This document shows, piece by piece, positions 1 through 64,000 of a stretch of 64,000 bases of DNA; the stretch's first letter is position 1, and every line of letters begins with the position of its first letter. Both the position numbers and the translations under genes were made by a program. The stretch comes from Haloplanus salinarum (GTDB taxonomy: Archaea; Halobacteriota; Halobacteria; Halobacteriales; Haloferacaceae), in the NCBI RefSeq assembly GCF_024498175.1, contig NZ_CP101823.1:1798001-1862000 (forward strand). The letters are read 5' to 3'. The notes under the pieces are model-generated. The model did no database searches and was not told the DNA's origin. It worked only from the letters and a program-made list of their open reading frames with translations.

Positions 1-1
1 C

Positions 2-1249
2 GGACGGCGAATCGAGGCGACCGGCGATCACCGATTCGAGACGCCGGAGGGAATGATCCCCGTCGAGGAGCTAACGCCCGGCGAGTCGGTGTACGTCCAC
101 CCGTTCGAGGGTATCGAACACGAGGATCCGGACGAGTTCACCGTCCTCTCCGAGGACGACTTCGCCGACGACAATCCTCAGATCCGGCGTGTCCTGAAGG
201 ACCGGGGGCTCCTGCCCCTCCGATCCACGGACGAGCAGTTCCACCGACTGCTCAAGATCGTCGGATTCCTGCTCGGTGACGGTTCGTACGGCGGCCCAGG
301 TCAGACGTGGTTCTACGGCGAGCCGGAGGAACTGGAACGGATCCGCGCGGACATTCGGGAGATCGGGTTCAAGCCCTCGAAGATATACGAACGCGACCGA
401 AACCACGATATCGACGGTTCGACGTTCGAGCGGACGGAGGACAGCTTCAAGACGACGTCCAAGGCGTTACGGCGCGTGTTCGTCGAACTCGGCGTTCCCG
501 AGGGGCCGAAAGTGGCGTCCGGGTTCACGACACCCGGCTACCTCGACCGTCTCGCAGACTGGCAACGGGCGCTCTTCTACGCGGCGTACTTCGGGGCCGA
601 AATGAACACCCCGGCGGCCCAGAGCGACAAGAACCTCTACTGTCCGAAGGTCTCCCAGACCAGAACGGCCGATACGAGGACGGCAGGGTTGGCTTTCTTG
701 GAGGATATGGCGTCGTTCCTCGACGACCTCGGCATCGAGACCAACGATATCGAGGCGTTCGAGACCGATTCGAACAGCACGTCCGAGACGATCCGTCTCC
801 GCCTCGGTATCAAGAACGACTCGGAGAACCTCATCCGATTTTTCACTCGTGTCGGGTACCGATACCACCCGGAGAAACGGCGGAAAGCGGCGGTGGCGGT
901 CCAGTATCTCCGATCGAAAGAGCGAGCGATCTCCCGACGCGAACGGATCGCCACGGAGGCACAGACGCTGGCCGACGGTGGTTCGGACGTTTCGGATATC
1001 AAGGAGCGCTTCGAGATCAACGACCGGTTCGTCGAACGAAGCGTCTGGAGTGGTCGCACCGGTCGACCGAGACCGGGCGACGACTTCCCCGACTTCGAGG
1101 AGTTCCGTGAGACCGTCGACGTTCGTGCGGACGGCGCCGTCAGGACCGAAATCGAATCGATCCACGCGGCCGGTTCGAAACCGGTCTACGACATCGGCGT
1201 CACCCACGACGCTCACACGTTCCTCGCGAACGGGTTCGTCGTCTCCAAC
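2..1249 (+). other. RtcB intein with LAGLIDADG-type homing endonuclease domain (5' partial)
   Basis: The intein sits just before the conserved cysteine of the RtcB metal site (Asn|Cys-Gly-Val-Arg); Cys+1 is the codon at 1250-1252. Visible blocks are the splicing block B histidine in TGDHRF (about base 26), a first dodecapeptide motif GFLLGDGS near 265-290, a second, less canonical one (AAYFGAE) near 580-600, and the C-terminal splicing block VYDIGVTHDAHTFLANG followed by VVSN|C. Both splicing blocks and the endonuclease core are intact, so the element looks full-size and able to splice. Whether the endonuclease still cuts cannot be judged from here. Confidence 0.9.
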
Positions 1250-2440
1250 TGCGGCGTCAGAATGATGAAAACAAATCTGACCTACGACGACGTCCGCGGC
1301 CGCGAGGAGGAACTCGTCGAGGCGCTGTTCGCGAACGTCCCCTCGGGGCTGGGCGGCGGCGGGGTCGTCCAGGGCGATATGGACACCGTCGAGTCGGTCC
1401 TCGACCGCGGGGTCGACTGGGCGCTGGAGGCGGGGTGGGCGGTTCCGGCCGACCTCGAACACTGCGAGGACGAGGGGCGACGGCCGGACGCCGATCCCGC
1501 CGCCGTCTCACAGAAGGCGAAAGACCGCGGGAAGAACCAACTGGGGAGCCTGGGGAGCGGCAACCACTTCCTCGAAGTGCAGCGCGTGACCGACGTCTAC
1601 CGCGAGGACGTCGCCGACGCCTACGGGCTGGAACCCGGGCAAATCGTCGTCCTGATCCACTGCGGGAGCCGGGGGCTGGGCCACCAGACCTGCACGGATT
1701 ACCTCCGGAAGATCGAAAAACGGCACTCAGACCTGCTCGCGGACCTGCCGGACAAGGAACTCGCGGCCGCACCCGCCGGCTCCGAACTCGCCGAGGACTA
1801 CTACGGCGCGATGTGTGCCTGCATCAACTTCGCGTGGGTGAACCGCCAGTTGATCATGCACCGGACCCGGAAGGTGTTCGAGCGGGTGTTCGACCGCTCG
1901 TGGGAGTCGATGGACATGCACCTCCTCTACGACGTCGCCCACAACATCGCCAAGAAGGAGGTCCACGACGTCGGGGTCGACCCGCAGGGGCGGCCGGGCG
2001 GCGACGACGTACGCGAGGAACGCGAACTCTACGTCCACCGCAAGGGCGCGACGCGGGCGTTCCCCGCCGGCCACCCCGAGGTGCCCGCCGCCTACCGCGA
2101 CGTGGGACAGCCGATCATCATTCCCGGGAGCATGGGTGCAGGGAGCTACGTCCTCCGCGGCGGCGAGGCGTCGATGGACCTCACCTTCGGATCGACCGCC
2201 CACGGCGCCGGCCGACTCATGAGTCGGACGCAGGCCAAACAGGAGTTCTGGGGCGAGACGGTCCAGGACGAACTCCGGGATCAGCAACACGTCTACGTCA
2301 AGGCTCAGAGCGGCGCGACCGTCGCCGAGGAGGCCCCCGGCGTCTACAAGGACGTCGACGAGGTGGTCCGGGTCTCCGACGAACTGGGCATCGGCGACAA
2401 GGTGGCACGGACGTATCCGGTCTGTAACATCAAGGGGTAG
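2..2440 (+). CDS. rtcB: RtcB RNA ligase with an in-frame intein (5' partial)
   Basis: RtcB joins 2',3'-cyclic-phosphate or 3'-phosphate RNA ends to 5'-OH ends using GTP and Mn, chiefly to seal spliced tRNA halves. The frame is open to the left edge, so the N-terminal extein and the intein start lie outside the window. After the intein the extein resumes with CGVRMMKTNLT and carries family landmarks: HCGSRGLGHQ, AHNIAKKE, GSMGAGSYVL and AHGAGR, whose histidine is the residue that becomes guanylylated. It ends VCNIKG with TAG at 2438-2440. Any ATG near 53 lies inside the intein and is not the gene start. It is convergent with the next gene, 9 bases apart. Identity is certain; only the start is missing. 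Confidence 0.95.
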   Translation, partial: GRRIEATGDHRFETPEGMIPVEELTPGESVYVHPFEGIEHEDPDEFTVLSEDDFADDNPQIRRVLKDRGLLPLRSTDEQFHRLLKIVGFLLGDGSYGGPGQTWFYGEPEELERIRADIREIGFKPSKIYERDRNHDIDGSTFERTEDSFKTTSKALRRVFVELGVPEGPKVASGFTTPGYLDRLADWQRALFYAAYFGAEMNTPAAQSDKNLYCPKVSQTRTADTRTAGLAFLEDMASFLDDLGIETNDIEAFETDSNSTSETIRLRLGIKNDSENLIRFFTRVGYRYHPEKRRKAAVAVQYLRSKERAISRRERIATEAQTLADGGSDVSDIKERFEINDRFVERSVWSGRTGRPRPGDDFPDFEEFRETVDVRADGAVRTEIESIHAAGSKPVYDIGVTHDAHTFLANGFVVSNCGVRMMKTNLTYDDVRGREEELVEALFANVPSGLGGGGVVQGDMDTVESVLDRGVDWALEAGWAVPADLEHCEDEGRRPDADPAAVSQKAKDRGKNQLGSLGSGNHFLEVQRVTDVYREDVADAYGLEPGQIVVLIHCGSRGLGHQTCTDYLRKIEKRHSDLLADLPDKELAAAPAGSELAEDYYGAMCACINFAWVNRQLIMHRTRKVFERVFDRSWESMDMHLLYDVAHNIAKKEVHDVGVDPQGRPGGDDVREERELYVHRKGATRAFPAGHPEVPAAYRDVGQPIIIPGSMGAGSYVLRGGEASMDLTFGSTAHGAGRLMSRTQAKQEFWGETVQDELRDQQHVYVKAQSGATVAEEAPGVYKDVDEVVRVSDELGIGDKVARTYPVCNIKG

Positions 2441-2449
2441 GTCCCCGCC

Positions 2450-2752
2450 TCAGGGGTCGAGCCTGACGTACTCGCTCTCGGGGACCGCCTCGACCGCCTC
2501 GCCGTCCTCGAAGCGGACGTAACTCAGGTAGAAGGGGTCCCCACAGCCGGTCGCGTCGTCGTCGCGGAGGGTGCCGTCGGCGCCACAGACGAAGCGGACG
2601 CCGTCCGCGGCCTCGATATCCCCGTCGGCGTCGGCGTACGTCCACCCTTCGAGCGGATACGGCGTCACCGACTTGTCGGCGAGATACCCCTCGCGTTCGA
2701 GTTCGACGATGGCCCCACACCGCGGACAGTGGTAAGTGACCGGATAGCTCAT
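2450..2752 (-). CDS. Small zinc-ribbon-like protein, function unknown
   Basis: A 100-aa acidic protein that begins with a CPRC knuckle at residues 9-12 and has later cysteines in FVCG and GCGD, so a zinc site is likely. No catalytic motif is visible. The ATG at 2752 is supported by a TATA-like element (minus-strand GTATAAC) about 28 bases upstream, which implies a leaderless transcript. It converges with rtcB. I recognise no named family; a structural or nucleic-acid-binding role is only a guess. Confidence 0.75.
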   Translation of the reverse strand: MSYPVTYHCPRCGAIVELEREGYLADKSVTPYPLEGWTYADADGDIEAADGVRFVCGADGTLRDDDATGCGDPFYLSYVRFEDGEAVEAVPESEYVRLDP

Positions 2753-2774
2753 GTGGGCAGTACGGTACGGAGGG

Positions 2775-2791
2775 AGTTATACTGTCGGCCG
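2775..2791 (-). promoter_or_regulatory. TATA/BRE promoter of the zinc-ribbon gene, identical to one at 9298
   Basis: The minus strand reads CGGCCGACAGTATAACT. The TATA part is about 28 bases before the ATG at 2752. The same 17 bases occur at 9298-9314, equally placed before the PAC2 gene, so the identity extends beyond a normal TATA box into the BRE side. Confidence 0.55.
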
Positions 2792-3002
2792 TGGGTCGTC
2801 GAGCGACCTCGCCGGTCCCACCTTCGCCCTCGCCAACGGGACGGGAAACGTGAGCGGTAAGCCGTTACCGGGCTTCGACACCCCGGACACGGGGAGCTCG
2901 CGTCGGAACCGCGAGCCCCAGTGACCGGCGTCCGAGTGCGTCGACGGATCCCGGTAGCCGGACGAAGCCTTTTGGTTTCGGCCGTCTACCGTCAGTCCGT
3001 TG

Positions 3003-3047
3003 ATGAGCGGGCACCGGAACCCGAGCAATGGGGGGAAAACGTGGTGA
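3003..3047 (+). CDS. Possible leaderless 14-codon upstream ORF coupled to the kinase gene
   Basis: ATG at 3003 opens MSGHRNPSNGGKTW and stops with TGA at 3045-3047. That stop overlaps the kinase GTG at 3044 as GTGA. A T-rich, weak TATA-like stretch (CCTTTTGGTTT, 2968-2978) is about 28 bases upstream of this ATG, not of the kinase start. It could be a translated leader that couples to the kinase. Purely inferred. Confidence 0.3.
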   Translation: MSGHRNPSNGGKTW

Positions 3048-5689
3048 CCGACGGCTTGTCACGCCGAGCGGTGTTGCGGACGGTCGCCACGGGTGTGGCG
3101 CTGTCGGGCAGTGCCGGTATCGGTGCCGGGCGAGGGGACCGCTCGGAGTCGTGGCCACCGTCCGGGGATGACGAGACGAACACCGGACGCGCACGGGAAC
3201 ACACGAACCCGGAGCCAGGTGGTGGGGAATCACGGCGGTTTCGAACGGACGGGAACGTCCGCTCGTCGCCCGCCGCGGTCGAGGGGACCGCTATCGGGGA
3301 GCACGACGACACCGTCTACGCGACTGGTGGAGGAACGTTGACATCCGCGTCGTCGACGGAACCCCTTTCCCCGGACGGAGAGCTGTTCGCGGAAAGCGAT
3401 AGTCGAACCGACGGCCCCGCCGGCGACGACGGGCGTCCCGTTCCCGGCGGTGTCGTCGGTGTTTCCGATCCATCGTCTTGGATCGTGCTCGTGCTCGTGT
3501 CGGTGAGCGTACTCGCCGCTGGTATTCTGGGAGCCGTCCGCCTCCGGAACCGGGGCCGAGACGACGACGGCCGATCCGACGGGACGCCGCCGGCGACCCC
3601 CTCCGGACCGTCCCGATCCACGTCGGGAACGCCGCCTGCCGACGGCGACGTCACCGCAGACGCCCACCTGACCGCCGGCGACCACCTCCGTGCCGACGCC
3701 AGGGCGTTGCTCGGCGACGACACCGACCGGGCCCTGACGCTCGCCGAGCAGGCGCGAGTGGCGTACGAAGAGGCCCGACGGATGGCACCGACGCCCGACG
3801 CGCGTGCGACCGCCGACGAGCGGATCGAGGAACTCGATGCCATGGTGAGCGAGGCGCCGGCGAACGACACTCCGTCGGTGGCGAAGACACCCGGCTACGC
3901 CGCGACCCTCGAAGCGCTCCCGGAGCAGGTCCGCGGCCACGTCGAGGACGGCGTCGGCCGGGACGAGCGGTTCGTCTCCGCCGTCGAGACGCTCGGAACC
4001 CTCCGGGCGAACACGTGGCTCGTCCTGACCACCGACCGCCTCGTCGAGGTCGACGACAACCTCTACGACACGACGGAGTCGACCGAGGACGACCCCGCAC
4101 GCGTCGCGTTCGAATGGTCGGACGACGACCTCCCACGGGTTCGCGTCGCATCCGACGACGGCACGGTCTCGACGTTCGATCTCCGGGCCGCGCCGGATCA
4201 GTTCTTCCGGGACCTGATTCGGACGCGTCCCGAACTGTCGGTCGACCCTCCCGAGTCGGTCGACGCGACCGATCCGTCCTCCGTCTCCGACGATACGGAA
4301 GCCCCCCGCGACCGTAGCGGGGCGGCGTTGACCGACGCCCGAACCGCCGCGAACGACGGCGCGGTCGACGACGCGCTTGACCGGCGGGCAGCGACGCGGC
4401 TGTGTGCCCGACTCGACCGCGCGGAGCGGCGTCTGGAGGAGATCCGGGACGACATCGAAACGGAATCGGTGCCGACGCTACGAACTCGGCTCGACGACGC
4501 GACCGAGTCCGTCGACGCCGTTGCGAAGACCGCCGAAAACATGGACGACGATCGGCTACGGACCCGCGTGCCGGCCCTCCGATCGCGGGCGAACTCGTGT
4601 CGGGACGCGATCGATCTCCGTGCGTCGGTCGACGACGTCCGGCGGCGCGTCGACGACGCCCTCGACCGCGTCGCGGACGACCCCGCGCAGGCGCGAGAGC
4701 AGTTGGTGGCGATCGAGGACGACCTCGAGACGATCGCTCGGCGTGTCGACGCCACGGGGATCGAGAGGTTCGATACGACCGTCGGGACCCTTCGGGAGCG
4801 ATGCCGGACGGGGATCGACCGGGCGACGGAACTGCTCCGGAACCGGCCGCCCGAGACGATCCCGACCGTGGCGAACGTCGACGTCGACTACGCCGCCCTG
4901 GAGCGGCAAGACTTCCTCGGGAAAGGTGGAAACGCCGACGTCTATCTCGTGAGGACGACCGGAACGGATCGAACACACGAACTCGCGGTCAAGGAACCGC
5001 GGATGGTGGGCACGCTCCACACCGGGACGGTCGAACGGCTCATGGAGGAGGCCGAGACGTGGGACAAACTGGACGACCACGACCACATCGTGGGCGTGGT
5101 GGATTACGACGCCGACCCGCTCCCGTGGATCGCGATGGAGTATATGGACGCCGGCGATCTGGCCGACCGGGCCGGAGAACTGGAGTTCGATCAGACGCTG
5201 TGGACGGCGATCGGAGTGACGAAGGGCGTGCGTCACGCACACCGCCACGGCATCGCGCACCTCGACCTCAAGCCCAAGAACGTCCTCTTTCGGTCGGTCG
5301 AGGACGGGTGGGACGTGCCGAAGGTGGCCGACTGGGGGCTGTCGAAGCAGCTCCTCGAACACTCGAAGAGCCTCGAAGGACTCTCGCCACAGTACGCCGC
5401 ACCCGAACAGTTCGACGAGTCGTACGGGTCCACCGACGACATCACGGACGTCTACCAACTGGGGGCGGTGTTCTACGAACTGTTCACGGGACGGCCGCCG
5501 TTCGAGGGGCCGCCGACGAAGGTGATGCGGCGCGTGTTGGACGAGGAACCGACACCCCCGAGTGACGTCGCATCCGTCCCATCCGCCCTCGACGACGTCC
5601 TCTTGACCGCCCTCGAAAAGCGGAAACACGACCGATACGAGTCGGCACTCCTGTTACGAAACGAGTTACGGGACCTGCGGGAATCGTGA
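3044..5689 (+). CDS. Membrane-tethered Ser/Thr protein kinase
   Basis: An 881-aa multi-domain kinase. Residues 1-30 carry a Tat-like signal (LSRRAVLR then a hydrophobic A/G/V run), which is why I start at GTG 3044 (or 3041) rather than GTG 2921. A transmembrane helix lies at about 145-167. A PH-like domain follows (WLVLTTDRLVEV, about residue 325), then a charged coiled coil at about 440-590. The Hanks-type kinase domain fills 613-881: glycine loop GKGGNADVY, VAIK-lysine K650, catalytic HLDLKPKN with D741, DWG in place of DFG, and APEQ. All key catalytic residues are present. It probably phosphorylates cytoplasmic proteins in response to an envelope signal; the partner is unknown. Confidence 0.85.
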   Translation: MTDGLSRRAVLRTVATGVALSGSAGIGAGRGDRSESWPPSGDDETNTGRAREHTNPEPGGGESRRFRTDGNVRSSPAAVEGTAIGEHDDTVYATGGGTLTSASSTEPLSPDGELFAESDSRTDGPAGDDGRPVPGGVVGVSDPSSWIVLVLVSVSVLAAGILGAVRLRNRGRDDDGRSDGTPPATPSGPSRSTSGTPPADGDVTADAHLTAGDHLRADARALLGDDTDRALTLAEQARVAYEEARRMAPTPDARATADERIEELDAMVSEAPANDTPSVAKTPGYAATLEALPEQVRGHVEDGVGRDERFVSAVETLGTLRANTWLVLTTDRLVEVDDNLYDTTESTEDDPARVAFEWSDDDLPRVRVASDDGTVSTFDLRAAPDQFFRDLIRTRPELSVDPPESVDATDPSSVSDDTEAPRDRSGAALTDARTAANDGAVDDALDRRAATRLCARLDRAERRLEEIRDDIETESVPTLRTRLDDATESVDAVAKTAENMDDDRLRTRVPALRSRANSCRDAIDLRASVDDVRRRVDDALDRVADDPAQAREQLVAIEDDLETIARRVDATGIERFDTTVGTLRERCRTGIDRATELLRNRPPETIPTVANVDVDYAALERQDFLGKGGNADVYLVRTTGTDRTHELAVKEPRMVGTLHTGTVERLMEEAETWDKLDDHDHIVGVVDYDADPLPWIAMEYMDAGDLADRAGELEFDQTLWTAIGVTKGVRHAHRHGIAHLDLKPKNVLFRSVEDGWDVPKVADWGLSKQLLEHSKSLEGLSPQYAAPEQFDESYGSTDDITDVYQLGAVFYELFTGRPPFEGPPTKVMRRVLDEEPTPPSDVASVPSALDDVLLTALEKRKHDRYESALLLRNELRDLRES

Positions 5690-5733
5690 CCGGCCACACG
5701 ACACGCACGGCACGCCGGTCGAAAGTAATTTTA

Positions 5734-5748
5734 ATAACCTCTGGTTAT
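5734..5748. promoter_or_regulatory. Palindromic operator ATAACC-TCT-GGTTAT before the XRE-CBS gene
   Basis: A perfect 6+3+6 palindrome placed between a TATA-like TTTTAATAA (5729-5737, partly overlapping) and the ATG at 5757. In that position a bound protein would block transcription. Autoregulation by the downstream HTH protein is the simplest inference. Confidence 0.5.
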
Positions 5749-5756
5749 CCCCTGAC

Positions 5757-6296
5757 ATGGAGCTACCGACGCCGCAGGACCTGCGGGAGCGCCGGACCTC
5801 CCTGGACCTGACACAGAGCGCGCTCGCGGAGATGGCGGGCGTCTCCCAGCCGTTGATCGCGCGGATCGAGGGCGGGGACGTCGACCCCCGGCTGTCGACG
5901 CTCAGACGGATCGTCTCGGCGCTCGACGAGGCCGAGGGGAGCGTCGTCCGGGCGGAGGACCTGATGAACGAGACGCTGGTCAGCGTCGCCCCCGACGACT
6001 CCGTGGCCGACGCCGAACGCCGGATGGAGGAGGCGGCCTTCTCGCAGCTGCCGGTATTACAAAACGGGCTGCCGGTCGGTTCGATCAGCTTCAGCGACAT
6101 CCGCCACGAGGGGGAGAACGTCGGCCAGAAGGCCGTCGCGGAGATCATGAGCGAGCAGTTCCCGACGGTCTCCCGGGAGGACTCCGTCGACAAGATCAGC
6201 AACCTGCTCGACTACTACAAGGCGGTCATCGTCACCGAGAGCGGCGAGGCCGTCGGCATCATCACCGAGGCCGACATCGCGGCCGAACTGTCGTAG
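5757..6296 (+). CDS. XRE-type HTH regulator with a CBS-domain pair
   Basis: A 179-aa regulator. Residues 5-60 form a lambda-repressor-like helix-turn-helix (LTQSALAEMAGVSQPLIARIEGG). Residues 72-178 hold two CBS repeats, the first starting EDLMNETLVSV and the second AEIMSEQFPTVSRED, ending GIITEADIAAELS. CBS pairs usually bind adenosyl nucleotides, so the protein probably reports energy or nucleotide state to its promoter. This HTH+CBS layout is common in Euryarchaeota. The ATG at 5757 fits a leaderless transcript from the TATA at about 5730. A palindrome lies immediately upstream. Confidence 0.85.
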   Translation: MELPTPQDLRERRTSLDLTQSALAEMAGVSQPLIARIEGGDVDPRLSTLRRIVSALDEAEGSVVRAEDLMNETLVSVAPDDSVADAERRMEEAAFSQLPVLQNGLPVGSISFSDIRHEGENVGQKAVAEIMSEQFPTVSREDSVDKISNLLDYYKAVIVTESGEAVGIITEADIAAELS

Positions 6297-6317
6297 ACGG
6301 AACCGCCGGCGCCCCGC

Positions 6318-7289
6318 CTACAGGTCCAGCCCGCGGACCGAGACGCCGCTCCCCGATTCGACGCGACCGATCACGCGGCCGTCGACGGCCGCCGCCAGCG
6401 ACTCGGCGTCCGACCGATCGAGCGCCGCGACGAAGCCAGTTCCCATGTTGAACGTGCGGTACATCTCCTCGTCGGCGACGTTGCCGGCTTCCTGCACGAA
6501 GTCGAAGACCGGCTGTGGGTCGAAGGGCTCTTCGACCACGTAGCGGGCGTCGCCGAGGCGGTCGAGGTTCGTCCAGCCGCCGCCGGTGACGTGTGCCGCG
6601 GCGTGAACGCCGTGTTCGCGCATCGGGTCGAGGAGGTCGGTGTAGATGCGCGTGGGTTCGAGCAACGCGTCGCCGAGGCGGTCGTAGTCGCCGAACGGAC
6701 AGGGGTCGGTGTACGACCCCTGGCGGGTGACGGCCTCCCGAGCCAGGGTGAGCCCGTTCGAGTGGATGCCGGAGGACGGCACGCCGACGAGGGCGTCGCC
6801 CACTTCCGCCTGCCCGGGGAAGACGGCCTCTTTGGCCGCCAGCCCGGCACACGTCCCCGCGAGGTCGAGTCCCGTGATGACTTCGGGCATCACCGCCGTC
6901 TCGCCCCCGACGAGTTCGATCCCGGCACGCTCGGCGCCCACGGCGAGGCCCTCGCCCACCTGCTCCGCGAAGTCCTCGTCGGGTTCGTCGACCGCGAGGT
7001 AGTCGACGAACGCGACCGGGCGGACCCCGGCGGCGACGAGGTCGTTCGCGTTCATCGCGATGCAGTCGATTCCCACGGTGGAGTAGTCGCCGAGGGCCTC
7101 CGCGACGAGGAGTTTCGTCCCGACGCCGTCGGTCGCCAGCCCCAGGTACCGGTCGCCGATGTCGAGTAGTCCCGCGTAGTCGCCCGTGCCTTCGCCGACG
7201 GCGCCAACGAGGGCGGCGGTGGCCGCCTCGCTCTCCCCGATGTCGACGCCGGCGGACGCGTACGTGAGTTCCTCGTCGTCGTCGCTCAT
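6318..7289 (-). CDS. purM: Phosphoribosylformylglycinamidine cyclo-ligase PurM
   Basis: A 323-aa AIR synthetase: ATP-dependent ring closure of FGAM to aminoimidazole ribonucleotide in de novo purine synthesis. It shows the N-terminal YASAGVDI, the ATDGVGTKL loop, DCIAMNANDLVAAGV and ELVGGETAVMPEV, and the C-terminal NMGTGFVA glycine-rich segment. The start at 7289 (MSDDDEELTYASAG) is preferred because the 11 residues before it in the open frame look non-native. The length fits the family. It stands alone, convergent with the XRE-CBS gene. Confidence 0.95.
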   Translation of the reverse strand: MSDDDEELTYASAGVDIGESEAATAALVGAVGEGTGDYAGLLDIGDRYLGLATDGVGTKLLVAEALGDYSTVGIDCIAMNANDLVAAGVRPVAFVDYLAVDEPDEDFAEQVGEGLAVGAERAGIELVGGETAVMPEVITGLDLAGTCAGLAAKEAVFPGQAEVGDALVGVPSSGIHSNGLTLAREAVTRQGSYTDPCPFGDYDRLGDALLEPTRIYTDLLDPMREHGVHAAAHVTGGGWTNLDRLGDARYVVEEPFDPQPVFDFVQEAGNVADEEMYRTFNMGTGFVAALDRSDAESLAAAVDGRVIGRVESGSGVSVRGLDL

Positions 7290-7372
7290 GCGTCGGAGGC
7301 CGTCGGCCGACGGCAAAAGCACACCGCTTGCGACGGCCGAGGTATTTGGTGTTCCGTGCGCGAGGGGTGCAC

Positions 7373-7537
7373 ATGGACCGAGCCTTCCTCGTCGGCGTTG
7401 CCCTGTCGGCCGTCGGCGTCTGTGGCTACGTGGCGGGGCTGGTCGTCGCCTACCCCGGCCGGGCGTTCTCGATCACGGCGGTCATGGTCGGGATCACCCT
7501 CGTCGCCGTCGGCGACGGTCGGAGGGCGACGACATGA
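7373..7537 (+). CDS. Small two-helix membrane protein upstream of corA
   Basis: A 54-aa protein starting MDRAFLVG. It has two predicted membrane helices (VGVALSAVGVCGYVAGLVVA and the segment around AFSITAVMVGITLVAV). Its TGA (7535-7537) overlaps the corA ATG (7534) as ATGA, so the two are translationally coupled and it may be an accessory subunit of the transporter. I do not recognise the family. Confidence 0.7.
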   Translation: MDRAFLVGVALSAVGVCGYVAGLVVAYPGRAFSITAVMVGITLVAVGDGRRATT

Positions 7538-8529
7538 CGGTCCGGACGGTGGTCTACGATCGGAGCGTCGTCGAGGGACGCGAGGGGTCGGGCCTCGACG
7601 CGTTGCGCGAGGCTCGGTCGGCGACCGGGACGACGTGGGTCCGGGTCTCGGCGCCCACCGACGAGGAACTCGACCGGGTGGCCGAGGCCTTCGACCTCCA
7701 CGCGCTCGAGATCGAGGACGTACAGGGCACCCCCGCCCCCAAGGTCGAGGAGTTCCCGGAACACACGTTCGTACTGGTCAAGAGCGCACGCCTCCGCGGG
7801 GGCGAGACGACCTTCGAGGAGGAGATCCGCGATCAGCCGGTCGGCCTCTTTTTCGGCCACGACTGGATCGTGACGATCACCGCCGAGGAGACGGCGGCCG
7901 TCGGGAGCGTCTGGGAACGCGTCGCCCGCGAGGAGCCACGACTGCTCGGCAACGACGCCGACTTCACCGCCTACCGGGTCCTCGACGCCATCGTCGACGA
8001 GTACTTCGCCATTCTCGACGAGATCGGTCGCGACATCGAGGCCGTGGAGGACCGCATCATCGACGACCCCGACACGGAGACCCTGGAGATCCTCAACAGC
8101 CTCCGTCGGGAACTGCTCTCGATCCGGCGGATCGTCTGGCCGACCCGCGACGCGGTGAGCGTCCTCGCCCGGGGCGACGCGGCACACGTCCGGTCGGGGA
8201 CCGAGAAGTACTACCGCGACGTCTACGACCACCTCGTCCAACACGTCGAACTCGTCGAGACGTACCGCGACCTGGCGAGTGGCGCCCGCGACATCTACCT
8301 CAACACCCTCTCGCAGTCGACCAACGAGGTAATGAAGCGACTGACGGTCGTCGCGACGATCATCCTCCCGCTGACCTTCGTCGTCGGCGTCTACGGCATG
8401 AACTTCTCGGGCGGGCCGTACAACATGCCCGAACTCGGGTGGCGCTTCGGCTACCCCGCGGTCGTGGCGGGGATGGCCCTCACCGCCGCGGTCATGCTCG
8501 GCTACTTCCGCTCGTCGGGGTGGCTCTGA
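7534..8529 (+). CDS. corA: CorA-family magnesium transporter
   Basis: A 331-aa CorA-type pentameric divalent-cation channel (Mg2+, Co2+). It has a large acidic cytoplasmic domain and, at the C-terminus, two transmembrane helices with the signature YGMNF between them (about residue 290), followed by the MPELGW loop. The ATG at 7534 overlaps the stop of the small membrane gene. It ends at 8529, directly abutting the stop of the convergent PAC2 gene. Length and motif order are normal, with no sign of damage. Confidence 0.93.
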   Translation: MTVRTVVYDRSVVEGREGSGLDALREARSATGTTWVRVSAPTDEELDRVAEAFDLHALEIEDVQGTPAPKVEEFPEHTFVLVKSARLRGGETTFEEEIRDQPVGLFFGHDWIVTITAEETAAVGSVWERVAREEPRLLGNDADFTAYRVLDAIVDEYFAILDEIGRDIEAVEDRIIDDPDTETLEILNSLRRELLSIRRIVWPTRDAVSVLARGDAAHVRSGTEKYYRDVYDHLVQHVELVETYRDLASGARDIYLNTLSQSTNEVMKRLTVVATIILPLTFVVGVYGMNFSGGPYNMPELGWRFGYPAVVAGMALTAAVMLGYFRSSGWL

Positions 8530-9273
8530 TCACATGTACATCCGGTCCTCGGGCACCTCTCGGTCCGCGGCCGCCTCGACCTGGGTCGCGAGGTCCCGGT
8601 AGTACTGCTCGACGGTCCGGGCGAACGCCTCGAGGGGTTCGGCGTCGATGCCCAGGTCGTAGACCCGCTCGGCGGCCTCGACGAGTCGGATCGCGGCGGG
8701 CACGTCCGGCACCTGTGCGTGGACCGGCGTGATGAACACGCCGGTCCGGAGGGTGGACTCGATGCCGCGGTACGCGAGCGCGCCGTTGACACCGTCGAGA
8801 AACCCCTTGCCCATCGGCTCGATGTCGGTCCCGTCGAGACGGAACTCCCGGTAGTCGTCGGAGGCGACGTAGAACGTTTCGTGGGCGTCCGGGCCGTGTG
8901 CGTACGGAATCCCCGAGAGCACCAGCACCTCGGTGACGTCGTGTTCGTCGGTCCAGTCGAGCATCGCCTCCGCGAAGGGGTCGGCGGCCGAAGTAGGCAA
9001 AAAGAGTTCGTTGACCAGGACAGTCAGATCCAGGTCCGGCCGGGAGAACAACCGCGAGTGGTGCCGGGGCCGACCATCCTCGAAGGGTGTGATCGAGGGG
9101 AGCGAGTCCGTAGTGACGTGTCCGGTTTCCTCCAGATCGAGCGCCTCGACGAGGTAGTCCGCGGCGGTGATGCCGGCGAGGCCGAACGCGGAGAAGCCGG
9201 CGACGACCGTCGTCGACGGCGCCGTGTGATCGGAGATGTGAAAGGATGGGCCAGGAGGTTGGACTTCTGACAT
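8530..9273 (-). CDS. PAC2-family (proteasome assembly chaperone-like) protein
   Basis: A 247-aa protein of the PAC2/DUF75 family, recognised from FSAFGLAGITAADYLVEAL near the N-terminus, the LVLSGIPYAHG segment and the C-terminal LVEAAERVYDLGID helix. Eukaryotic PAC2 helps assemble the proteasome; the archaeal role is inferred by homology only. The start ATG at 9273 sits about 29 bases from a TATA element identical to that of the gene at 2752. It shares no overlap with corA but abuts it stop to stop. Confidence 0.8.
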   Translation of the reverse strand: MSEVQPPGPSFHISDHTAPSTTVVAGFSAFGLAGITAADYLVEALDLEETGHVTTDSLPSITPFEDGRPRHHSRLFSRPDLDLTVLVNELFLPTSAADPFAEAMLDWTDEHDVTEVLVLSGIPYAHGPDAHETFYVASDDYREFRLDGTDIEPMGKGFLDGVNGALAYRGIESTLRTGVFITPVHAQVPDVPAAIRLVEAAERVYDLGIDAEPLEAFARTVEQYYRDLATQVEAAADREVPEDRMYM

Positions 9274-9297
9274 GACCGGTTCCTACGGCGGAGCCAC

Positions 9298-9314
9298 AGT
9301 TATACTGTCGGCCG
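9298..9314 (-). promoter_or_regulatory. TATA/BRE promoter of the PAC2 gene
   Basis: The minus strand reads CGGCCGACAGTATAACT, the same 17 bases as at 2775-2791. The TATA centre is about 29 bases before ATG 9273, so the message should be leaderless. Confidence 0.55.
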
Positions 9315-9340
9315 CGGATGCCATACGGATCACGGTACCT

Positions 9341-9403
9341 GTTTATCGGTGGGTCGCCGGACCGCCTCGGCGACTCACCGGTGCTGACTTACAACGAACC
9401 GTA
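9341..9403. repeat. REP-like palindromic intergenic element, copy A
   Basis: A hairpin with a 12-bp stem (arms 9347-9358 and 9369-9380, one mismatch, 10-base loop) followed by GACTTACAA. The same design occurs at 24421-24488 in inverted orientation. Both copies end at the stop codon of a minus-strand gene, where the hairpin could terminate transcription or stabilise RNA ends. Confidence 0.65.
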
Positions 9404-10816
9404 TCAGTCGTCGGCCGGGTCGTCGACGACGTCGGTCACGGCCGACCCGCGGGGTTCGGCGGTGCGCCAGGTTCCGCGTCCGAACCAGACGTAGGCGATG
9501 ACCGCGCCGGCGACGTTCGAGATCAGGAAGGAGACCCAGATGCCCGGCGGGCCCATGATCCGCGAGGCGAACCAGGCGATGGGCAGACGCACGCCGCCGA
9601 GCATCGTCACCGCGATGGCGGCGGCGGTGAGCGTCTTGCCCGCCCCGCGGAACCCGCCGTTGTACGAGCGCATGATGCCGATGAAGCCGAAGGAGGGGGC
9701 GACGTAGCGGAGGAACGTGGCGCCCACCTCGATCACCTGTCGGTCGTCGGTGAAGAGCGCGACGATGGGGTCGGCGAAAAACCACGTCACGACGCCCGCG
9801 GCCGCGAGGACGACGAAAGTGGTCCGGGCGGCGACCCGGGCGGTCAGGGCCGCGCGGTCCGGCTTGCCGGCGCCGATGTTCTGTCCGGACATGGTCTCGA
9901 CGCCGCGGGCCACCGCGATGGCGGGCAGGAAGATGACCGAGAACACCCGCACGCCGATACCGAAGGCCGCGACGACGGGCGTCGCGAACGTGCCGACGAT
10001 GAACATGAGGAGGTTGATGGCGACGGCCTGGCCGGTGCCCTCGACGGAGGCCGGAACGCCGATCCGGATCAGCCGTCGACCGTACTGAAGGTCGGGGACG
10101 ACGTCCCGGGGTCTGATCCGGACCCCGCGGCGGCCGGAGAGCATGATCCAGAGGCCGACGACGAGCGCCAGCCCACGCGAGAAGACGGTGGCGATCGCCG
10201 CGCCCTCGATGCCCCACTGCGGGAACACCCACCACCCGAAGATGAGGAAGGGGTCGAGGACGACGTTGAGCGCCACGGAGCCGAGCATGACGAGCATCGG
10301 GGTGATCGTGTCCCCGTACCCGCGCATGAGCGAGACGAACACCAGGAAGCCGAACATGAAGAAGATGCCGAGCGAGATGATCTCCATGTAGCCGGTCGCG
10401 AGGGGCAACACGTCCGGTTCCGGCCCCAGGAGGGCGAGGACGTCACCGACGAAGACGTAGGCGACGGCGCCGACGACCACCGAGACGACGGCCGCGAACC
10501 CGACGGTCTGGGAGGCGGCGTACTCGGCCTCCCGCTCCTCCCCGGCGCCGGTGTACTGCGCGACGAGGATGCTCCCGGCCACCGCCAATCCCATCCCCAG
10601 CGAGATGATGAGAAAGACCATCGGGAAGGCGAAACTGATCGCGGCGAGGGCCTCCGTGCTGTACTGACCGATCCAGAACGTGTCGGCGAGGTTGTACGCC
10701 GTCTGCAGGAGGTTCGTGACGACGATGGGCAAGGAGAGGTAAAACAGGGGCAGGCCGACGTCGCCCTCAGTCAGGTCGAACTCCTCGCGGGACTTGAAGA
10801 CGTCTCCGAGGTTCAT
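9404..10816 (-). CDS. MATE-family multidrug efflux transporter
   Basis: A 470-aa polytopic protein with about 12 hydrophobic helices in two homologous halves, typical of MATE (NorM/DinF) exporters that use Na+ or H+ gradients to expel cationic compounds. Landmarks are the N-terminal LPIVVTNLLQTAYNLADTFW and the second-half MSGQNIGAGK. The ATG at 10816 overlaps the stop of the upstream TetR gene (ATGA), so the two form one operon. Substrate unknown; repression by the adjacent TetR is likely. Confidence 0.9.
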   Translation of the reverse strand: MNLGDVFKSREEFDLTEGDVGLPLFYLSLPIVVTNLLQTAYNLADTFWIGQYSTEALAAISFAFPMVFLIISLGMGLAVAGSILVAQYTGAGEEREAEYAASQTVGFAAVVSVVVGAVAYVFVGDVLALLGPEPDVLPLATGYMEIISLGIFFMFGFLVFVSLMRGYGDTITPMLVMLGSVALNVVLDPFLIFGWWVFPQWGIEGAAIATVFSRGLALVVGLWIMLSGRRGVRIRPRDVVPDLQYGRRLIRIGVPASVEGTGQAVAINLLMFIVGTFATPVVAAFGIGVRVFSVIFLPAIAVARGVETMSGQNIGAGKPDRAALTARVAARTTFVVLAAAGVVTWFFADPIVALFTDDRQVIEVGATFLRYVAPSFGFIGIMRSYNGGFRGAGKTLTAAAIAVTMLGGVRLPIAWFASRIMGPPGIWVSFLISNVAGAVIAYVWFGRGTWRTAEPRGSAVTDVVDDPADD

Positions 10817-11409
10817 CGGGAGCCCTCCCCGAGGTGGTCGTCGACGAAGCCGTCGATGGCCTCGCGCACGCCGTCGTCGGCGCCGAGGGCGACCCGGCGG
10901 GAGTGGGCGCCGTTGAGGAGGGTCACCAGGAGCGTCGCCGTCGTCTCCGGGTCGGCGTCGGCGCGGAAGGCGCCCGACTCGACGCCGTCGCGCACGACGG
11001 ATCGCACCTCGCCGGCGAGGTAGTCGTCGAAGCGCGACAGCCGCTCGCGGAACGCCTCGTCGTGGGGCGCCTGGGCCTTCACCTCGAAGAGCGCCGTCCG
11101 GAGTTCGCGGTGCGTGTCCGTCCGCGGCGGGTCGAGGGCGGCGTCGATCAGCGCGTCCAGCCGTTCCCGTACCGGCCCCGAGTCGGGAGCGGCCACGCGG
11201 TCGGTGTAGGTAGTAAAGAGATGATCGAGGAAGGCAAGCAGGAGTCCGCGCTTGGTGTCGTAGTGGTAGTGGAGGGCGGGTTTGCTCTTCTCCCACTCGT
11301 CGGCGATGTCCTGCATCGTCAGGTCGGCGTAGCCGTGCCGGCAGAGGGCCCGATAGGTCGCACACATGATGTCGTCGGTCGGTTCGGGGACCGAGTCGTC
11401 GCCGTTCAC
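10813..11409 (-). CDS. TetR-family transcriptional repressor
   Basis: A 198-aa protein with an N-terminal TetR helix-turn-helix (LCRHGYADLTMQDIADEW, then KSKPALHYHYDTKRGLL) and an all-helical ligand-binding C-terminal half. It begins with GTG at 11409. A 14-bp perfect palindrome begins 7 bases upstream, and the efflux gene overlaps its stop by 4 bases. Together these point to an autoregulated, drug-induced repressor of the MATE pump. The inducer is unknown. Confidence 0.88.
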   Translation of the reverse strand: MNGDDSVPEPTDDIMCATYRALCRHGYADLTMQDIADEWEKSKPALHYHYDTKRGLLLAFLDHLFTTYTDRVAAPDSGPVRERLDALIDAALDPPRTDTHRELRTALFEVKAQAPHDEAFRERLSRFDDYLAGEVRSVVRDGVESGAFRADADPETTATLLVTLLNGAHSRRVALGADDGVREAIDGFVDDHLGEGSR

Positions 11410-11415
11410 ACCGTA

Positions 11416-11429
11416 ACTGACCGGTCAGT
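11416..11429. promoter_or_regulatory. TetR operator ACTGACCGGTCAGT
   Basis: A perfect 14-bp palindrome 7 bases before the GTG of the tetR gene. CTGACCGGTCAG-type sites are typical of TetR-family operators, and the position would occlude the transcription start. Confidence 0.65.
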
Positions 11430-11463
11430 CAGCAAAAGGCTTCGGAACTCGCGCGCCCGCCGA

Positions 11464-12093
11464 TCAGAACCCGACGCCGAGGACGAACACCACGTAGACG
11501 GCGAGGGCGGCGGCGGGGACGAACGCCGCGACGAAGACGACCGTGCTCCAGTCGAGGACGGTCCGCCCGTCCAGCGGCCCGAAGGGGACGAGGTTGAACG
11601 CCGCCAGAAAGAGGTTGATGGCGATGCCGCGCCCGCCGAGGAGGGCGAGGAAGGGCGATCCGACGAGGGCGCCGGCGACGTAGACGGGGACGAACACGAG
11701 CGCGAGGAGGCCGTTGGTGACGGGACCGGCGAGGGCGATGAGGCCGTGTTCGCGCGGGGTGAGACGCCCGCGGTGGTGGACGGCGCCGGGTGCGGCGAAG
11801 AGGAAGCCGACGAGCGCGCTCATGACGGCCAGAAACAACATGCCGTAGTCGGCGCGGAACTCGGCGATCTGGTCGAAGCGGACGGCGACGACCTTGTGGG
11901 CGAGTTCGTGGAGCAGGAAGCCGAGGCCGGCGGTGACGAGCGAGATCAGCAGGGGGCCGACCACCCCTCGATCGAGCAACATCGTGACTGCGCGGCTCCC
12001 CCCACCGGCGAAGAAGATGGCGAAGGCGACGCCGAGGGCGACCCACGCGACCCCCAGGTCGCGGAGTTCGCGAGCGCTGAACCGGAGGGTCAC
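11464..12093 (-). CDS. M50-family intramembrane zinc metalloprotease
   Basis: A 209-aa polytopic protein with the HELAHK zinc motif (HExxH) in a helix near residues 63-68 and the second ligand region FNLVPFGPLDG near 165-175, together defining the site-2-protease (M50) fold. It cleaves membrane-anchored substrates within the bilayer; the substrate is unknown. The GTG at 12093 overlaps the upstream TraB-like gene's stop (GTGA), so they are probably co-translated. Complete by family standards for the small single-domain type. Confidence 0.85.
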   Translation of the reverse strand: MTLRFSARELRDLGVAWVALGVAFAIFFAGGGSRAVTMLLDRGVVGPLLISLVTAGLGFLLHELAHKVVAVRFDQIAEFRADYGMLFLAVMSALVGFLFAAPGAVHHRGRLTPREHGLIALAGPVTNGLLALVFVPVYVAGALVGSPFLALLGGRGIAINLFLAAFNLVPFGPLDGRTVLDWSTVVFVAAFVPAAALAVYVVFVLGVGF

Positions 12094-13769
12094 GTGACGG
12101 TCCTCCAGAGCAGTTCGGCGCTGTTGCGTGCGCCCTCGACCATGAGTCGGGAGACGCCCTCGATGCCGCCGATTTCGGTCGCGAACAGCGGCAGGACGTA
12201 CACCGCAAACAGCAGGCTGGCGATCATGCTGCCGACGTTGGTCATCGCGACGACCATGATGAGTTTGAACAGCGGCACCTCGAACATCTCGCCGACGAGC
12301 TGGCGGATCGGCTTCTCCTCGTCGCTCAGGAGTTCGTTCAGCGTGCCGATGTCGGCGACGTTGACCGGGTTGTGACGGAGTTCGACGTAGCCCGTGAACC
12401 AGCCGGGCGCGAGCAGGGGATTGACGGAGGTCATCCACGCCACCAGCCCGCCGACGAGCGTCGAGGACCACCGGGCGCCGGCGAGTCTGGCGAGCCCCGC
12501 CGCGAAGACGCCGTTGACGACGAACCACGCGGCGAAGAGCCGCAGGAGGAAGCCGTCGCGGACCCCGGCCATCGCCAGCAAGACGAAGAAGGCGACGAAG
12601 CCGACGGAGACGAGGACGCCGACGGCCTTCAGCCAGGGGACGCCACCGCCGGAGTCGGTGCCGACCAGCGACTCCCAGGGGGGAAGCGTCTCGGGCGCGT
12701 CGAGGTAGCCCTCGATCCCCTCGCGGTGGCCGGCACCGACGACGGCCACCACGTCCCGGCCGGCCTCGCGGAGCCGGACCAGTTCGTGGGCGATGTAGGC
12801 GTCGCGCTCGTCGATGAGCGCGCGGGCGCCGGCGGGGCTGAAGGTTCGAAACTCCTCCATCATGACGCTCACCACGTCGGCGTCGGTGAGTTCGGCGACG
12901 TCGAAGTCGTCGAGTTCGTCGGCCTCGGCGGCCCCGTAGCCGGCGCGGTCGGCGAGCCAGCCGGCGACGAGGCCGACGCTCACGCCCCCGGCGAGCCCCA
13001 GGGCGAGGCTGCCGACGACGCGGGCGACGAAGGGGCCGAGCGAGGCGACGACGCCGTCCGCGAGGCCGAGGCCGACGCCGCCGAGCAGGCCGGCCGCGAC
13101 GCCGACGGCGCCGCCAGCGATCAGCGCCTCGTCCGGGCCGAGGACGACGTCGGCGAGCGTGTGGACGACGAGGCCGACGGCGATGGCGAGGAGGACGCCC
13201 CCGGTGATCCGCGTGAGGATGGGGAGGGTGAGGCCGAGCGAGGGGCCGAACAGCCCCAAGAGTGGCCCGGCGATCACGCCGGCGGCGACGCCGAGCGCGA
13301 GACCGATCCCTCGGGCGTCGGTGACGCCGAAGACGAGGCCGCCCACGAGGCGAGCCTTCTCGATGGGGCCCAGTCGCGCCCAGAACCGCTGGATCGTCGT
13401 CTGGATGTCGCGATCCACGAGCGCCACGTCGATCCCGAGTTCCTCGGCGCTGTCGACGGCGGCCATCATGTCCGCGCCGGGCGTGACGTCGAACTTCTCG
13501 CCCAGCCGCGACTGGACGTACGAGAGCATCCAGTAGGCGAGAAACTGGAAGACGGTGTTGCCACGCAGGAGGTCGCCGGGTTCGATGTCGTCGGGCGTCT
13601 CGCCCTGCAGTTGGCGGTAGCGACCCTCGTCGAGTTCGACCGCGACCACGTCTGGCCGTTCGTCCTCGATGGTGTCCTCCACCTCGCGGACGCTCTCGGA
13701 CGAGACGTGTGCCGTGCCGACGACGCGGACGCGACCCTCCCGACCGGTCGACGCCCCCTGGTCGTTCAT
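12090..13769 (-). CDS. TraB-family membrane protein
   Basis: A 559-aa protein. The N-terminal domain shows VRVVGTAHVSSESVREVE and VVAVELDEGRY, the conserved GTAH and E of the TraB/PrgY/GumN fold thought to be metal-dependent protease-like. The C-terminal half has several transmembrane helices, including a glycine/alanine-rich segment around the middle. TraB shuts down pheromone signalling in enterococci; the archaeal role is unknown. ATG 13769 is preferred over the GTG one codon earlier. It overlaps the M50 protease gene by 4 bases, suggesting a shared membrane-proteolysis function. Confidence 0.85.
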   Translation of the reverse strand: MNDQGASTGREGRVRVVGTAHVSSESVREVEDTIEDERPDVVAVELDEGRYRQLQGETPDDIEPGDLLRGNTVFQFLAYWMLSYVQSRLGEKFDVTPGADMMAAVDSAEELGIDVALVDRDIQTTIQRFWARLGPIEKARLVGGLVFGVTDARGIGLALGVAAGVIAGPLLGLFGPSLGLTLPILTRITGGVLLAIAVGLVVHTLADVVLGPDEALIAGGAVGVAAGLLGGVGLGLADGVVASLGPFVARVVGSLALGLAGGVSVGLVAGWLADRAGYGAAEADELDDFDVAELTDADVVSVMMEEFRTFSPAGARALIDERDAYIAHELVRLREAGRDVVAVVGAGHREGIEGYLDAPETLPPWESLVGTDSGGGVPWLKAVGVLVSVGFVAFFVLLAMAGVRDGFLLRLFAAWFVVNGVFAAGLARLAGARWSSTLVGGLVAWMTSVNPLLAPGWFTGYVELRHNPVNVADIGTLNELLSDEEKPIRQLVGEMFEVPLFKLIMVVAMTNVGSMIASLLFAVYVLPLFATEIGGIEGVSRLMVEGARNSAELLWRTVT

Positions 13770-13821
13770 CACCGCCCGCTACTGGGGCACGCTTTTTACC
13801 CTTGTCGGAGAGAGGCGGGGT

Positions 13822-15147
13822 ATGGTCTCCATCGAGAACGAGAGCCGGCTGGCATCGACCGTCGGCCGGGAGACGGCGCTCGCCTGTATCCGTGCGGGCA
13901 TCGAGGCCGCCCGCCCCGACCGCGTCGTCGCCGACGCGGTCGGCCTCGACGACGACCGACTCCGCGTCGGCGACGCCACCTACGACCTGTCGGGCGTGAC
14001 CCGCATCGTCGTCGTGGGGGGCGGAAAGGCGGCCGACGGGGTCGCGTCCGCGCTGGAGGCGGTCCTCGGCGACCGGATCGACGCCGGCGCGGTCGTCACG
14101 CCGGAGCCCGGCGAGGGCGACCGGATCGAACGGCTCCGGGGCGACCACCCCGTCCCCAGTCGAGCGGGTGTCGAAGGGACCGACCGGGTCCGCGAACTCG
14201 TCGCCGACGCCGACGAGGGGACGCTGGTACTCGCGGTCATCACCGGCGGCGGGAGCGCGCTCCTGCCGGCGCCGGCCGAGGGGATCACGCTCGACGCCCT
14301 GGGGTCGACGACCGACGCGCTCCTCGACGCGGGTGCGGAGATCGGCGATCTCAACGCGGTGCGCAAACACCTCTCGACGCTCAAGGGGGGCGGCCTCGCC
14401 GAACTCGCGGCGCCCGCCCGCGTCGTGAGCCTCGTGTTCAGCGACGTGGTCGGCAACGATCTGAGCGTGATCGCCAGCGGACCGACCGCGCCCGACGGGT
14501 CGACCTACGCCGACGCCCTCGACGCCCTGGAGCGGTACGACGTCGACCCGCCGGCGGCGGTCCGGGAGCGACTGGAGCGGGGTGCGGCCGGCGACCTCCC
14601 CGAGACGCCGGGTCCCGGCGACTCCGTCTTCGACCGGACCCACAACCACGTGCTCGCGGACGCGTTCACGGCCATCGACGCGGCCCGCGAGGTGGCCGCC
14701 GACCGCGGCTACGGGACCTGCGTCCTCTCGTCGTCGGTGCGGGGCGAGGCCCGGGAGGCCGCGCTGACCCACGTCGCCGTCGCGGAGGAGGTGGGTGCGA
14801 CGGGCAACCCCGTCGAGGCGCCGGCGGTGGTCCTCTCGGGCGGCGAGACGACGGCCACCGTCCGCGGCGACGGCGTCGGCGGGCCGAACGCCGAGTTCGC
14901 CCTGGCGGCGGCCGTCGAACTCCCGGCGTCGACGACGCTCGCCTGCGTCGACACCGACGGCCGCGACGGCAGCAGCGACTTCGCGGGCGCGCTGGTCGAC
15001 GCCGACACCGTCGACGACGTCGCGGCGGCCCGCCGGGCGCTCGCGAACAGCGACGCCTTCGGCTACCTCAGGGACCGCGAGGCGGTCGTCGACACCGGCG
15101 CCACGGGCACGAACGTCAACGACCTGCGGGTCGTGGTCGTCGAGTAG
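13822..15147 (+). CDS. Glycerate 2-kinase (GckA/MOFRL family)
   Basis: A 441-aa kinase that phosphorylates glycerate to 2-phosphoglycerate in serine or sugar breakdown. It has the N-terminal DUF4147-type Rossmann part (VVVGGGKAADGVASALE), ITGGGSALLPAPAEGITL, NAVRKHLSTLKGGGLA, and the C-terminal MOFRL region with LSGGETTATVRGDGVGGPN and DTDGRDGSSDFAGALVD. It starts at ATG 13822 with a T-rich TATA-like element (GCTTTTTAC) about 25 bases upstream. Divergent from the TraB gene, in the usual haloarchaeal size range. Confidence 0.9.
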   Translation: MVSIENESRLASTVGRETALACIRAGIEAARPDRVVADAVGLDDDRLRVGDATYDLSGVTRIVVVGGGKAADGVASALEAVLGDRIDAGAVVTPEPGEGDRIERLRGDHPVPSRAGVEGTDRVRELVADADEGTLVLAVITGGGSALLPAPAEGITLDALGSTTDALLDAGAEIGDLNAVRKHLSTLKGGGLAELAAPARVVSLVFSDVVGNDLSVIASGPTAPDGSTYADALDALERYDVDPPAAVRERLERGAAGDLPETPGPGDSVFDRTHNHVLADAFTAIDAAREVAADRGYGTCVLSSSVRGEAREAALTHVAVAEEVGATGNPVEAPAVVLSGGETTATVRGDGVGGPNAEFALAAAVELPASTTLACVDTDGRDGSSDFAGALVDADTVDDVAAARRALANSDAFGYLRDREAVVDTGATGTNVNDLRVVVVE

Positions 15148-15174
15148 TCCCCGACGACGAAACGCTTATGATGT

Positions 15175-15190
15175 TTTAGGCTAGCCTAAA
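15175..15190. promoter_or_regulatory. Iron-box palindrome TTTAGGCTAGCCTAAA
   Basis: A perfect 16-bp palindrome matching the TTAGGC-N2-GCCTAA type found before the DtxR-family gene at 25050-25090. It lies between a TATA-like CTTATGAT (about 15164-15171) and an ATG at 15195, where a bound metal-dependent repressor would block polymerase. DtxR-family control of the two downstream genes is therefore likely. Confidence 0.7.
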
Positions 15191-15194
15191 TCGT

Positions 15195-15251
15195 ATGATC
15201 GAGGTGTGTCCCGACACGTCCACACGAGGTGAGGCCGATGGGGCTCCGTGA
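15195..15251 (+). CDS. Possible leaderless 18-codon upstream ORF under the iron box
   Basis: The ATG at 15195 is about 27 bases from the TATA element and encodes MIEVCPDTSTRGEADGAP. Its TGA (15249-15251) falls just inside the next gene, overlapping the ATG at 15238 by 14 bases. It is probably the first start on the leaderless message and could couple translation to the downstream gene. Inferred from geometry only. Confidence 0.3.
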   Translation: MIEVCPDTSTRGEADGAP

Positions 15252-15531
15252 GACGCGGCGTCGAATCGAGTCGCTTGCCGACGGCGGGCCATACCGCGTG
15301 GCGTCGGCCCGCACCGGCGAGCCGCCGGTTCCGGCCGCGGGACTGCGCTTTCCGGACCGGGAGACGGCCGCGACGGCCGCCCGGCTCACCCGCACGTACC
15401 GGGCGGCGCTCAGGCGGTGGGACCCCGCGCTGTCGTGGGTCGACCCCATCGTCCACGACTGCCGGGCGCCGCCGGCCGACCGGGAGTCGACGACCGGCCG
15501 CTCCGCGGTGTCGGTGGAGGGCGAGCGATGA
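15238..15531 (+). CDS. Haloarchaeal hypothetical protein, iron-box operon gene 1
   Basis: A 97-aa protein rich in arginine and alanine. The N-terminal part (RIESLADGGPYRVASARTGE) resembles a small family restricted to haloarchaea (I believe DUF7552, by recollection); no function is known to me. ATG 15238 is chosen, with an in-frame GTG at 15229 as an alternative. Its TGA overlaps the next ATG (ATGA), so the two are coupled. The upstream iron box and nearby dpsA suggest a role in iron or oxidative stress. Confidence 0.65.
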   Translation: MGLRETRRRIESLADGGPYRVASARTGEPPVPAAGLRFPDRETAATAARLTRTYRAALRRWDPALSWVDPIVHDCRAPPADRESTTGRSAVSVEGER

Positions 15532-16298
15532 CCGTCGAGATGCACGTCCCGGCGGCCAGCGAGCGGGTCGCGGACGAACGGGAGGCGGTGGCGGCGAAGC
15601 TGACGGCTTACGATTCCTTCGTCGAGCGGCTCCGGGACGTCTCGACGGACGGCGTCGGCGGCGACGCGCCCGGCCCCGTCGGGACGACGCTCGCGACGAC
15701 CCAGCAGGGTGGCGGCTGTGCGGCGGTCCGTGAGGCCTTCGCTGCCACGGTGCGGTCGGCCGAGTCGGTCGACGACGACGAGTCCGTCTTCGAGATCCTG
15801 GCGAGCGAACTCGGCGAGGAGGTGGCGGTGGCGCTGGCGCCGACGACGGGGTCGGCGTTCACCCCGCAGTTCCGCGAGCAGGTGATCGAGGCCGCGACCG
15901 AGCGGCGGTGGCAACTCCGGACGATGGCGACCGCGCTGGAGCGCGAAGCGGCGGCGCTCGACACCGCCAGCGACGTGTTCGCGTCGATCCGCCGGTGGCT
16001 GGAGCGGGCCGACGAGACGCCGTTGACGGATCTCGACTTCGACGGCCTGCGCAGCCGGCACGCCCGCCTCGACGACCACCTCGATCGGTGTGCGGAGCGT
16101 GCCCGGGAGCGACAGTCCTTCCTCGACGGCTCGACCAGCGAGCACGCACACGTCGGCCTCGGCCACCGGTGTTTGGTCTCCTACCTCTACGAGGACCTAC
16201 CGGTGGAGTATCCCGTGCTCGACGGCGTGGCGACGCTGGTCGCGACCTGCGAGCGGTGTCAACGCAACGTCCGGGCACACCTCACCCGGTGTGCGTAG
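15528..16298 (+). CDS. Haloarchaeal hypothetical protein with C-terminal Cys motif, iron-box operon gene 2
   Basis: A 256-aa soluble protein, mostly helical, of a haloarchaea-restricted family (I believe DUF7260, by recollection). The C-terminus carries CERCQRN followed by a final Cys near the end (LTRCA), suggesting a metal or redox site. It starts at ATG 15528, overlapping the previous stop by 4 bases. Convergent with dpsA 81 bases away. Function unknown; iron-responsive expression is inferred from the promoter. Confidence 0.7.
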   Translation: MTVEMHVPAASERVADEREAVAAKLTAYDSFVERLRDVSTDGVGGDAPGPVGTTLATTQQGGGCAAVREAFAATVRSAESVDDDESVFEILASELGEEVAVALAPTTGSAFTPQFREQVIEAATERRWQLRTMATALEREAAALDTASDVFASIRRWLERADETPLTDLDFDGLRSRHARLDDHLDRCAERARERQSFLDGSTSEHAHVGLGHRCLVSYLYEDLPVEYPVLDGVATLVATCERCQRNVRAHLTRCA

Positions 16299-16379
16299 AC
16301 GGGGACAGAAAGGAAAGTGCGCCGGGGCGGCCCGTCCCGGCCTCGTCCGCCAGCAGGGTGCTCGGGCTCCGTTCGGACG

Positions 16380-16928
16380 TCAGTTCGTCGCGGATTCGAG
16401 GACGAGCGTGTCGTCTTCGAGGTAGTGTTCGAGGTGGTGCGCGTGCTCTTCGAGGGTGATGAGCTGCTCGCGGAGCATCTCGGCGGTGGCGTGGTCACCC
16501 AGCCCCTCGGCGAGTTCGACGTGGTCGCGGACCGTCTCGATGATCTCGCCGTACATCTCCATGTCGTTGTGGAGCGAGGTCCTGATATCGTAGACGTCGT
16601 GATTCTCGGGCTCGACGGGTGCGTGCTCCTCGAGACGCTTGCCGCCGGCCAGCGGGACGCCACCGAGCGCTTGGGCGCGCTCCGCGAGCTCGTCGGCGGC
16701 CGCCTCCGCGTCCGCCGCGGCCTCGCCGAGGTACTCGTGGACCCCGAGGAACTCGGCACCCTCGACGTTCCAGTGGTGCTTTTTCAGCTGGTGGTAGAGA
16801 ACGTACGTCGCGGCGAGGTCGGTGTTGAGCGCCTCGACGATCTGTTCGGACTTGTCCTGCTCGAGATGGAGCGCCTCGCTGGCCTCGACCGTATCGGCCT
16901 GCTGTCGGATGGATTCTTGCTTACTCAT
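16380..16928 (-). CDS. dpsA: DpsA, DNA-protecting ferritin-like protein
   Basis: A 182-aa Dps: a dodecameric shell that oxidises and stores iron with H2O2 and shields DNA. The intersubunit ferroxidase residues are visible in KKHHWNVEGAEF and HEYLGEAAADAEAAADEL. The haloarchaeal N-terminal extension (SKQESIRQQADTVEAS) fixes the start at ATG 16928. Upstream, the minus strand contains a single TTTAGGC half-site near 16990-17000, a possible weak iron-regulator contact. The length matches halobacterial DpsA. Confidence 0.93.
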   Translation of the reverse strand: MSKQESIRQQADTVEASEALHLEQDKSEQIVEALNTDLAATYVLYHQLKKHHWNVEGAEFLGVHEYLGEAAADAEAAADELAERAQALGGVPLAGGKRLEEHAPVEPENHDVYDIRTSLHNDMEMYGEIIETVRDHVELAEGLGDHATAEMLREQLITLEEHAHHLEHYLEDDTLVLESATN

Positions 16929-17108
16929 TGCGATTAGGTGTAGGGCCTCCACCCACTTACGCTTTTTCGCTGTGACCCGTTGTCACGATTTGATACGCCT
17001 AAATTCGGGGGAATTGGTGGCTCTCACTCCCGTCCGTGATCGGCCGTTCTCCATCGTTGACAGGCCGGGAGAGGAAGATTTGTACCCCCCCGCGGCGTAG
17101 CGGCGCCC

Positions 17109-17738
17109 ATGGCTGATCTGCTGCCCTCCCGTCCCGACACCGCCGCGGCCGAGGAGGCCGACCCGCGCGTCATCGGCCTCGACGACGAGGACGCTGACGA
17201 CCTGTTGTCCGCGCTCTCCTCCGAGACGGCTCGCGAGGTGCTCGACACCCTCCACGACGACCCGGACACGCCCGCACGCGTCGCCGAGCGCGTCGACACC
17301 TCCCTCCAGAACGCGCAGTACCACCTCGGCAACCTCGAAGAGGCGGGGTTGATCGAGGTGGTCGACACCGTCTACTCCGAGAAGGGCCGGGAGATGAACG
17401 TCTACGCCCCCACCGACCGGCCGCTCGTGGTGTTCGCGGGGGGCGACTCCGAGAGCGACGGGTTGGAGAGCGCGCTCAAGCGCCTGCTGGCCGCCGTCGG
17501 GCTACTCGGCGTCGCGAGCCTCCTCGTCCAGTGGGCGCTCGACGACCTGCCGGGGATGGCCCGCACCGGCGGCGCGGGCGGCGCCGACGGCGGCGGCGGG
17601 ATGGGCACGATGAGCACCGAGGCGTCGACGGCCGCCGCCGACGCCGCGGGCACCGGCCTCCCGCCCGGCCTCCTCTTTTTCCTCGGCGGACTCCTCGCGC
17701 TCGTCGTCGTCGCCGTCGCGTTCTACGTCCGCCGGTAG
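17109..17738 (+). CDS. ArsR-like winged-helix regulator with C-terminal membrane helices
   Basis: A 209-aa protein. Residues 28-100 are an ArsR-type winged helix (LLSALSSETAREVLDTLHDDPDTPARVAE region, then LQNAQYHLGNLEEAGLIEVV). Two hydrophobic helices follow, at about 120-140 (LLAAVGLLGVASLLVQWAL) and 183-207 (LLFFLGGLLALVVVAVAF), separated by a Gly/Ala/Ser linker. A membrane-anchored transcription factor of this design is common in haloarchaea; targets are unknown. The stop is one base before the inverted-repeat element at 17740. Confidence 0.85.
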   Translation: MADLLPSRPDTAAAEEADPRVIGLDDEDADDLLSALSSETAREVLDTLHDDPDTPARVAERVDTSLQNAQYHLGNLEEAGLIEVVDTVYSEKGREMNVYAPTDRPLVVFAGGDSESDGLESALKRLLAAVGLLGVASLLVQWALDDLPGMARTGGAGGADGGGGMGTMSTEASTAAADAAGTGLPPGLLFFLGGLLALVVVAVAFYVRR

Positions 17739-17739
17739 T

Positions 17740-18033
17740 GGTAGTGTTGCGATTAGCGCGATTGGATTGGAGACACCTCGAAAGGGGCCGGCGTCTCGGC
17801 GTACCCGGACGTTCACGAGAGCAAAGCTCTCGTGAGCCAACCAGAATCCTCCGGATTCTGGTGACGACGCAAGCACCGCAACGGAGTGAGGAGCGTGGTT
17901 CGAGAGAGCTTCGCTCTCTCGTCATCACGAAAGCGCGCTCTGCGCTCTTTCGAACGAGAGCGAGTCCTGAGAGCCGAGACGCCGGGGGCTTTCGAGGTGT
18001 CTCCAACCCAATCGCGCTAATCGCGACACTACC
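17740..18033. mobile_element. MITE-like element with 61-bp terminal inverted repeats
   Basis: Arms 17740-17800 and 17973-18033 match over 61 bases with five mismatches, starting GGTAGTGT(T/C)GCGATTAG. The 172-base interior has no gene but holds four short hairpins, for example CACGAGAGC/GCTCTCGTG, CCAGAATCC/GGATTCTGG and CGAGAGAGC/GCTCTCTCG. The size and architecture suit a non-autonomous element. I see no clear target duplication. It begins one base after a stop codon, so it could also serve as a bidirectional terminator. Confidence 0.6.
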
Positions 18034-18156
18034 TCCGACACCGCGAGCGGCGGGGCCGGGAGTCGCCACGAGGGTGTGGAGCACGGTGAGCCACGACGTC
18101 CGGCCGCCCCCCCCCGAAGCGCGGACGTTAAAGGGCCGCGCCGGCAACGAAGGGTA

Positions 18157-19191
18157 ATGAGTCAGGACGCATCCACCGATGGCGACCTCCGAAACACGGG
18201 GCTGTCGCTCAAACACGACCGGGAGTGGGACTACGAACTCGACCGGATCGTCGAGGCAGTCGAGGAGCGGAACGCCACCAAGGTCGGCCTGCAGTTCCCG
18301 GAAGGGCTGAAACGGCGGGGACCGGCCGTCGCCGACGACCTCCGGGCGATCACCGACGACGACGTCACCTACATGCTCTCGGGACAGCCCTGTTACGGCG
18401 CCTGCGACCTCGACACGTACCTCATGCGCCGGACGGACGTGTTCGTCCACTTCGGGCACTCGCCGATGAAGGAGTCGGACAAGATCATCTACGTCCCGCT
18501 GTTCTCGAACGTCGACCCCTTCCCGATGATGGAGGACGCGCTCGACGAACTCCCCGAGGAGGACGTCGGCCTCGTCACGACGGCCCAGCACATGAACCGC
18601 TTCGACGAGATGAAGGCGTGGCTCGAGGACGAGGGATACACCGTCCACACCCGCAAGGGTGACGACCGCCTGACCCACGAGGGGCAGGTGCTCGGCTGCA
18701 ACTACGCCTCGGCCGACATCGACGCCGACCAGGTGCTCTACGTCGGCGGCGGGAAGTTCCACCCGCTCGGCCTCGCGATGGAGCATCCGGACAAGAAAGT
18801 CGTCATCGCCGACCCCGTCAACAACGTCGTCACCGTCGCCGACACGGAGAAGTTCATGAAACAGCGGTACGGCGCCGTCCACCGCGCCATGGACGCCGAG
18901 AAGTGGGGGGTCATCTTCTGTACCAAGATCGGGCAGGGCCGCTGGGACATGGCCGAACGGATCGTCGAGGACAACGACGACGCCTACCTGATCACGATGG
19001 ACGAGGTGACGCCGGACCGCCTGCGCAACTTCGATATGGACGCCTTCGTCAACACCGGCTGTCCGCGCATCACGACCGACGACGGCCCGCAGTTCCACAA
19101 GCCCATGCTCACGCCCGGCGAGTACCGCATCGCCGTCGGCGACGAGCCCCTCGATTCCCTCTCGTTCGACACGTTCCACGGAACGTGGTGA
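18157..19191 (+). CDS. dph2: Diphthamide biosynthesis enzyme Dph2
   Basis: A 344-aa radical-SAM-like enzyme that transfers the 3-amino-3-carboxypropyl group of SAM to the elongation factor 2 histidine, the first step of diphthamide synthesis. Archaeal Dph2 is a homodimer with a 4Fe-4S cluster held by three cysteines; here they are in CYGACD, GCNYAS and NTGCPR. The ATG at 18157 follows a TATA-like GTTAAAG (18126-18132), about 28 bases before the start. Followed 41 bases later by trmO. Confidence 0.93.
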   Translation: MSQDASTDGDLRNTGLSLKHDREWDYELDRIVEAVEERNATKVGLQFPEGLKRRGPAVADDLRAITDDDVTYMLSGQPCYGACDLDTYLMRRTDVFVHFGHSPMKESDKIIYVPLFSNVDPFPMMEDALDELPEEDVGLVTTAQHMNRFDEMKAWLEDEGYTVHTRKGDDRLTHEGQVLGCNYASADIDADQVLYVGGGKFHPLGLAMEHPDKKVVIADPVNNVVTVADTEKFMKQRYGAVHRAMDAEKWGVIFCTKIGQGRWDMAERIVEDNDDAYLITMDEVTPDRLRNFDMDAFVNTGCPRITTDDGPQFHKPMLTPGEYRIAVGDEPLDSLSFDTFHGTW

Positions 19192-19232
19192 TCGCGGCCA
19201 CACTTTTCTCCTCCTCGCCACGACACATCATC

Positions 19233-19634
19233 ATGAACTGCGAACCGATCGGGACCGTCTACACGCCCTTCGAGACGACGAGCGAGGCGCCGCGGCAGGG
19301 GTTCAGAGGCGACGCCGAGGGCGTCGTCGAGGTCGATCCGCCCTACCGCGAGGGGCTCGTCGGGTTCGACGGCGACCGGGTCGAGGTGGTCTGGTGGGCC
19401 GACCGCGCCGACCGCTCCCTCCTGACGCTGGATCGGGACGCCGACCGCGGCGTGTTCACCTCGCGCTCGCCGGCCCGTCCCAATCCCGTCTGTGTCACCG
19501 AGTGTGCGGTGTTGTCGGCCGACCCCGCGGCCGGCCGCCTCCGCCTCGACGGCGTCGACATGGCCGACGGGAGCCCGGTCGTGGATCTGAAGGCACCGAT
19601 CACGACTCACTGCTGGGACGACGACTCGACGTAG
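19233..19634 (+). CDS. trmO: tRNA (t6A37) N6-methyltransferase TrmO
   Basis: A 133-aa TsaA/YaeB-like beta-barrel enzyme that methylates threonylcarbamoyl-adenosine 37 of threonine tRNAs using SAM. Signatures are PIGTVYTPF at the N-terminus, GVFTSRSPARPNPV in the middle and the C-terminal DLKAPI. It starts at ATG 19233. The last 28 bases overlap the 3' end of the opposite-strand gene, a convergent overlap. Another tRNA/translation gene next to dph2, but with a separate start and no overlap. Confidence 0.9.
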   Translation: MNCEPIGTVYTPFETTSEAPRQGFRGDAEGVVEVDPPYREGLVGFDGDRVEVVWWADRADRSLLTLDRDADRGVFTSRSPARPNPVCVTECAVLSADPAAGRLRLDGVDMADGSPVVDLKAPITTHCWDDDST

Positions 19635-20053
19635 TCGACGGCCGCCGCGGGCGTCTCGACCGCCTCGACGCCGGCGACGTCGTGGGTGTCCAGTCCCGCG
19701 ACCGGGCGGTCGAAGACGCCGGCGAACCCGAGTTCCGAGAGCGTCCCCGCGCCGCCGTCGACGGCCACCACGGCGTCGCCGTTCATCACGACCATCGCGT
19801 TCCGGGCGTGCCCCATCCCCGTCGCGACGGGGGTGTCGACGTACGCGTTCGCGTCGTCGGGGTCGGCCGTCGGGAGGATGCCGACCGTCTCGCCGCCGGC
19901 CCGGGTCGCGCCGGCACACACCGCCGCCATGACGCCCCCGAGGCCGCCACAGACGACGACGTGACCCCGTTCCCCGAGCAGTCGGCCCAGCGTCCGGGCC
20001 CGTTCGGCCGTCCGGTCGTCCACGGTACTCCCACCGATGACGCTGACGCGCAT
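19607..20053 (-). CDS. TIGR00725/LOG-like Rossmann-fold protein
   Basis: A 148-aa protein of the lysine-decarboxylase-like (LOG/DprA-like) Rossmann fold. It shows MRVSVIGGS, VVCGGLGGVMAAVCAGA and the nucleotide-binding ALEGGAGTLSE-like motif as VDGGAGTLSELG. Relatives hydrolyse nucleoside monophosphates (cytokinin-activating LOG) but the TIGR00725 branch is uncharacterised. The start is at 20053; the open frame upstream of it is not protein-like. Its 3' end overlaps trmO by 28 bases. Confidence 0.85.
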   Translation of the reverse strand: MRVSVIGGSTVDDRTAERARTLGRLLGERGHVVVCGGLGGVMAAVCAGATRAGGETVGILPTADPDDANAYVDTPVATGMGHARNAMVVMNGDAVVAVDGGAGTLSELGFAGVFDRPVAGLDTHDVAGVEAVETPAAAVDYVESSSQQ

Positions 20054-20148
20054 GGGACAGGATCGCACGGCACCGGGAAATGCGTTCGGACCCGTCCTCC
20101 GGCCGTCGACCACCCACAGTTATGTGTCGGTTGACCGCCTACTCGTGT

Positions 20149-21051
20149 ATGTCAGCGATCGAGTCCCTCCGGACGGCGGTCGGCACGCTCCGGCGCCACC
20201 CCGTCCTCGTGCTCGGCGGCGCGTGTTACGGCCTCGTGGTCATGCCCCAGCGAGCCCTCCAGTTGGCCGGCGTCCCCATCGCCCCCGCGCTCCTCCAGAT
20301 GCTCACCTTCTTTCTCACGCCCTTCGTCCTCGCCGGCGTCGTCGGAATGGCCCGGACGGCACTCGGCGGCGAGACGTCCGTCGACGAACTCGTTGCGGTC
20401 GGCAAGGACCGGTACGTCGACCTGTTGCTCGCCACGCTCCTGGCGTTCGGCATCAAACTCGCCTTCGGAATCGTCCTCGTCGTGCTCGCCGTTGCCCTCC
20501 TCGTCACCGGCGGGAGCGGGACGGCCGCCCTCGTGGGGGCCGCCCTCGTCGTGGTCGTCGTCCTCGTCTACCTCGCCGTCCTCATGCTGATCCAGTTTTA
20601 CCCCGTCATCGTCGTCGTCGACGACGCCGGACCGGTCGATGCCGTCACGGACAGCGTCGAGTTCGTCCGGTCGAACCCCGTCGGCACGCTCGGGTTCACG
20701 GCCGTGACGCTCCTGCTCGGTGCGCTGGCGGCCCTCCCGGTCACGGGCGTCGCCGCCTACAGCTTCGCCACGTCCGATGCCGGGTCCGGCGGGAGTCCCG
20801 GACCGATCGGTGGCGGGATGAGTCCTGGCAGCCCGGGAGCCGGCGCCGGGACGACGAACGGGACGGCGGCGCTCGGCGACGCCCTGGCGAGCGGGGGGTT
20901 GGGCCTCTCGACGCCCGAGGTGCTCGCGCTGTCGCTCGTCTCGGTGGCGGCGACGGCGCTCCTGGTCGCCTTCCGGCTGACCTACGCCACCGCGTTCTAC
21001 CGGTCGAACGCTCGATCCATCGAGGAGCGCGTCCTCGACGAGGAGTGGTAG
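20149..21051 (+). CDS. Haloarchaeal multi-pass membrane protein
   Basis: A 300-aa protein with about six membrane helices and a glycine/serine-rich extracellular loop (SDAGSGGSPGPIGGGM region, residues 205-245) before the last helix. The pattern matches the haloarchaeal DUF7847-type family by recollection; no function is established. ATG 20149 gives MSAIESLRTAVGTLRRHP, an amphipathic start typical of that family. It stands alone between convergent neighbours. Confidence 0.75.
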   Translation: MSAIESLRTAVGTLRRHPVLVLGGACYGLVVMPQRALQLAGVPIAPALLQMLTFFLTPFVLAGVVGMARTALGGETSVDELVAVGKDRYVDLLLATLLAFGIKLAFGIVLVVLAVALLVTGGSGTAALVGAALVVVVVLVYLAVLMLIQFYPVIVVVDDAGPVDAVTDSVEFVRSNPVGTLGFTAVTLLLGALAALPVTGVAAYSFATSDAGSGGSPGPIGGGMSPGSPGAGAGTTNGTAALGDALASGGLGLSTPEVLALSLVSVAATALLVAFRLTYATAFYRSNARSIEERVLDEEW

Positions 21052-21058
21052 TCGGCGG

Positions 21059-21598
21059 CTACAGCAGGAACGTCTCCTCGCGCTCGGCGAGGTCCATGAA
21101 GGTGTCGGCGGCCTCGACGAGTTCGTCGGCCGTCGAGGAGCCGAAGGCCATCACCTCGACGCGGACGCCCTCGTGACGGAGGTGCGAGCAGAGCCGCGAA
21201 AAGTCGCCGTCACCGGTACACAACACGACCACGTCGACGTGGTTCGCCAGCGTCACGGCGTCGAGGCTGATTCCAACGTCCCAGTCGGCCTTCTTCGTCC
21301 CGTCGCCGAAGGTCTTGATGTCCTTGATCTTTCGCTCGAAGCCGATGTCCTTGAGCGCCTCGAAGAACCGCTCCTCCTCGGGGGAGTCCGCACGGATGAC
21401 GTAGGCGATAGCCCGCACGAGTTCGCGGTCGGCGACGCCCTTGGAGAGCAGCGCCGAGTAGTCGATGTTCCGGGAGTAGAGACTTTGGGCGGAATGATAG
21501 AGGTTCTGCGCGTCCGCGAGCATGGCGACGCGCTGGTTCGCGTGGATATCGGTCACGTTGTTCGAACGTAGGACGCGTGCGATTAAATTCTTGCTCAT
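21059..21598 (-). CDS. NYN-domain (LabA-like) putative ribonuclease
   Basis: A 179-aa PIN-like NYN domain protein. Acidic residues expected of the metal site are visible in MLADAQNLYHSA (residue 27 on), KKADWDVGISLDAVTLA and VLCTGDGDFSRLC, which match the conserved D-N, D and D-x-D pattern of NYN nucleases. It probably cleaves RNA. ATG 21598 is used; an internal Met before LADAQN is an alternative. The neighbour genes do not suggest a specific pathway. Confidence 0.85.
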   Translation of the reverse strand: MSKNLIARVLRSNNVTDIHANQRVAMLADAQNLYHSAQSLYSRNIDYSALLSKGVADRELVRAIAYVIRADSPEEERFFEALKDIGFERKIKDIKTFGDGTKKADWDVGISLDAVTLANHVDVVVLCTGDGDFSRLCSHLRHEGVRVEVMAFGSSTADELVEAADTFMDLAEREETFLL

Positions 21599-21649
21599 GC
21601 GTGGCGGTGATACGTGCGATTTAACCCGACGGCGAGGGCAGGGAGGGAC

Positions 21650-22057
21650 ATGCGCACCGAGCAGGCCGCTCCAGTACTCGGCATCGTCGGCTGTCTCGCC
21701 GTCGTCGTCGCCCTCGCGCTCCCCGTTGCCCTCTTTCCCGACTGGGGGACCGAACTGGGTCGTTACTACACCAGCGGCCCCCTCGGGGTCGGAGCCGTCC
21801 TCGCGTCCGTGCTCGTCGGCGGCGTCGTGTTCCTCGCGGGCGCTCGCGGCCGGACGGACCCGACGACGGCTGCCGGTATCGCCGTCCCGCTCGGGGTCGT
21901 CGCCTTCGTGATCGCGCTCTGGTGGGCGGTCGCGGCACCCCTCGATCCGCTCTTTGGCTTCCCGGCGTCGTGGATCACGGACCTGCGGTGGGTCGTCGTC
22001 GTCTCGACGGCGCTCACGGCCACCGCCGCGGCGTTCTACGCCCGGGCCGTGCTCTGA
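21650..22057 (+). CDS. Haloarchaeal four-helix membrane protein
   Basis: A 135-aa protein with four predicted membrane helices, starting MRTEQAAPVLGIVG. A purine-rich GGGAGGGA lies 4-12 bases upstream of ATG 21650 and could act as a ribosome-binding site, favouring this start over the earlier GTG-type frame. I believe it belongs to a haloarchaea-only DUF family; no function is known. Confidence 0.7.
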   Translation: MRTEQAAPVLGIVGCLAVVVALALPVALFPDWGTELGRYYTSGPLGVGAVLASVLVGGVVFLAGARGRTDPTTAAGIAVPLGVVAFVIALWWAVAAPLDPLFGFPASWITDLRWVVVVSTALTATAAAFYARAVL

Positions 22058-22167
22058 CGACGGGAGTCACGCCGACTCCAGCCGCGACGACGGTCGTGAC
22101 GTGCTGTACGGACTGTCGTGGGTCGTTTCCGTCGGTCGCCGACCACGGGAGTGGCGGCCACACCGTA

Positions 22168-23433
22168 TCAGACCACGAGGAACACGACGCCGCTCGTGAC
22201 GATGATGCCGAGTACGATGGAGACCAGCTTCCCCAACCGGTGGGTGCCGAGAATCCACGCCAACGTGGCTTTGAGGGCGGTGTTCGCGATGGCTGCGACG
22301 ACGATTCCCGTCGTGGCGACCTCCGTCGAGACTGCCCCCTCGGCCGCGAGTCGACTCAGCGTGATCGTCATCGCGTCGACGTCCGCGAGCCCGGAGACGA
22401 ACGCGGTCAGGTACACCCCCGACGCGCCGAACCACTCGTTGGCGTATTCGGAGACGAGCAACACGGCCGCGAAGATGGCTCCGAACAGGAGGGCTGGCTG
22501 CAAGCGGAGCGGGTTCTCGAGCGCCTCCGGTTCCACGGTTTCGTCGGTGGCGCTCCGCCAGTACAACACCCCTGCAGCGACGGCACCCACTGCGGTCATC
22601 ACCCCGAGTGGGAGCGCGACGCTCGGGAGCAGATCGGGGTTGACGACGGCGACTTCGATGAGCGCGCGTGGGAACATCACGATGGAAGCGGTAACGACCG
22701 CGAACGCGCAGACGCGATGGAGCGTCGCCTTCCGAGTCGTCTTCTCGGCCATCGAAACCGTCGTCGCGGTAGAGGAGACGAAGCCGCCGACGATCCCCGT
22801 GAGGGCGATTCCCCGTTCGGGGCCGAGCAGTTCCCCGAGCACGTACGCCGCGAATCCGAGACCGGTGACGAAGACGACCATCAACCAGACGAATCGGGGA
22901 TTGAGTCCGTAGAGGGGTTCGAGCGGTCGATCCGGCAGCGCGGGGAGCACGACGAGGACGACGAGGACGAACTTCGCCGACGCGCGTCGTTCGGTTTCTT
23001 CGATCCGGTCGGCGAACTCGTGTATCGGATCCTTCACCGAGAGCAACACTGTGACCACGCCGCCCGTGATGACGGCGACGACTGCCCCCCGATCCGAATG
23101 CGTCGTCATGGCTCCGAGAATCACCATGACGAGGACCGCCACGAGCGTCGTCAGGCCGAGATCGTTCTCGTACCGGATCTTGCCCACGTACGCGACGGTG
23201 AGCGGCGCGACGAGTATCCCGACGGCGACCGGAAGCATGGTCGGAAAGAACGCCTGAACGAGCGCCCCGTAGAGGGTGATCAGCGGGAACGTCCGGCTCC
23301 CGGCGAACGATCCCCCCGACTCGCTTTGCTCCCGTTCCAGACCGACGAGTGCGCCGAGACCGATCCCGAGGAGGAGATGTAAGACGAATTCGCTGAGGGA
23401 AGCGGTCGCGGGGTCGACCATCGTGTGTCGCAT
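22168..23433 (-). CDS. MgtC/SapB-DUF4010 family membrane protein
   Basis: A 421-aa polytopic protein. The N-terminal third is MgtC-like (LLLGIGLGALVGLEREQ, then TFPLITLYGAL); the rest is DUF4010 (ALTGIVGGFVSSTATTVSM and SGLADVDAMTITLSRLA). Such proteins are linked to Mg2+ limitation or ion homeostasis but the transported substrate is not established. ATG 23433 is used; a second Met lies four codons in. A nested inverted repeat starts 30 bases upstream and could be its control region. Confidence 0.85.
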   Translation of the reverse strand: MRHTMVDPATASLSEFVLHLLLGIGLGALVGLEREQSESGGSFAGSRTFPLITLYGALVQAFFPTMLPVAVGILVAPLTVAYVGKIRYENDLGLTTLVAVLVMVILGAMTTHSDRGAVVAVITGGVVTVLLSVKDPIHEFADRIEETERRASAKFVLVVLVVLPALPDRPLEPLYGLNPRFVWLMVVFVTGLGFAAYVLGELLGPERGIALTGIVGGFVSSTATTVSMAEKTTRKATLHRVCAFAVVTASIVMFPRALIEVAVVNPDLLPSVALPLGVMTAVGAVAAGVLYWRSATDETVEPEALENPLRLQPALLFGAIFAAVLLVSEYANEWFGASGVYLTAFVSGLADVDAMTITLSRLAAEGAVSTEVATTGIVVAAIANTALKATLAWILGTHRLGKLVSIVLGIIVTSGVVFLVV

Positions 23434-23462
23434 CTACCTGGGAGATTGTCAAACGATAGGAT

Positions 23463-23545
23463 TATCGTAGCCTCCGTAAGGCCTCGCACACCTGATCGCC
23501 GGACTACGTGCGGTCAGGTGTGCAAATAGCGCCAACGCTACGATA
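23463..23545. promoter_or_regulatory. Nested inverted repeat upstream of the MgtC/DUF4010 gene
   Basis: Outer arms TATCGTAGC (23463-23471) and GCTACGATA (23537-23545) enclose inner arms GCACACCTGA (23486-23495) and TCAGGTGTGC (23514-23523). Both pairs are perfect. It could be a double operator or a folded RNA leader; it lies 30 bases from ATG 23433. The rest of 23546-23750 shows no gene. Confidence 0.45.
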
Positions 23546-23754
23546 GAGGGCCGGCCTACCGTCGTCCACCCGGACGACGACACGTCGGGAATCCGGTTCG
23601 ACGGGTGAGCCGGACTCCACACCTCCGCGTCCGATCCTCGAACCGGTGGCGGACCGGACGCGGCCGACACGCCGTCCGCCTCGTCGACCCGACGCCAATC
23701 GCGGGCTGGCGAGTCGAAAGGCCCTTAAGAGGAAACGGCATACGAAGGGATGGA

Positions 23755-24060
23755 CTAGGTCGGGCAGTTAGGCCCTGCTCCACCGCCCGCACTACGGTCT
23801 TCAGCGGGGACCGAACCCGGGTGCGTCCGGTCAGACCGATCCGGGCCCCGGAAGCCAACGTGGAAGCCTCGTCCTGCGGGGACAGCGGCCCACGGCGCGC
23901 GTCTGCAGGGACGCTCCGTCGTGGTTCGTCGGCGGTACCGGGTCAGGCGCGGAAGCGAGCAGCCCGTCGCCGGACGCCCGTCGCTCGGAGGATCGCGGGG
24001 TGGAGGAGGCGACCGGGACTCCCCGGGCCGGAACGCCGGGCAATCCCGCCGTCCACATTC
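23755..24060 (+). ncRNA. Signal recognition particle (7S) RNA
   Basis: The SRP54-binding helix 8 is plain: GGTCAGG at 23941-23947 and GGAAGCGAGCAG at 23951-23962. The 5' part (GCTCCACCGCCCGC, about 23779) pairs with GCGGGGTGGAGG (about 23997-24008) to close the long helix 5. The roughly 305-base length fits haloarchaeal SRP RNA. A TATA-like TTAAG (23725-23729) is about 27 bases before the proposed 5' end. The ends are approximate, within about 10-15 bases. It scaffolds SRP19/SRP54 for co-translational membrane targeting. Confidence 0.9.
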
Positions 24061-24168
24061 GTACCTTCTCGTGGCGAGCAGCGGCACCGTGCCCGATACT
24101 GGCGAGCGTTGCCCCATCACTAAATATAAACACCCTGGTATTAGTTAACATGGTACGAGACAACAACG

Positions 24169-24294
24169 ATGAAGCAAGAAGACATGGCACTCCTCCGCGA
24201 CGAATGCAGTGACGGAAACGACCGCGCCTGCCACACGCTCGAACGACTCTGCGAGGACGGCCGCGACGACGCCTGTCAGTACGTGCCGAACTGA
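24169..24294 (+). CDS. 41-aa cysteine-rich small protein
   Basis: Reads MKQEDMALLRDECSDGNDRA and on to CQYVPN. It has four cysteines in two near-repeats of the form C-x-DG-x2-x2-AC (spacing C-x7-C-x6-C-x7-C), which suggests a bound metal or a Sel1-like helical hairpin. A TATA-like AATATAAAC (24123-24131) lies 38-46 bases upstream, so there would be a short leader of about 17 bases. It falls between the SRP RNA and the DtxR gene. Not a family I recognise; coding is inferred from composition, third-codon C/G bias and the repeat. Confidence 0.6.
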   Translation: MKQEDMALLRDECSDGNDRACHTLERLCEDGRDDACQYVPN

Positions 24295-24420
24295 TCCGTC
24301 CGTTCGACTCGCTTCTCGGCGATATCCCGATTCCAAGCCGCCGCTATCGCTCCGATCCTAGCGAACGGCGGTCCACTCGAACACCGACGGCCCGTCGACC
24401 GTCGTGGAGTCTCATACTGC

Positions 24421-24488
24421 TTATTGTAAGTCGTTACCGGTGCTTCGCCGGACCACTCTGGCGAACCACCGGTAAACAGTTACAATAA
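24421..24488. repeat. REP-like palindromic intergenic element, copy B
   Basis: A nearly perfect 68-base palindrome: outer arms TTATTGTAA (24421-24429) and TTACAATAA (24480-24488), inner 14-bp arms ACCGGTGCTTCGCC (24436-24449) and its complement (24460-24473) with one mismatch, and a 10-base loop. It is the better-preserved version of the element at 9341. Symmetry extends imperfectly to CTCATAC/GTATCAG at 24413 and 24492. It lies at the stop of the DtxR gene. Confidence 0.75.
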
Positions 24489-24494
24489 TCCGTA

Positions 24495-24875
24495 TCAGTC
24501 GTCGCCCGGCGTCGGGTCCGGCTCGTACGGGAGCAGTTCCGTGAGCCGTTCGGCCACCGCGGGGTCGATCAGCCCCGCCATCTCCATGGCCTCGGATTCG
24601 TAGGCCTCGAGGTCCAGCACGCTCCGGAAGAACCACGAGAGGGTGACGTACGTCTCGTGGAGGTCCGCCGCCCGTGCGCGCCCCGCGTCGGTGAGCGTCG
24701 CCCCCTCGTACGGTTCGTACGTGAGCACCCCGCCGGTTTCGAGGTCCTGGAGCATCTGCGTCGCCGTGGCCTGTGACCGGTCGACGAGGTCGGCCACCTC
24801 GCCGGAGGAGACCGGTGGGGAGCCGCGTTGCTCGGCGATGTACAGCGCGAGGAGGTACTGGGCGGTCCCGCTCAT
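24495..24875 (-). CDS. DtxR-family metal-dependent repressor (short form)
   Basis: A 126-aa protein with the DtxR winged helix (MSGTAQYLLALYIAEQRG, then VSSGEVADLVDRSQATATQML and LTYEPYEGATLTDAGR) and the dimerisation/metal helices (ETYVTLSWFFRSVLDL region). It lacks the C-terminal SH3-like domain, as many archaeal SirR/Idr proteins do. ATG 24875 is chosen. Two iron-box palindromes lie in its promoter region (25050-25090), so it is probably an iron- or manganese-sensing autoregulator that also controls 15175. Confidence 0.88.
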   Translation of the reverse strand: MSGTAQYLLALYIAEQRGSPPVSSGEVADLVDRSQATATQMLQDLETGGVLTYEPYEGATLTDAGRARAADLHETYVTLSWFFRSVLDLEAYESEAMEMAGLIDPAVAERLTELLPYEPDPTPGDD

Positions 24876-24885
24876 CGGGACGTCG

Positions 24886-25002
24886 TTACTCGCGCTCCCG
24901 TGCGGGGGTGTCGTCGGTCGGTTCCTCGTCACCGGAACCGAAGAGCCCGGCGTAGACGCCCGCCCACAGTCTCGCCCGTCGCCGCGGGCCGACCGACGTC
25001 AT
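24886..25002 (-). CDS. 38-aa small protein upstream of the DtxR gene
   Basis: ATG 25002 opens MTSVGPRRRARLWAGVYAGL and ends ARERE with TAA at 24886-24888, 10 bases before the DtxR ATG. Basic and hydrophobic N-terminal half, acidic C-terminal half. In-frame codons continue upstream without a standard start until a TAG. It probably shares the iron-box transcript with the repressor. No family recognised; coding status moderately supported by codon use and by its coupling to the leader ORF. Confidence 0.45.
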   Translation of the reverse strand: MTSVGPRRRARLWAGVYAGLFGSGDEEPTDDTPARERE

Positions 25003-25043
25003 CGTCCTCCGGGCGCGAGACGCCGCGTCCTGGTAGCGTTCAT
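24999..25043 (-). CDS. Possible leaderless 14-codon leader ORF of the DtxR operon
   Basis: ATG 25043 lies 27 bases from the TATA-like CATATG of this promoter. It encodes MNATRTRRLAPGGR and stops with TGA that overlaps the next ATG (25002) as ATGA. Same arrangement as the iron-box promoter at 15175. Inference from promoter geometry. Confidence 0.3.
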   Translation of the reverse strand: MNATRTRRLAPGGR

Positions 25044-25049
25044 ACTCGA

Positions 25050-25090
25050 TTAGGCCAGCCTAAAACACATATGTTTTTCGGCTGGCCTAA
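25050..25090. promoter_or_regulatory. Double iron box of the DtxR operon
   Basis: Box 1 TTAGGCCAGCCTAA at 25050-25063 and box 2 TTCGGCTGGCCTAA at 25077-25090 together make a 41-base imperfect palindrome around ACATATGT. The outer 11 bases (TTAGGCCAGCC and GGCTGGCCTAA) are perfectly complementary. The TATA-like CATATG is central, so box 1 sits between TATA and the start, and occupancy would silence the operon. Confidence 0.7.
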
Positions 25091-25120
25091 AGCAGGAGGT
25101 CGTCGTCCTCCGCCGGCCGT

Positions 25121-25450
25121 TCAGAACGGCGGCGAGTAGTCCTCGTACTCCTCCATGCGCTCCATCTCCTCGGTCTTGTCGGGCATGACGGCCGCGCGTG
25201 GTCCGCCGGCACGCCGAACCGTCACCGAGGAGATCTCGTCGGCGATCCGTCGCTTGATTGCCTTCATCGTCATGGGGGCGATCCCACAGCCGGAACACGC
25301 ACCGCCGATTGCGACGGTCACCGCGCCGCTCTCGTGGTCGACGTCCTCGATCTCGAAGTGACCGCCGTGTTCCTGGATCTGCGGGACGTTGTTGTTCAGG
25401 TAGTTCCGCGTCCGCCGTTCGAGGCTTCGAGCGCTCGTACGGGTCGAAAT
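25121..25450 (-). CDS. NifU-like Fe-S scaffold protein without a standard start codon
   Basis: A protein of about 109 aa with the NifU C-terminal domain: NYLNNNVPQIQEHGG, then AIGGACSGCGIAPMTMKAIK, whose CxxC (CSGC) holds a transient Fe-S cluster for delivery to apoproteins. Family-like sequence extends well upstream of the first GTG (about 25321), but that stretch contains no ATG, GTG or TTG. The most protein-like beginning is ATT at 25450 (I/M-STRTSARSLERRTRNYL). Either AUU is used, or the start was lost. A degenerate GCCTAAAA half-box lies upstream (25489-25496). Confidence 0.75.
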   Translation of the reverse strand: MSTRTSARSLERRTRNYLNNNVPQIQEHGGHFEIEDVDHESGAVTVAIGGACSGCGIAPMTMKAIKRRIADEISSVTVRRAGGPRAAVMPDKTEEMERMEEYEDYSPPF

Positions 25451-26091
25451 ACGCGGAGAAATGTAATAAAACTGTAGTTTTTTACGAGCCTAAAACCCAC
25501 GCAGAAGTGTTAGAGGTGCCAAAAAATCCACTTTCGTCCCATTTTGTATAGAAGTATCAAGATAGTGGGAATGGTTTCGGGGCCGGGCTCTCTCCCCCCG
25601 TGGCGCCTCGTCGCTCGCTTCCTCGGGGTCGACCTCGGAAACGGGGCGTCCCGCACCCCACGACGGGGTCGCAGCGGTGGCTCCGTACGAACCCCGCGAG
25701 CGAACGGAGTGAGCGAGTGGGACTACGGGCGGCACACGGACGAAGAGAGTGCGCCGGCCGGGATTTGAACCAAAACCAGACGTGCTCGCTCCCTGCGGTC
25801 GCTGCGCGCGACTGGTAGGGTTCAGACCCCTCTGGGCGATTTTCCTCACTCCGTTCGGAAAATGCACCGGCCGGGATTTGAACCACGGTCGTTCCGCTCG
25901 CGTCCGCTCGCTTCTCTCCCTGATTCAGATCGCCAGCGTGGTGCATACACGGCTCTCACGTTCGTTCGAGACGGTATGCGCCGCCGGCCGGGATTTGAAC
26001 CAAAACCAGACGTGCTCGCTCCCTGCGGTCGCTGCGCGCGACTGGTAGGGTTCAGACCCCTCTGGGCGATTTTCCTCACTCCGTTCGGAAA
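25451..26091. other. Non-coding region with three tandem tRNA-Gly 3'-end scars
   Basis: No gene is credible here. The bases GGCCGGGATTTGAACC, the complement of the T-arm and acceptor end of tRNA-Gly(UCC), recur at about 25755, 25867 and 25985, before the true att copy at 26092. They are spaced 112-118 bases apart. Open frames that run through them spell RDLN-type peptides and are artefacts of tRNA sequence. The region looks like the remains of repeated integrations or partial excisions at one tRNA site. Confidence 0.7.
25752..25865. repeat. 114-bp exact direct repeat, copy 1
   Basis: Identical to 25982-26095. It begins with the tRNA-Gly 3'-end fragment and continues through CCAAAACCAGACGTGCTCGC to GTTCGGAAAATGC, ending where the next tRNA fragment begins. 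It probably arose by recombination between att scars. Confidence 0.85.
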
Positions 26092-26095
26092 ATGC
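25982..26095. repeat. 114-bp exact direct repeat, copy 2
   Basis: Identical to 25752-25865, offset 230 bases. Its last four bases run into the island's left att site. Confidence 0.85.
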
Positions 26096-26134
26096 GCCGG
26101 CCGGGATTTGAACCCGGGCCATGAGCTTGGAAGG
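26092..26134. other. attL of the integrated island
   Basis: 43 bases identical to 45391-45433, covering the 3' portion of tRNA-Gly(UCC) from the acceptor end to the anticodon stem. Identity ends at GGAAGG; after it the tRNA sequence is lost. It marks the left end of the element. Confidence 0.85.
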
Positions 26135-26411
26135 GCGCTCGCGTCAAACGCTCGCGCTGAACCCTACAAGCCGCGTAATCGGCATTTCGGGGGTACACCC
26201 AATCTGCGACACTTGTGTAAACGTACACGAGTGGCATAAAACTATCGGATTAACCGACACGATGGTACTCAGAAAATCCCTGCGTAGCACTAATTTTGGC
26301 AGGTATTAGCGACCTTACAGTCAATTCGTGTAGAGCCTATTCATATCGAGAATCTGTTAACTATCTGGATATTCCTTAGAATAATGATGCCCCGCTCGAA
26401 ACATATACCAG

Positions 26412-26588
26412 ATGGGTACTGATCCTTCTCACGAGATCGACGCTCTCGCAATCAAGCTCGAACACCTCATCGCTCAGAATGAGGAAGTGCTGGCGGAGTA
26501 CGAAGAAGAGCATACTCCATTCTCCGAATCCTCTGATTCAGGGGCTTCCGGTATAGACGCACCTGACGCTTCGGAGTTGTTCTCCTGA
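26412..26588 (+). CDS. 58-aa acidic small protein at the island's left end
   Basis: Begins MGTDPSHEIDALAIKLEHLI with an amphipathic, coiled-coil-like first half (IKLEHLIAQNEEVLAEYEEE), followed by a Ser/Ala/Asp-rich tail ending SELFS. A TATA-like AGAATAATG (about 26378-26386) is about 30 bases upstream, consistent with a leaderless start. Codon use is like the rest of the island. No family recognised; small charged proteins of this type are frequent near the ends of haloarchaeal elements. Confidence 0.6.
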   Translation: MGTDPSHEIDALAIKLEHLIAQNEEVLAEYEEEHTPFSESSDSGASGIDAPDASELFS

Positions 26589-26966
26589 AACAGTTCCCGC
26601 GGAGTATCGAACCTTCGAGGTGGCTAAAGCTCTCCGTGTATCGAGCAGACTGAAAAATGACGCAGTCGTTCCCGAAGCAGGAGCGCGACTGAAACCGAGC
26701 TGACAACCTCTCTTCGCTATTTCGACGGAAGTTCGACCTCCAACCCCGAGGGTTTGACCAACGAATATACCGGTGCAATCTCGAAAAATTCAACGCCGTC
26801 TTGCGATTTTCGCCGCCTTTATGATGCTGGACGTTGTTTGTATAGTGAAGGCAATTCCTCGGAGACTTCACCTCTGTCCAGCCGTAGCTATCGCATCTCA
26901 GGGTATTGACCCTTGGAGGGTGGGGAGAGGACTAACCGCCGAGAGCCATCTGACATTCGACTAATT
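26589..26966. other. 378-base intergenic stretch
   Basis: I see no gene. It contains CCGCGGAG followed by CCTTCGAGGTGG (about 26605-26616), a short motif that also follows the genes ending at 28934 and 36163, and a related CCTTGGAGGGTGG near 26909. Confidence 0.5.
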
Positions 26967-28934
26967 ATGACGACAGATTCGATCTCAAACAGCGACAGCT
27001 ATGACGAACTGACGAACTCCTCGGCCGGAGTAACAACTGACGAAGCCCAGGACCGACTCAAAGATACCATTTTCTCCGCACTCAACTCCGCAGAGAATAC
27101 CATCGTTAACGCGCCTACCTCCCTCGGAAAATCACACCAGATCGCAACAACAGCATGGCGAGAGTATCCCGAAGTGACCGGCAGTAACTTGGTCATCCAC
27201 ATTCACCAGACTACGGATGCTCGAAGGGAGGCAGTGGAACGGAGTAAGGCAACTGACGGTGTAGAGTTCGAAGTCTTCGAGGGACGTGAGGACTGCTGTC
27301 CAGTTGCGGCTGGTGACTTCGATCATGAGCTTACCGCTCCGCATGGACTTGCTCCCTCTGAGTGGTTCGACTGGATGTGTGACGTTCGAAAAATCGGATT
27401 CGCTAAGGCACATTCGCAACTGGAGGGGGTGTGTGACTGTCCCTGTTCAGAACAGGGCAAGTGCCCTTCCCTCAAGCAGTGGTGGCAGACCCTCCGAGAT
27501 GAAGATGGACGGCCAACGGTTGACGTTGTCCACACAACAGCGAACTTCGCTCATGTGGCTGAACTTATTGACGGTGCGAACTTGGTTTTCGATGAACGTC
27601 CCGACTACGCCCTGACTCTCGGAGATACCGAACTGCAACAAATTCGTGACTCGATCTCGAATCTCCTTGATTATCGTTCAGACGGCGAATACGCTATATC
27701 TGACGTAATAACAGCTAACCGACACGGGGACTCTGAACTGACGGAAGAGCTACGGTCGCTTCTCGACGAAGAAATCAGCCGAGATTGGTACTTTCGTCGT
27801 GAGGAAACCCATCGACTTGCACCAGCGATTGGACTGGCAATACTCAACGCTGAGGAAATCCTCGAAAACCGATGGGCAGGTGAGGATGCGAATTTCTCGG
27901 GTCGAAGGATGGGGAAACACCGTGGACTCGAAGTCGTAATGAACAGCTCGGGAAAGCTTCGGCACATCGATTACAGTCCCGATCTCTCCGAGGCAAGGTG
28001 TGTTCTCGGACTGGACGCATTTCCTTCGGACTATCGTTGGCAACTCAACACCGTGGATGATCTCACACGCGCGAACGTGTTGTCTCCCAAGGAGCGTCGT
28101 ATTTGGCGGCGAAACGAACGTGGACTGAAAATCGTCCAACTTGGGGACGCTACTCGCTCCTACACGGGGGGATGGGACGGAGCTGGAAAAGAACGCTCAG
28201 CCGGCCTCATTCACATCCTTGTCCGAAAGCATGGAGGGGATTTCGGATCGTGTATCACAGCCAGCAAAATTGAAGACGATGTTCGCCAGCAAATGACTGC
28301 GGCGGGTATCGAGAAGCCACGAACCATGCATTACGGTGCGCAAAACAGTCGGAACGACTTCGGAAATGAAGGGATAGGTTTGCTCGCAGGCTGTATTGAC
28401 CCGGGTGATAAGAACATCCTTGACCTGTTGGCCCTCGGTGGTCGGTATGCATGGCCTGAGATGATAACCACCGAGGAAGGGGAGAAGAAACGGAAGCCTG
28501 GACGTTCGTTTGTGGGGCCGGATTCGGACACTGCACAGGATATTCTCGTATCGGTACGCGAGTCAAATATCGCACAGGCCGCAGGTCGATACGCTCGTGA
28601 CCCCCGCTCACCGGGATCGTCTGCACTCGTGTACGTCTGGTCCGACGCGTGTCCTGAGTCACTGACTGATGAAGTAATCGAAGTTAGCTATCATTCGTTT
28701 ACTGACGCGCGGGAAGACATGGTTGATGCACTCCAGAATGGTTGTCGAACAACGACCGATGTTGTGGGTGAAACTGGTTCGGATAGGTCATATGTCCTTG
28801 ACTGTCTGGATCAGTTTTGTGAACGGAACCTCGTGAACAAGAGCGAAAGAACGGGAAAGTACGGTGCAACCGAATGGGAGTGGCTTGGCGGTGAAGTTGG
28901 AACGACGAAAATCCACGTCCATCTTGACTGCTGA
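26967..28934 (+). CDS. Helicase-like P-loop ATPase with Cys cluster and C-terminal winged helix
   Basis: A 655-aa protein. Walker A APTSLGKS is at about residues 47-55, a DEAD-box-like LVFDERPDY at about 206-214, and a motif-VI-like QAAGRYARDP near 537. Between Walker A and B there is a cysteine cluster (EDCCP, WMCD, VCDCPCSEQGKC, residues 108-167), the position where XPD-type helicases hold an Fe-S domain. The C-terminus (TTTDVVGETGSDRSYVLDCL) looks like a winged helix. It is paralogous to the minus-strand gene at 40332. Start ATG 26967. A replication or DNA-remodelling role for the element is likely; the exact family is not known to me. Confidence 0.65.
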   Translation: MTTDSISNSDSYDELTNSSAGVTTDEAQDRLKDTIFSALNSAENTIVNAPTSLGKSHQIATTAWREYPEVTGSNLVIHIHQTTDARREAVERSKATDGVEFEVFEGREDCCPVAAGDFDHELTAPHGLAPSEWFDWMCDVRKIGFAKAHSQLEGVCDCPCSEQGKCPSLKQWWQTLRDEDGRPTVDVVHTTANFAHVAELIDGANLVFDERPDYALTLGDTELQQIRDSISNLLDYRSDGEYAISDVITANRHGDSELTEELRSLLDEEISRDWYFRREETHRLAPAIGLAILNAEEILENRWAGEDANFSGRRMGKHRGLEVVMNSSGKLRHIDYSPDLSEARCVLGLDAFPSDYRWQLNTVDDLTRANVLSPKERRIWRRNERGLKIVQLGDATRSYTGGWDGAGKERSAGLIHILVRKHGGDFGSCITASKIEDDVRQQMTAAGIEKPRTMHYGAQNSRNDFGNEGIGLLAGCIDPGDKNILDLLALGGRYAWPEMITTEEGEKKRKPGRSFVGPDSDTAQDILVSVRESNIAQAAGRYARDPRSPGSSALVYVWSDACPESLTDEVIEVSYHSFTDAREDMVDALQNGCRTTTDVVGETGSDRSYVLDCLDQFCERNLVNKSERTGKYGATEWEWLGGEVGTTKIHVHLDC

Positions 28935-28935
28935 A

Positions 28936-28987
28936 ATCATTGGGTGTCCCACATAGGGACATTAGGTGAGATACCCTACGATTCCGC
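28936..28987. repeat. 52-bp imperfect direct repeat left of the PglZ operon
   Basis: Matches 36238-36289 at 46 of 52 positions. It contains a small hairpin GTCCC-ACATA-GGGAC and is followed 14 bases later by CCTTCGAGGTGG. It begins 2 bases after the helicase-like gene's stop. The remaining bases to 29335 hold no convincing gene. Confidence 0.75.
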
Positions 28988-29335
28988 CGGAGAGTTCCAA
29001 GCCTTCGAGGTGGTTTACAGTCGGGGATTAGAGTCCGCTCTGAACTGGTCTGTTCCTCCCCCTCGAAGGATTTCTTCTCTCCAGCTCAAGTACCGCCTAT
29101 TGAAGCTTCGGGTGGGAATTGGAGATGGGAAGCCTCGGATCAAAGCTCAGTAGCGTTCTCGACCAAACATTGCCAGCGGGAGGGGCCGAACATACCCTAA
29201 CCGTTCGCAGGTTCCTCTCAAAAGATGTGTGCCCAATCGAACGAAACAAATCGTCCGTCAGCACTACACCGCGTAATTCAGTTCTGATAGTAACGCACAT
29301 GGGTACTAAATGCCCCCATGCATATCACCAGATGG

Positions 29336-32185
29336 ATGACGAATCGCGTAATCTCTGATTACATCACACCAGCCGACGAGATTCAGTCGGCTGACGGGGG
29401 GATTACGGCTGACAACCTCCTTGACGAGGTCAGTCTCTACAATCTCTACGACAGCCGGGATTCTCCCGAGCAAGACGCCGAACGGATTCTGAACATCACC
29501 TACCCAACCGAGACACTCAGCGCCATTATCGAACGGACAGCGGAGAAGTTCGATGACTCATCAAGTGTCTCTGAGGGGGCGCACATCATCGGTGGCGAGT
29601 TCGGGAGCGGGAAGAGCCACATCGAACTCGTTCTGTACCACCTTCTCTCCTCACCGAAGTTGGGAGAGGAGTGGCTACAGGAGAACGACATCGACGCCAC
29701 GCTTCCCTCGAACGCACAGACCACCGCCCTCCAGATGCTCAACCTCGACCGCAACTACGACAAACTCCACGTCGCGGTAGGGGACTATCTGGACATCGAC
29801 GAGTGGCAGGAGGGCAACCCTCCGAGCGTTCACGAGATCCGGGACGCCCTTGACGACCGCCCAACCGCGGTCTTCATCGACGAGTTTGAGCGGTGGTTCG
29901 GGATGAGCGGTCGTGCCGACTACCGCGACGACAACCTCGGCTTCCTCCAGAACCTTCTCGAAGCCGCCGGGCGCGACGACACGCCACTCGCGGTCTACGT
30001 CTCGCTCCTGTACGAAGAGGCGGACGTGGAATCGATTCTGCCCCGGACCAATCCCTTCCGGCACGATCTCTCCCGACGGCGCGACGAGAAGATCCGCTTC
30101 CTCCTTCACCGGCTCGTTGGTGATGTGTCCGATCCTAATGGCCTCGAATCTCTCGCCAAGGAGTACACGGATGTCTACCGGAACAACGGGCAGATTCAGC
30201 TCTCCGATTATCAGGACATGGAGGGGCGCATCGAAGATTACTACCCCTTCCATCCGACGGCGCTGGAGACGCTGATGGACAAGTTCTCCGAACAGCAGGG
30301 TCATCAGGACGCCCGTGGACTGCTCCACCTCCTCACCGAGATTCTCGCCGACAACTACCACGAGGTAGATCTCATCCTCACGGGCGACATCGACGTGTTC
30401 GAGTACACCGGCTGGTTCCGGTTCATCGACGAGGAGTTGGTGAGCAAGTACCTCAACGACTATCACCGGCTCGGCGAAGCGTCTACAGACGAGCGGGACA
30501 GCGAGAAGGCCTTTGGGCCACACGTCGAGGAACTACTCAATATCGTTCTGCTCCACAGTCTCGCCCGAGGAGGTGAAGAAGGAGCGAACAAGCGGCAGAT
30601 GCTCATGGGGACGATGCGGAAGGGCAAGAACGCCCACGAGATCGTCCAGACGTTCAAGGAAGATGTGTACGGTCACGCGTGGCACGTCTTCCGCATCAAT
30701 GGCGAGTACGCCTTCGATACCGATGAGAACCCGGCGGCACGCATCGAGAAAAAGGCCGAGGACATCCACAAGAATACGGCCATCCATCGTGTCGAACGAC
30801 TTGTCACGGACGACCTCTTCGGAGGACACAGCAACGTCCACATCCTCGACCCCGTCAACACCGAACAGGACATCCCCGATAGCAAGACGCTGAAGATCGT
30901 CGTCTCCCTCTCGGCCAAACAGAACCAACTCGCCTACAACCAGCAATTCGAGGAACTCACGACGGGACAGGAACGCGAGTTCAACAATACCATCGCTCTC
31001 TTCACGCCGCAGAAACGGTCGAGCGTTGATTCAAACACCGGCATCAGAGAACTTGCACGCAAGGTGGTTGCGGGGGAACAACTCGACCGAGAGGAGGAGG
31101 TTCTGCCCGAGGGGTTCAACGACATCCACGAACAGAACTACCAGAACCTCCTCGACCGTGTTCGAGACAAGTACGGGACAGTCCACGTCTCGACCGACCG
31201 AGGACTCGTTCCGGAGGACATCTCGGTGGCCGAGGGGGAGGACTTCTACACGGCCACCATCGATGTGATCAGGCCGGACATCAGTCAAGTTCGCTCCGAG
31301 GTCGAAGAAGTGGTCGAAGAGAAGGAGGGTGGCGGCATCCAGTACCAGTACCTCCTCAACGACTTCTACCGGAACACGAAGTATCCGACTCTCACCGACG
31401 AGCAGGAACTGAAGGATGCCATCGACGAACTCTGCCGCGACGAGATCGTCAAAGTCGGGAGTTACTTCGGGAAGCCGGTGGGGAGCATCGGGAGCGATAC
31501 CGTTCTGGTTCACGAAGACTACGTACAGACCGTCGAAGAAGAGGACGACGAGCCGGCGACCATCACCGTTGACTCCACGAGTATGGCTGGTGGAGGGAGT
31601 CTCTCGACAGAGGGACAGTCAACGTTAGACTCAGAAGGGGATGGAGAGAGCGATACCGTATCCGGAGCCACGGCAGTATTCGAATGTCCGGAGTGCGGTG
31701 AGGAATTGCAGGGAACGAGTTGTGAGTGTGGGTTCGAGTTCGATGCCTCGGACATCAAAGAGGGGAAAGTCACAGTCGAAGGTGGAGACGCCACGTCACT
31801 CGTAGAGCAGTTCGAGGCTCTGAAAGACGAAGTGGAAGAGGAAGACCTCGAAGGGACGACGACCTCACGATTCCCCGCCTTCGACAAACTGGACGCGACG
31901 GACAAGCCGAGCCTCATCGACACGTTGGAACGCGAACTCGGTATTGGCTGGAAGATTCATACGGTCAATCTGACCTACTCCGGAACGCTGGACGCTGACG
32001 GCGTCTCCAGCCGGGGCCTCGATGAGGATGATCTCGCCGAGCGAGTCACCACCGAGGAAACGCTCGAAATCGATCCCGAGGAACCACTCTCGCGGAACGA
32101 TCTCCTGAACGGCGTCCTCCTCCGGCTTGACGTTCCCGACGACGCCGAGTTCGAGGTGTGGCTGGAGGTCGAGAAGGATGAGTAG
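29336..32185 (+). CDS. DUF499-like (BrxC/PglY-like) P-loop ATPase
   Basis: A 949-aa ATPase. Walker A GGEFGSGKSH is at about residues 86-95 and Walker B TAVFIDEFERW near 180. A C-terminal zinc ribbon (CPECGEEL then CECGFEF) lies at about 782-800, preceded by a winged-helix-like stretch. The fold and size match the DUF499 ATPases that include BREX BrxC/PglY. I start at ATG 29336 because a TATA-like TACTAAAT (29304-29311) is about 28 bases upstream; ATG 29318 is possible. The next gene overlaps its stop by 8 bases. Probably the motor or sensor of a defence complex. Confidence 0.8.
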   Translation: MTNRVISDYITPADEIQSADGGITADNLLDEVSLYNLYDSRDSPEQDAERILNITYPTETLSAIIERTAEKFDDSSSVSEGAHIIGGEFGSGKSHIELVLYHLLSSPKLGEEWLQENDIDATLPSNAQTTALQMLNLDRNYDKLHVAVGDYLDIDEWQEGNPPSVHEIRDALDDRPTAVFIDEFERWFGMSGRADYRDDNLGFLQNLLEAAGRDDTPLAVYVSLLYEEADVESILPRTNPFRHDLSRRRDEKIRFLLHRLVGDVSDPNGLESLAKEYTDVYRNNGQIQLSDYQDMEGRIEDYYPFHPTALETLMDKFSEQQGHQDARGLLHLLTEILADNYHEVDLILTGDIDVFEYTGWFRFIDEELVSKYLNDYHRLGEASTDERDSEKAFGPHVEELLNIVLLHSLARGGEEGANKRQMLMGTMRKGKNAHEIVQTFKEDVYGHAWHVFRINGEYAFDTDENPAARIEKKAEDIHKNTAIHRVERLVTDDLFGGHSNVHILDPVNTEQDIPDSKTLKIVVSLSAKQNQLAYNQQFEELTTGQEREFNNTIALFTPQKRSSVDSNTGIRELARKVVAGEQLDREEEVLPEGFNDIHEQNYQNLLDRVRDKYGTVHVSTDRGLVPEDISVAEGEDFYTATIDVIRPDISQVRSEVEEVVEEKEGGGIQYQYLLNDFYRNTKYPTLTDEQELKDAIDELCRDEIVKVGSYFGKPVGSIGSDTVLVHEDYVQTVEEEDDEPATITVDSTSMAGGGSLSTEGQSTLDSEGDGESDTVSGATAVFECPECGEELQGTSCECGFEFDASDIKEGKVTVEGGDATSLVEQFEALKDEVEEEDLEGTTTSRFPAFDKLDATDKPSLIDTLERELGIGWKIHTVNLTYSGTLDADGVSSRGLDEDDLAERVTTEETLEIDPEEPLSRNDLLNGVLLRLDVPDDAEFEVWLEVEKDE

Positions 32186-33098
32186 CGGTCTCTACGGAAG
32201 CGAACAACTGTCCGAACTGGTCAGAGGTGAGTCCGTCCTCGACGGAGCGTTCGAGTGCTTGCGGCGTATCTGGTCCAGACCGGACGCGCTTGACGGACAG
32301 ACCCTCACCGACTCGGAGTATCGCACGCGCCTGCTGGAACACCACCTCGCGGCGCAAGAGCCTAAATTGTATGACGAACTCAATGCCTCGATGGGTGACC
32401 ATCCAATCACACGCCTTGACTCCGGTTGTGGCGTCATCATGGACGCCCTCAGTCTACGGGAGGGCTTCCAGCTTCTCAGCGATCTTCCCGACGAACACGG
32501 GTGGGACGTGACGTTGGAGTGGTCAGGAGTCGAACGGCTCCCCTCCGAGACGACGTTCATCTGTCGGGAGTGGTTCGACGCCCACAGCCCATCGGCGGTG
32601 AATCGAGACGACTACCGATTCGTCGGCGATCTCGACGTACCGCAGTTGCCCGCGTCAGATCCAGCGTTCGTCTGGACGCGCCATCCCGACCGTCGGCTCG
32701 AAGAGTCGTTCAAGGGGAACTACTCCTCGGAGGCGATGACCGACATCTACAGCGACACGAAGGGTTTGCTGGAGGAAATCGTCGCCGAGAGCGTCCACGA
32801 CGAGTTCCTCGTAACCAGCGACCACGGCTACGTCAACGTACAGGACACCAACCCGTACGTTCTCTCCGACAGCAACGAAGACGCGCTGTCGAGCAAGTTC
32901 TCCGGGCGACACCGCGAGGTTGCGGACGACTATGCGCTTGACCAACTCCACGATGCAGGTGTCATCGAACGAGCGGGGGGTCACTACGTGGTCAAGGGCC
33001 ACTACCACCCGACGAAGCCCGGCGCGACAAAGCACATCCGGCACGGCGGACTCAGCCTGCCGGAGTGTATGACGCCCGTTCTGCGAATCACGACATAG
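32178..33098 (+). CDS. Minimal PglZ-domain protein
   Basis: A 306-aa protein of the alkaline-phosphatase-like PglZ family. It has VIMDALSLREGFQLL (nucleophile region, about residue 84), VTSDHGYVN with the metal-binding DH pair (about 212-220), and the C-terminal HIRHGGLSLPECMTPVL. Canonical BREX PglZ proteins are about 800 residues, so this is the catalytic core with little else. ATG 32178 overlaps the ATPase stop (ATGAGTAG). PglZ is essential in BREX, and its presence is the strongest sign that this operon is antiviral. Confidence 0.82.
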   Translation: MSSGLYGSEQLSELVRGESVLDGAFECLRRIWSRPDALDGQTLTDSEYRTRLLEHHLAAQEPKLYDELNASMGDHPITRLDSGCGVIMDALSLREGFQLLSDLPDEHGWDVTLEWSGVERLPSETTFICREWFDAHSPSAVNRDDYRFVGDLDVPQLPASDPAFVWTRHPDRRLEESFKGNYSSEAMTDIYSDTKGLLEEIVAESVHDEFLVTSDHGYVNVQDTNPYVLSDSNEDALSSKFSGRHREVADDYALDQLHDAGVIERAGGHYVVKGHYHPTKPGATKHIRHGGLSLPECMTPVLRITT

Positions 33099-33107
33099 GA
33101 GCTACTC

Positions 33108-35771
33108 ATGGACAACAAAACTGAGACTTGGGACAAACTCCCGCTGAATCTGATGGACGAACTGGCCGAGAAGGAGACGTATCGACGCGACGTGTACCGC
33201 CCCATATACTCGCTTCACAAGTGGTGGGCGCGTCGGCCCGGCTCCACGTTCCGCTGTCTCGGCCTCGCGGCACTCACAGATGATACCATCACGAAAGACG
33301 ACATCCTTACCGAGCGGACGACCGGGAGCCACGACGGGCTGTACATCGACTCCTACGACGAGCAAATCAACCCGAACGACGAACACATCGACCGCGACGT
33401 GACTGTCCTCGATCCTTTCGCCGGAGGGGGAACGACGCTGGTCGAGATGAACCGCCTCGGCGCGGATGTCGTCGGCTACGAACTCAACCCCGTCGCGTGG
33501 TGGACGGAGAAGAAATCGATGGACGATGTGAACCTTGATGTTCTCGAACGTGAGTCAGACCGGATTCTGGAGGAGGTGCGAGATGAACTCGGGGAGTACT
33601 ACACAACCGTCGATCCCGAGACAGGGCAGGAGTGCGAGGTTCTATACTACTTCCAGTCACAGCGGATTCCGTGTCTGACGTGCGACGAGGAAGTTCAATT
33701 GTTCCCGCGCTACGAATTGTCAAGGACAAAGAAAACGAGTCCGGGTGTTCTGTACTGTCCGAATCAGGAATGTGACGACCGTATCATCGAACTACAAGAC
33801 CGCGACAAAGGCCTTGACGAAGGAACGGAAGTCACCGCCGCAAGTGGCGTCACGATGACTGTTTCGACTGATGGAAATGAGGTCTGTCCAAACTGTGGCC
33901 ACGAGTTTGACCCGACTGATGGAAACGCCGGATGGGGAAAGTACACCTGTTCAAACGGACATAAACACGATATTAAGGAAACACTACGAAGAAAGGATGA
34001 GAAGCCAAAATTTGAGCGATTCGCACTTCAGTACGTAGACCCGCAAGGAAACAAGAAATTCAAAGAGTTCGATTCAACCGACTCTGAGTTAGTAAAATCG
34101 GCCAAAAAACGTCTTAACGAACTCAGAGAGGAACTTCCGCTTCCCAATCAGAGGATTCCAGAAGGGATGGCGATGACAACCGGAGCCTTGCGAAACTACA
34201 ATTACGAACGGTTTAATGAAGTCTTCACCGACCGACATCTTCTGACGTTTGGATTACTGTTTGACCGTGCTTGGAAGACGAAAAAGAAGGAGTTCAAGAA
34301 CGCGGATGCTCAGAATATCGCAGAATTCCTCGTTACCGGCGTGTCGAACAACTTGGAGTACAACGGAAAACTGGTGAAGTGGGGTATCACCTACTCAATT
34401 TCAGGACATGTTTTTGAGCGTCACGCCTACATCCCACGAGTACAACCGATTGAAGGTAATCCTCTCAACAGCCACGGTAGCCGTAATGCGTTAGGTAACT
34501 TCTTTGATAAAATCTTGGAAGCAAAGCGATACTGTAAGGAGCCGTTTGAGAAAGTCAAGAATCGACAGACAGGCGATGTTGAGCAGTACTACGCCACGAA
34601 CGAATCAATCAGCGAAGACAGAGTTGCAGGGCTAAACTGCTCAACGGCAGAGCGAATTGATGCCGATGATGAGTCAGTTGATTACGTCATTACCGATCCT
34701 CCGTACTACGACAACGTACAGTATTCGAAACTATCTGATTACTTCTACGTGTGGCTTCGTGAGTGCCTTCACGAAGAGTACGATGAGTTCAAACCAGAAC
34801 TCGTCCCGAAGGCGCGAGAGATAGTCGCCAACGAGAACGCCAACAAGGACGAGGAGTTCTTCGTCAAGTCGCTCGCCAACGTGTTCTCGGAGTGTCACCG
34901 CGTCCTCAAACAGGACGGGGAGATGATTTTCACCTATCACCACAACGAGAACGAAGCGTGGTCGGTGATTCTGGAGGCACTCATTGAGAGCGGGTTCACC
35001 ATCACGGGTGCGTACCCCGTCCAGTCGGAGATGCCGAACAGTCCTCACATCTCCGAACTCGACAACGCGGAGTACGACATCCTCGTGTTCGCCAACAAGG
35101 AGCAAGCCGACGAGGAAATCACGCTCACGGAACTTCGACAGAACCTCTTCTTCGAGTTGCAAGACATGGCCGAAGAAGAGCGAGAGCGTCACGAAGATCT
35201 CTCCAAGGCTGACCTCGGCGTTATCCTTCGCGGGAAGTGTATGTACTACTACTCCCGGTACTACCCGAACGTCTACTCCGAGGGCGAGCAGGCGGGCATC
35301 GACGAGGCGTTGGAAACGGTGGACTCCATCATCGAACAGGTTCTCGAAGGCTCGGTCAACCTCCCGGCGAGCATCGATGCGATGAGCGAGGCCTACGCCG
35401 CTTTCGTCCAGCGTGGTCCAGAAGGGTACGACGACCTCAACAAGCAACTGCTCGCCAAGAATCTGAACGTCAGCGACCTCGAAGATGAGAAACTCGTGAA
35501 GGGGCCGCGCAAGCTGAAGGAGCCGGTTCCTGCTGATGAGAGGGTCCATCACATCGAGGGGAAATTGAACGGAAACATCACTTCCGACCGCTTGCTCGAC
35601 ATCGACAAAGTACAGTACCTCTACCATCTGTACATCACAGATCAGAACACCGCCGAGTACCTCAGCGAGTGGAAATCCAGCGACCTCGAAGAGTTGGCAG
35701 AGTTCATGGCTGACGCCACGGACGACGACCGCTACGAGAGCGTGATGGAAATGAGCCTCTCACAGTTCTAA
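33108..35771 (+). CDS. DUF1156-family DNA methyltransferase
   Basis: An 887-aa adenine-type methylase. The DUF1156 N-terminus shows YSLHKWWARRPGS (about 35-47). SAM motif I is DPFAGGGTTL (about 102). Two zinc knuckles follow (CLTC with CPNQEC near 188-222; CPNCG with CSNGH near 261-285). Catalytic DPPYYDNVQY is at about 531. The segment from about 33700 to 34780, between motifs I and IV, has clearly lower G+C (21 of 60 at 33961-34020) than the flanks (35 of 60 at 34801-34860), suggesting exchange of the target-recognition part. It probably marks self DNA for the operon. Confidence 0.85.
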   Translation: MDNKTETWDKLPLNLMDELAEKETYRRDVYRPIYSLHKWWARRPGSTFRCLGLAALTDDTITKDDILTERTTGSHDGLYIDSYDEQINPNDEHIDRDVTVLDPFAGGGTTLVEMNRLGADVVGYELNPVAWWTEKKSMDDVNLDVLERESDRILEEVRDELGEYYTTVDPETGQECEVLYYFQSQRIPCLTCDEEVQLFPRYELSRTKKTSPGVLYCPNQECDDRIIELQDRDKGLDEGTEVTAASGVTMTVSTDGNEVCPNCGHEFDPTDGNAGWGKYTCSNGHKHDIKETLRRKDEKPKFERFALQYVDPQGNKKFKEFDSTDSELVKSAKKRLNELREELPLPNQRIPEGMAMTTGALRNYNYERFNEVFTDRHLLTFGLLFDRAWKTKKKEFKNADAQNIAEFLVTGVSNNLEYNGKLVKWGITYSISGHVFERHAYIPRVQPIEGNPLNSHGSRNALGNFFDKILEAKRYCKEPFEKVKNRQTGDVEQYYATNESISEDRVAGLNCSTAERIDADDESVDYVITDPPYYDNVQYSKLSDYFYVWLRECLHEEYDEFKPELVPKAREIVANENANKDEEFFVKSLANVFSECHRVLKQDGEMIFTYHHNENEAWSVILEALIESGFTITGAYPVQSEMPNSPHISELDNAEYDILVFANKEQADEEITLTELRQNLFFELQDMAEEERERHEDLSKADLGVILRGKCMYYYSRYYPNVYSEGEQAGIDEALETVDSIIEQVLEGSVNLPASIDAMSEAYAAFVQRGPEGYDDLNKQLLAKNLNVSDLEDEKLVKGPRKLKEPVPADERVHHIEGKLNGNITSDRLLDIDKVQYLYHLYITDQNTAEYLSEWKSSDLEELAEFMADATDDDRYESVMEMSLSQF

Positions 35772-35773
35772 TT

Positions 35774-36163
35774 ATGAGTCTCCACGCTGGTTACAATCTC
35801 GTGACGGATGCGGTGGAAGACACCGAAGAATCGATTCCAGCACTTGCCTTCTTCCGCCGACTTGCAGGAGATGGTTCGCTCCCCTCTCGTGTGACCGTTA
35901 CCGGCTTGGAAGATCTCCTGTACCGTGCCGACGAGGAGGACTTGGACAACGCCGCTCGAGAACTCCGTGACGTACTTCGAGATGTGAGTTCGTTCCACGG
36001 GCCGCAGGCTGTCCAATTCGTATTCGACGGTGATCTCGTCGACGATGACGTGTTTACCGTTCGAATCGAACGAGGAGGTGACGCGGTCTATCTCCCTGTC
36101 GGGAATCTCTTCGTAGAGGAACCGAACCTCATCACGGCGAATCACGCTGTCGCCCGGAAATAG
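35774..36163 (+). CDS. Small unknown protein, last gene of the PglZ operon
   Basis: A 129-aa acidic protein starting MSLHAGYNLVTDAVEDTEES. ATG 35774 is 2 bases after the methylase TAA, so it is surely co-transcribed. A predicted alpha/beta layout with ELRDVLRDVSSFHGPQAVQF in the middle; no catalytic motif seen. I do not recognise it. By position it may be a dedicated subunit of the system. Confidence 0.7.
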   Translation: MSLHAGYNLVTDAVEDTEESIPALAFFRRLAGDGSLPSRVTVTGLEDLLYRADEEDLDNAARELRDVLRDVSSFHGPQAVQFVFDGDLVDDDVFTVRIERGGDAVYLPVGNLFVEEPNLITANHAVARK

Positions 36164-36620
36164 GCCCTCCTTTAGGTACCGCTTTGTTTCCCCTCGCTTC
36201 ATGCCGCTTCACCGCAGTCTCCAGTGTCGTAGTAGAGATCGTTGGGTGTTCCACATGGGGACATTAAGTGGGATACCCAACGATTCCGCGAGTTTTTTCA
36301 GCCTTAGAGGCGGGGTAAGAGAACCCGCTGTCCTCGTTAAGATGGTGGGAAGATAGATACCAAAACCGACTCTATGCGTCGGAAATCGTCGGTTGAAACA
36401 GAGAGTGTTAATTCCCGGTAGTCGTCAAGATCGCGCTTCCTTCGATAGCTCGTGAAACGGTACAGGCGACTCCAGAGAGCGTTAGGCCGCCATGCAGTCA
36501 GTTTGTTCGAGTCGCCACGCGGCTGATTTCGGCGCTCTCGGTAACCGTCGACACGTTCTCGTGTTCAGAGTTTCCCGAATTGCTCACTGCAGAATGTAGC
36601 GGACAGACAGATTCGAAGTG
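36164..36620. other. 457-base intergenic stretch downstream of the PglZ operon
   Basis: No convincing gene. It holds the right direct repeat (36238-36289), a CCTTAGAGGCGG motif (36302-36313) and one copy of CTCTATGCGT (about 36371). Confidence 0.5.
36238..36289. repeat. 52-bp imperfect direct repeat right of the PglZ operon
   Basis: 46 of 52 positions match 28936-28987. Here the outer arms TCGTTGGGT and ACCCAACGA are perfectly complementary, and the inner hairpin GTTCC-ACATG-GGGAC is kept with a G-U pair replacing a G-C, hinting at a conserved RNA fold. With its partner it brackets the four-gene operon. Confidence 0.75.
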
Positions 36621-37034
36621 CTAACACTCTCGATATATCACTTCACCCATTGGCGTCCAACCGATGCCTCCTTCTCCCATCGAGCCACCGGTATGGAGTT
36701 TGAATCTCGAAAGTTCAACCCCGTGTTTTACGGCCCAAACCACGGCAGAAATCAACACCCGAACAATGAAAACAGCAATACCGCCGAACTCAACAGTCAC
36801 TTCGGGTATCTTTGGTAGTTGGAGTTTGTCCGTCAGGTTCGTCCACTCATTAAGCACGGCGTAGATTTCTGATCCCCGCTTATAAGCGTTGTAGACCTTT
36901 TTTGCCAACGGCGCAAACTGTTTTTTGATGAGGAGTTTTATTGGTTTACCAGAGTCAGTGAACTCCGTTTGAATCGGCCAGTGTTGATCGAGGTAAGTGT
37001 ACGTTGGGTGTTCTGAAGCTGATTGGTAACGCAT
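36621..37034 (-). CDS. Unknown membrane-associated protein next to the IS element
   Basis: A 137-aa protein starting MRYQSASEHPTYTYLDQHWP. A basic middle part (KLLIKKQFAPLAKKVYNAYK) is followed by one hydrophobic helix (AVFIVRVLISAVVWAV). The IS6 element inserted 47 bases upstream of this ATG, so its promoter may be displaced. No homologue recognised. Confidence 0.5.
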   Translation of the reverse strand: MRYQSASEHPTYTYLDQHWPIQTEFTDSGKPIKLLIKKQFAPLAKKVYNAYKRGSEIYAVLNEWTNLTDKLQLPKIPEVTVEFGGIAVFIVRVLISAVVWAVKHGVELSRFKLHTGGSMGEGGIGWTPMGEVIYREC

Positions 37035-37081
37035 GACACGTCTTGTACCTTCTCGCACAAAAAGACAGGGTGACAACCAAC

Positions 37082-37779
37082 AGTCGTGTCAAGTTAAGCG
37101 TGAAGAGTGAGGCGTGCTGATTTCTGAGTGTCTATGCCCGAAATCACACGCCTCAGCGACGGTAGCGACTGGATCGAATTAGATTTTGTGGAGCGTCAGC
37201 GGACACCCGAGTTCGCGATGCGGCTCGGTATTCAGATGCACGTGGCTGGACTATCACTTTCGAATACCATCTCGATTCTTGAAAGGTTGGGTGTCGAACG
37301 CTCTCGAACGGCCGTCCACAACTGGGTGCAGAAGGCCGATCTACAGCCCGAAGGCGGTGCGAGCCCGAATCACGTTGCGCTTGACGAAACCGTGATTCGA
37401 ATCAACGATCAGCAATACTGGCTGTACGCCGCCATTGATCCTGAAACAAACACATTCCTTCACATACGGCTTTTTAGCACGTATACGACTGGTTTAACCG
37501 AAATCTTCCTGAGCGAATTACGCGAGAAACACGATGTCGAAACCGCCGTGTTTCTCGTCGACGATGCTCAATGGCTCCAAACTGCCCTCGATCGACACGG
37601 CCTCGATTGCAGATACGAACGCCATGGCAATCGGAATGCCGTCGAACGTCTATTTCGTGAGATAAAACGACGAACCTCTTCGTTTTCAAATACGTTCAGC
37701 CACGTGGAGCCGACGACAGCAGAATCGTGGCTCCAAGCCCTCGCTGTCTGGTGGAATCGATGCCAAAGTTAACACGACC
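37082..37779 (+). mobile_element. IS6-family insertion sequence, 698 bp, intact
   Basis: Terminal inverted repeats of about 18 bases: AGTCGTGTCAAGTTAAGC at the left, GGTCGTGTTAACTTTGGC read inward from the right. One full transposase gene, and a perfect 8-bp duplication outside. All parts look intact, so insertion is recent. Confidence 0.88.
37134..37772 (+). CDS. IS6-family transposase
   Basis: A 212-aa DDE transposase. The catalytic triad is visible in ALDETVIRI (first D), FLVDDAQWL (second D) and NAVERLFREIKRRT (E), preceded by a helix-turn-helix (LSLSNTISILERLGV, then RTAVHNWVQKA). The length is typical of haloarchaeal ISH-type IS6 enzymes. It starts at ATG 37134, with GTG 37128 as an alternative. 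It cuts and joins the 18-bp ends of its own element by replicative transposition. Confidence 0.9.
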   Translation: MPEITRLSDGSDWIELDFVERQRTPEFAMRLGIQMHVAGLSLSNTISILERLGVERSRTAVHNWVQKADLQPEGGASPNHVALDETVIRINDQQYWLYAAIDPETNTFLHIRLFSTYTTGLTEIFLSELREKHDVETAVFLVDDAQWLQTALDRHGLDCRYERHGNRNAVERLFREIKRRTSSFSNTFSHVEPTTAESWLQALAVWWNRCQS

Positions 37780-37992
37780 CAACCAACGATGGGATCTTTC
37801 ATCAAAACCTGTAACGAACCTTAGAGTTGGTTTTTTTCGGTCAGGGATTCAGTTGCTTGGAACTGTTCGTAAGAACACTCAGTAGGAGGGCTTGCTTCTA
37901 CCCCCACCTCTATGCGTGGTTACTCTTGCGATAAAGAGCAGTTTATACTCAAATACCAAAGGCCAAATGTCGCTCTCTCGTACCATCAGTTA

Positions 37993-38193
37993 ATGAGCGA
38001 GTCAGAAGACGGGGCTACGAGGCCAACAATATCAGTCGCAGTTGTAGACAACTCACACACGAACGAGATCCCGGATAATATCGACTCTGACCTCTATACG
38101 ACAACAAGACCAGAGTCCTCGTTGGTTGAGTTTGCGGCTGATCCTGACGGTGAGCTGGCAGAGGCACTCAGGCGGAACGGATTTGACGTGTGA
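37993..38193 (+). CDS. 66-aa acidic small protein
   Basis: Begins MSESEDGATRPTISVAVVDN and ends RRNGFDV. Strongly acidic, with a short beta-like ISVAVVDN and a C-terminal helix (GELAEALRRNG). A TATA-like TTTATACTC (about 37944) would give a leader of roughly 20 bases. No family recognised; the small size and composition are typical of accessory genes in haloarchaeal elements. Confidence 0.5.
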   Translation: MSESEDGATRPTISVAVVDNSHTNEIPDNIDSDLYTTTRPESSLVEFAADPDGELAEALRRNGFDV

Positions 38194-38226
38194 AGTAACC
38201 CACCGTTGATCGCTTGTTCCGCTGAG

Positions 38227-38400
38227 TTACCTTTTCACCAGTGCTTCTTCGCCCGATGAGTCGCTTTCATCAGAGGTTGCGTCAATAAGCGCCTTTGCGA
38301 CCGCACTCTTTCGGTGGCTGACTTGCAGATGTTGGTACAGTCGGGTCGAAGTGTTTCTCGCCTCATCACAGACAGGACACTTGGCCGGTGAATCACTCAT
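38227..38400 (-). CDS. C2H2 zinc-finger small protein
   Basis: A 57-aa protein with one classical C2H2 finger: CPVC, 12 residues, H, 4 residues, H (LYQHLQVSH). The acidic tail contains ATSDESDSSGEEA. Such single-finger proteins are frequent in archaeal viruses and plasmids and probably bind DNA or proteins. ATG 38400 overlaps the upstream small gene's stop by 8 bases (ATGAGTGA), so the two form one unit. Confidence 0.7.
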   Translation of the reverse strand: MSDSPAKCPVCDEARNTSTRLYQHLQVSHRKSAVAKALIDATSDESDSSGEEALVKR

Positions 38401-38527
38401 GAGCATCTTCGGGGTCGGAATCTGGGTCTTTGCCTGGACACAGCACATCCGGCCCACGATTACGAGGTGATCTCTCCACGAACTCCCTTATTCTCTGGAG
38501 ATCGTCTTCTGTGAGGCCAGTAGTCAT
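38393..38527 (-). CDS. 44-aa small protein upstream of the zinc-finger gene
   Basis: ATG 38527 opens MTTGLTEDDLQRIREFVERS and ends PEDAHE with TGA inside the zinc-finger start. The LTEDDLxRIxEF beginning recurs, to my recollection, in small haloarchaeal element proteins. The overlap with the zinc-finger gene supports real coding. Function unknown. Confidence 0.55.
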   Translation of the reverse strand: MTTGLTEDDLQRIREFVERSPRNRGPDVLCPGKDPDSDPEDAHE

Positions 38528-38871
38528 GCAAGTGTGAGTCAGTCTTCAGGAGAAAAAGAATTGCTATGAGGGCTATTGAGCCGTCTGGACCAGATCTCTT
38601 AGCGGGATCGCGACCGACTGATTCTCGCCCTATTTTGATTGATCTTTCCGCCAATCCTCGTTGATCTCGTACGTGTTCTCCCTCCGGACTGTCGTTCCGA
38701 GTCATTGAGGAGATCATGTTGACACCCGCTCTATGCGTGGTTACTCCACTTCACACACGACCTCTCGAAGTCTCGTCGCACTGGTTGTCAGCTTAATTGC
38801 CGAGATGGCCGGCACTCCACGATTCCATCGGCAGTTCCGAATCTCCGAGGCGGCTGTTTCTCACTCAATAC
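38528..38871. other. 344-base intergenic stretch
   Basis: No gene that I trust. It contains CTCTATGCGTGGTTACTC (about 38731-38748), an 18-base sequence also present at about 37909. Confidence 0.45.
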
Positions 38872-39699
38872 ATGACCAGTAGAACTCTCCGACAAGATGT
38901 AGTTCTATCAGTTACAATTGAGCGACTGATGTACACGGAGGAACGCTACCGAACGGTTCAGGTTGATCTCTTTAAATCTGATACTCTATATCCGGGTTCC
39001 CATCCCCATCATGACCAAGCCCAATTAGCACTAATAAGTGTAGCAGAGATTGAAAATGTACACGACCAACTCTGTCAAAAACAGGATGATGAAAGACACT
39101 GGTATCAGCAACAACTCATAACTAAGGCAATCAATAGTGTTGCCTCAGTTCACCTTCTGACTTGGAACCAGTTCTATGACTCTGCATATCGAGACGTACG
39201 AACTCTAATTGAGACGTATCTGATTTTGAACTATATGAACGATCACAAAATCGAGACTGCAAGAGGATTTCTGAGACAGGAACGCGAGATACTCAATTCT
39301 GACTTGGAGGCAGGTTCTGGAGAATGGCAATGGGAAGAACTCCACGTCGAAGATGCGTTCCACGATATGCTTCAAAAAGAGAAATCGCGTTTGAAGAACA
39401 CAGATCATGAGTTCGGCCGACTATTCAATTTGCTCAGTAATCGGAACGTTCATCCAATTCGTATTGACGGGGTTGATGTGGACCGAAATTACTCCGAAGA
39501 GGAAGATTTGCAACTTCTCAGATGGCAGTTGGATATTCTTCTCGGACTCATTATCCAGTTAATCAAATTGTACTCAGACACTGAGGGCTATTCAGGAATG
39601 AAAGAGAGCTTAGAACCAGTGTGGGTGGAAATTGAGGAAAATCATGAACCTGATCCTCTCTTAGAGGTTGGGCTTGAGAACTTCCCTGAAGAAATTTAA
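38872..39699 (+). CDS. Unknown 275-aa helical protein
   Basis: Starts MTSRTLRQDVVLSVTIERLM at ATG 38872. Largely alpha-helical, with WNQFYDSAYRDVRTLIETYL in the middle, which resembles the helical core of DUF5677-like or HEPN-like accessory proteins, but no RxxxxH motif is present. Low G+C codons mark it as island cargo. It stands alone between non-coding regions. Function unknown. Confidence 0.6.
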   Translation: MTSRTLRQDVVLSVTIERLMYTEERYRTVQVDLFKSDTLYPGSHPHHDQAQLALISVAEIENVHDQLCQKQDDERHWYQQQLITKAINSVASVHLLTWNQFYDSAYRDVRTLIETYLILNYMNDHKIETARGFLRQEREILNSDLEAGSGEWQWEELHVEDAFHDMLQKEKSRLKNTDHEFGRLFNLLSNRNVHPIRIDGVDVDRNYSEEEDLQLLRWQLDILLGLIIQLIKLYSDTEGYSGMKESLEPVWVEIEENHEPDPLLEVGLENFPEEI

Positions 39700-40331
39700 C
39701 GCAATTTCCAGTCTCAGACCACCAATCTCGCTGACGAGCTTACCTACTCTGCCGATTTTCGATCTGAGTAGTGTTCCAACTGCCCTGGCTGTTTCGACAA
39801 TTGACGTTTTATTTAACAAATTTCGAGTAATTATTCGAATCACTTTAGACGGCTGTCTAACGGGCTTAGATTACCAGTATGATTCATCCCTTTCGCAACC
39901 TCAAGAAACCAAACAGCGGTTAGTGTGCGGCTCTCTGTTGGAATCTGTTGGGTAGCCGCTCCCGTCGATCTCACATTGTCGTCTTGATGAGCGGTGAACT
40001 ACTATGGAACGGTTATATTGGAGTTGATATACTGTATTACTAAGGATGTGTTCTAAACCTTAGAGTCGGCTTGTTGGTCATGGGTTTTAACAGCATAAAA
40101 TAGGTTATATAAGAGTTCATTTTACTGTGTTTCTTATACTTGCTGTAGTTGTTACTCTTACTGTAGGTGGTTTTGTATATACACTATAGTAGTAATAATA
40201 GTAGTAGTAGTAACCGCGTATAGTCCACTTGCCTGTGTTACGCTGATTGTCGAAACCTCAGCACACCCTCTATGCGTTTTTTCTCGAAGTGTGACGTACT
40301 AAGTCCCTGTACCTGAGAGGTTAGAAACCCC
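39700..40331. other. 632-base AT-rich non-coding region with GTA triplet repeats
   Basis: No gene. 40128-40215 is very AT-rich and contains a run of GTA/ATA triplets (about 40187-40214). A CCTTAGAGTCGG motif lies near 40058 and CTCTATGCGT near 40270. It lies next to the helicase-like gene, so a replication origin is possible but not shown. Confidence 0.45.
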
Positions 40332-42158
40332 CTATTCCACCTGACCGAACTCCGTGAACTCCTCCAACCGAACATCCGACCAGTGATACGCGTTCCCACG
40401 CCCGCCGCGCCGGTGAGTGACGTATCCTTCCTCGTCCAGCTCTTTCATCAGCTCACCGACCTGCTTCGTCCCGACCGACGTGTTCGACGCGATCTCCTTG
40501 TTGGTAAGCTCGCCATCGGGCCAATCATGCGAACAACGGAGCGCCGCTACAACCTCTTGCATCCCCTCAGACCACGTCTTGATCCGCAAGGGTTCGGGAG
40601 TGACCCACCTCGGTAGTCGGGATGTGTGGACATACACTGCCGCTCCATGCGTGTCAGCACTCGGGGTCCGACCAAAACGTAGCACGGCCTGAAGAACCTC
40701 TTTCTCGACAACGTCTCGAAACAGCGCGTTACCAAGTCCCCCGAAGTCGAGATCGTCGCCACGGGTCGGCTGTCCATCTTCCCGCTCCTTCCGTTCGATG
40801 GATTCCCCATCGAGAGCGCCCCATCGTTTGACAGCCTCATTCTCTGGTGGGTGAGGGCTTCCAATCACCGCGCCAACACGGACTTCTGCGAACCTGTTAC
40901 TTCCTTTGAGATTGCCGTAGTGTTCCACGCCCTCTATGAGTGACAATACGTCTGATGACTCGTACTGTGCTTGAGCTTGCTTTGAGGTGATAACCGCTGG
41001 CCGAGACTCTTCTCGCTCGTAGATCCCCTCCAGCAACGCTCCATCGGATTTGGTATTGACGTGCTTACCGCTCTGATACGGCTTCGAACCAGCATCTGTT
41101 TGCTTGATTTCGAGGCCAAGAACGTCCCGTAGGTACTCCCGTTTCTCCGTATCTGAGTCAAGCACTTCCTCGCGTTCTATCCAGTTTCCACCGAGGGCCA
41201 GTCGCCATTTGGTTACTGTGGGAGTTCCGTCCAAAGCAACGACGCTTTCCGAAGCATAGAGTGGGGGCGGAATGAGGACAGTCCATTCGTCTTCGGGACT
41301 TCGAACGGCTATTCGTCCCGATCTAAGGGTAGCGCACTCCCACTCGTTATCCAGTAGTTCAAACTCAAGTCCAGCATAGGTGAGGAGCGGAGCATGAGCA
41401 TGGAATCCGGGGTTCTGTTGAAGATGTAGTCTCGTATCCCTGTGAGAGTAGAAACCGAGGTTTTCCTTCCACTCCTTGACCTCCTCCTCGTACTCAGAAT
41501 CGTCTCCACGTTCACTCAGATCCTTCCAGTTCTCGAACGGAAGAGTGTCTTCAGCTTTCAGGTAGTTGCTGATCGCTCTCGTCGCTTCGTTATGTGTCGG
41601 TTCGAAAAAGTACGCATCACCCGGAAACTCGTCGATAGCGACGTACCGACCTTCCAAGTAGTCTCGATTGTGAGCTTGGAGGTAGTGACCGATCAGCACG
41701 TCGTAGTCCTCGGGATCGAACTCCCGCCGCTCCATGTATCGACACTTCCCTTGTTGCTGGCAGGGTAGTGGTTGACCGAAGTATTGGCGAGCGTTTTCGT
41801 GGATTTCTGCTCCGGAGATTCCCGACTCATAGATCTGGTTGACCTCCGCCTCCAAGGGTAGATCCTCTCCCATTGTTTCACAGTCATGCTGAAAAGCAGG
41901 TAGTGAGAGGAAACTCAGACCCATCTCTTCACACCACTCCACGTATTGTCCGTAGAGTTCTCGTCGAGAAGTGAAGACGGTAAGTGGATTTCCTGTCCTC
42001 TCAGCCCACTTGATAACTCCATAGCTCTTGCCCATCGCCGGGAGAGCTTCTACGAGGGTAGTGTTGTCTTGGTCGAAAGCGCGACGAATAGAGGCATCGA
42101 GGCGATCCCGAACCTTAGAGAGGGTTAGTGATGGACTTGGTTCCTCAAATAGAGCGAT
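40332..42158 (-). CDS. Helicase-like P-loop ATPase, paralogue of 26967, apparently with an AUC start
   Basis: The frame gives 608 aa. Walker A EALPAMGKSY is at about residues 38-46, IDEFP follows Walker-B-like, a PCQQQGKC cysteine pair sits between them, a motif-VI-like LRFGRTP lies in the C-terminal half, then a winged helix (LTNKEIASNTSVGTKQVGEL). Family-like sequence starts upstream of the first ATG (42035), which would cut off Walker A. No ATG, GTG or TTG exists before the in-frame TGA. ATC at 42158 is exactly 27 bases from a TATA-like TATTTAAT (42181-42188). Conventional coordinates would be 40332-42035. Confidence 0.65.
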   Translation of the reverse strand: MALFEEPSPSLTLSKVRDRLDASIRRAFDQDNTTLVEALPAMGKSYGVIKWAERTGNPLTVFTSRRELYGQYVEWCEEMGLSFLSLPAFQHDCETMGEDLPLEAEVNQIYESGISGAEIHENARQYFGQPLPCQQQGKCRYMERREFDPEDYDVLIGHYLQAHNRDYLEGRYVAIDEFPGDAYFFEPTHNEATRAISNYLKAEDTLPFENWKDLSERGDDSEYEEEVKEWKENLGFYSHRDTRLHLQQNPGFHAHAPLLTYAGLEFELLDNEWECATLRSGRIAVRSPEDEWTVLIPPPLYASESVVALDGTPTVTKWRLALGGNWIEREEVLDSDTEKREYLRDVLGLEIKQTDAGSKPYQSGKHVNTKSDGALLEGIYEREESRPAVITSKQAQAQYESSDVLSLIEGVEHYGNLKGSNRFAEVRVGAVIGSPHPPENEAVKRWGALDGESIERKEREDGQPTRGDDLDFGGLGNALFRDVVEKEVLQAVLRFGRTPSADTHGAAVYVHTSRLPRWVTPEPLRIKTWSEGMQEVVAALRCSHDWPDGELTNKEIASNTSVGTKQVGELMKELDEEGYVTHRRGGRGNAYHWSDVRLEEFTEFGQVE

Positions 42159-42300
42159 AAGTTGACGAGTGGAGGAGAGGATTAAATAGTGCCGGAAGTC
42201 GTATCAAACAACAAGTTAATGATAATTTTCTAATACATCTGAATGTCCCCTCATCCGTAGATTTAACCGTGTATATTGAAACGAATAAACAGTTCAAATA

Positions 42301-42537
42301 GTGTTGGTCGAATTTATGGGGATGGGGACGGCGTTATTGGGACTTCTTGGATTAGGGGTAGTCGGCTGTTGCGGTTCGAAACAGCAACAGCAACAACAGA
42401 TTACGGTGTCAGACAACAGCAGTTCGGCACCAAAACGGGTTTGTCCTGACTGCGGGATGGAGAATCCCACGGAAGCAAATCACTGTGGTGACTGTGGTTT
42501 CACTTTTAAACCTTCTGAGGATGAAGATGACCAGTGA
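42301..42537 (+). CDS. Membrane-anchored zinc-ribbon protein 1
   Basis: A 78-aa protein: a hydrophobic N-terminal helix (MGTALLGLLGLGVVGCC), a Gln-rich linker, then a zinc ribbon CPDCGMENPTEANHCGDCG and an acidic tail. GTG 42301 is about 27 bases from a TATA-like GTATATTG (42270-42277), so it is the likely leaderless start; ATG 42316 is possible. The next gene overlaps by 17 bases. First of three paralogous ribbon proteins. Function unknown. Confidence 0.65.
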   Translation: MLVEFMGMGTALLGLLGLGVVGCCGSKQQQQQQITVSDNSSSAPKRVCPDCGMENPTEANHCGDCGFTFKPSEDEDDQ

Positions 42538-42922
42538 CGATTCCGATGAGCTGTCACCGAGTGATTGGAATTACAGACACAATGAACGAACCGAACCCAG
42601 TAAAGCCAAGGCAGTTATAATCCTTTCTTCGATAGGATTTGGTATCATTTTATCATTCTTTTTAATTTTTAGTGGAGATCCATTTCTCGGATTAGTCGTT
42701 TTGACAATTGGACTTTTGCCGATGCTTTCTACGAAAATGGCCAGAGAAGATCTCAAGCACATGATGACAGATCACGACGAAGGAAGAAACCATTCAGGGA
42801 GCCAGCAACAACAGATCAGTAACTCAACAGCAAAGCAAATTTGTTCTGACTGCGGCTGGCAAAATCCTCATTCTAATAATTTCTGTATAGATTGCGGCAG
42901 AGAGTTGGGGCAAAATGAGTGA
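42521..42922 (+). CDS. Membrane-anchored zinc-ribbon protein 2
   Basis: A 133-aa protein with two central membrane helices (VIILSSIGFGIILSFFLIF and a second to about residue 72) and a C-terminal zinc ribbon CSDCGWQNPHSNNFCIDCG. It starts at ATG 42521 inside the previous gene; ATG 42527 is an alternative. The ribbon is closely similar to that of the next gene, so the two are duplicates. Overlap by 8 bases with the next start. Confidence 0.7.
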   Translation: MKMTSDDSDELSPSDWNYRHNERTEPSKAKAVIILSSIGFGIILSFFLIFSGDPFLGLVVLTIGLLPMLSTKMAREDLKHMMTDHDEGRNHSGSQQQQISNSTAKQICSDCGWQNPHSNNFCIDCGRELGQNE

Positions 42923-43346
42923 TCAGAATCAGACGGGGGAGAATGATTTTGCAGACTCCTCACAGGGATCTCAGAAAGAACGAAATGATCCGAGTGGGAA
43001 ATACAAGTCTGCTGACCCGCTTCACGAACGGATACATCCCATCTTGGCGTGGGTGATTGTTATTGTCGCTTTTTTGATTTGTGGGCTTATTGGTTCAGCA
43101 ATAACTCAAATAACCAATATAGTGTTTTATATGATATTCGGATATTTGGGTGCAATCCCGTTCTATGCATTCCTAACGAAATCAGGGTCGAAATGGCGAA
43201 ATAATGTGAAGTCATACCTGAATTCGAGCAGTCAGACGCAGATCAAAAAGACAACCCGTAAAAAGCAAATTTGCTCAAGTTGCGGCTGGCAAAACAGTCA
43301 AGAGAACAATTTCTGCCACGATTGTGGAACGGAGCTTGGAGATTGA
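42915..43346 (+). CDS. Membrane-anchored zinc-ribbon protein 3
   Basis: A 143-aa protein with a hydrophilic N-terminus, two membrane helices (ILAWVIVIVAFLICGLIGSA and YMIFGYLGAIPFYAFL) and a C-terminal zinc ribbon CSSCGWQNSQENNFCHDCG. Same architecture as protein 2. The stop overlaps the next gene's TTG. Function unknown; the ribbon probably mediates protein contact at the membrane. Confidence 0.7.
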   Translation: MSDQNQTGENDFADSSQGSQKERNDPSGKYKSADPLHERIHPILAWVIVIVAFLICGLIGSAITQITNIVFYMIFGYLGAIPFYAFLTKSGSKWRNNVKSYLNSSSQTQIKKTTRKKQICSSCGWQNSQENNFCHDCGTELGD

Positions 43347-43735
43347 CAAGAGAATTTCTCGAGGATATTTTTCGAGTTTCAAATAAAATCCTCCGCCCGT
43401 ATCCACTCTGTCACTCTCGTCCAGACCGTTCCTTATCTTACCGAGGTCGGTATTTCGGGTTGTGCGCTCGATGTACCGGGATGTACACGAGTGGGATACT
43501 GACTATGCTGACGTATCCTGTATGGGGTGCTTCTCTGACTCCGGCATTATCCATCTTGTTAGGAGTTGTACTGCTAATTCCTGGAGGAATAGACGGCGTT
43601 ACGCAATTGATTGGTGATCGTGAAAGTACGAATTCAATCCGGGTTCTTACGGGCGTTCTACTCGGCGTAGGTGTCGTTCTCTTCGCAAACGGCGGAATTC
43701 TATTTCTGCTTGGTGTTCTGTTTCAACAAAACTAA
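43343..43735 (+). CDS. DUF2085 membrane protein
   Basis: A 130-aa protein starting at TTG 43343, which overlaps the previous TGA (TTGA). It shows the DUF2085 signature: CHSRPDRSLSYRGRYFGLC with CARCTGMY, then IPGGIDGVTQLIGDRES and helices after it. The paired cysteines and histidine suggest a metal site at the membrane face. It closes the zinc-ribbon operon. No biochemical function is known for the family. Confidence 0.75.
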   Translation: MTREFLEDIFRVSNKILRPYPLCHSRPDRSLSYRGRYFGLCARCTGMYTSGILTMLTYPVWGASLTPALSILLGVVLLIPGGIDGVTQLIGDRESTNSIRVLTGVLLGVGVVLFANGGILFLLGVLFQQN

Positions 43736-44055
43736 ATTTCTTTACTCCACCCCATCTCCTCTGATCGCTTTTCGAACCCCTCGGATTCCAAAATGTGTTC
43801 CATCGCAGGGTGCATCACGTTGTTCGTCGTCACTTCGGAGAGGCCGTGTGCTTGGCTCATGGCTATGAACTCGTTGACAGCGGCTCGTGCGATTCCCTTG
43901 TCTCGTAAGTGAAGTTCGACCTCAATCATTTCCATTTTCCCTGGGAATCCTTCGATAGCTCCAACGTATTCACCGTTCAGCAGTATGTTGTATCCTAACG
44001 TCCCTTTGGTGAGGATTACGTCCTCCGGATCGATTTGAGTAGTATCGTCTTCCAT
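43732..44055 (-). CDS. GNAT-like acetyltransferase domain protein
   Basis: A 107-aa protein resembling the core of the GNAT fold: LRDKGIARAAVNEFI fits the acetyl-CoA loop region, then LSEVTTNNVMHPAMEHILES and EGFEK. It starts at ATG 44055, 4 bases after the integrase stop, so it is probably co-transcribed with it. The 3' end overlaps the convergent DUF2085 gene by 4 bases. It could act on the integrase or be an unrelated passenger. Confidence 0.6.
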   Translation of the reverse strand: MEDDTTQIDPEDVILTKGTLGYNILLNGEYVGAIEGFPGKMEMIEVELHLRDKGIARAAVNEFIAMSQAHGLSEVTTNNVMHPAMEHILESEGFEKRSEEMGWSKEI

Positions 44056-44059
44056 TATT

Positions 44060-45205
44060 TCACCACATTGAATCGGCGGCTTTCGTCGCGGCATCGACCG
44101 ACCCACGAGTGTACCGCATCGTCGTTTCGACGTTCTTGTGCCGAAGCTGGTTCTTCGCCAGATAGATCCCCTCCTGTTCAGCCCACATTGAGGCCGATCC
44201 GTGACGGAAGGAATACCACGACAGGTTACGGCCCTGCTGGTCGAGATCGGCCGCCTCGATGAGTTTGGACAGCACGCGATTCAGCGTACCTGACCCGTAG
44301 GTGTTCCCCGTCCGGGTAAGCCACACCGCGTCCCGTCCGTCGTAGAGGTCGTAACTCCCGCGCTCCGAGAGCCAATTGCTCACGGCGGTAACTGATTTGC
44401 TGGAAAGCGCACACTCCCACTCGGCGTCGTTCTTCGTGGACTCATCTTTCGGGACGAGCATCTTCTTGTTCTCCAGATTGAACCAGTCTACCTTCGCACG
44501 CCCCACCTCGATGGGTCGAAGTCCACAGTCTGAGGACACAGAAACAATTGAAGGGATTTTCCACGAGTTTGCCCGCTCGAACTCTTCGGCACCGATCTCC
44601 GATTTGGGCATCTCGAATCGCTGAGCGAGATACGCCTTGATCTGATCACGTTCCGACCGACTAACGCTGTGGTAGCTCTTGACGGAGCTGATAGCGAGTG
44701 CGGCTTCGTAGAGCGCCCGCATCTCTTCGGGGTAGAACTTGTCCTTGGTGGAGGAATCTGAGTTGGTGTCCAGCGGAATGTCGTGGCTCCACTCGGGAAT
44801 GTCCTTGTTCCGCTTCTCGCGGAAGAACTTGAACAGACGCTTCAGTGATTTCTCGAACGTGTAGACGTAAGTTTCAGGATGCGTCGTTCGCCGGACGAGA
44901 AATTCGATTAGTTCCGTTGCGTCATCGGGGGTGAACTCTTTGGTGTAGCTTTCTTCGCGTTCCCACAACCAACGGTAGGCTTCTTCGACCTTGTAGTGGG
45001 TCGTCCGCACCGTAGCATCAGCGTAGCCTTCTCGCTTGTAGGTATCCCGCCCCTCGATGAGTAGCCATTCGAGGAAGGTCTGCTTGAAGTCTCGATAGTC
45101 GTCTCCGAGAAGCGCGGAGAAATCATCGAGTCGTTCTTCCGTTGCCTCTGCTACCGGAGGAACCGGAAATTCGACCGTCTTAGTGGTGTCTTCCTTGAGT
45201 TGCAT
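44060..45205 (-). CDS. Tyrosine-type site-specific integrase
   Basis: A 381-aa recombinase with an N-terminal SAM-like core-binding domain and a C-terminal catalytic domain. Catalytic residues: Arg in DCGLRPIEVGRA, the H-x-x-R box as WYSFRHGSAS with His of RHKNVET, and the nucleophile Tyr in TTMRYTRG. It starts at ATG 45205, 186 bases from the tRNA and reading away from it. It catalyses integration and excision between the 43-bp att sites. Confidence 0.88.
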   Translation of the reverse strand: MQLKEDTTKTVEFPVPPVAEATEERLDDFSALLGDDYRDFKQTFLEWLLIEGRDTYKREGYADATVRTTHYKVEEAYRWLWEREESYTKEFTPDDATELIEFLVRRTTHPETYVYTFEKSLKRLFKFFREKRNKDIPEWSHDIPLDTNSDSSTKDKFYPEEMRALYEAALAISSVKSYHSVSRSERDQIKAYLAQRFEMPKSEIGAEEFERANSWKIPSIVSVSSDCGLRPIEVGRAKVDWFNLENKKMLVPKDESTKNDAEWECALSSKSVTAVSNWLSERGSYDLYDGRDAVWLTRTGNTYGSGTLNRVLSKLIEAADLDQQGRNLSWYSFRHGSASMWAEQEGIYLAKNQLRHKNVETTMRYTRGSVDAATKAADSMW

Positions 45206-45390
45206 GAGTATCACTCCCCGGTTCGGCATTAGCTGAAGCCCGTGGTTTCGGGGCTTCCTTGCCTACCCACTCTAATCGCCACACGGCGGCGGGGTAATCT
45301 CCATTAGCCGAACCGGAAGATTTTCTCTATATTTGGTTTCTGACTGTTTCGCGCCGCAAAATGAGCGTACGAGGCGTGAAACGCCGATTC

Positions 45391-45433
45391 ATGCGCCGGC
45401 CGGGATTTGAACCCGGGCCATGAGCTTGGAAGG
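45391..45433. other. attR of the integrated island, within tRNA-Gly
   Basis: 43 bases identical to attL at 26092-26134, from the base after the discriminator through the T-arm and the 3' side of the anticodon stem. The tRNA is intact here, so integration restored the gene. Confidence 0.85.
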
Positions 45434-45462
45434 CTCAGGTCCTACCACTAGACCACCGGCGC
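45392..45462 (-). tRNA. tRNA-Gly (anticodon UCC)
   Basis: A 71-base cloverleaf on the minus strand: acceptor GCGCCGG paired with CCGGCGC, D-arm around CTAGTGGTAGGAC, anticodon arm TGAGC-CTTCCAA-GCTCA giving anticodon TCC, and T-arm CCCGGGTTCAAATCCCGG. No intron and no encoded CCA. It is the insertion site of the island. Confidence 0.95.
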
Positions 45463-45518
45463 CCACGAGTCGGTTCTCGACGGGAGGATAAGGCAGTTAC
45501 GTTAGCCGTCGGACGGCG

Positions 45519-46022
45519 TCACACACCCCCAGCCAAGAGCGCCGCGTCGACGAGGAGGAGGGTGGCGAGGGCGGCACCAGCGCGGAAGTACGGTCGGCCG
45601 ACGTCGGCGAGAGCCGGGACGTCGGCGTCGCCGCCGAGGGTAAAGCCCCGGCGGAAGTACGCACCGAGTCCGGGCGGGTCGCCGCGAGACTGGCACATGC
45701 GATAGACGCCGAGTTCGACGAGGCCGTTCATCAGGGTCCACAGCGCCGCCATCCCGAGGACGAGGTGGCCGGCGGTCGTGCCGAACAGCCGCGGGAGGGA
45801 ATAGAGCAGCCACAGCTGGTAGGCGCCGGTGAGCGGCAGGGCGACCCCGGTCCATCGAGTCACCTGGAGGAGGCCGTCGACGCTCCGCGCGAACGCCGCC
45901 GGCGAGAGGTCGCCGGCCGACGCCGCCGGGATGACCGCGTAGACGGCGTACAGGACGCCGCCGGTCCAGAACGCCGCCGACACGACGTGGACGACGTACG
46001 AGAGGGCGAGCGCAGGGTCCAT
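45519..46022 (-). CDS. CopD-like multi-pass membrane protein
   Basis: A 167-aa protein with about four membrane helices. SYVVHVVSAAFWTGGVLYAV at the N-terminus, with a histidine in the first helix, and TGVALPLTGAYQLW resemble the CopD/DUF2269 group of possible copper- or heme-associated membrane proteins. It starts at ATG 46022. It is the first gene outside the island on the right; its link to the reductase upstream is only proximity (20 bases). Confidence 0.7.
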   Translation of the reverse strand: MDPALALSYVVHVVSAAFWTGGVLYAVYAVIPAASAGDLSPAAFARSVDGLLQVTRWTGVALPLTGAYQLWLLYSLPRLFGTTAGHLVLGMAALWTLMNGLVELGVYRMCQSRGDPPGLGAYFRRGFTLGGDADVPALADVGRPYFRAGAALATLLLVDAALLAGGV

Positions 46023-46042
46023 CGTTCCGGCGGCAGTCGGCC

Positions 46043-47077
46043 TTAGTCGTCGGCGGGCGACTCGACGGCTTCCTCGCGGAAGGCGCGGGCGGCCTCGCGG
46101 AGCGACGCCGAGATGGCCGGCACCTCGTCGGCGTCGACGGCGCCCCGTTCCTCGATCTCCTCGACGCTCCGGGGGAACGGCCGGAGGTCCATGTGGATCG
46201 CGATGCCGGCTTTGGCCCCCTGGCCCATGGCGACGGGGATCTGGTTGTGTCCCGGGACGAGGTCGCCGACGGCGTAGACCCCGTCGACGCTGGTCCGGCC
46301 GTGGTCGTCGACCTGGACGGTCCCGTCGTCGTTCAGGTCACAGCCGACATCGGCCGCGAGGTCGTTGTTGTACTCGGAGCCGTACATGGGGAAGCCACCG
46401 CGGTACTCGCGGACCGTCCCGTCCGCGAACTCGAAGCTCTCGAGCCAGCCGTCGAGCCCTCGGTTCATCCCCGTGATCTCCTCGTGGATCACGTCGATCG
46501 GGTGGGCACGGAGCATGCGGTCGGTCTCGTCGCTCCAGGTCGGATCGTCGCCGCGGGTGAGGAGGTCCACCTCGTCGGTGAAGTTGAGCATGATCATGGC
46601 GACGTAGGCGGCGCTGTCGCCGTGACCCATCACGTACACCGACTCGTCGACGAACATGTAGGCGTCACAGTGCAGGCAGTAGTGGAGACCCCGACCCGTC
46701 GGCGGGAGCGGCGGGTCGGGTTTGGCGTCGGAGAAGCCGGTCGCGAGGACGACCCGATCGGTACGGATCGTCCCGTCGTCGGTTTCGAGGGCGAAGGTCC
46801 GGCCGTCGTCGCGGCGTTCGAGGCCGGAGGCGAAGCTTCGACGGTGGGTCGCACCGTAGGCCTGCACCTGCTCGCGTGCCGTCTGCAGGAACTCGACGCC
46901 GGAGACGTCCTCGGTGACGCCGATGACGTTGTGCGTGTCCTGCATCATGGCTGCACGGCCGCCGCCACGGTCCACGACGACGGTGTCCAGCCCGAGACGG
47001 GTCGTGTAGAGCGCGGCGGTCAGGCCGGCCGGCCCCCCGCCGACGACGGCGACGTCGAAGTCGTGCGTATCGCTCAT
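46043..47077 (-). CDS. Thioredoxin-reductase-like FAD/NAD(P) oxidoreductase
   Basis: A 344-aa flavoprotein. N-terminal FAD-binding VAVVGGGPAGLTAALYTTR, redox-active cysteines in LHYCLHCDAYMF, NAD(P)-binding VYVMGHGDSAAY, and the C-terminal FAD contact DGVYAVGDLVPGHNQIPVA. The order matches low-Mr thioredoxin reductases, but the CxxC is spaced CLHC rather than CATC, so its partner may not be thioredoxin. It starts at ATG 47077. Confidence 0.88.
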   Translation of the reverse strand: MSDTHDFDVAVVGGGPAGLTAALYTTRLGLDTVVVDRGGGRAAMMQDTHNVIGVTEDVSGVEFLQTAREQVQAYGATHRRSFASGLERRDDGRTFALETDDGTIRTDRVVLATGFSDAKPDPPLPPTGRGLHYCLHCDAYMFVDESVYVMGHGDSAAYVAMIMLNFTDEVDLLTRGDDPTWSDETDRMLRAHPIDVIHEEITGMNRGLDGWLESFEFADGTVREYRGGFPMYGSEYNNDLAADVGCDLNDDGTVQVDDHGRTSVDGVYAVGDLVPGHNQIPVAMGQGAKAGIAIHMDLRPFPRSVEEIEERGAVDADEVPAISASLREAARAFREEAVESPADD

Positions 47078-47143
47078 CGGTCCCTAGTACCGACGCCGTG
47101 GGGTTAAGTCCCCCACGTCTGTGCACGGATTCGTCCCGACCGC

Positions 47144-47788
47144 TCAGCGGGACGGGGGACCGACCACGGCGTAGCAGTTGCCGCTCGACTCGAAGCGGTC
47201 GACGGGTTCGAGGTCGCTCGCGGCCAGGTCCTCGTCGAACTCCGTGGGGTCGTAGACGTGGTAATACCGGGGGAGCGTCTCGCCGCCGGGGAGCGTCCAG
47301 TCGACGGTCGTATCGAAGCCGGCCGTCGCGTCGAAGCGGTCGTGGGTCGTGCTCCAGACGCCGACGAGGGCCCGACCGCCCGGCGCGAGGACGCGCGCGA
47401 GTTCGTCGAGGCTCCCGATCCGTCGTTCCCGCGGCCGGAGGTGATGGAGCGCCGCGACGTAGACGCCGAGGCCGACCCGGTCGGCGCGGACGGGGAGGCG
47501 TGCCGCGTCCCCCTGGAGCAGGTCGACCGCGAAGCCGCGGTCCGTCCGGCGGTCCCGTGCCGTCCGCAGGAGGCCGCGGCTGACGTCGAGTCCGAGGACG
47601 CGGTCGGCGACGTCCGCGAGCACCTCCGCGTGGCGGCCGTTCCCACAGCCGACGTCGAGCGCCAGCGCGGCCGGGTCCGCGTCGGCGACGAACGATTCGA
47701 CCTCCGGCCACGGGTGTTCGCGCGTCGCGGCGAAATGTTCCGCGATGCGGTCGTAGGTGTGTCGTGGCTCCGGGGCCTCCATGGGCAT
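47144..47788 (-). CDS. Class I SAM-dependent methyltransferase
   Basis: A 214-aa methyltransferase with motif I LDVGCGNGRHAEVLADV and post-I VLGLDVSRGLLRTAR, and YVAALHHLRPRERR further on. The length and the HLR-type segment resemble Trm9-like tRNA uridine methyltransferases, though the substrate is not certain. ATG 47788 is about 25 bases from a TATA-like CTTTTAC, consistent with a leaderless message. Confidence 0.82.
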   Translation of the reverse strand: MPMEAPEPRHTYDRIAEHFAATREHPWPEVESFVADADPAALALDVGCGNGRHAEVLADVADRVLGLDVSRGLLRTARDRRTDRGFAVDLLQGDAARLPVRADRVGLGVYVAALHHLRPRERRIGSLDELARVLAPGGRALVGVWSTTHDRFDATAGFDTTVDWTLPGGETLPRYYHVYDPTEFDEDLAASDLEPVDRFESSGNCYAVVGPPSR

Positions 47789-47814
47789 CCCTCGACGTGG
47801 AGGCGTAAAAGCCC

Positions 47815-49926
47815 TTAGAGCAACGCGAGCGCGAACACGAGATACGTCAGGGCGAGGAGTCCGGCCGCGTGTTTCACCCCGTCGGCGATGCCGCCTTCGG
47901 CGAGTTGGCCGGCGATCATCCCGGAGCAGACCGCCTGGATCGCGGAGATGTGGAAGAAGACGAGTTCGTACGCCTCGGTGTTCACACCGGTTTCGGAGAA
48001 GGCGCCCGTCACCCCCACGTTGGGCGCGTTCGCCGGGGCCGACGCCGTGGTCCCAGCCGCCTCCTGGACCGCGGGGATGAAGGCGACGGTCAGCGCGGCG
48101 ATGATGCCGAGGAAGACGAGCACCGAGATGTAGATGACGAGGATGTAGGTGAGCATCTCCTGGCGGCGCTCGCGGCGGAGGCGTCGCGTCGCCTGGGCCT
48201 CGTCGGCGGCGATGCGGAGGACCGGTGCGATGTCGCCGCTGGCGTTCATCGCGTTCGTGATGAGGGTGACCGCCTGCGAGACCATCCGGGTGCGGGTCCG
48301 GATGGCGAGTCGGCGGAGCGCGTCGCCGGCGTCGGCCCCCCAGCGGATGTCCCGCCAGGTGCGCTCGACCTCCCCTTCCAGGCCGCCGAGGTCGGTGCCG
48401 GCGACGCGTTCGATACTCTCGACGACGGTCATTCCCGCCTCGTTGACGCTCGCCAGGCGATCGAGGAAGTCCGGGACAGCCCGCTCGAGGCGCCGGATGC
48501 GGCGTTTGTGCGTCTCGTGAAGCACCGCGAAGACGACCATCACGACCACCGAGGCTTCGACGACGGGGTGATCGAGGACGCCGAGCGCCGAGGGGCCGAG
48601 GGGGATGGGGACCGAGCGGAACAGCACCCAGCCGACGCCGAGCGGGATGGTCACCACGAGGCTGATCCACGGGCGTTCGAGGACGCCCCGGATCGGGTTC
48701 CGGAGCCAGTCTCGGAACCCACGCAGACGGTCGTAGGCCGCGAGTCGCTCCGCGTTACGCCGCTGGGCGTCGGCCGCGGCGTCCGCGACACCCGCCGTGC
48801 TCCCGCCGTCGGAGCGCGGCGACGGATCGGTCGTCTCGGCGTCGCGGGTTCCGACGCTGGTGACGTCGTGTCGGACGTTCGTCAGCGCCGTGTCGTGTTG
48901 CGTGAGACTGTCGATGTAGACGACGAAGGCGGCGGAGGCAAGCGGAATGCCGGCGTAGCCGACGATCCGGACGGCCGTGAGCGTGTCCTCGATGACCAGG
49001 CCGATGACGACGAGGACGGTGATCAGAAAGAGCGGGCCCGCGACCAGGACGGTCACGTACACCTCCGCGAACGTCGAGACGAGTTCGAGGTACTGCTCCT
49101 GCTGTGACTCGGCCTCCTCCTGATAGCGCTCGTACTGTTCCCGGAGGAACGAGGAGAGGTTCCGACCGCTGCCGAGGACGCTCGCGAGGTTGTCGGCGAA
49201 CTCCTCCATCCCCTCACTGGGCGTCCGGTCGGCCGTGTGCCGGAGCGCGGTCAGGATGTCCGTCGAGAAGGCGTTCATATCGCGGACCGCGACCCCCACC
49301 TCGCGGGCCGCCTCGCCGTAGATGTCGTCGTTGCGGGCGAGCGTATCGAGGACCGCGGGGAAGGGCATACCGCTCCGCGAGAGCGCGTAGACGAACGCGA
49401 TGGTCCGGGGGAGCGTCGCCTCGATCTCGCTCGCCCGGGCGTTCGCGAGCTGATCGAGGTACGTCCACCGGGCCCAGTAGGTTCCGAGAGCCAGGACCGA
49501 TCCCACCGTCGCCCCGAAGAACAGAAAGAGGACGAACAGCCCGAGGAGGGTGAGGTCCTGCAGTCGGGTCAGGCCGGCGAGAAAGGAGAGCGGCGGGGGG
49601 ACGGACGCGAGGATGGCCGCCCGGCTGATCGAGAGGAGATCGACCAGCCAGACGGCGACGTACACGCCGAGGATGGCGCCCACGATGCCGGCGAGGCCGC
49701 TGATGAACAGGGTCCGCGAGGCGTAGACCCGGTGGGTGGTGCCGACGTGGGTGGCACGCAGGCGCGACAACTGCCAGGACCGGCGGGGACTCCGACCCAC
49801 GTAGTCGCCGAAGATGGGCACGGCCAGCCGGGAGACCAGCAGATCCGCCCGACGGCTCACCGGCGAGAGGACGACCGGCAGGGCGAGGACGACGACGAGG
49901 ACCAGCGGGAGGAGGTGGGCGATCAC
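47815..49926 (-). CDS. Type II/IV secretion membrane platform with two F domains (PilC/TadC-like)
   Basis: A 703-aa polytopic protein. Two GspF/TadC domains are separated by a soluble linker: the first around LSRSGMPFPAVLDTLARNDD, the second around ASVNEAGMTVVESIERVAG, each followed by membrane helices. It anchors the assembly ATPase and drives pilin or pseudopilin polymerisation. GTG 49926 overlaps the ATPase gene stop (GTGA), so they are translated together. No pilin gene with a class III signal lies beside it in this window. Confidence 0.88.
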   Translation of the reverse strand: MIAHLLPLVLVVVLALPVVLSPVSRRADLLVSRLAVPIFGDYVGRSPRRSWQLSRLRATHVGTTHRVYASRTLFISGLAGIVGAILGVYVAVWLVDLLSISRAAILASVPPPLSFLAGLTRLQDLTLLGLFVLFLFFGATVGSVLALGTYWARWTYLDQLANARASEIEATLPRTIAFVYALSRSGMPFPAVLDTLARNDDIYGEAAREVGVAVRDMNAFSTDILTALRHTADRTPSEGMEEFADNLASVLGSGRNLSSFLREQYERYQEEAESQQEQYLELVSTFAEVYVTVLVAGPLFLITVLVVIGLVIEDTLTAVRIVGYAGIPLASAAFVVYIDSLTQHDTALTNVRHDVTSVGTRDAETTDPSPRSDGGSTAGVADAAADAQRRNAERLAAYDRLRGFRDWLRNPIRGVLERPWISLVVTIPLGVGWVLFRSVPIPLGPSALGVLDHPVVEASVVVMVVFAVLHETHKRRIRRLERAVPDFLDRLASVNEAGMTVVESIERVAGTDLGGLEGEVERTWRDIRWGADAGDALRRLAIRTRTRMVSQAVTLITNAMNASGDIAPVLRIAADEAQATRRLRRERRQEMLTYILVIYISVLVFLGIIAALTVAFIPAVQEAAGTTASAPANAPNVGVTGAFSETGVNTEAYELVFFHISAIQAVCSGMIAGQLAEGGIADGVKHAAGLLALTYLVFALALL

Positions 49927-51548
49927 GACTCCTCGGCCTCGGGGGCGTCGACGCGGTCGAGGACCCGTTCCGAATCGGCGTAGTACTCGTTGACGAGGGC
50001 GGTAAAGCGCCGGTAGTCGGTGATCCCCTGCTCCAGGAGGGCGGTGAGGAACCGACGGCGGTCCCGAAGCTCCTCCAGGAGCTGCGTCCGCGACCAGCCG
50101 CGGTCGTCCTGAATCTCGTCGAGGAGGGAGCTGTCCTGACGGTCGAAGGAGTCGGTGTCGGCGTCCCACCGGAAGGCGTTGGAGTAGTCGAGTTCGCCGG
50201 TCCGCTGGTCGATACCCCCGATCTCGCTGATCGCGTTCGACCGCCGGACCCGCTCGCCGTCGAGGCGGGTGAGCCGCTGGACACAGAGCAAGTCGAGCGA
50301 CTGGATCATCGCCCGGGGGACGTTGATCGGTTCGTTCTCCAGGCGGTTGATGACCGTCTCGATGCTGTCGGCGTGCATCGTCGAGAACGTCGTGTGGCCG
50401 GTGTTCATCGCCTGGAACAGCGTCACTGCCTCGCCGCCGCGCACCTCGCCGACGATGATGTACTCGGGGCGGTGCCGGAGCGCCGAGCGCAACAGGTCGT
50501 ACATGTCGATGTCGGCCCCCTCGTGGAGGCGCTCGCGGGTGACACTCGACAGCCAGTTGTCGTGGTACAGCGACAGTTCGCGGGTGTCCTCGATGGAGAG
50601 CACCTTCGAGCGCGGGGGGACGAACATCGACACCGCGTTCATCGAGGTGGTCTTCCCCGATGCCGTCCCGCCGGCGAAGATCAACGACTTGTTGTTCTCG
50701 ATGGCCAGCCACAGGTACGCCATCTGCTCGACGTTGAAGGTCCCGTACTCGATGAGGTCGATGGGCGTGAACGGGTCGTCGGCGTACTGGCGGATGGTGA
50801 AGGCCGATCCGCGGGGGGTCACCTCCTCGCCGAGGGCGAGTTCGACCCGGGAGCCGTCGGGGAGCGTCGTGCCGACGACGGGGTCGCCGACGCTGATGTG
50901 CCGGCCGGACTGCTGGGCGAGTCTGACGACGTAGTTGTCGAGTTCGTCGGGGTCCTCGAAGACGACGTTCGTCGCCACGTCGGTGTACTGGTCGTGGTAG
51001 ACGAAGATGGGCAGGTCGTAGCCGTCACACGACACGTCCTCGATGTGCTGGTCGTGCATGAGCGGGTCGAGACGGCCGAAGCCGTTGAAGTCCCGAACCA
51101 GGTAGTAGCGGAGTTTGTGGAACGTCTGCATGCCAACCTCCACGCCGTACTCCTCCAGCAGGGACTCGAGTTCGCCCTCGAGGATCACCTCGTCGGTCGG
51201 GTTCTCGTCCTCGGAGCGGAAGAGGAGCGGGTCGCGGATGTCCTCGCGGACCCGTTCGAGCAGACCGGACTCGAAGGCGTTCAACTCGGGTTCGACGGCG
51301 TGGTACCGGTTCTCGCTCTCCGCGGTGTCGTAGGTGATCACCACGTAGGCGAAAGGGGCGTTCACCCAGTACCGGTCGAGTTCCTCGTGATCCGGCGGCA
51401 CGTCGAAACTCCCGAGCGGGCCGTCCTCGCCGGGGCGAAACGGGCGGGCGTCGATGGTCGATCCGCGGAGCATCTCGTAGGTGCGGACGACTCGCCGTCG
51501 GAGCGTCCCGAGCGGCCCGTCGGTCCCCGACGCCGCGTCTCCTGACAT
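49923..51548 (-). CDS. Type II/IV secretion ATPase (PilB/VirB11/TadA-like)
   Basis: A 541-aa secretion ATPase. N-terminal region with FDVPPDHEELDRYWVNAPF, typical of haloarchaeal PilB; Walker A AGGTASGKTTSMNAV, Walker B IVGEVRGGEAVTLF, and the His-box TMHADSIETVINRLE. It energises pilus or pseudopilus assembly with the downstream double-F protein. It starts at ATG 51548. A TATA-like GTTTAAG lies about 35-40 bases upstream on the minus strand. Confidence 0.9.
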   Translation of the reverse strand: MSGDAASGTDGPLGTLRRRVVRTYEMLRGSTIDARPFRPGEDGPLGSFDVPPDHEELDRYWVNAPFAYVVITYDTAESENRYHAVEPELNAFESGLLERVREDIRDPLLFRSEDENPTDEVILEGELESLLEEYGVEVGMQTFHKLRYYLVRDFNGFGRLDPLMHDQHIEDVSCDGYDLPIFVYHDQYTDVATNVVFEDPDELDNYVVRLAQQSGRHISVGDPVVGTTLPDGSRVELALGEEVTPRGSAFTIRQYADDPFTPIDLIEYGTFNVEQMAYLWLAIENNKSLIFAGGTASGKTTSMNAVSMFVPPRSKVLSIEDTRELSLYHDNWLSSVTRERLHEGADIDMYDLLRSALRHRPEYIIVGEVRGGEAVTLFQAMNTGHTTFSTMHADSIETVINRLENEPINVPRAMIQSLDLLCVQRLTRLDGERVRRSNAISEIGGIDQRTGELDYSNAFRWDADTDSFDRQDSSLLDEIQDDRGWSRTQLLEELRDRRRFLTALLEQGITDYRRFTALVNEYYADSERVLDRVDAPEAEES

Positions 51549-51636
51549 CGTTCGTGGGCGCTAAGCGAGGAATTGACTTAAACGTGCGCCCGGCCCCGGC
51601 CGAAAGGTTCTGGTCCCCCCCGGGCCACATCCGGCC

Positions 51637-52125
51637 GTGTACCGACGCGGCCACCTCGGCGTCTCGCTGCTCGTCTTCGCGCCGGCGGGCGCCGCCCTCG
51701 TCCTCGCCGGGCGTCCGACACTCGCCCTCGTCGCCGGCGGCGTCATGCTCTGGCTGTCGATGCTTCCCGACGCCGACCACCGAATCCCCGGCCTCACCCA
51801 CCGCGGGTCGACCCACACCCTCGCCTTCGCCGCCCTCGTCGGCGCCGTCGGGGCCGGTGCGGGTGCCGGCCTCGCCGTCGTCGTCGACGGTGGCCGGGGC
51901 ACGCTCGTCCCTTTCGGCTTCGCCGTCGGCGCCCTCGCGGTGCTCGCCCACCTCCTCGCCGACGCCCTGACGCCCGCGGGGGTGCCTCTGCTGTGGCCGC
52001 TGTCCGGGCGGTCGTTCTCCCTCTATCTCACCCGCGCGGACAACACGATCGCCAACTACCTTCTCCTCGCCCTCGGCGTCTGTGCCACTGCGGCCGCGGC
52101 CCTTCTCACGGTGCGGATGGGGTGA
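51637..52125 (+). CDS. Membrane-bound metal-dependent hydrolase (DUF457/YdjM-like)
   Basis: A 162-aa membrane protein. Motifs RRGHLGVSLL, LSMLPDADHRIPGLTHRGSTHT and VLAHLLADALTPAGV give the His/Asp set of the YdjM (LexA-regulated) hydrolase family. It starts with GTG 51637. Haloarchaea carry many copies, and the substrate is unknown. It is divergent from the secretion operon. Confidence 0.85.
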   Translation: MYRRGHLGVSLLVFAPAGAALVLAGRPTLALVAGGVMLWLSMLPDADHRIPGLTHRGSTHTLAFAALVGAVGAGAGAGLAVVVDGGRGTLVPFGFAVGALAVLAHLLADALTPAGVPLLWPLSGRSFSLYLTRADNTIANYLLLALGVCATAAAALLTVRMG

Positions 52126-52161
52126 GGTGGGCTTTTGGCGTCGGCCGCCCCAGGAGTGTGC

Positions 52162-52740
52162 ATGAACGACGACGCGATGGCTCGGTTCCCGGTACCGGAC
52201 CGGGCGGACCTGCCGGACGACCTGCGGGAACGCATCGACGCGGAGACCGAACGGGCGGGCTTCACCCCGAACGTCTTCGCGGCGCTGGCGTACGCCCCCG
52301 ACCAGTTCCGCGCGTTCGTCGACTACCACGACGCCCTGGTCGAGGGGACGGCCCTCGACCGGGCGGAGGTGGAGATGATCGTCGTCGCCGTCTCGGGGGT
52401 GAACCACTGTTACTACTGCAACGTCGCCCACGGCGCGCTCGTCCGCCTCTACGCAGACGATCCGACGCTGGCGGATCAACTCGTCGCCAACTACCGGACT
52501 GCGGACGTGAGCGACGAGCGACTGGTCATGCTCGACGTGGCGGTGAAACTCACCGAGCGACCGGCCGAGGTGACCCAGGACGACTTGGACGCCCTGGCCC
52601 AGGCCGGCTACTCCGAGCGCGAAATCTGGGACATCGGCGCCGTGACGGCCTTCTTCAACCTCAGCAATCGCCTGGCGAGTTTTGCCGACATGCGCCCGAA
52701 CGACGAGTTCCACACGCTCGGTCGGTCGACGGACGACTGA
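52162..52740 (+). CDS. AhpD/carboxymuconolactone-decarboxylase-like peroxidase-related protein
   Basis: A 192-aa helical protein. The reactive CxxC and histidine are in NHCYYCNVAHGALVR (about 74-88), as in AhpD-like alkylhydroperoxidases. The N-terminal DRADLPDDLRERIDAETERA and GFTPNVFAALA match the peroxidase-related branch. It starts at ATG 52162 with a T-rich TATA-like element about 28 bases upstream. It probably removes peroxides. Confidence 0.88.
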   Translation: MNDDAMARFPVPDRADLPDDLRERIDAETERAGFTPNVFAALAYAPDQFRAFVDYHDALVEGTALDRAEVEMIVVAVSGVNHCYYCNVAHGALVRLYADDPTLADQLVANYRTADVSDERLVMLDVAVKLTERPAEVTQDDLDALAQAGYSEREIWDIGAVTAFFNLSNRLASFADMRPNDEFHTLGRSTDD

Positions 52741-52886
52741 GCCGGGCCGGGGGTCTTGAACGTCCGTTCCGGTATCTCCCCTCGTTCGTCCGATAAGAAA
52801 TTTTGATGAACTATTATTTTACTTTCTGGTGTCTCTCGGAGCGTGCCGGAATCCTTATGTCTCCTCATTTCGTCGTTCGCAACGCA

Positions 52887-53081
52887 ATGGCGACAGGTAC
52901 GGTTGCGTTCTTTAACGACACTGGCGGTTACGGGTTCATCGAGACCGAAGACTCCGACGAAGACGTGTTCTTCCACATGGAAGACATCGGCGGCCCGGAC
53001 CTCGAAGAGGGACAGGAAGTCGAATTCGACATCGAGCAGGCCGACAAGGGCCCGCGGGCGACCAACCTCCAGCGACTGTAA
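52887..53081 (+). CDS. cspA: Cold-shock domain protein CspA
   Basis: A 64-aa OB-fold protein with RNP1 GYGFIE and RNP2 DVFFHM, single-stranded RNA/DNA binding. It starts at ATG 52887. The upstream region (52780-52830) is A/T-rich, and a TATA-like CTTATGT (52853-52859) implies a leader of about 8-10 bases. A T-rich stretch (53127-53140) after the stop could terminate it. Confidence 0.93.
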
Positions 53082-53126
53082 GTCCGGGCCGGGACATCCC
53101 GACCGCTCGAAACGGCGCTGGATCGG

Positions 53127-53140
53127 AATTTTCCCTTTTT
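53127..53140 (+). terminator. T-rich terminator after cspA
   Basis: AATTTTCCCTTTTT lies 46 bases downstream of the cspA stop and before the convergent photolyase gene's end. Archaeal terminators are often plain T-runs, so this fits but is not proven. Confidence 0.4.
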
Positions 53141-53157
53141 CACGCGACCAGCGGCGG

Positions 53158-54687
53158 CTACAGCCGCCCATCGCGGGCGCGGCTGCGGACCGTCGCTGCC
53201 CGCTCCCGGATGGCCGACAGCTCCGCGTCCGACTTCCGGTCGAGGTGTGAGTACATCAGGCCCATCCGACCCGTCCCCCGGAGGCGCTCCTCGTGGTCGT
53301 CGAGGAAGTCCCAGTACAGCGCGTTGAACGGGCAGGCGTCCGCGCCGGTCGTCGCGTCGACGTCGTAGGCACACCCGGCGCAGTGGTCGCTCATCCGGTC
53401 GACGTAGTTGCCCGAGGAGACGTACGGTTTCGAGGTGAACGCGTCGGTGGCGAACGTCCCCATCCCGAGGACGTTCGGCGTCGTCACCCAGTGGTAGGCG
53501 TCGACGAACCCGAAGTGGAACCACTCGTTCAGTTCCCGGGGGTCGGCGCCGTAGAGCGACGCGAAGTTCGACAGCACCATCAGCCGCTCGATGTGGTGGG
53601 CGTAGCCGCGGTCGTAGACGTGTCCCACGGCCGCGTCGAGACACCGCATCTCGGTCTCGCCGTCGTAGTAGAGCGGCGGCAGGTCCCGCGACCGCGAGAG
53701 CAGGTCGGACTCGACGAGGTCGGGCATCGTCCGCCGGTAGACGTGGCGCATGAACTCCCGCCACCCGAGCACCTGCCGGACGAACCCCTCGACGCTCTCG
53801 ACCGGCGCCGCGTCGCGGCGGTGAGCGTCCACGGCGGCGTCGATCACTTCCCCCGGACCGAGCAGGCCGAGGTTCAGCGACGACGACAGCAGGGAGTGAG
53901 CGAGCGCGAACTCGCCGTCGACCATGGCGTCCTGATAGGGGCCGAACGCCGGCAGTCGGTGTTCGACGAAGTGATCGAGCGCGTCGAGGGCGGCCGCCCG
54001 CGTCACCGGCCACGCGAACCCCGTCGCCTCGCCCCAGGTGTCGAACCGGTCGGTCACCCAGTCCAGCGTCTCCCGTGTCAGGTCGTCGGACTCGAACCGC
54101 GGCACCGGCGGCGGCGACCAGTCCGCCGGCGGTGTCTCGCGGTTCGACTCGTCGTAGTTCCACTGGCCCCCGACGGGGTCGTCGCCGTCCATCAGCACGT
54201 CCTCGCGGCGTCGCATCCAGCGGTAGAACGCCTCGTGACGGAAGGTGTCGGCGGCTTCGCCGCCCTCTCGAGGCGTCCCCGACGCCTCGCCGTCCTGCCA
54301 CGCGTCGAACGCCTCGGGCGGACAGAGGAAGCGGTCGTCCGCGACGAACGCGACCGACCCGCCCCGGGATTCGACGAGGGTCCGCAGACGCTCGGCGGCG
54401 CCGTGGCTCGGCGGGCGCATCAGGCGAAGGTCGTCGCCCGGACGCGCGTCGAAGTGGGCGTCGAGGGCGTCGCCGAAGGTCTCGGCCCGGCGGTAGTCGA
54501 CCTCGTAGCCCGCGTCGCGGAGCGCGTCGCGGGCGTGGCGCATGGCCGCGAAGACGAGCCCGAGCTTCTGGGGGTGGTACGGCTTCCGCTCGGCGAAGGC
54601 CGTCGCTTCGATCAGCAGGACCCGGTCCGCGCCGTCGAGGACGTGACTCTCGGGGTGGAGCTGGTCGCCGAGGAGCCAGACGGTCAT
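53158..54687 (-). CDS. Fe-S cryptochrome/photolyase-related protein
   Basis: A 509-aa protein of the CryPro/PhrB group, which repairs (6-4) photoproducts with FAD and a 4Fe-4S cluster. It has TVWLLGDQLHPE at the N-terminus, RWMRRREDVL, the FAD-binding LNLGLLGPGEV and REFMRHVYR, and cluster cysteines in EMRCLDAAV, HCAGCAYD and DACPFNALYWDF. It starts at ATG 54687. A UV-repair enzyme is expected in a light-exposed halophile. Confidence 0.88.
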   Translation of the reverse strand: MTVWLLGDQLHPESHVLDGADRVLLIEATAFAERKPYHPQKLGLVFAAMRHARDALRDAGYEVDYRRAETFGDALDAHFDARPGDDLRLMRPPSHGAAERLRTLVESRGGSVAFVADDRFLCPPEAFDAWQDGEASGTPREGGEAADTFRHEAFYRWMRRREDVLMDGDDPVGGQWNYDESNRETPPADWSPPPVPRFESDDLTRETLDWVTDRFDTWGEATGFAWPVTRAAALDALDHFVEHRLPAFGPYQDAMVDGEFALAHSLLSSSLNLGLLGPGEVIDAAVDAHRRDAAPVESVEGFVRQVLGWREFMRHVYRRTMPDLVESDLLSRSRDLPPLYYDGETEMRCLDAAVGHVYDRGYAHHIERLMVLSNFASLYGADPRELNEWFHFGFVDAYHWVTTPNVLGMGTFATDAFTSKPYVSSGNYVDRMSDHCAGCAYDVDATTGADACPFNALYWDFLDDHEERLRGTGRMGLMYSHLDRKSDAELSAIRERAATVRSRARDGRL

Positions 54688-54782
54688 GGCCGGCGTTGGG
54701 ACCACCGCGACAAAACTGTGTGGGGCACCCGCGGGGCGACTCCGCGCCGTGGCTTTTTGTCGGCCCGCGACGAGGGTCGGCC

Positions 54783-55757
54783 ATGGAGTACACCACCCTC
54801 GGTTCGACCGGCGTGGAGGTCTCCCGCATCTGCCTCGGCTGTATGAGCATCGGCACGAGCGACTGGCGCGACTGGGTGCTCGACGAGGAGGAAGGGATCG
54901 AACTCGTCGACCGCGCCATCGAACTCGGGATCAACTTCTTCGACACCGCCAACATGTACTCGAACGGCGAGTCCGAGCGGGTCCTGGGGAAGGCCCTGGA
55001 GGGACGCCGCGAGCAACAGGTCGTCGCCACGAAGGGCTACTTCCGGATGGACGAGGACGACCCCAACTCCGGCGGCCTGTCGCGGAAGGCCATCGAGCAG
55101 GAGCTGTCGAACTCGCTGGACCGGCTGGGGATGGACACCGTCGACCTCTACCAGATCCACCGCTGGGATTACGACACGCCCATCGAGGAGACGCTCCGCG
55201 CCCTCGACGACGCGGTGCGGCGGGGACAGGTCCGCTACCTCGGCGCGAGTTCGATGTGGGCCCACCAGTTCGCCGACGCGCTCCACACGAGCGACCGGCT
55301 GGGACTCGATCGCTTCGCCACCATGCAGAACCACTACAACCTCGCCTACCGCGAGGAGGAACGCGAGATGCTACCGTTCTGTCGGAAGGAGGGGATCGGC
55401 GTCATCCCGTGGTCGCCGCTGGCGCGTGGCTACCTCACCCGGCCGGACGAGGACGTCGACGCGACCACCCGCGGCGCGAGCGAGGAACGCCTCTACGAAC
55501 ATCCCTACCGCGAGGGCGGGGGACCGGCGGTCAACGAGCGCGTCCGGCAACTCGCCGAGGAGCGGGGCGTGAAGATGGCACAGATCGCTCTCTCCTGGGT
55601 GTTGCACAAGGACGCGGTCGACGGCCCCATCGTCGGGACCACCTCGATCGAACACCTGGAGGACGCCGTCGAGGCCCTGGAGATCGATCTGAGCGACAGC
55701 GACGTCGAGTACCTTGAGGAGCCGTACGAGCCGGTTCCCGTCTCCGGGCACGACTAG
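54783..55757 (+). CDS. Aldo/keto reductase
   Basis: A 324-aa NADPH-dependent oxidoreductase of the AKR fold. It shows GINFFDTANMYSNGESER (catalytic D and Y), VVATKGYFRMDE (K) and VDLYQIHRWD (H), and the C-terminal GTTSIEHLEDAV that binds the cofactor. It starts at ATG 54783, 95 bases from the divergent photolyase gene. Substrate unknown; haloarchaeal AKRs of this type are usually general carbonyl reductases. Confidence 0.9.
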   Translation: MEYTTLGSTGVEVSRICLGCMSIGTSDWRDWVLDEEEGIELVDRAIELGINFFDTANMYSNGESERVLGKALEGRREQQVVATKGYFRMDEDDPNSGGLSRKAIEQELSNSLDRLGMDTVDLYQIHRWDYDTPIEETLRALDDAVRRGQVRYLGASSMWAHQFADALHTSDRLGLDRFATMQNHYNLAYREEEREMLPFCRKEGIGVIPWSPLARGYLTRPDEDVDATTRGASEERLYEHPYREGGGPAVNERVRQLAEERGVKMAQIALSWVLHKDAVDGPIVGTTSIEHLEDAVEALEIDLSDSDVEYLEEPYEPVPVSGHD

Positions 55758-55776
55758 CGGCGGCCGCCGGCGGCGC

Positions 55777-56418
55777 CTACCGCTCGGCCTCGATGGCGCC
55801 GGCGATGGCGTCGTAGGTGGGCTGGACCGACCGCCCGGCGACGAACACGGTGGGTGTCCCCTGCACGCCGCCGTCGATTCCCGCCTGGCGGTCGGCTTCC
55901 ACGACCGGCCGGTAGGTCTCGTTCAGCGCGTCGCCTTGGACCGCACACCCAGGCGCGCCGACGTCGTTCGCGCGGTCGGTGATCAGTTCCGGCGAGAAGT
56001 CGTCCTGGTTCTCGAAGAGGGCGTGGGCGTACTCGAAGAAGGTCTCGTCGTCGGTCTCGTCCTGGACGCCGCGGGCGGCGCTCGCGGCCTGCCACGACCA
56101 GCGTTCGTCGACCGGGATGGGGAAGTCGTAATGTTCGTACCGAACCACGCCGGAATCGACGTACTCCGAGCGGATGTCGGGCAACACCTCCAGACTGTAC
56201 GTCGCACAGTGGGGACACGCGAAGTCCTCGAACGCGGCGACCGTCACGGCGGCGTCGTCCGGACCGAGCGTCGGCCGCGGCAGATCCGAGACGGTCGCCT
56301 CGTCCTCGATGGAACAGTCCTCGGTACCGCCGCCACCGCCGCCGAGACAGCCGGCGGTGAGACCCGCCGCACCGAGCCCCGTCGCCGCGGCGAGGCACTC
56401 GCGTCTGGTGTAGACCAT
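55777..56418 (-). CDS. DsbA-like thioredoxin-fold lipoprotein
   Basis: A 213-aa exported oxidoreductase. The N-terminus is a Tat signal with a lipobox (YTRRECLAAATGL region ending AGC, then a Gly-run), so it should be anchored outside the membrane. The active site is FACPHCATY (CPHC, as in DsbA) and the cis-Pro loop is GTPTVFV. It is likely to form or isomerise disulfides in secreted proteins. It starts at ATG 56418. Confidence 0.88.
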   Translation of the reverse strand: MVYTRRECLAAATGLGAAGLTAGCLGGGGGGTEDCSIEDEATVSDLPRPTLGPDDAAVTVAAFEDFACPHCATYSLEVLPDIRSEYVDSGVVRYEHYDFPIPVDERWSWQAASAARGVQDETDDETFFEYAHALFENQDDFSPELITDRANDVGAPGCAVQGDALNETYRPVVEADRQAGIDGGVQGTPTVFVAGRSVQPTYDAIAGAIEAER

Positions 56419-56521
56419 ACGGGCGACTGGTCCCACCGGGCCTTATCCCCCTCGGTCGCGCCGCACGGCCGCCGGACGGGGAATCAGGGCGCTTAAATGT
56501 GCGCCGGCGGAACGTCGTGGC

Positions 56522-56707
56522 ATGAGCTTCGAGAAGGACGATTCGGTCGTGCTCCACGACAAACACAGCGAGTACGACGGCGACGTGGGGACGATCACGC
56601 AGGTGATGGAGACGATGTTCGGCGACGCAACCTACACGGTCAGTTTCGAGGACGGACAGGAGACCGGCGTCCCCGAGGACGCCCTCGAACTCGCCGACGA
56701 CGAGTAA
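56522..56707 (+). CDS. Small SH3-like (DUF1918-type) protein
   Basis: A 61-aa protein, MSFEKDDSVVLHDKHSEYDG to ALELADDE, with the beta-rich pattern of small DUF1918/KOW-like barrels. ATG 56522 is about 27 bases after the TATA-like GCTTAAATG (56490-56498), so it is leaderless. It may bind nucleic acid; no function is established. Followed 17 bases later by an RNA-binding protein gene. Confidence 0.75.
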   Translation: MSFEKDDSVVLHDKHSEYDGDVGTITQVMETMFGDATYTVSFEDGQETGVPEDALELADDE

Positions 56708-56724
56708 TCCGGACGCCGCCCTGC

Positions 56725-57156
56725 ATGTCGAACGTCCCCTTTCACTACGTCGACCTCCGCGCGTTCTCCTACGCCACCGAGGACGAGAAACGCGTCGAGA
56801 GCGCGCTCCGAACCTATCTCCCCGAGGAGACGGAACTGGACCGCCAGGTGACGACGGGCCACCACGGCGACCGGATCGTCGTCCTCTCGGCCCGTCTGGA
56901 GAACGCCGACGACGTGCGACACGTCCTCGACCGGCTGGTCTCCCTCCCCGACTACGAAACCTTCCTCGACGAACTCGACGAGCGCGTCGCCGAGGACTGC
57001 TCGCTCTACCTCACGCTGGACAAACAGGCTGCCTTCGGCGGCGAGGTGCGCCAGGGCGACGGTATCACCCTTCGGGGCAAGGTCGAGGCCTACCCCGCGG
57101 AACGCGAATCCGCCGTCGAGAACGCCCGCGAGGCGTTCGAGGACGCCCGGGACTAG
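56725..57156 (+). CDS. RNA-binding protein of the exosome-associated (COG1325) family
   Basis: A 143-aa protein with HYVDLRAFSYATEDEKRVESA and the KQAAFGGEV segment, matching the archaeal COG1325/DUF54 group linked to exosome and tRNA-processing operons. It starts at ATG 56725. The last bases overlap the stop of the convergent thioredoxin gene by 4 bases. It is probably an accessory RNA-binding factor; its targets are unknown. Confidence 0.8.
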   Translation: MSNVPFHYVDLRAFSYATEDEKRVESALRTYLPEETELDRQVTTGHHGDRIVVLSARLENADDVRHVLDRLVSLPDYETFLDELDERVAEDCSLYLTLDKQAAFGGEVRQGDGITLRGKVEAYPAERESAVENAREAFEDARD

Positions 57157-57485
57157 AGCAGGTCGATCACCCGCTCGGCGCCGACGAAGCCGTCGTCCAA
57201 CCGATCGGTCACCTCGCCGTCCTCGAAGACGACGAGCGTCGGCACGCGCGTGACGTCGTAGTCCTCGATCAGCCGCGGATCGTCCCGCGGGTTGACGAGG
57301 GCCACGGGGACGCCCGTCCCTTCGGCGACGAGGCCGAGAACCGGCTCCATGGCGGCACAGGCGCCACAGCCGTCGGTGTAGAACTCCACGATCACGCGGT
57401 CGTGGTCGGCGACGAACCGATCGAGGGCCGTCGCGGTTTCGAGGCGGGTAGGCGTCGGCGCGTCGGTCGAGGAACCGCGGTTCAC
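57153..57485 (-). CDS. Thioredoxin-family protein
   Basis: A 110-aa thioredoxin fold with active site FYTDGCGACAAME (CGAC in place of CGPC) and the cis-Pro VTRVPTLVVFEDGE. I start at GTG 57485 (VNRGSSTDAPTPTRLETA), since the longer frame begins with non-typical residues. A CGAC centre suggests a thioredoxin with altered potential. It reads in the same direction as the flavoprotein at 57591 and may function with it. Confidence 0.82.
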   Translation of the reverse strand: MNRGSSTDAPTPTRLETATALDRFVADHDRVIVEFYTDGCGACAAMEPVLGLVAEGTGVPVALVNPRDDPRLIEDYDVTRVPTLVVFEDGEVTDRLDDGFVGAERVIDLL

Positions 57486-57590
57486 ACGGGGACTACGCGC
57501 CCGAGACACCTGACGCTGACGCCCGTCGCTCGGGACGCCCGTCACGCTGGACGGCGCTCCACTCGGGCCGGCCGAGGGCGTCGTCCGCGG

Positions 57591-58343
57591 TCACTCCTCC
57601 CGCAGGCTCGGATGGGTCGGCTGTTCCTCGGGGTGGGACTCGGCGAAGCGGGAGCGCATCGTCTCGAGCGAGCGCGCCTCGCGCCGCCGGCGCTCGTCGG
57701 CGTCGATCTCCGCACAGCCCGGAGGCACCTCCCGACCGCGATCGGTGAAGTAGCCCTCGGGCGCGACCCAGTCGTGATAGAAGGGCCGGTCGTCGTCCTC
57801 GAGGAGCGTGATCGCCACCTCGGCGCCGTGGCCGGCACAGACGACCGCCTGGTGGGGTTTCTCGGCCAGGCGTCCGGCCGCGTAGAGTCCGTCGACGCCG
57901 GTGCGGCCCCGCTCGTCGGTGTCGACGAACGTCTTGCCGCGGTCGACGATTCCGACGCCCTCGACGTCGTCGAGGTAGTCCGTCTCGTTTTTCGTCGCGG
58001 CGACGACGTACTCGGCGTGGAGCCGGTCGCCGTCGTCGGTTTCGACCGCGAAGCCGTCGTCGGTCGGCGCGACGCGCGTGACCGTCCCCCGGCGCCGTTC
58101 GCAGCCGGCCTCCTCCGCACCTTCACCCATCAACTCCAGCAGGAGGCGGGGGTTGACGCCGGCCGGGAAGCCGGGGACGTTCTCGACGTGGGCGTTCCGT
58201 CGCAGGATGGAGTCGCCCGCGTCGACGACGAGCGTGTCGAGTCCGTGTCGCGCGGTGAAGGTGGCCGCCGAGAGGCCGGCGACGCCGCCGCCGACGACGA
58301 CGACGTCGCGGTCCGCGGGTCCGTCCGCCGAATGCGTGGTCAT
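57591..58343 (-). CDS. FAD-dependent NAD(P) oxidoreductase
   Basis: A 250-aa flavoprotein with the dinucleotide-binding VVVVGGGVAGLSAATFTARHG and a C-terminal FAD motif GVDGLYAAGRLAEKPHQAVVCAGHG. It lacks a CxxC pair like that of thioredoxin reductase, and the NAD(P) domain is short, so it is an atypical branch. ATG 58343 is preferred. It lies between thioredoxin-like and peroxiredoxin-like genes on the same strand, hinting at a redox role. Confidence 0.82.
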   Translation of the reverse strand: MTTHSADGPADRDVVVVGGGVAGLSAATFTARHGLDTLVVDAGDSILRRNAHVENVPGFPAGVNPRLLLELMGEGAEEAGCERRRGTVTRVAPTDDGFAVETDDGDRLHAEYVVAATKNETDYLDDVEGVGIVDRGKTFVDTDERGRTGVDGLYAAGRLAEKPHQAVVCAGHGAEVAITLLEDDDRPFYHDWVAPEGYFTDRGREVPPGCAEIDADERRRREARSLETMRSRFAESHPEEQPTHPSLREE

Positions 58344-58416
58344 GTGTCGTCCCCCACTGGTCGGTCCGCCGCGATGAACCTCCCGGTCCGTCGACGGACC
58401 CGTCGGTCTCCCCGAT

Positions 58417-58968
58417 TCAGGGCCATTTGATCCCGCAGCCACGCGACGGGCCGGGGTCGACGGCGACGTCCTCGCCGGCGCGGACGGCGTCGATGGCCTC
58501 GCGGATGTAATACTCGGTGGCCTCCTCGTCGGGACCCATGGCGTCGTCGAGGCGGCCGTGGTACGCCAGTCGGTAGGTGTCGCCGTCGCGCCGGAAGAGG
58601 AACGGATCGGGGGTACAGACGGCGCCGTAGGCGCGGGCCACCTCGGCGGCCTCGTCGCGGAGGTAGGCGTCGTAGGCGACGGTCCCGTTCTCGACGTACT
58701 CCCGCATCTTCCCGACGGAGTCCTCGGGGTACTCCTCGGCGTCGTTGGCGTTGATGCCGACCACCGTCACGTCGTCCTCGGTCGCCAGGTCGTTCAGGAG
58801 GTCGAACTTCGCCTGTGCGTACGGACAGTGGTTGCAGGTGAACACGACGAGCAGTGCCTCGGTGTCGAAGCTATCGAGGGTGTACGTCTCGCCGTCGACG
58901 CCTGGCAGTTCGAAGTCGGGGGCCGGATCGCCGGGTTCGAGTTCGGAGTCGGATTCCTGGAGTGCCAT
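58417..58968 (-). CDS. Thioredoxin-like/redoxin (TlpA-AhpC type) protein
   Basis: A 183-aa redoxin: ELEPGDPAPDFELPGVDGET, then the active region VFTCNHCPYAQAKFD (CNHC) and the GAVCTPDPFLF loop. This combination is typical of archaeal and bacterial thioredoxin-family thiol peroxidase or reductase proteins. It starts at ATG 58968. Upstream of the flavoprotein gene on the same strand, with a 73-base gap. Confidence 0.85.
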   Translation of the reverse strand: MALQESDSELEPGDPAPDFELPGVDGETYTLDSFDTEALLVVFTCNHCPYAQAKFDLLNDLATEDDVTVVGINANDAEEYPEDSVGKMREYVENGTVAYDAYLRDEAAEVARAYGAVCTPDPFLFRRDGDTYRLAYHGRLDDAMGPDEEATEYYIREAIDAVRAGEDVAVDPGPSRGCGIKWP

Positions 58969-59026
58969 GGGCACGGGTAACGGCGCGGCGCCCAAATACC
59001 CCCCGCCGACGGCAATCGGCCGCCGG

Positions 59027-59452
59027 TCACTCCACCGAGACGAGATAGATGCCGAGGACGGCACAGCCGATGCCCGCGACCTTGCGGAGGGTAAGCGCCT
59101 CGTCGAGGAAGGCGATGCCGACGGCGGAACTGATCACGAGGAAGGTACCGAAGATGGGGACCACGGCGCTGACGGGGCCCAGCGAGAGCGCCCGGTAGTA
59201 CGCGAGGATGCCGACGGCGAGGAAGACGCCGGCGAGGTAGAGATACGGCGCCTTCGGGTGGCCGAGATACGCCGACACGGACTGTCCCTCGTAGAGGACG
59301 ACCCCGACGGTCGCCACGAGCAGGATGCCGTTGGTGATGAGCGCGGCGACGAAGCTCGGAACCTTCGGATCGCCGGTCGTCGCGAACCCGACGAGCGGGG
59401 CCACGGCCGAGTACGCGACCAGTGCCACCAGCGCCCACTGCAGATAGCCCAT
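59027..59452 (-). CDS. Half-size EamA/DMT-type transporter
   Basis: A 141-aa protein with four to five membrane helices; the C-terminal VSAVVPIFGTFLVISSAVGI and TLRKVAGIGCAVLGIYLVS match the EamA repeat of the drug/metabolite transporter family. Full transporters have two repeats, so this is a single-repeat form that would act as a dimer. It starts at ATG 59452. Confidence 0.82.
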   Translation of the reverse strand: MGYLQWALVALVAYSAVAPLVGFATTGDPKVPSFVAALITNGILLVATVGVVLYEGQSVSAYLGHPKAPYLYLAGVFLAVGILAYYRALSLGPVSAVVPIFGTFLVISSAVGIAFLDEALTLRKVAGIGCAVLGIYLVSVE

Positions 59453-59498
59453 GTGGCTACCCGGCGTGGGCGACAGTATAGGGTTTCGATTCGGTCGC

Positions 59499-60563
59499 TC
59501 ACGGCGGCCGGTGTGTCTCGACGTGGTCCGGAAGCGCCGACCGAGTCCCCGTCCCTCGCCCCGAGACGTAGTGGGCAGCACAGGCGTTGCCCGCCGCCAG
59601 AGCGAGTGCCCAGTCCCAGTCGGCCGCCAGGGAGCGAGCGAGCGCACCGCTGAACCGATCGCCAGCGCCGGTCTCGGTCGGGCCCCTCGATACGTCGAGC
59701 GCCGGGACGGTGATCCGTCCCGCCGGCGTCGCCGCGACGGCGGCACCCTCGCCGTGGACGACGACGCTCGTTCCGTCGGCCGCCGTCCGAACGGCGTCGA
59801 GGACCGACGCCTCGGTCGGTTCGTCGGCGGGTTCGCCGACGGCTTCGCCCAGTCTCGCCGCCTCGTCTTCGTTCACGCTCAGGACCACGTCGTAGGCGTC
59901 CCCGAGCGTCCGGAGGACCGCGAGGAGGTCGCGTGCCCCCGCGACCGTGAGTGGCCCGGGGTCGACACAGAGGACGCCGCCGTCGGGGTCGCGGGCGGCC
60001 ATCTCCCGCATCGCCTCCCCGAGTCCCGGCGTCGACGCCCAGTTGACACAACAGAGCGCGTCGCGTTCGAGGAACGACTCGAGAGACTCCGAGAGTGCCG
60101 CCCGGAGGTCGGCGACGGTCCAGTCCGCGAGGTCCGTCGATTCCTCGACGAACATGACGTCGTCGTCGTCGAGCAGACAGACCGTGACGCGGGCGGGCGA
60201 CCCCATGGACACCGCCTCGACGTCGAACGTGAACTCGAAGACGGGGTGGTCGAGATGGCCCGCGAGGAGCACGTCGTCGCCGAGGGCGGCCGCCTGTCGC
60301 GCCGCGTTCACCGCCTGGCCGCCAGCGTCGGTCGTCACGTGATCGAGGTCGAAGGAATCACGTCCCGCGGAGATGGCGGCGGCCAGGGCGGCCCGCGAGG
60401 TGACCGTCGAGTCTCCCTCGCGGAGCCGGTAGTAGTCGTCGACGCTCCCGTCGGCGAGGGCGCCGAAGGTCACCACCTCGTGATCGGCACGGAGTCGATC
60501 GACAAGCCTGTCGTACGGCACGTCGCCACCTACGACGGCGGCGCGGAAAACGTCCACCCACAC
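59499..60563 (-). CDS. PfkB-family carbohydrate kinase
   Basis: A 354-aa ribokinase-fold kinase. The C-terminal signature GAGDRFSGALARSLA holds the catalytic Asp and anion hole; the N-terminal half has the substrate lid (VTTDAGGQAVNAARQAAALG). Residues at the substrate pocket do not allow naming of the sugar. It starts at GTG 60563. It stands alone between the EamA gene and the DUF58 operon. Confidence 0.87.
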   Translation of the reverse strand: MWVDVFRAAVVGGDVPYDRLVDRLRADHEVVTFGALADGSVDDYYRLREGDSTVTSRAALAAAISAGRDSFDLDHVTTDAGGQAVNAARQAAALGDDVLLAGHLDHPVFEFTFDVEAVSMGSPARVTVCLLDDDDVMFVEESTDLADWTVADLRAALSESLESFLERDALCCVNWASTPGLGEAMREMAARDPDGGVLCVDPGPLTVAGARDLLAVLRTLGDAYDVVLSVNEDEAARLGEAVGEPADEPTEASVLDAVRTAADGTSVVVHGEGAAVAATPAGRITVPALDVSRGPTETGAGDRFSGALARSLAADWDWALALAAGNACAAHYVSGRGTGTRSALPDHVETHRPP

Positions 60564-60634
60564 CCGCGAACGGCCGTCGGATTCGGTCGAAGTCGCTCAC
60601 GGGGTACGAACGGGCACGCTCACGACGGGGCCTC

Positions 60635-61495
60635 TCAGCCGATCCACACCGACGAGAACGCGTCGAAGAAATCCTCGTCGGTCCCGACCAGTTCGTGGGT
60701 GACCCCGAGGTCCTGTGCCCGACCCGAGACGTCGTCGGCGAACTCGTCGACCCGCGTCCGGTACCGCTCGGCGAGGCGGCCGCCGAAGTAGGTCCGACGG
60801 GTCAGATCGGACTCCAGATCCTCGAAGATGGTGTCGCCGGCGACCTCGGGGTCGAGTTCGTCCGGCGAGAGGACCTGTACGAGGACGACTTCGTTGCGCG
60901 CGAGCGACGCGATGCCGGTCTCCAGGCCGTCCAGGTCGCCGATGCAGTCGGTGACGACGACCACGAGCGACCGCGAGCGGATGCCGGCCGCGTACTCGCC
61001 GAGCGCCGCCTCGAAGTCGGTGTCGCCGTCGGGGTCGGTCTCGTTGATCCGGTCGACCAGCGCCAACACCTCGCCGCGGGTCGCCGTGCCGGTGTCGATA
61101 CGCTCGGCCCGGTCCCGGAACAGCGAGAACCGGAAGTCGTTGTGCTCCTCGGCGGTGAGGTAGGCGTAGCCCAGGCCGAGCTTCGCGCCGAACTCGAACT
61201 TGTGTTGGTCGCCCTCGCCGAAATCCATCGACGCGCTCGCGTCGAGCAGGACGTGGACGGTGAGGTTGCGCTCCTCCTCGAACTGTTTGATGAAGAACTC
61301 CTCGGTGCGGGCATAGAGGCGCCAGTCGATGAGGCGGGTGTCGTCGCCGGGGGAGTACCGCCGGTAGTCGCTGAAGGTCAGCCCCTCGCCGACGCTCGGG
61401 GACTCCTGTTCGCCCTTCTTGACCGCCGTCGACTGCTGGTTCAGCGACGCCTCGAACCGGTCGAGCTCGTCGAGGAAGTCGGGTTCGATGGGCAT
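60635..61495 (-). CDS. DUF58-family protein of the MoxR operon
   Basis: A 286-aa protein with the DUF58 signature SDYRRYSPGDDTRLIDWRLYAR and a VWA-like MIDAS stretch VHVLLDASASMDFG. DUF58 proteins partner with MoxR AAA ATPases, probably as chaperones for cofactor or complex assembly. It is the last gene of the run 64000-60635, one base after MoxR. It starts at ATG 61495. Confidence 0.9.
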   Translation of the reverse strand: MPIEPDFLDELDRFEASLNQQSTAVKKGEQESPSVGEGLTFSDYRRYSPGDDTRLIDWRLYARTEEFFIKQFEEERNLTVHVLLDASASMDFGEGDQHKFEFGAKLGLGYAYLTAEEHNDFRFSLFRDRAERIDTGTATRGEVLALVDRINETDPDGDTDFEAALGEYAAGIRSRSLVVVVTDCIGDLDGLETGIASLARNEVVLVQVLSPDELDPEVAGDTIFEDLESDLTRRTYFGGRLAERYRTRVDEFADDVSGRAQDLGVTHELVGTDEDFFDAFSSVWIG

Positions 61496-61496
61496 C

Positions 61497-62447
61497 TCAG
61501 ACCTCGTCGAGCAACCGCTCGATCACGTCGTCGGTGGTGAGCCCCTGTCGCTCCGCGCGGAAGTCGAGCAGGATGCGGTGCCGGAGGACCGGCGGCGCCA
61601 TCGCGGTCACGTCCTCCCAGGAGACGTGGTTGCGGCCGTGCAGGAACGCCCGCGCCTTCGCGGTGACGACGAGGCCCATGCTCGCCCGGGGACTGGCGCC
61701 GAAATCCACCGTGTCGGCCTCGCGGGTCGCCCGCACCAGGTTGATCGCCCGGTCCCGGACGTCCTCGGCGACCGGCACCTCGCGGACGAGCGACTGGATC
61801 TCGCGGAGGTCCTGCAGGCTCAACACCTTCTGGACCGGCGGGGTCGACCCGCCCTCGGTGTAGAGGTTCACGATGTCGCGTTCCTCCTCGAGAGAGGGGT
61901 AATCGAGGACGAGCTTCAGGAGGAAGCGGTCGGTCTGGGCCTCCGGGAGCGGGTAGGTCCCCTCCTGGTCGATCGGGTTCTGGGTCGCGAGCACGAAGAA
62001 GGGCCGCGGAAGGTCGTAGGTCTCGCCGGCGGCAGTCACCTGCTTTTCCTGCATGGCCTCCAGCAGCGCGGCCTGGGTCTTCGGCGTCGCGCGGTTGATC
62101 TCGTCGGCGAGGACGACGTTCGCGAAGATGGGCCCCTTCTCGAAGACGAACTCGCGTTCGCCGCCCGACTCGCGGATGATCTCCGTGCCCGTGATGTCGG
62201 AGGGCATCAGGTCGGGGGTGTTCTGCACCCGCGAGAAGTCGAGGTCGGTCACGTCGGCGACGGTGCGGACCATCGTGGTCTTCCCGAGGCCGGGGTTGCT
62301 CTCGAGGAGGGCGTTGCCGTCGGCGAGGATGCAGACGAGCAGCCGTTCCAGGACCTCCCGCTGGCCGACGATGCGCTTGCCGACCTCCTGGCGGACGCGT
62401 CCGAGCCGTTCCTGTAGCGTGTCGATGTCCGTCGTTGGTTCGCTCAT
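61497..62447 (-). CDS. MoxR-type AAA+ ATPase
   Basis: A 316-aa ATPase with Walker A LLESNPGLGKTTMVRTVAD, Walker B NVVLADEINRATPKTQ, sensor 1 FVLATQNPIDQEGTYPLPEAQ and the Arg finger region. Length typical of MoxR. It works with DUF58/VWA partners to mature or remodel proteins. ATG 62447 overlaps the stop of the upstream gene by 4 bases. Confidence 0.93.
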   Translation of the reverse strand: MSEPTTDIDTLQERLGRVRQEVGKRIVGQREVLERLLVCILADGNALLESNPGLGKTTMVRTVADVTDLDFSRVQNTPDLMPSDITGTEIIRESGGEREFVFEKGPIFANVVLADEINRATPKTQAALLEAMQEKQVTAAGETYDLPRPFFVLATQNPIDQEGTYPLPEAQTDRFLLKLVLDYPSLEEERDIVNLYTEGGSTPPVQKVLSLQDLREIQSLVREVPVAEDVRDRAINLVRATREADTVDFGASPRASMGLVVTAKARAFLHGRNHVSWEDVTAMAPPVLRHRILLDFRAERQGLTTDDVIERLLDEV

Positions 62448-63373
62448 GAATCTGACTCCGAGTCCTCTCGAATCCGCAGGTTGTACTCGCGGATCAGCTC
62501 CGCGTCTTCGAGGCGCTCGCGCTCGTCGAAGCCCGCCCGCTGGCTCTCGACGGGGCTCGACGAGTCGAGGCCGCTGTTCCGGTAGGCCGCCGAGTCCACC
62601 TCCGTGCCGTTCCCGCTCCCCGAGCCGCTCGTGTCGATGTTCGCCTCCAGGTCCTCACTCCCCTCCGGCACGTCCTCGGCCTCCCCGAGGATCGAAGACC
62701 CGTCTTGGAGGCCCTCGTACTCCGTCTCGGTGCCGCCGTCCGGTCCCTCGGGCTCGGCGGGACCGCCGAGGCCGGAAAGCGAGATGTCGACGACGGCGAG
62801 TTGGATGGTCGCGATGCTGATGACCGAGACCAGCAGCATCACCAGCGCCACCCGACGGGTCGAGAGCAGGCCGATGCTCGATGCGTCCCGCAGTTGATCG
62901 AGGACGTCCTCGTAGAGCCGGAGGACGATCCGGGACTGCCGGTCGCGCTCGACGGCGTCGCGGGCGGTCCGCAGCGACTCGGAGAGCGAGGGGTTCGCGG
63001 CCGCGAACTGCTCGACGAGCGGCTGGCGGGTCCGCCAGCCCACCTCGGCGAGGAAGACGAGGAGGCCGGCGGCGGCGCCGACGACGGCCGCGCTCGACAC
63101 CGTCGGCTCCGCGGGCGTCGCGCCGACGCCGGCGAGGGCGTCGAGGACTGCCCCGGGGATGGGGAGCCGCGTCGGCAACCCGGGAGCGCCGGCGACGGTC
63201 ACGACGAGGTTCGCGAGCAGGGTCGCGAGGGCCGCGTCGACGACGGCGTAGATGAGGGCGACCTTCAGCCCCTCCCGGCGGATCTGTGTCAGGGCGCGCC
63301 GGAGTTTGCGCTCGACGGGTGGGGGGTCGGGATCGTCTTCGGCGTCGGCGTCGGCGGGCGTCGAGTTGGACAT
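62444..63373 (-). CDS. Haloarchaeal membrane protein of the MoxR-DUF58 operon
   Basis: A 309-aa protein with hydrophilic ends and about four membrane helices (LKVALIYAVVDAALATLLAN; AAVVGAAAGLLVFLAEVGW; ALVMLLVSVISIATIQLAVV). The acidic Gly/Ser-rich tail includes DTSGSGSGNGTE. It belongs to a haloarchaea-only family I cannot name with certainty. Its 3' end overlaps MoxR by 4 bases, so it is a fixed partner of that system. Confidence 0.78.
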   Translation of the reverse strand: MSNSTPADADAEDDPDPPPVERKLRRALTQIRREGLKVALIYAVVDAALATLLANLVVTVAGAPGLPTRLPIPGAVLDALAGVGATPAEPTVSSAAVVGAAAGLLVFLAEVGWRTRQPLVEQFAAANPSLSESLRTARDAVERDRQSRIVLRLYEDVLDQLRDASSIGLLSTRRVALVMLLVSVISIATIQLAVVDISLSGLGGPAEPEGPDGGTETEYEGLQDGSSILGEAEDVPEGSEDLEANIDTSGSGSGNGTEVDSAAYRNSGLDSSSPVESQRAGFDERERLEDAELIREYNLRIREDSESDS

Positions 63374-63377
63374 GGTA

Positions 63378-64000
63378 TCAGTTGCACTCCGGCGGGGGAT
63401 CCTCGACCTCCGAGCAGACGGCCGCGAGGTCGCTACGGAGCCGGTCGTTCTCCCGTTCGAGCTGTTGGATCCGGTCGTTTCGCCGTTGGAGCTGGTCTTC
63501 GAGGGTCGTCACTTCGCTCTCCAACTGGCTCACCTCGTCGTTCAGGTCCTCGACGTCGGCCTGCAGTTCGTCCCGCTCCTGGCGGAGGTCCTCGTTCGTG
63601 GTTTCGAGGTCGGCGACCTCCGACCGGAGTTGGGAGTTCCGGGATTCGAGCGTCTGGACCTCACCCTCCAGTTCGTCGACCCGCTCCTGAGCGTCCCGGA
63701 GGCTCTGGCGGGTCGAGGAGAGCTCATCCTGAGTCGACTCCAGTTGCCCCTCGGTCTCTTGGAGGTTCTCGGAGACCTGGCTCACGTCGCTCCGGGTGGT
63801 GCTGAGGCTCTCGTTGAGGTCCTGCAGTCGCTGGCGGGTCCGCTGGAGGTCGCGCTCGGTGGACTGGAGGTCCTCCCGAAGCTGTTCGTTCTCCTGGCGG
63901 AGCTGGCTGTTCTCGGCGTCGAGTTCCTCGACCGACTCCTGGTAGTACAGCGTCGCGCCGGCGGTGCCGGCGACGGACAGACAGATGAGGAGGGCGAGGG
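63378..64000 (-). CDS. N-anchored coiled-coil protein (5' partial)
   Basis: The frame is open to the right edge, so the start is outside the window. Visible: a membrane helix (LALLICLSVAGTAGATLYY) followed by about 180 residues of heptad-rich coiled coil (for example ENSQLRQENEQLREDLQSTE) ending with SEVEDPPPECN. GTG 63785 is an internal codon and not the start. It lies 4 bases before the membrane protein of the MoxR operon and is probably its first gene in this window. Confidence 0.82.
   Translation of the reverse strand, partial: LALLICLSVAGTAGATLYYQESVEELDAENSQLRQENEQLREDLQSTERDLQRTRQRLQDLNESLSTTRSDVSQVSENLQETEGQLESTQDELSSTRQSLRDAQERVDELEGEVQTLESRNSQLRSEVADLETTNEDLRQERDELQADVEDLNDEVSQLESEVTTLEDQLQRRNDRIQQLERENDRLRSDLAAVCSEVEDPPPECN

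What the first reader, a model, noticed from the sequence alone, without database searches (positions are those of the whole stretch)
29336..36163. Compact PglZ-ATPase-DUF1156 methylase operon: a BREX-like system without the usual partners
Four tightly packed genes (8-base overlap, then 9- and 2-base gaps) encode a DUF499-like ATPase, a 306-aa PglZ core, a DUF1156 DNA methylase and a 129-aa unknown protein. PglZ with a BrxC/PglY-like ATPase is the heart of BREX, but there is no BrxA, BrxB, PglX, BrxL/Lon or BrxHII here, and the methylase is of another family. The PglZ is less than half the usual length. The operon sits in an integrated island, as defence systems often do. DUF499, DUF1156 and PglZ are each known in defence islands; this exact minimal set may be little or not described.
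Basis: partly seen in the sequence, partly recalled or inferred. Interest (0 to 1): 0.82.

Follow-up and report, generated by a model that had tools for sequence, protein, structure and literature searches.

The report
Helicase-free four-gene BREX-related defence operon
This is an intact, recurring four-gene DNA-marking and DNA-cutting operon of salt-loving archaea, most likely an antiviral system: a stripped-down relative of the recently described 'Type-3 BREX-related' systems that has everything except the helicase its relatives outside salt-loving archaea usually carry.

Summary
Four intact, tightly packed genes (29336-36163) encode a DUF499/HmaC-like AAA+ ATPase, a 306-aa stand-alone PglZ, a DUF1156/HmaB-type DNA methyltransferase and a 129-aa protein. 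They lie in a 19.3-kb island bounded by a duplicated tRNA-Gly end. All 30 haloarchaeal loci examined (30 of 391 species genomes, two deep clades) carry the same genes in the same order, and no fifth gene recurs beside them. The kind is not new: it matches 'Type-3 BR' systems (NAR 2026, gkag035), defined by DUF499 ATPase, DUF1156 methyltransferase, stand-alone PglZ, usually a small inactive-STAND protein, and a BrxHII-like helicase. The 129-aa protein sits where that small protein sits and shares its motif pattern, so it is probably the BrxB-like subunit (inferred). What differs is the helicase. It adjoins the operon in Methanoperedens, Methanosarcinaceae and Klebsiella-plasmid relatives. It lies within the ~20-kb stretch at 18 of 20 other haloarchaeal DUF1156 loci, but at only 1 of 30 of these (a fragment). 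The window's complete genome has no BrxHII-like helicase. Best reading: a helicase-free Type-3 BR variant working as a minimal BREX-like restriction-modification machine. Defence activity is untested.

The parts
29336..32185 (+). DUF499/HmaC-like AAA+ ATPase (BrxC counterpart), 949 aa; Walker A GGEFGSGKSH and Walker B FIDEFE intact
   Evidence: HmaC 1.6e-15; SspC and BrxC weak; motifs compared with 13 relatives
32178..33098 (+). stand-alone PglZ phosphodiesterase/nuclease domain, 306 aa; D89, T125 (LPSET), D171, D215/H216 (SDHGY) and H289 (HGG) invariant in 24 sequences
   Evidence: 9nv3 1.5e-7; PorX probability 1.00
33108..35771 (+). DUF1156/HmaB-type DNA methyltransferase, 887 aa; motif I DPFAGGGT, Cys-rich target-recognition insert (two zinc-finger-like clusters), motif IV DPPY (predicted N6-adenine)
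   Evidence: DUF1156 1.2e-5; N6_N4_Mtase 5e-16; HmaB 2.9e-43
35774..36163 (+). 129-aa conserved core protein, probably the iSTAND/BrxB-like small subunit (inferred)
   Evidence: pLDDT 84.7; present in 30/30 loci
28933..28987 (+). 55-nt hairpin-forming direct repeat, copy 1, directly after the upstream gene; frames the operon; function unknown
36235..36289 (+). 55-nt hairpin-forming direct repeat, copy 2 (87% identical), 72 nt after the last gene
26092..26134 (.). left att-like repeat: 43 nt identical to the tRNA-Gly end at 45391-45433
44060..45229 (-). tyrosine integrase of the island (Phage_integrase 5.8e-14)
45392..45462 (-). tRNA-Gly(tcc), integration site and right end of the island

Best explanation
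A helicase-free variant of the Type-3 BREX-related (BR) restriction-modification-like defence systems. The DUF1156 methyltransferase marks host DNA, probably as N6-methyladenine at an unknown site. The DUF499 ATPase (BrxC counterpart) assembles on DNA with ATP and scans it. The 129-aa protein (BrxB-like bridge) couples PglZ to the ATPase. Unmarked incoming DNA switches the complex to restriction, and PglZ, a metal-dependent nuclease, nicks or cuts it. Shown here: gene content, conserved order, intact catalytic motifs, PglZ fold, purifying selection, patchy spread over genera, island and plasmid setting, no adjacent helicase. Inferred: methylation type, complex formation, PglZ as effector, defence itself, and that no helicase acts in trans.
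For: Same four genes in the same order in 30/30 haloarchaeal loci, in two clades whose PglZ share only 26-33% identity. No other neighbour family is shared by more than 5 of 29 loci. Membership features of Type-3 BR met: stand-alone PglZ with invariant metal residues and PorX/BREX-PglZ fold, DUF499-like ATPase, DUF1156 methyltransferase with Cys-rich insert. Direct relatives include Methanoperedens (ATPase-PglZ-MTase-126 aa-SNF2/BrxHII helicase), a member of the order of G555, probably Methanosarcinaceae (ATPase-PglZ-MTase-169 aa-helicase), and a Klebsiella plasmid (DUF499-PglZ-SIR2-ATPase-DUF1156-166 aa-SNF2). A helicase is found at 1/30 module loci against 18/20 other haloarchaeal DUF1156 loci, and no BrxHII-like helicase in the window's single-contig genome. 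Mechanism by analogy: BREX PglZ is a metal-dependent DNase that contributes to defence but not methylation (gkaf540); BrxB-BrxC-PglZ form a core complex with BrxB as bridge (gkag651).
Against: No functional test exists. The iSTAND identity of the 129-aa protein rests on position and a shared motif pattern; profile comparison with the bacterial and methanogen versions was not significant, and Foldseek found nothing significant (only weak RecA-like hits). In BREX, PglZ active-site mutants kept much of the defence, so PglZ may not be the only effector. 20 of 30 module genomes carry some SNF2-type helicase elsewhere, which could act in trans.
Confidence: 0.72

Rival explanations
1. A Type-3 BR system whose helicase is supplied in trans by another host or defence-system SNF2 helicase, so the mechanism is unchanged and only gene linkage was lost.
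For: 20 of 30 module genomes have at least one SNF2/BrxHII-like match at E<=1e-20 elsewhere, against 171 of 361 other genomes (Fisher p 0.056). Close kin in Methanoperedens keep the helicase next to the operon.
Against: Ten module genomes, the window's complete single-contig genome among them, have none at that level; its only SNF2-domain match is a weak one (4.9e-9) in a 642-aa frame. The listed hits are only 27-43% identical over part of the protein, as expected of helicases from other systems.
Confidence: 0.15
2. The operon protects or stabilises the mobile element that carries it (addiction or exclusion of competing elements, as for selfish restriction-modification) rather than mainly defending the host against viruses.
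For: It sits in an integrase/tRNA island here and on plasmids in 7 haloarchaeal records. PglZ degrades DNA without site specificity in BREX.
Against: Defence systems as a class sit on such elements, so location does not discriminate; neighbours are not a conserved mobile-element set.
Confidence: 0.2
3. PglZ acts on cyclic or linear oligonucleotide signals, as in PorX, and the operon is a signalling or epigenetic-regulatory unit, not a DNA-cutting one.
For: The best fold matches are PorX, a response regulator; BREX PglZ also cleaves cyclic hexa-adenylate.
Against: No other gene family recurs nearby, so no conserved nucleotide cyclase or regulator. PglZ is always linked to a BrxC-like ATPase and a DNA methyltransferase, the BREX/BR setting.
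Confidence: 0.08
4. A true BREX system reduced to four genes.
For: Functionally parallel core: BrxC-like ATPase, PglZ, methyltransferase, probable BrxB-like protein.
Against: The methyltransferase is DUF1156/HmaB-type, not PglX; the ATPase matches HmaC at 1.6e-15 but BrxC only at 0.0076; PglZ lacks the long BREX N-terminal region; no BrxB family match in the genome.
Confidence: 0.03

Closest known systems
Type-3 BREX-Related (BR) systems (Rakesh and Krishnan, NAR 2026, gkag035, PMC12839542)
   Same: DUF499 ATPase, DUF1156 N6-methyltransferase, stand-alone active PglZ of about 300 aa, small protein beside the methyltransferase; no conserved stand-alone nuclease
   Different: No BrxHII-like helicase in the operon, nor a BrxHII-like one elsewhere in this genome, whereas the published text lists it among the three retained core components; iSTAND identity of the small protein not proven
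Hma system (PADLOC, NAR 2021, PMC8565338; included in BR by gkag035)
   Same: HmaB-like methyltransferase and HmaC-like ATPase
   Different: Hma is helicase + methylase + ATPase; here there is PglZ and no HmaA
Type-1 BREX
   Same: BrxC-like ATPase + PglZ nuclease + methyltransferase, probably a BrxB-like bridge; no helicase
   Different: No BrxA, BrxL or PglX family genes beside it; PglZ is the catalytic domain only
Haloarchaeal DUF1156 loci without PglZ (L168, L170-L177, L179, L180, L182 here)
   Same: Related ATPase and methyltransferase and a homologue of the 129-aa protein (E about 1e-6 to 1e-12)
   Different: Mostly with a divergently transcribed SNF2 helicase and varied type IV-like nucleases in place of PglZ

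Membership tests
Type-3 BR (gkag035) | stand-alone PglZ with conserved metal-site residues | tested here: met
   306 aa; D89, T125, D171, D215, H216, H289 invariant in 24 sequences; BREX PglZ and PorX by profile and fold. Fold model confidence is moderate (pLDDT 66)
Type-3 BR (gkag035) | DUF499-class AAA+ ATPase | tested here: met
   HmaC 1.6e-15; homologues annotated DUF499; Walker motifs intact. No Pfam match for the window copy itself
Type-3 BR (gkag035) | DUF1156 N6-methyltransferase with target-recognition insert; a subset has two zinc fingers | tested here: met
   DUF1156 over cut-off, HmaB 2.9e-43; two Cys clusters between motif I and DPPY
Type-3 BR (gkag035) | BrxHII-like SNF2 helicase in the locus | tested here: not met
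   none adjacent in 30/30 haloarchaeal loci; a RapA_C fragment 3.9 kb away in one; none BrxHII-like in the window's genome. It is therefore filed as a variant, not as a standard member
Type-3 BR (gkag035) | iSTAND (BrxB/BrxF-like) small protein (82% of taxa) | tested here: inconclusive
   129-aa gene in 30/30 loci, in the position of the 166/169-aa gene of helicase-bearing relatives, shared motif pattern, predicted run of three strands after a strand that follows the long helix; profile and fold comparisons not significant
Hma (PADLOC) | HmaA helicase with HmaB and HmaC | tested here: not met
   HmaB and HmaC matches only; no helicase
BREX (types 1-6) | BrxC (DUF6079) ATPase with PglZ | tested here: not met
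   BrxC 0.0076 against HmaC 1.6e-15; NCBIfam PglY 14 bits against a cut-off of 1700
BREX (types 1-6) | BrxA and BrxB families | tested here: inconclusive
   no BrxB family match in the genome; the BrxA search rang in no control genome, so it shows nothing
any antiviral defence system | measured protection against a virus | not testable with these tools

The most novel reading that the evidence does not exclude
The four genes are a complete, stand-alone minimal BREX-like defence machine, in which ATPase + BrxB-like bridge + PglZ nuclease + self-marking methyltransferase suffice without helicase, BrxA or BrxL, and this helicase-free state arose or persisted in two separate haloarchaeal lineages while close archaeal kin keep a helicase or have a HerA-type translocase in its place.
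Probability: 0.45. Interest if true: 0.65.

Novelty: new variant of a known kind. Interest (0 to 1): 0.52.

Why it matters
How BREX and its relatives stop viruses is still unsettled: helicase, BrxL and PglZ are all candidates for the working part. A natural four-gene version with PglZ as the only recognisable nuclease and no helicase isolates the ATPase-bridge-PglZ core that recent BREX structures point to, and makes 'is PglZ alone enough?' directly testable. It occurs in culturable haloarchaea (Halorubrum lacusprofundi, Haloarcula japonica and a Halobacterium salinarum plasmid among them). It would also qualify the published picture in which a helicase is a retained core component of Type-3 BR systems.

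Tried and rejected
(1) Upstream helicase-like gene 26913-28934 as the missing helicase: no Pfam helicase match and only a weak HamB hit; a homologue lies near just one of 29 other operons (37% identity, L035). Rejected as a conserved partner. (2) A fifth conserved gene: neighbour clustering found none shared by more than 5 of 29 loci. (3) A dedicated helicase elsewhere in the genome: not found in G000; the genome-wide association is weak (20/30 against 171/361). (4) Identifying the 129-aa protein by HMM libraries, PDB profile and fold search: nothing significant. (5) Viral contigs: no relative of this PglZ. (6) The framing 55-nt repeats as a general property of the system: nothing of comparable strength at the 29 relatives' loci (two weaker direct repeats, L050 and L054), and absent from 117 other genomes.
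Full report
WHAT IS THERE. The window is part of a complete single-contig haloarchaeal chromosome (G000:C1:1798001-1862000, 3.45 Mb). Base composition drops from about 69% G+C to 45-60% between about 26 and 46 kb. This stretch is an integrated island: a 43-bp stretch of the tRNA-Gly gene at 45392-45462 is repeated without a mismatch at 26092-26134, and an integrase gene (44060-45229) lies beside the tRNA. Inside lie the four genes reported, with the stated coordinates, an 8-nt overlap and then gaps of 9 and 2 nt.

WHAT THE PROTEINS ARE. The first protein's best family is HmaC, the DUF499-type AAA+ ATPase (1.6e-15), with only faint SspC and BrxC similarity; its Walker A and B motifs are intact and conserved. 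The second is a PglZ domain. Single-sequence HMMs are weak (Pfam 0.066, PADLOC 0.003), but a family profile finds BREX PglZ structures first (1.5e-7, 1.9e-4) and then PorX, and an AlphaFold2 model of moderate confidence (pLDDT 66) matches PorX with probability 1.00 and BREX PglZ 9zn5 at 3e-4. The residues expected at the metal site (D89, T125 in LPSET, D171, D215-H216 in SDHGY, H289 in HGG) are invariant in 24 sequences. T125 and H289 align with or next to the LPSYT and HGG motifs of 9nv3; that these are the T538 and H741 positions tested in gkaf540 is my inference. The third is a DUF1156 methyltransferase (HmaB 2.9e-43), with motif I, a Cys-rich insert and then DPPY. The fourth, 129 aa, matches no family library.

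IS THE SET REAL AND CONSERVED. A search of 391 haloarchaeal species genomes with this PglZ found 30 genomes in 22 of 86 genera: 16 in a close clade (the window and 15 others at 48-78% identity to it) and 14 in a distant clade (28-33%). I fetched about 20 kb around each. Every one has ATPase, PglZ, methyltransferase and a homologue of the 129-aa gene in this order (the ATPase of L060 is split into two frames). No other gene family recurs in more than 5 of 29 neighbourhoods. dN/dS between close members is about 0.05-0.19 for all four genes, with near-saturated synonymous sites, so only the direction is safe. Seven plasmid records carry it too. A scan of viral contigs found none.

WHAT IT IS RELATED TO. 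A 2026 survey (gkag035, PMC12839542) defines DUF499-centred 'BREX-Related' systems. Its Type-3 has DUF499 ATPase, DUF1156 methyltransferase, stand-alone active PglZ, a small inactive-STAND protein in 82% of taxa, and a BrxHII-like helicase. It counts 134 archaeal taxa but the main text names no haloarchaea, and its supplement could not be read here, so these loci may already be in its tables. A later paper describes Type-3 BR as a minimal PglZ together with a BrxB homologue (gkag651).

THE HELICASE. In relatives outside haloarchaea the helicase is often present: Methanoperedens has ATPase-PglZ-MTase-126 aa-helicase (1092 aa, BrxHI/II model 1.3e-125), G796 (in the order of G555; I take it for Methanosarcinaceae, not checked by name) has ATPase-PglZ-MTase-169 aa-helicase (931 aa), and a Klebsiella plasmid has DUF499-PglZ-SIR2-ATPase-DUF1156-166 aa-SNF2. 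Other archaeal relatives vary: G413 has a HerA-type ATPase in the helicase's place, G526 has nothing (next long gene on the other strand), and an ANME-2 locus has a 400-aa gene and an HsdR_N-like gene between PglZ and the methyltransferase. In haloarchaea no locus has an adjacent helicase; one has a RapA_C-type fragment 3.9 kb away beyond an oppositely oriented gene. As a control I took 20 other haloarchaeal DUF1156 loci: 18 have the helicase within the stretch (1/30 against 18/20, Fisher p 2e-10; loci are related, so the p-value is only a guide). The window's genome has no match to the Methanoperedens helicase at E<=1e-20 and a single weak SNF2-domain match (4.9e-9, 642-aa frame), and this is its only DUF1156 gene. 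Ten of the 30 module genomes have no such helicase; 20 have some (against 171 of 361 others, p 0.056), so help in trans cannot be excluded in general.

TREES. In the methyltransferase tree the archaeal PglZ-bearing systems group together (92/90), and the window's clade is sister to the Methanoperedens/ANME-2 pair (100/99; 100/100 in the ATPase tree), apart from the second haloarchaeal clade. This suggests the helicase-free state in the two haloarchaeal clades is not one recent loss, but long branches (Klebsiella, G413) make deep placements unsure and the ATPase tree is weak at the base.

THE SMALL PROTEIN. The AlphaFold2 model (pLDDT 84.7) has alternating strands and helices, then a strand followed by three more consecutive strands after the long helix. 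That order fits the published iSTAND description (three-stranded antiparallel insert after strand 4, no C-terminal helical bundle). It sits where the 166/169-aa gene sits in helicase-bearing relatives and shares with them a pattern of an LP motif, a strand ending in GLE or GLD, and a later strand with a conserved F, but hhalign and Foldseek give no significant support. I therefore treat 'BrxB/iSTAND-like' as likely but inferred. Homologues (E about 1e-6 to 1e-12) also occur at 12 of the 20 control loci, which lack PglZ; this association is not mentioned in the parts of the survey I read.

HOW IT PROBABLY WORKS. [quoted passage not shown]), and BrxC-BrxB-PglZ form a core complex with BrxB as bridge (gkag651). 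The operon carries a counterpart, proven or probable, of each of these plus a self-marking methyltransferase. The simplest mechanism is methylation-guided restriction, with PglZ cutting unmarked DNA under control of the ATPase. The absence of a helicase suggests that translocation is either unnecessary or done by the ATPase. All functional steps are inferred.

VERDICT. A real, conserved and intact system; not categorically new. It is best filed as a helicase-free variant of Type-3 BR, because one published core feature (the helicase) was tested and not met.

Noticed in passing
28933-28987 and 36235-36289: Two 55-nt hairpin-forming direct repeats (87% identical; copy 2 folds at -30.9 kcal/mol) frame the operon. 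A core pattern (up to 2 mismatches) occurs only at these two places in the genome and in none of 117 other genomes searched, so the 7.3-kb module may have moved as a cassette.
   Followed up: partly
26913-28934 and 40332-42035: Two proteins with P-loop/helicase-like motifs and almost no family match; homologues lie near two other copies of the operon (L035, L053). Possibly a replication or helicase family of haloarchaeal integrated elements.
   Followed up: partly
L168, L170-L177, L179, L180, L182: Haloarchaeal DUF1156 loci without PglZ carry a homologue of the 129-aa protein, mostly with a divergent SNF2 helicase, varied inserted genes (Mrr-like, GmrSD/DUF262-like) and often a McrBC-like pair: a possible exchange of PglZ for type IV-like nucleases.
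   Followed up: partly
L134:6693-14865: In genome G413 the ATPase-PglZ-MTase-131 aa set is followed by a HerA-type ATPase (DUF87 8.4e-14) in the place of the helicase.
   Followed up: partly
L072:5693-6385, L080:5723-6415, L133:5359-6069, L135:231-923: A RadC-like gene lies directly upstream of the ATPase in the ANME-2, Methanoperedens, G495 and G526 relatives but is not a recurrent neighbour in haloarchaea.
   Followed up: no
L072:9932-12038: The ANME-2 copy carries a 400-aa unknown gene and an HsdR_N-like nuclease gene inserted between PglZ and the methyltransferase.
   Followed up: no
25749-26134: Several partial tRNA-Gly-like repeats (133-nt and 43-nt families) at the left island end, suggesting repeated integrations at the same site.
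   Followed up: no
36364, 37902, 38723, 40262 and 37817, 40056, 42111: Two short dispersed repeat families (CTCTATGCGT and AACCTTAGAG) recur in the island's right half; unexplained.
   Followed up: no
37128-37772: IS6/IS240-type transposase (DDE_Tnp_IS240 1.3e-6) just downstream of the operon.
   Followed up: no
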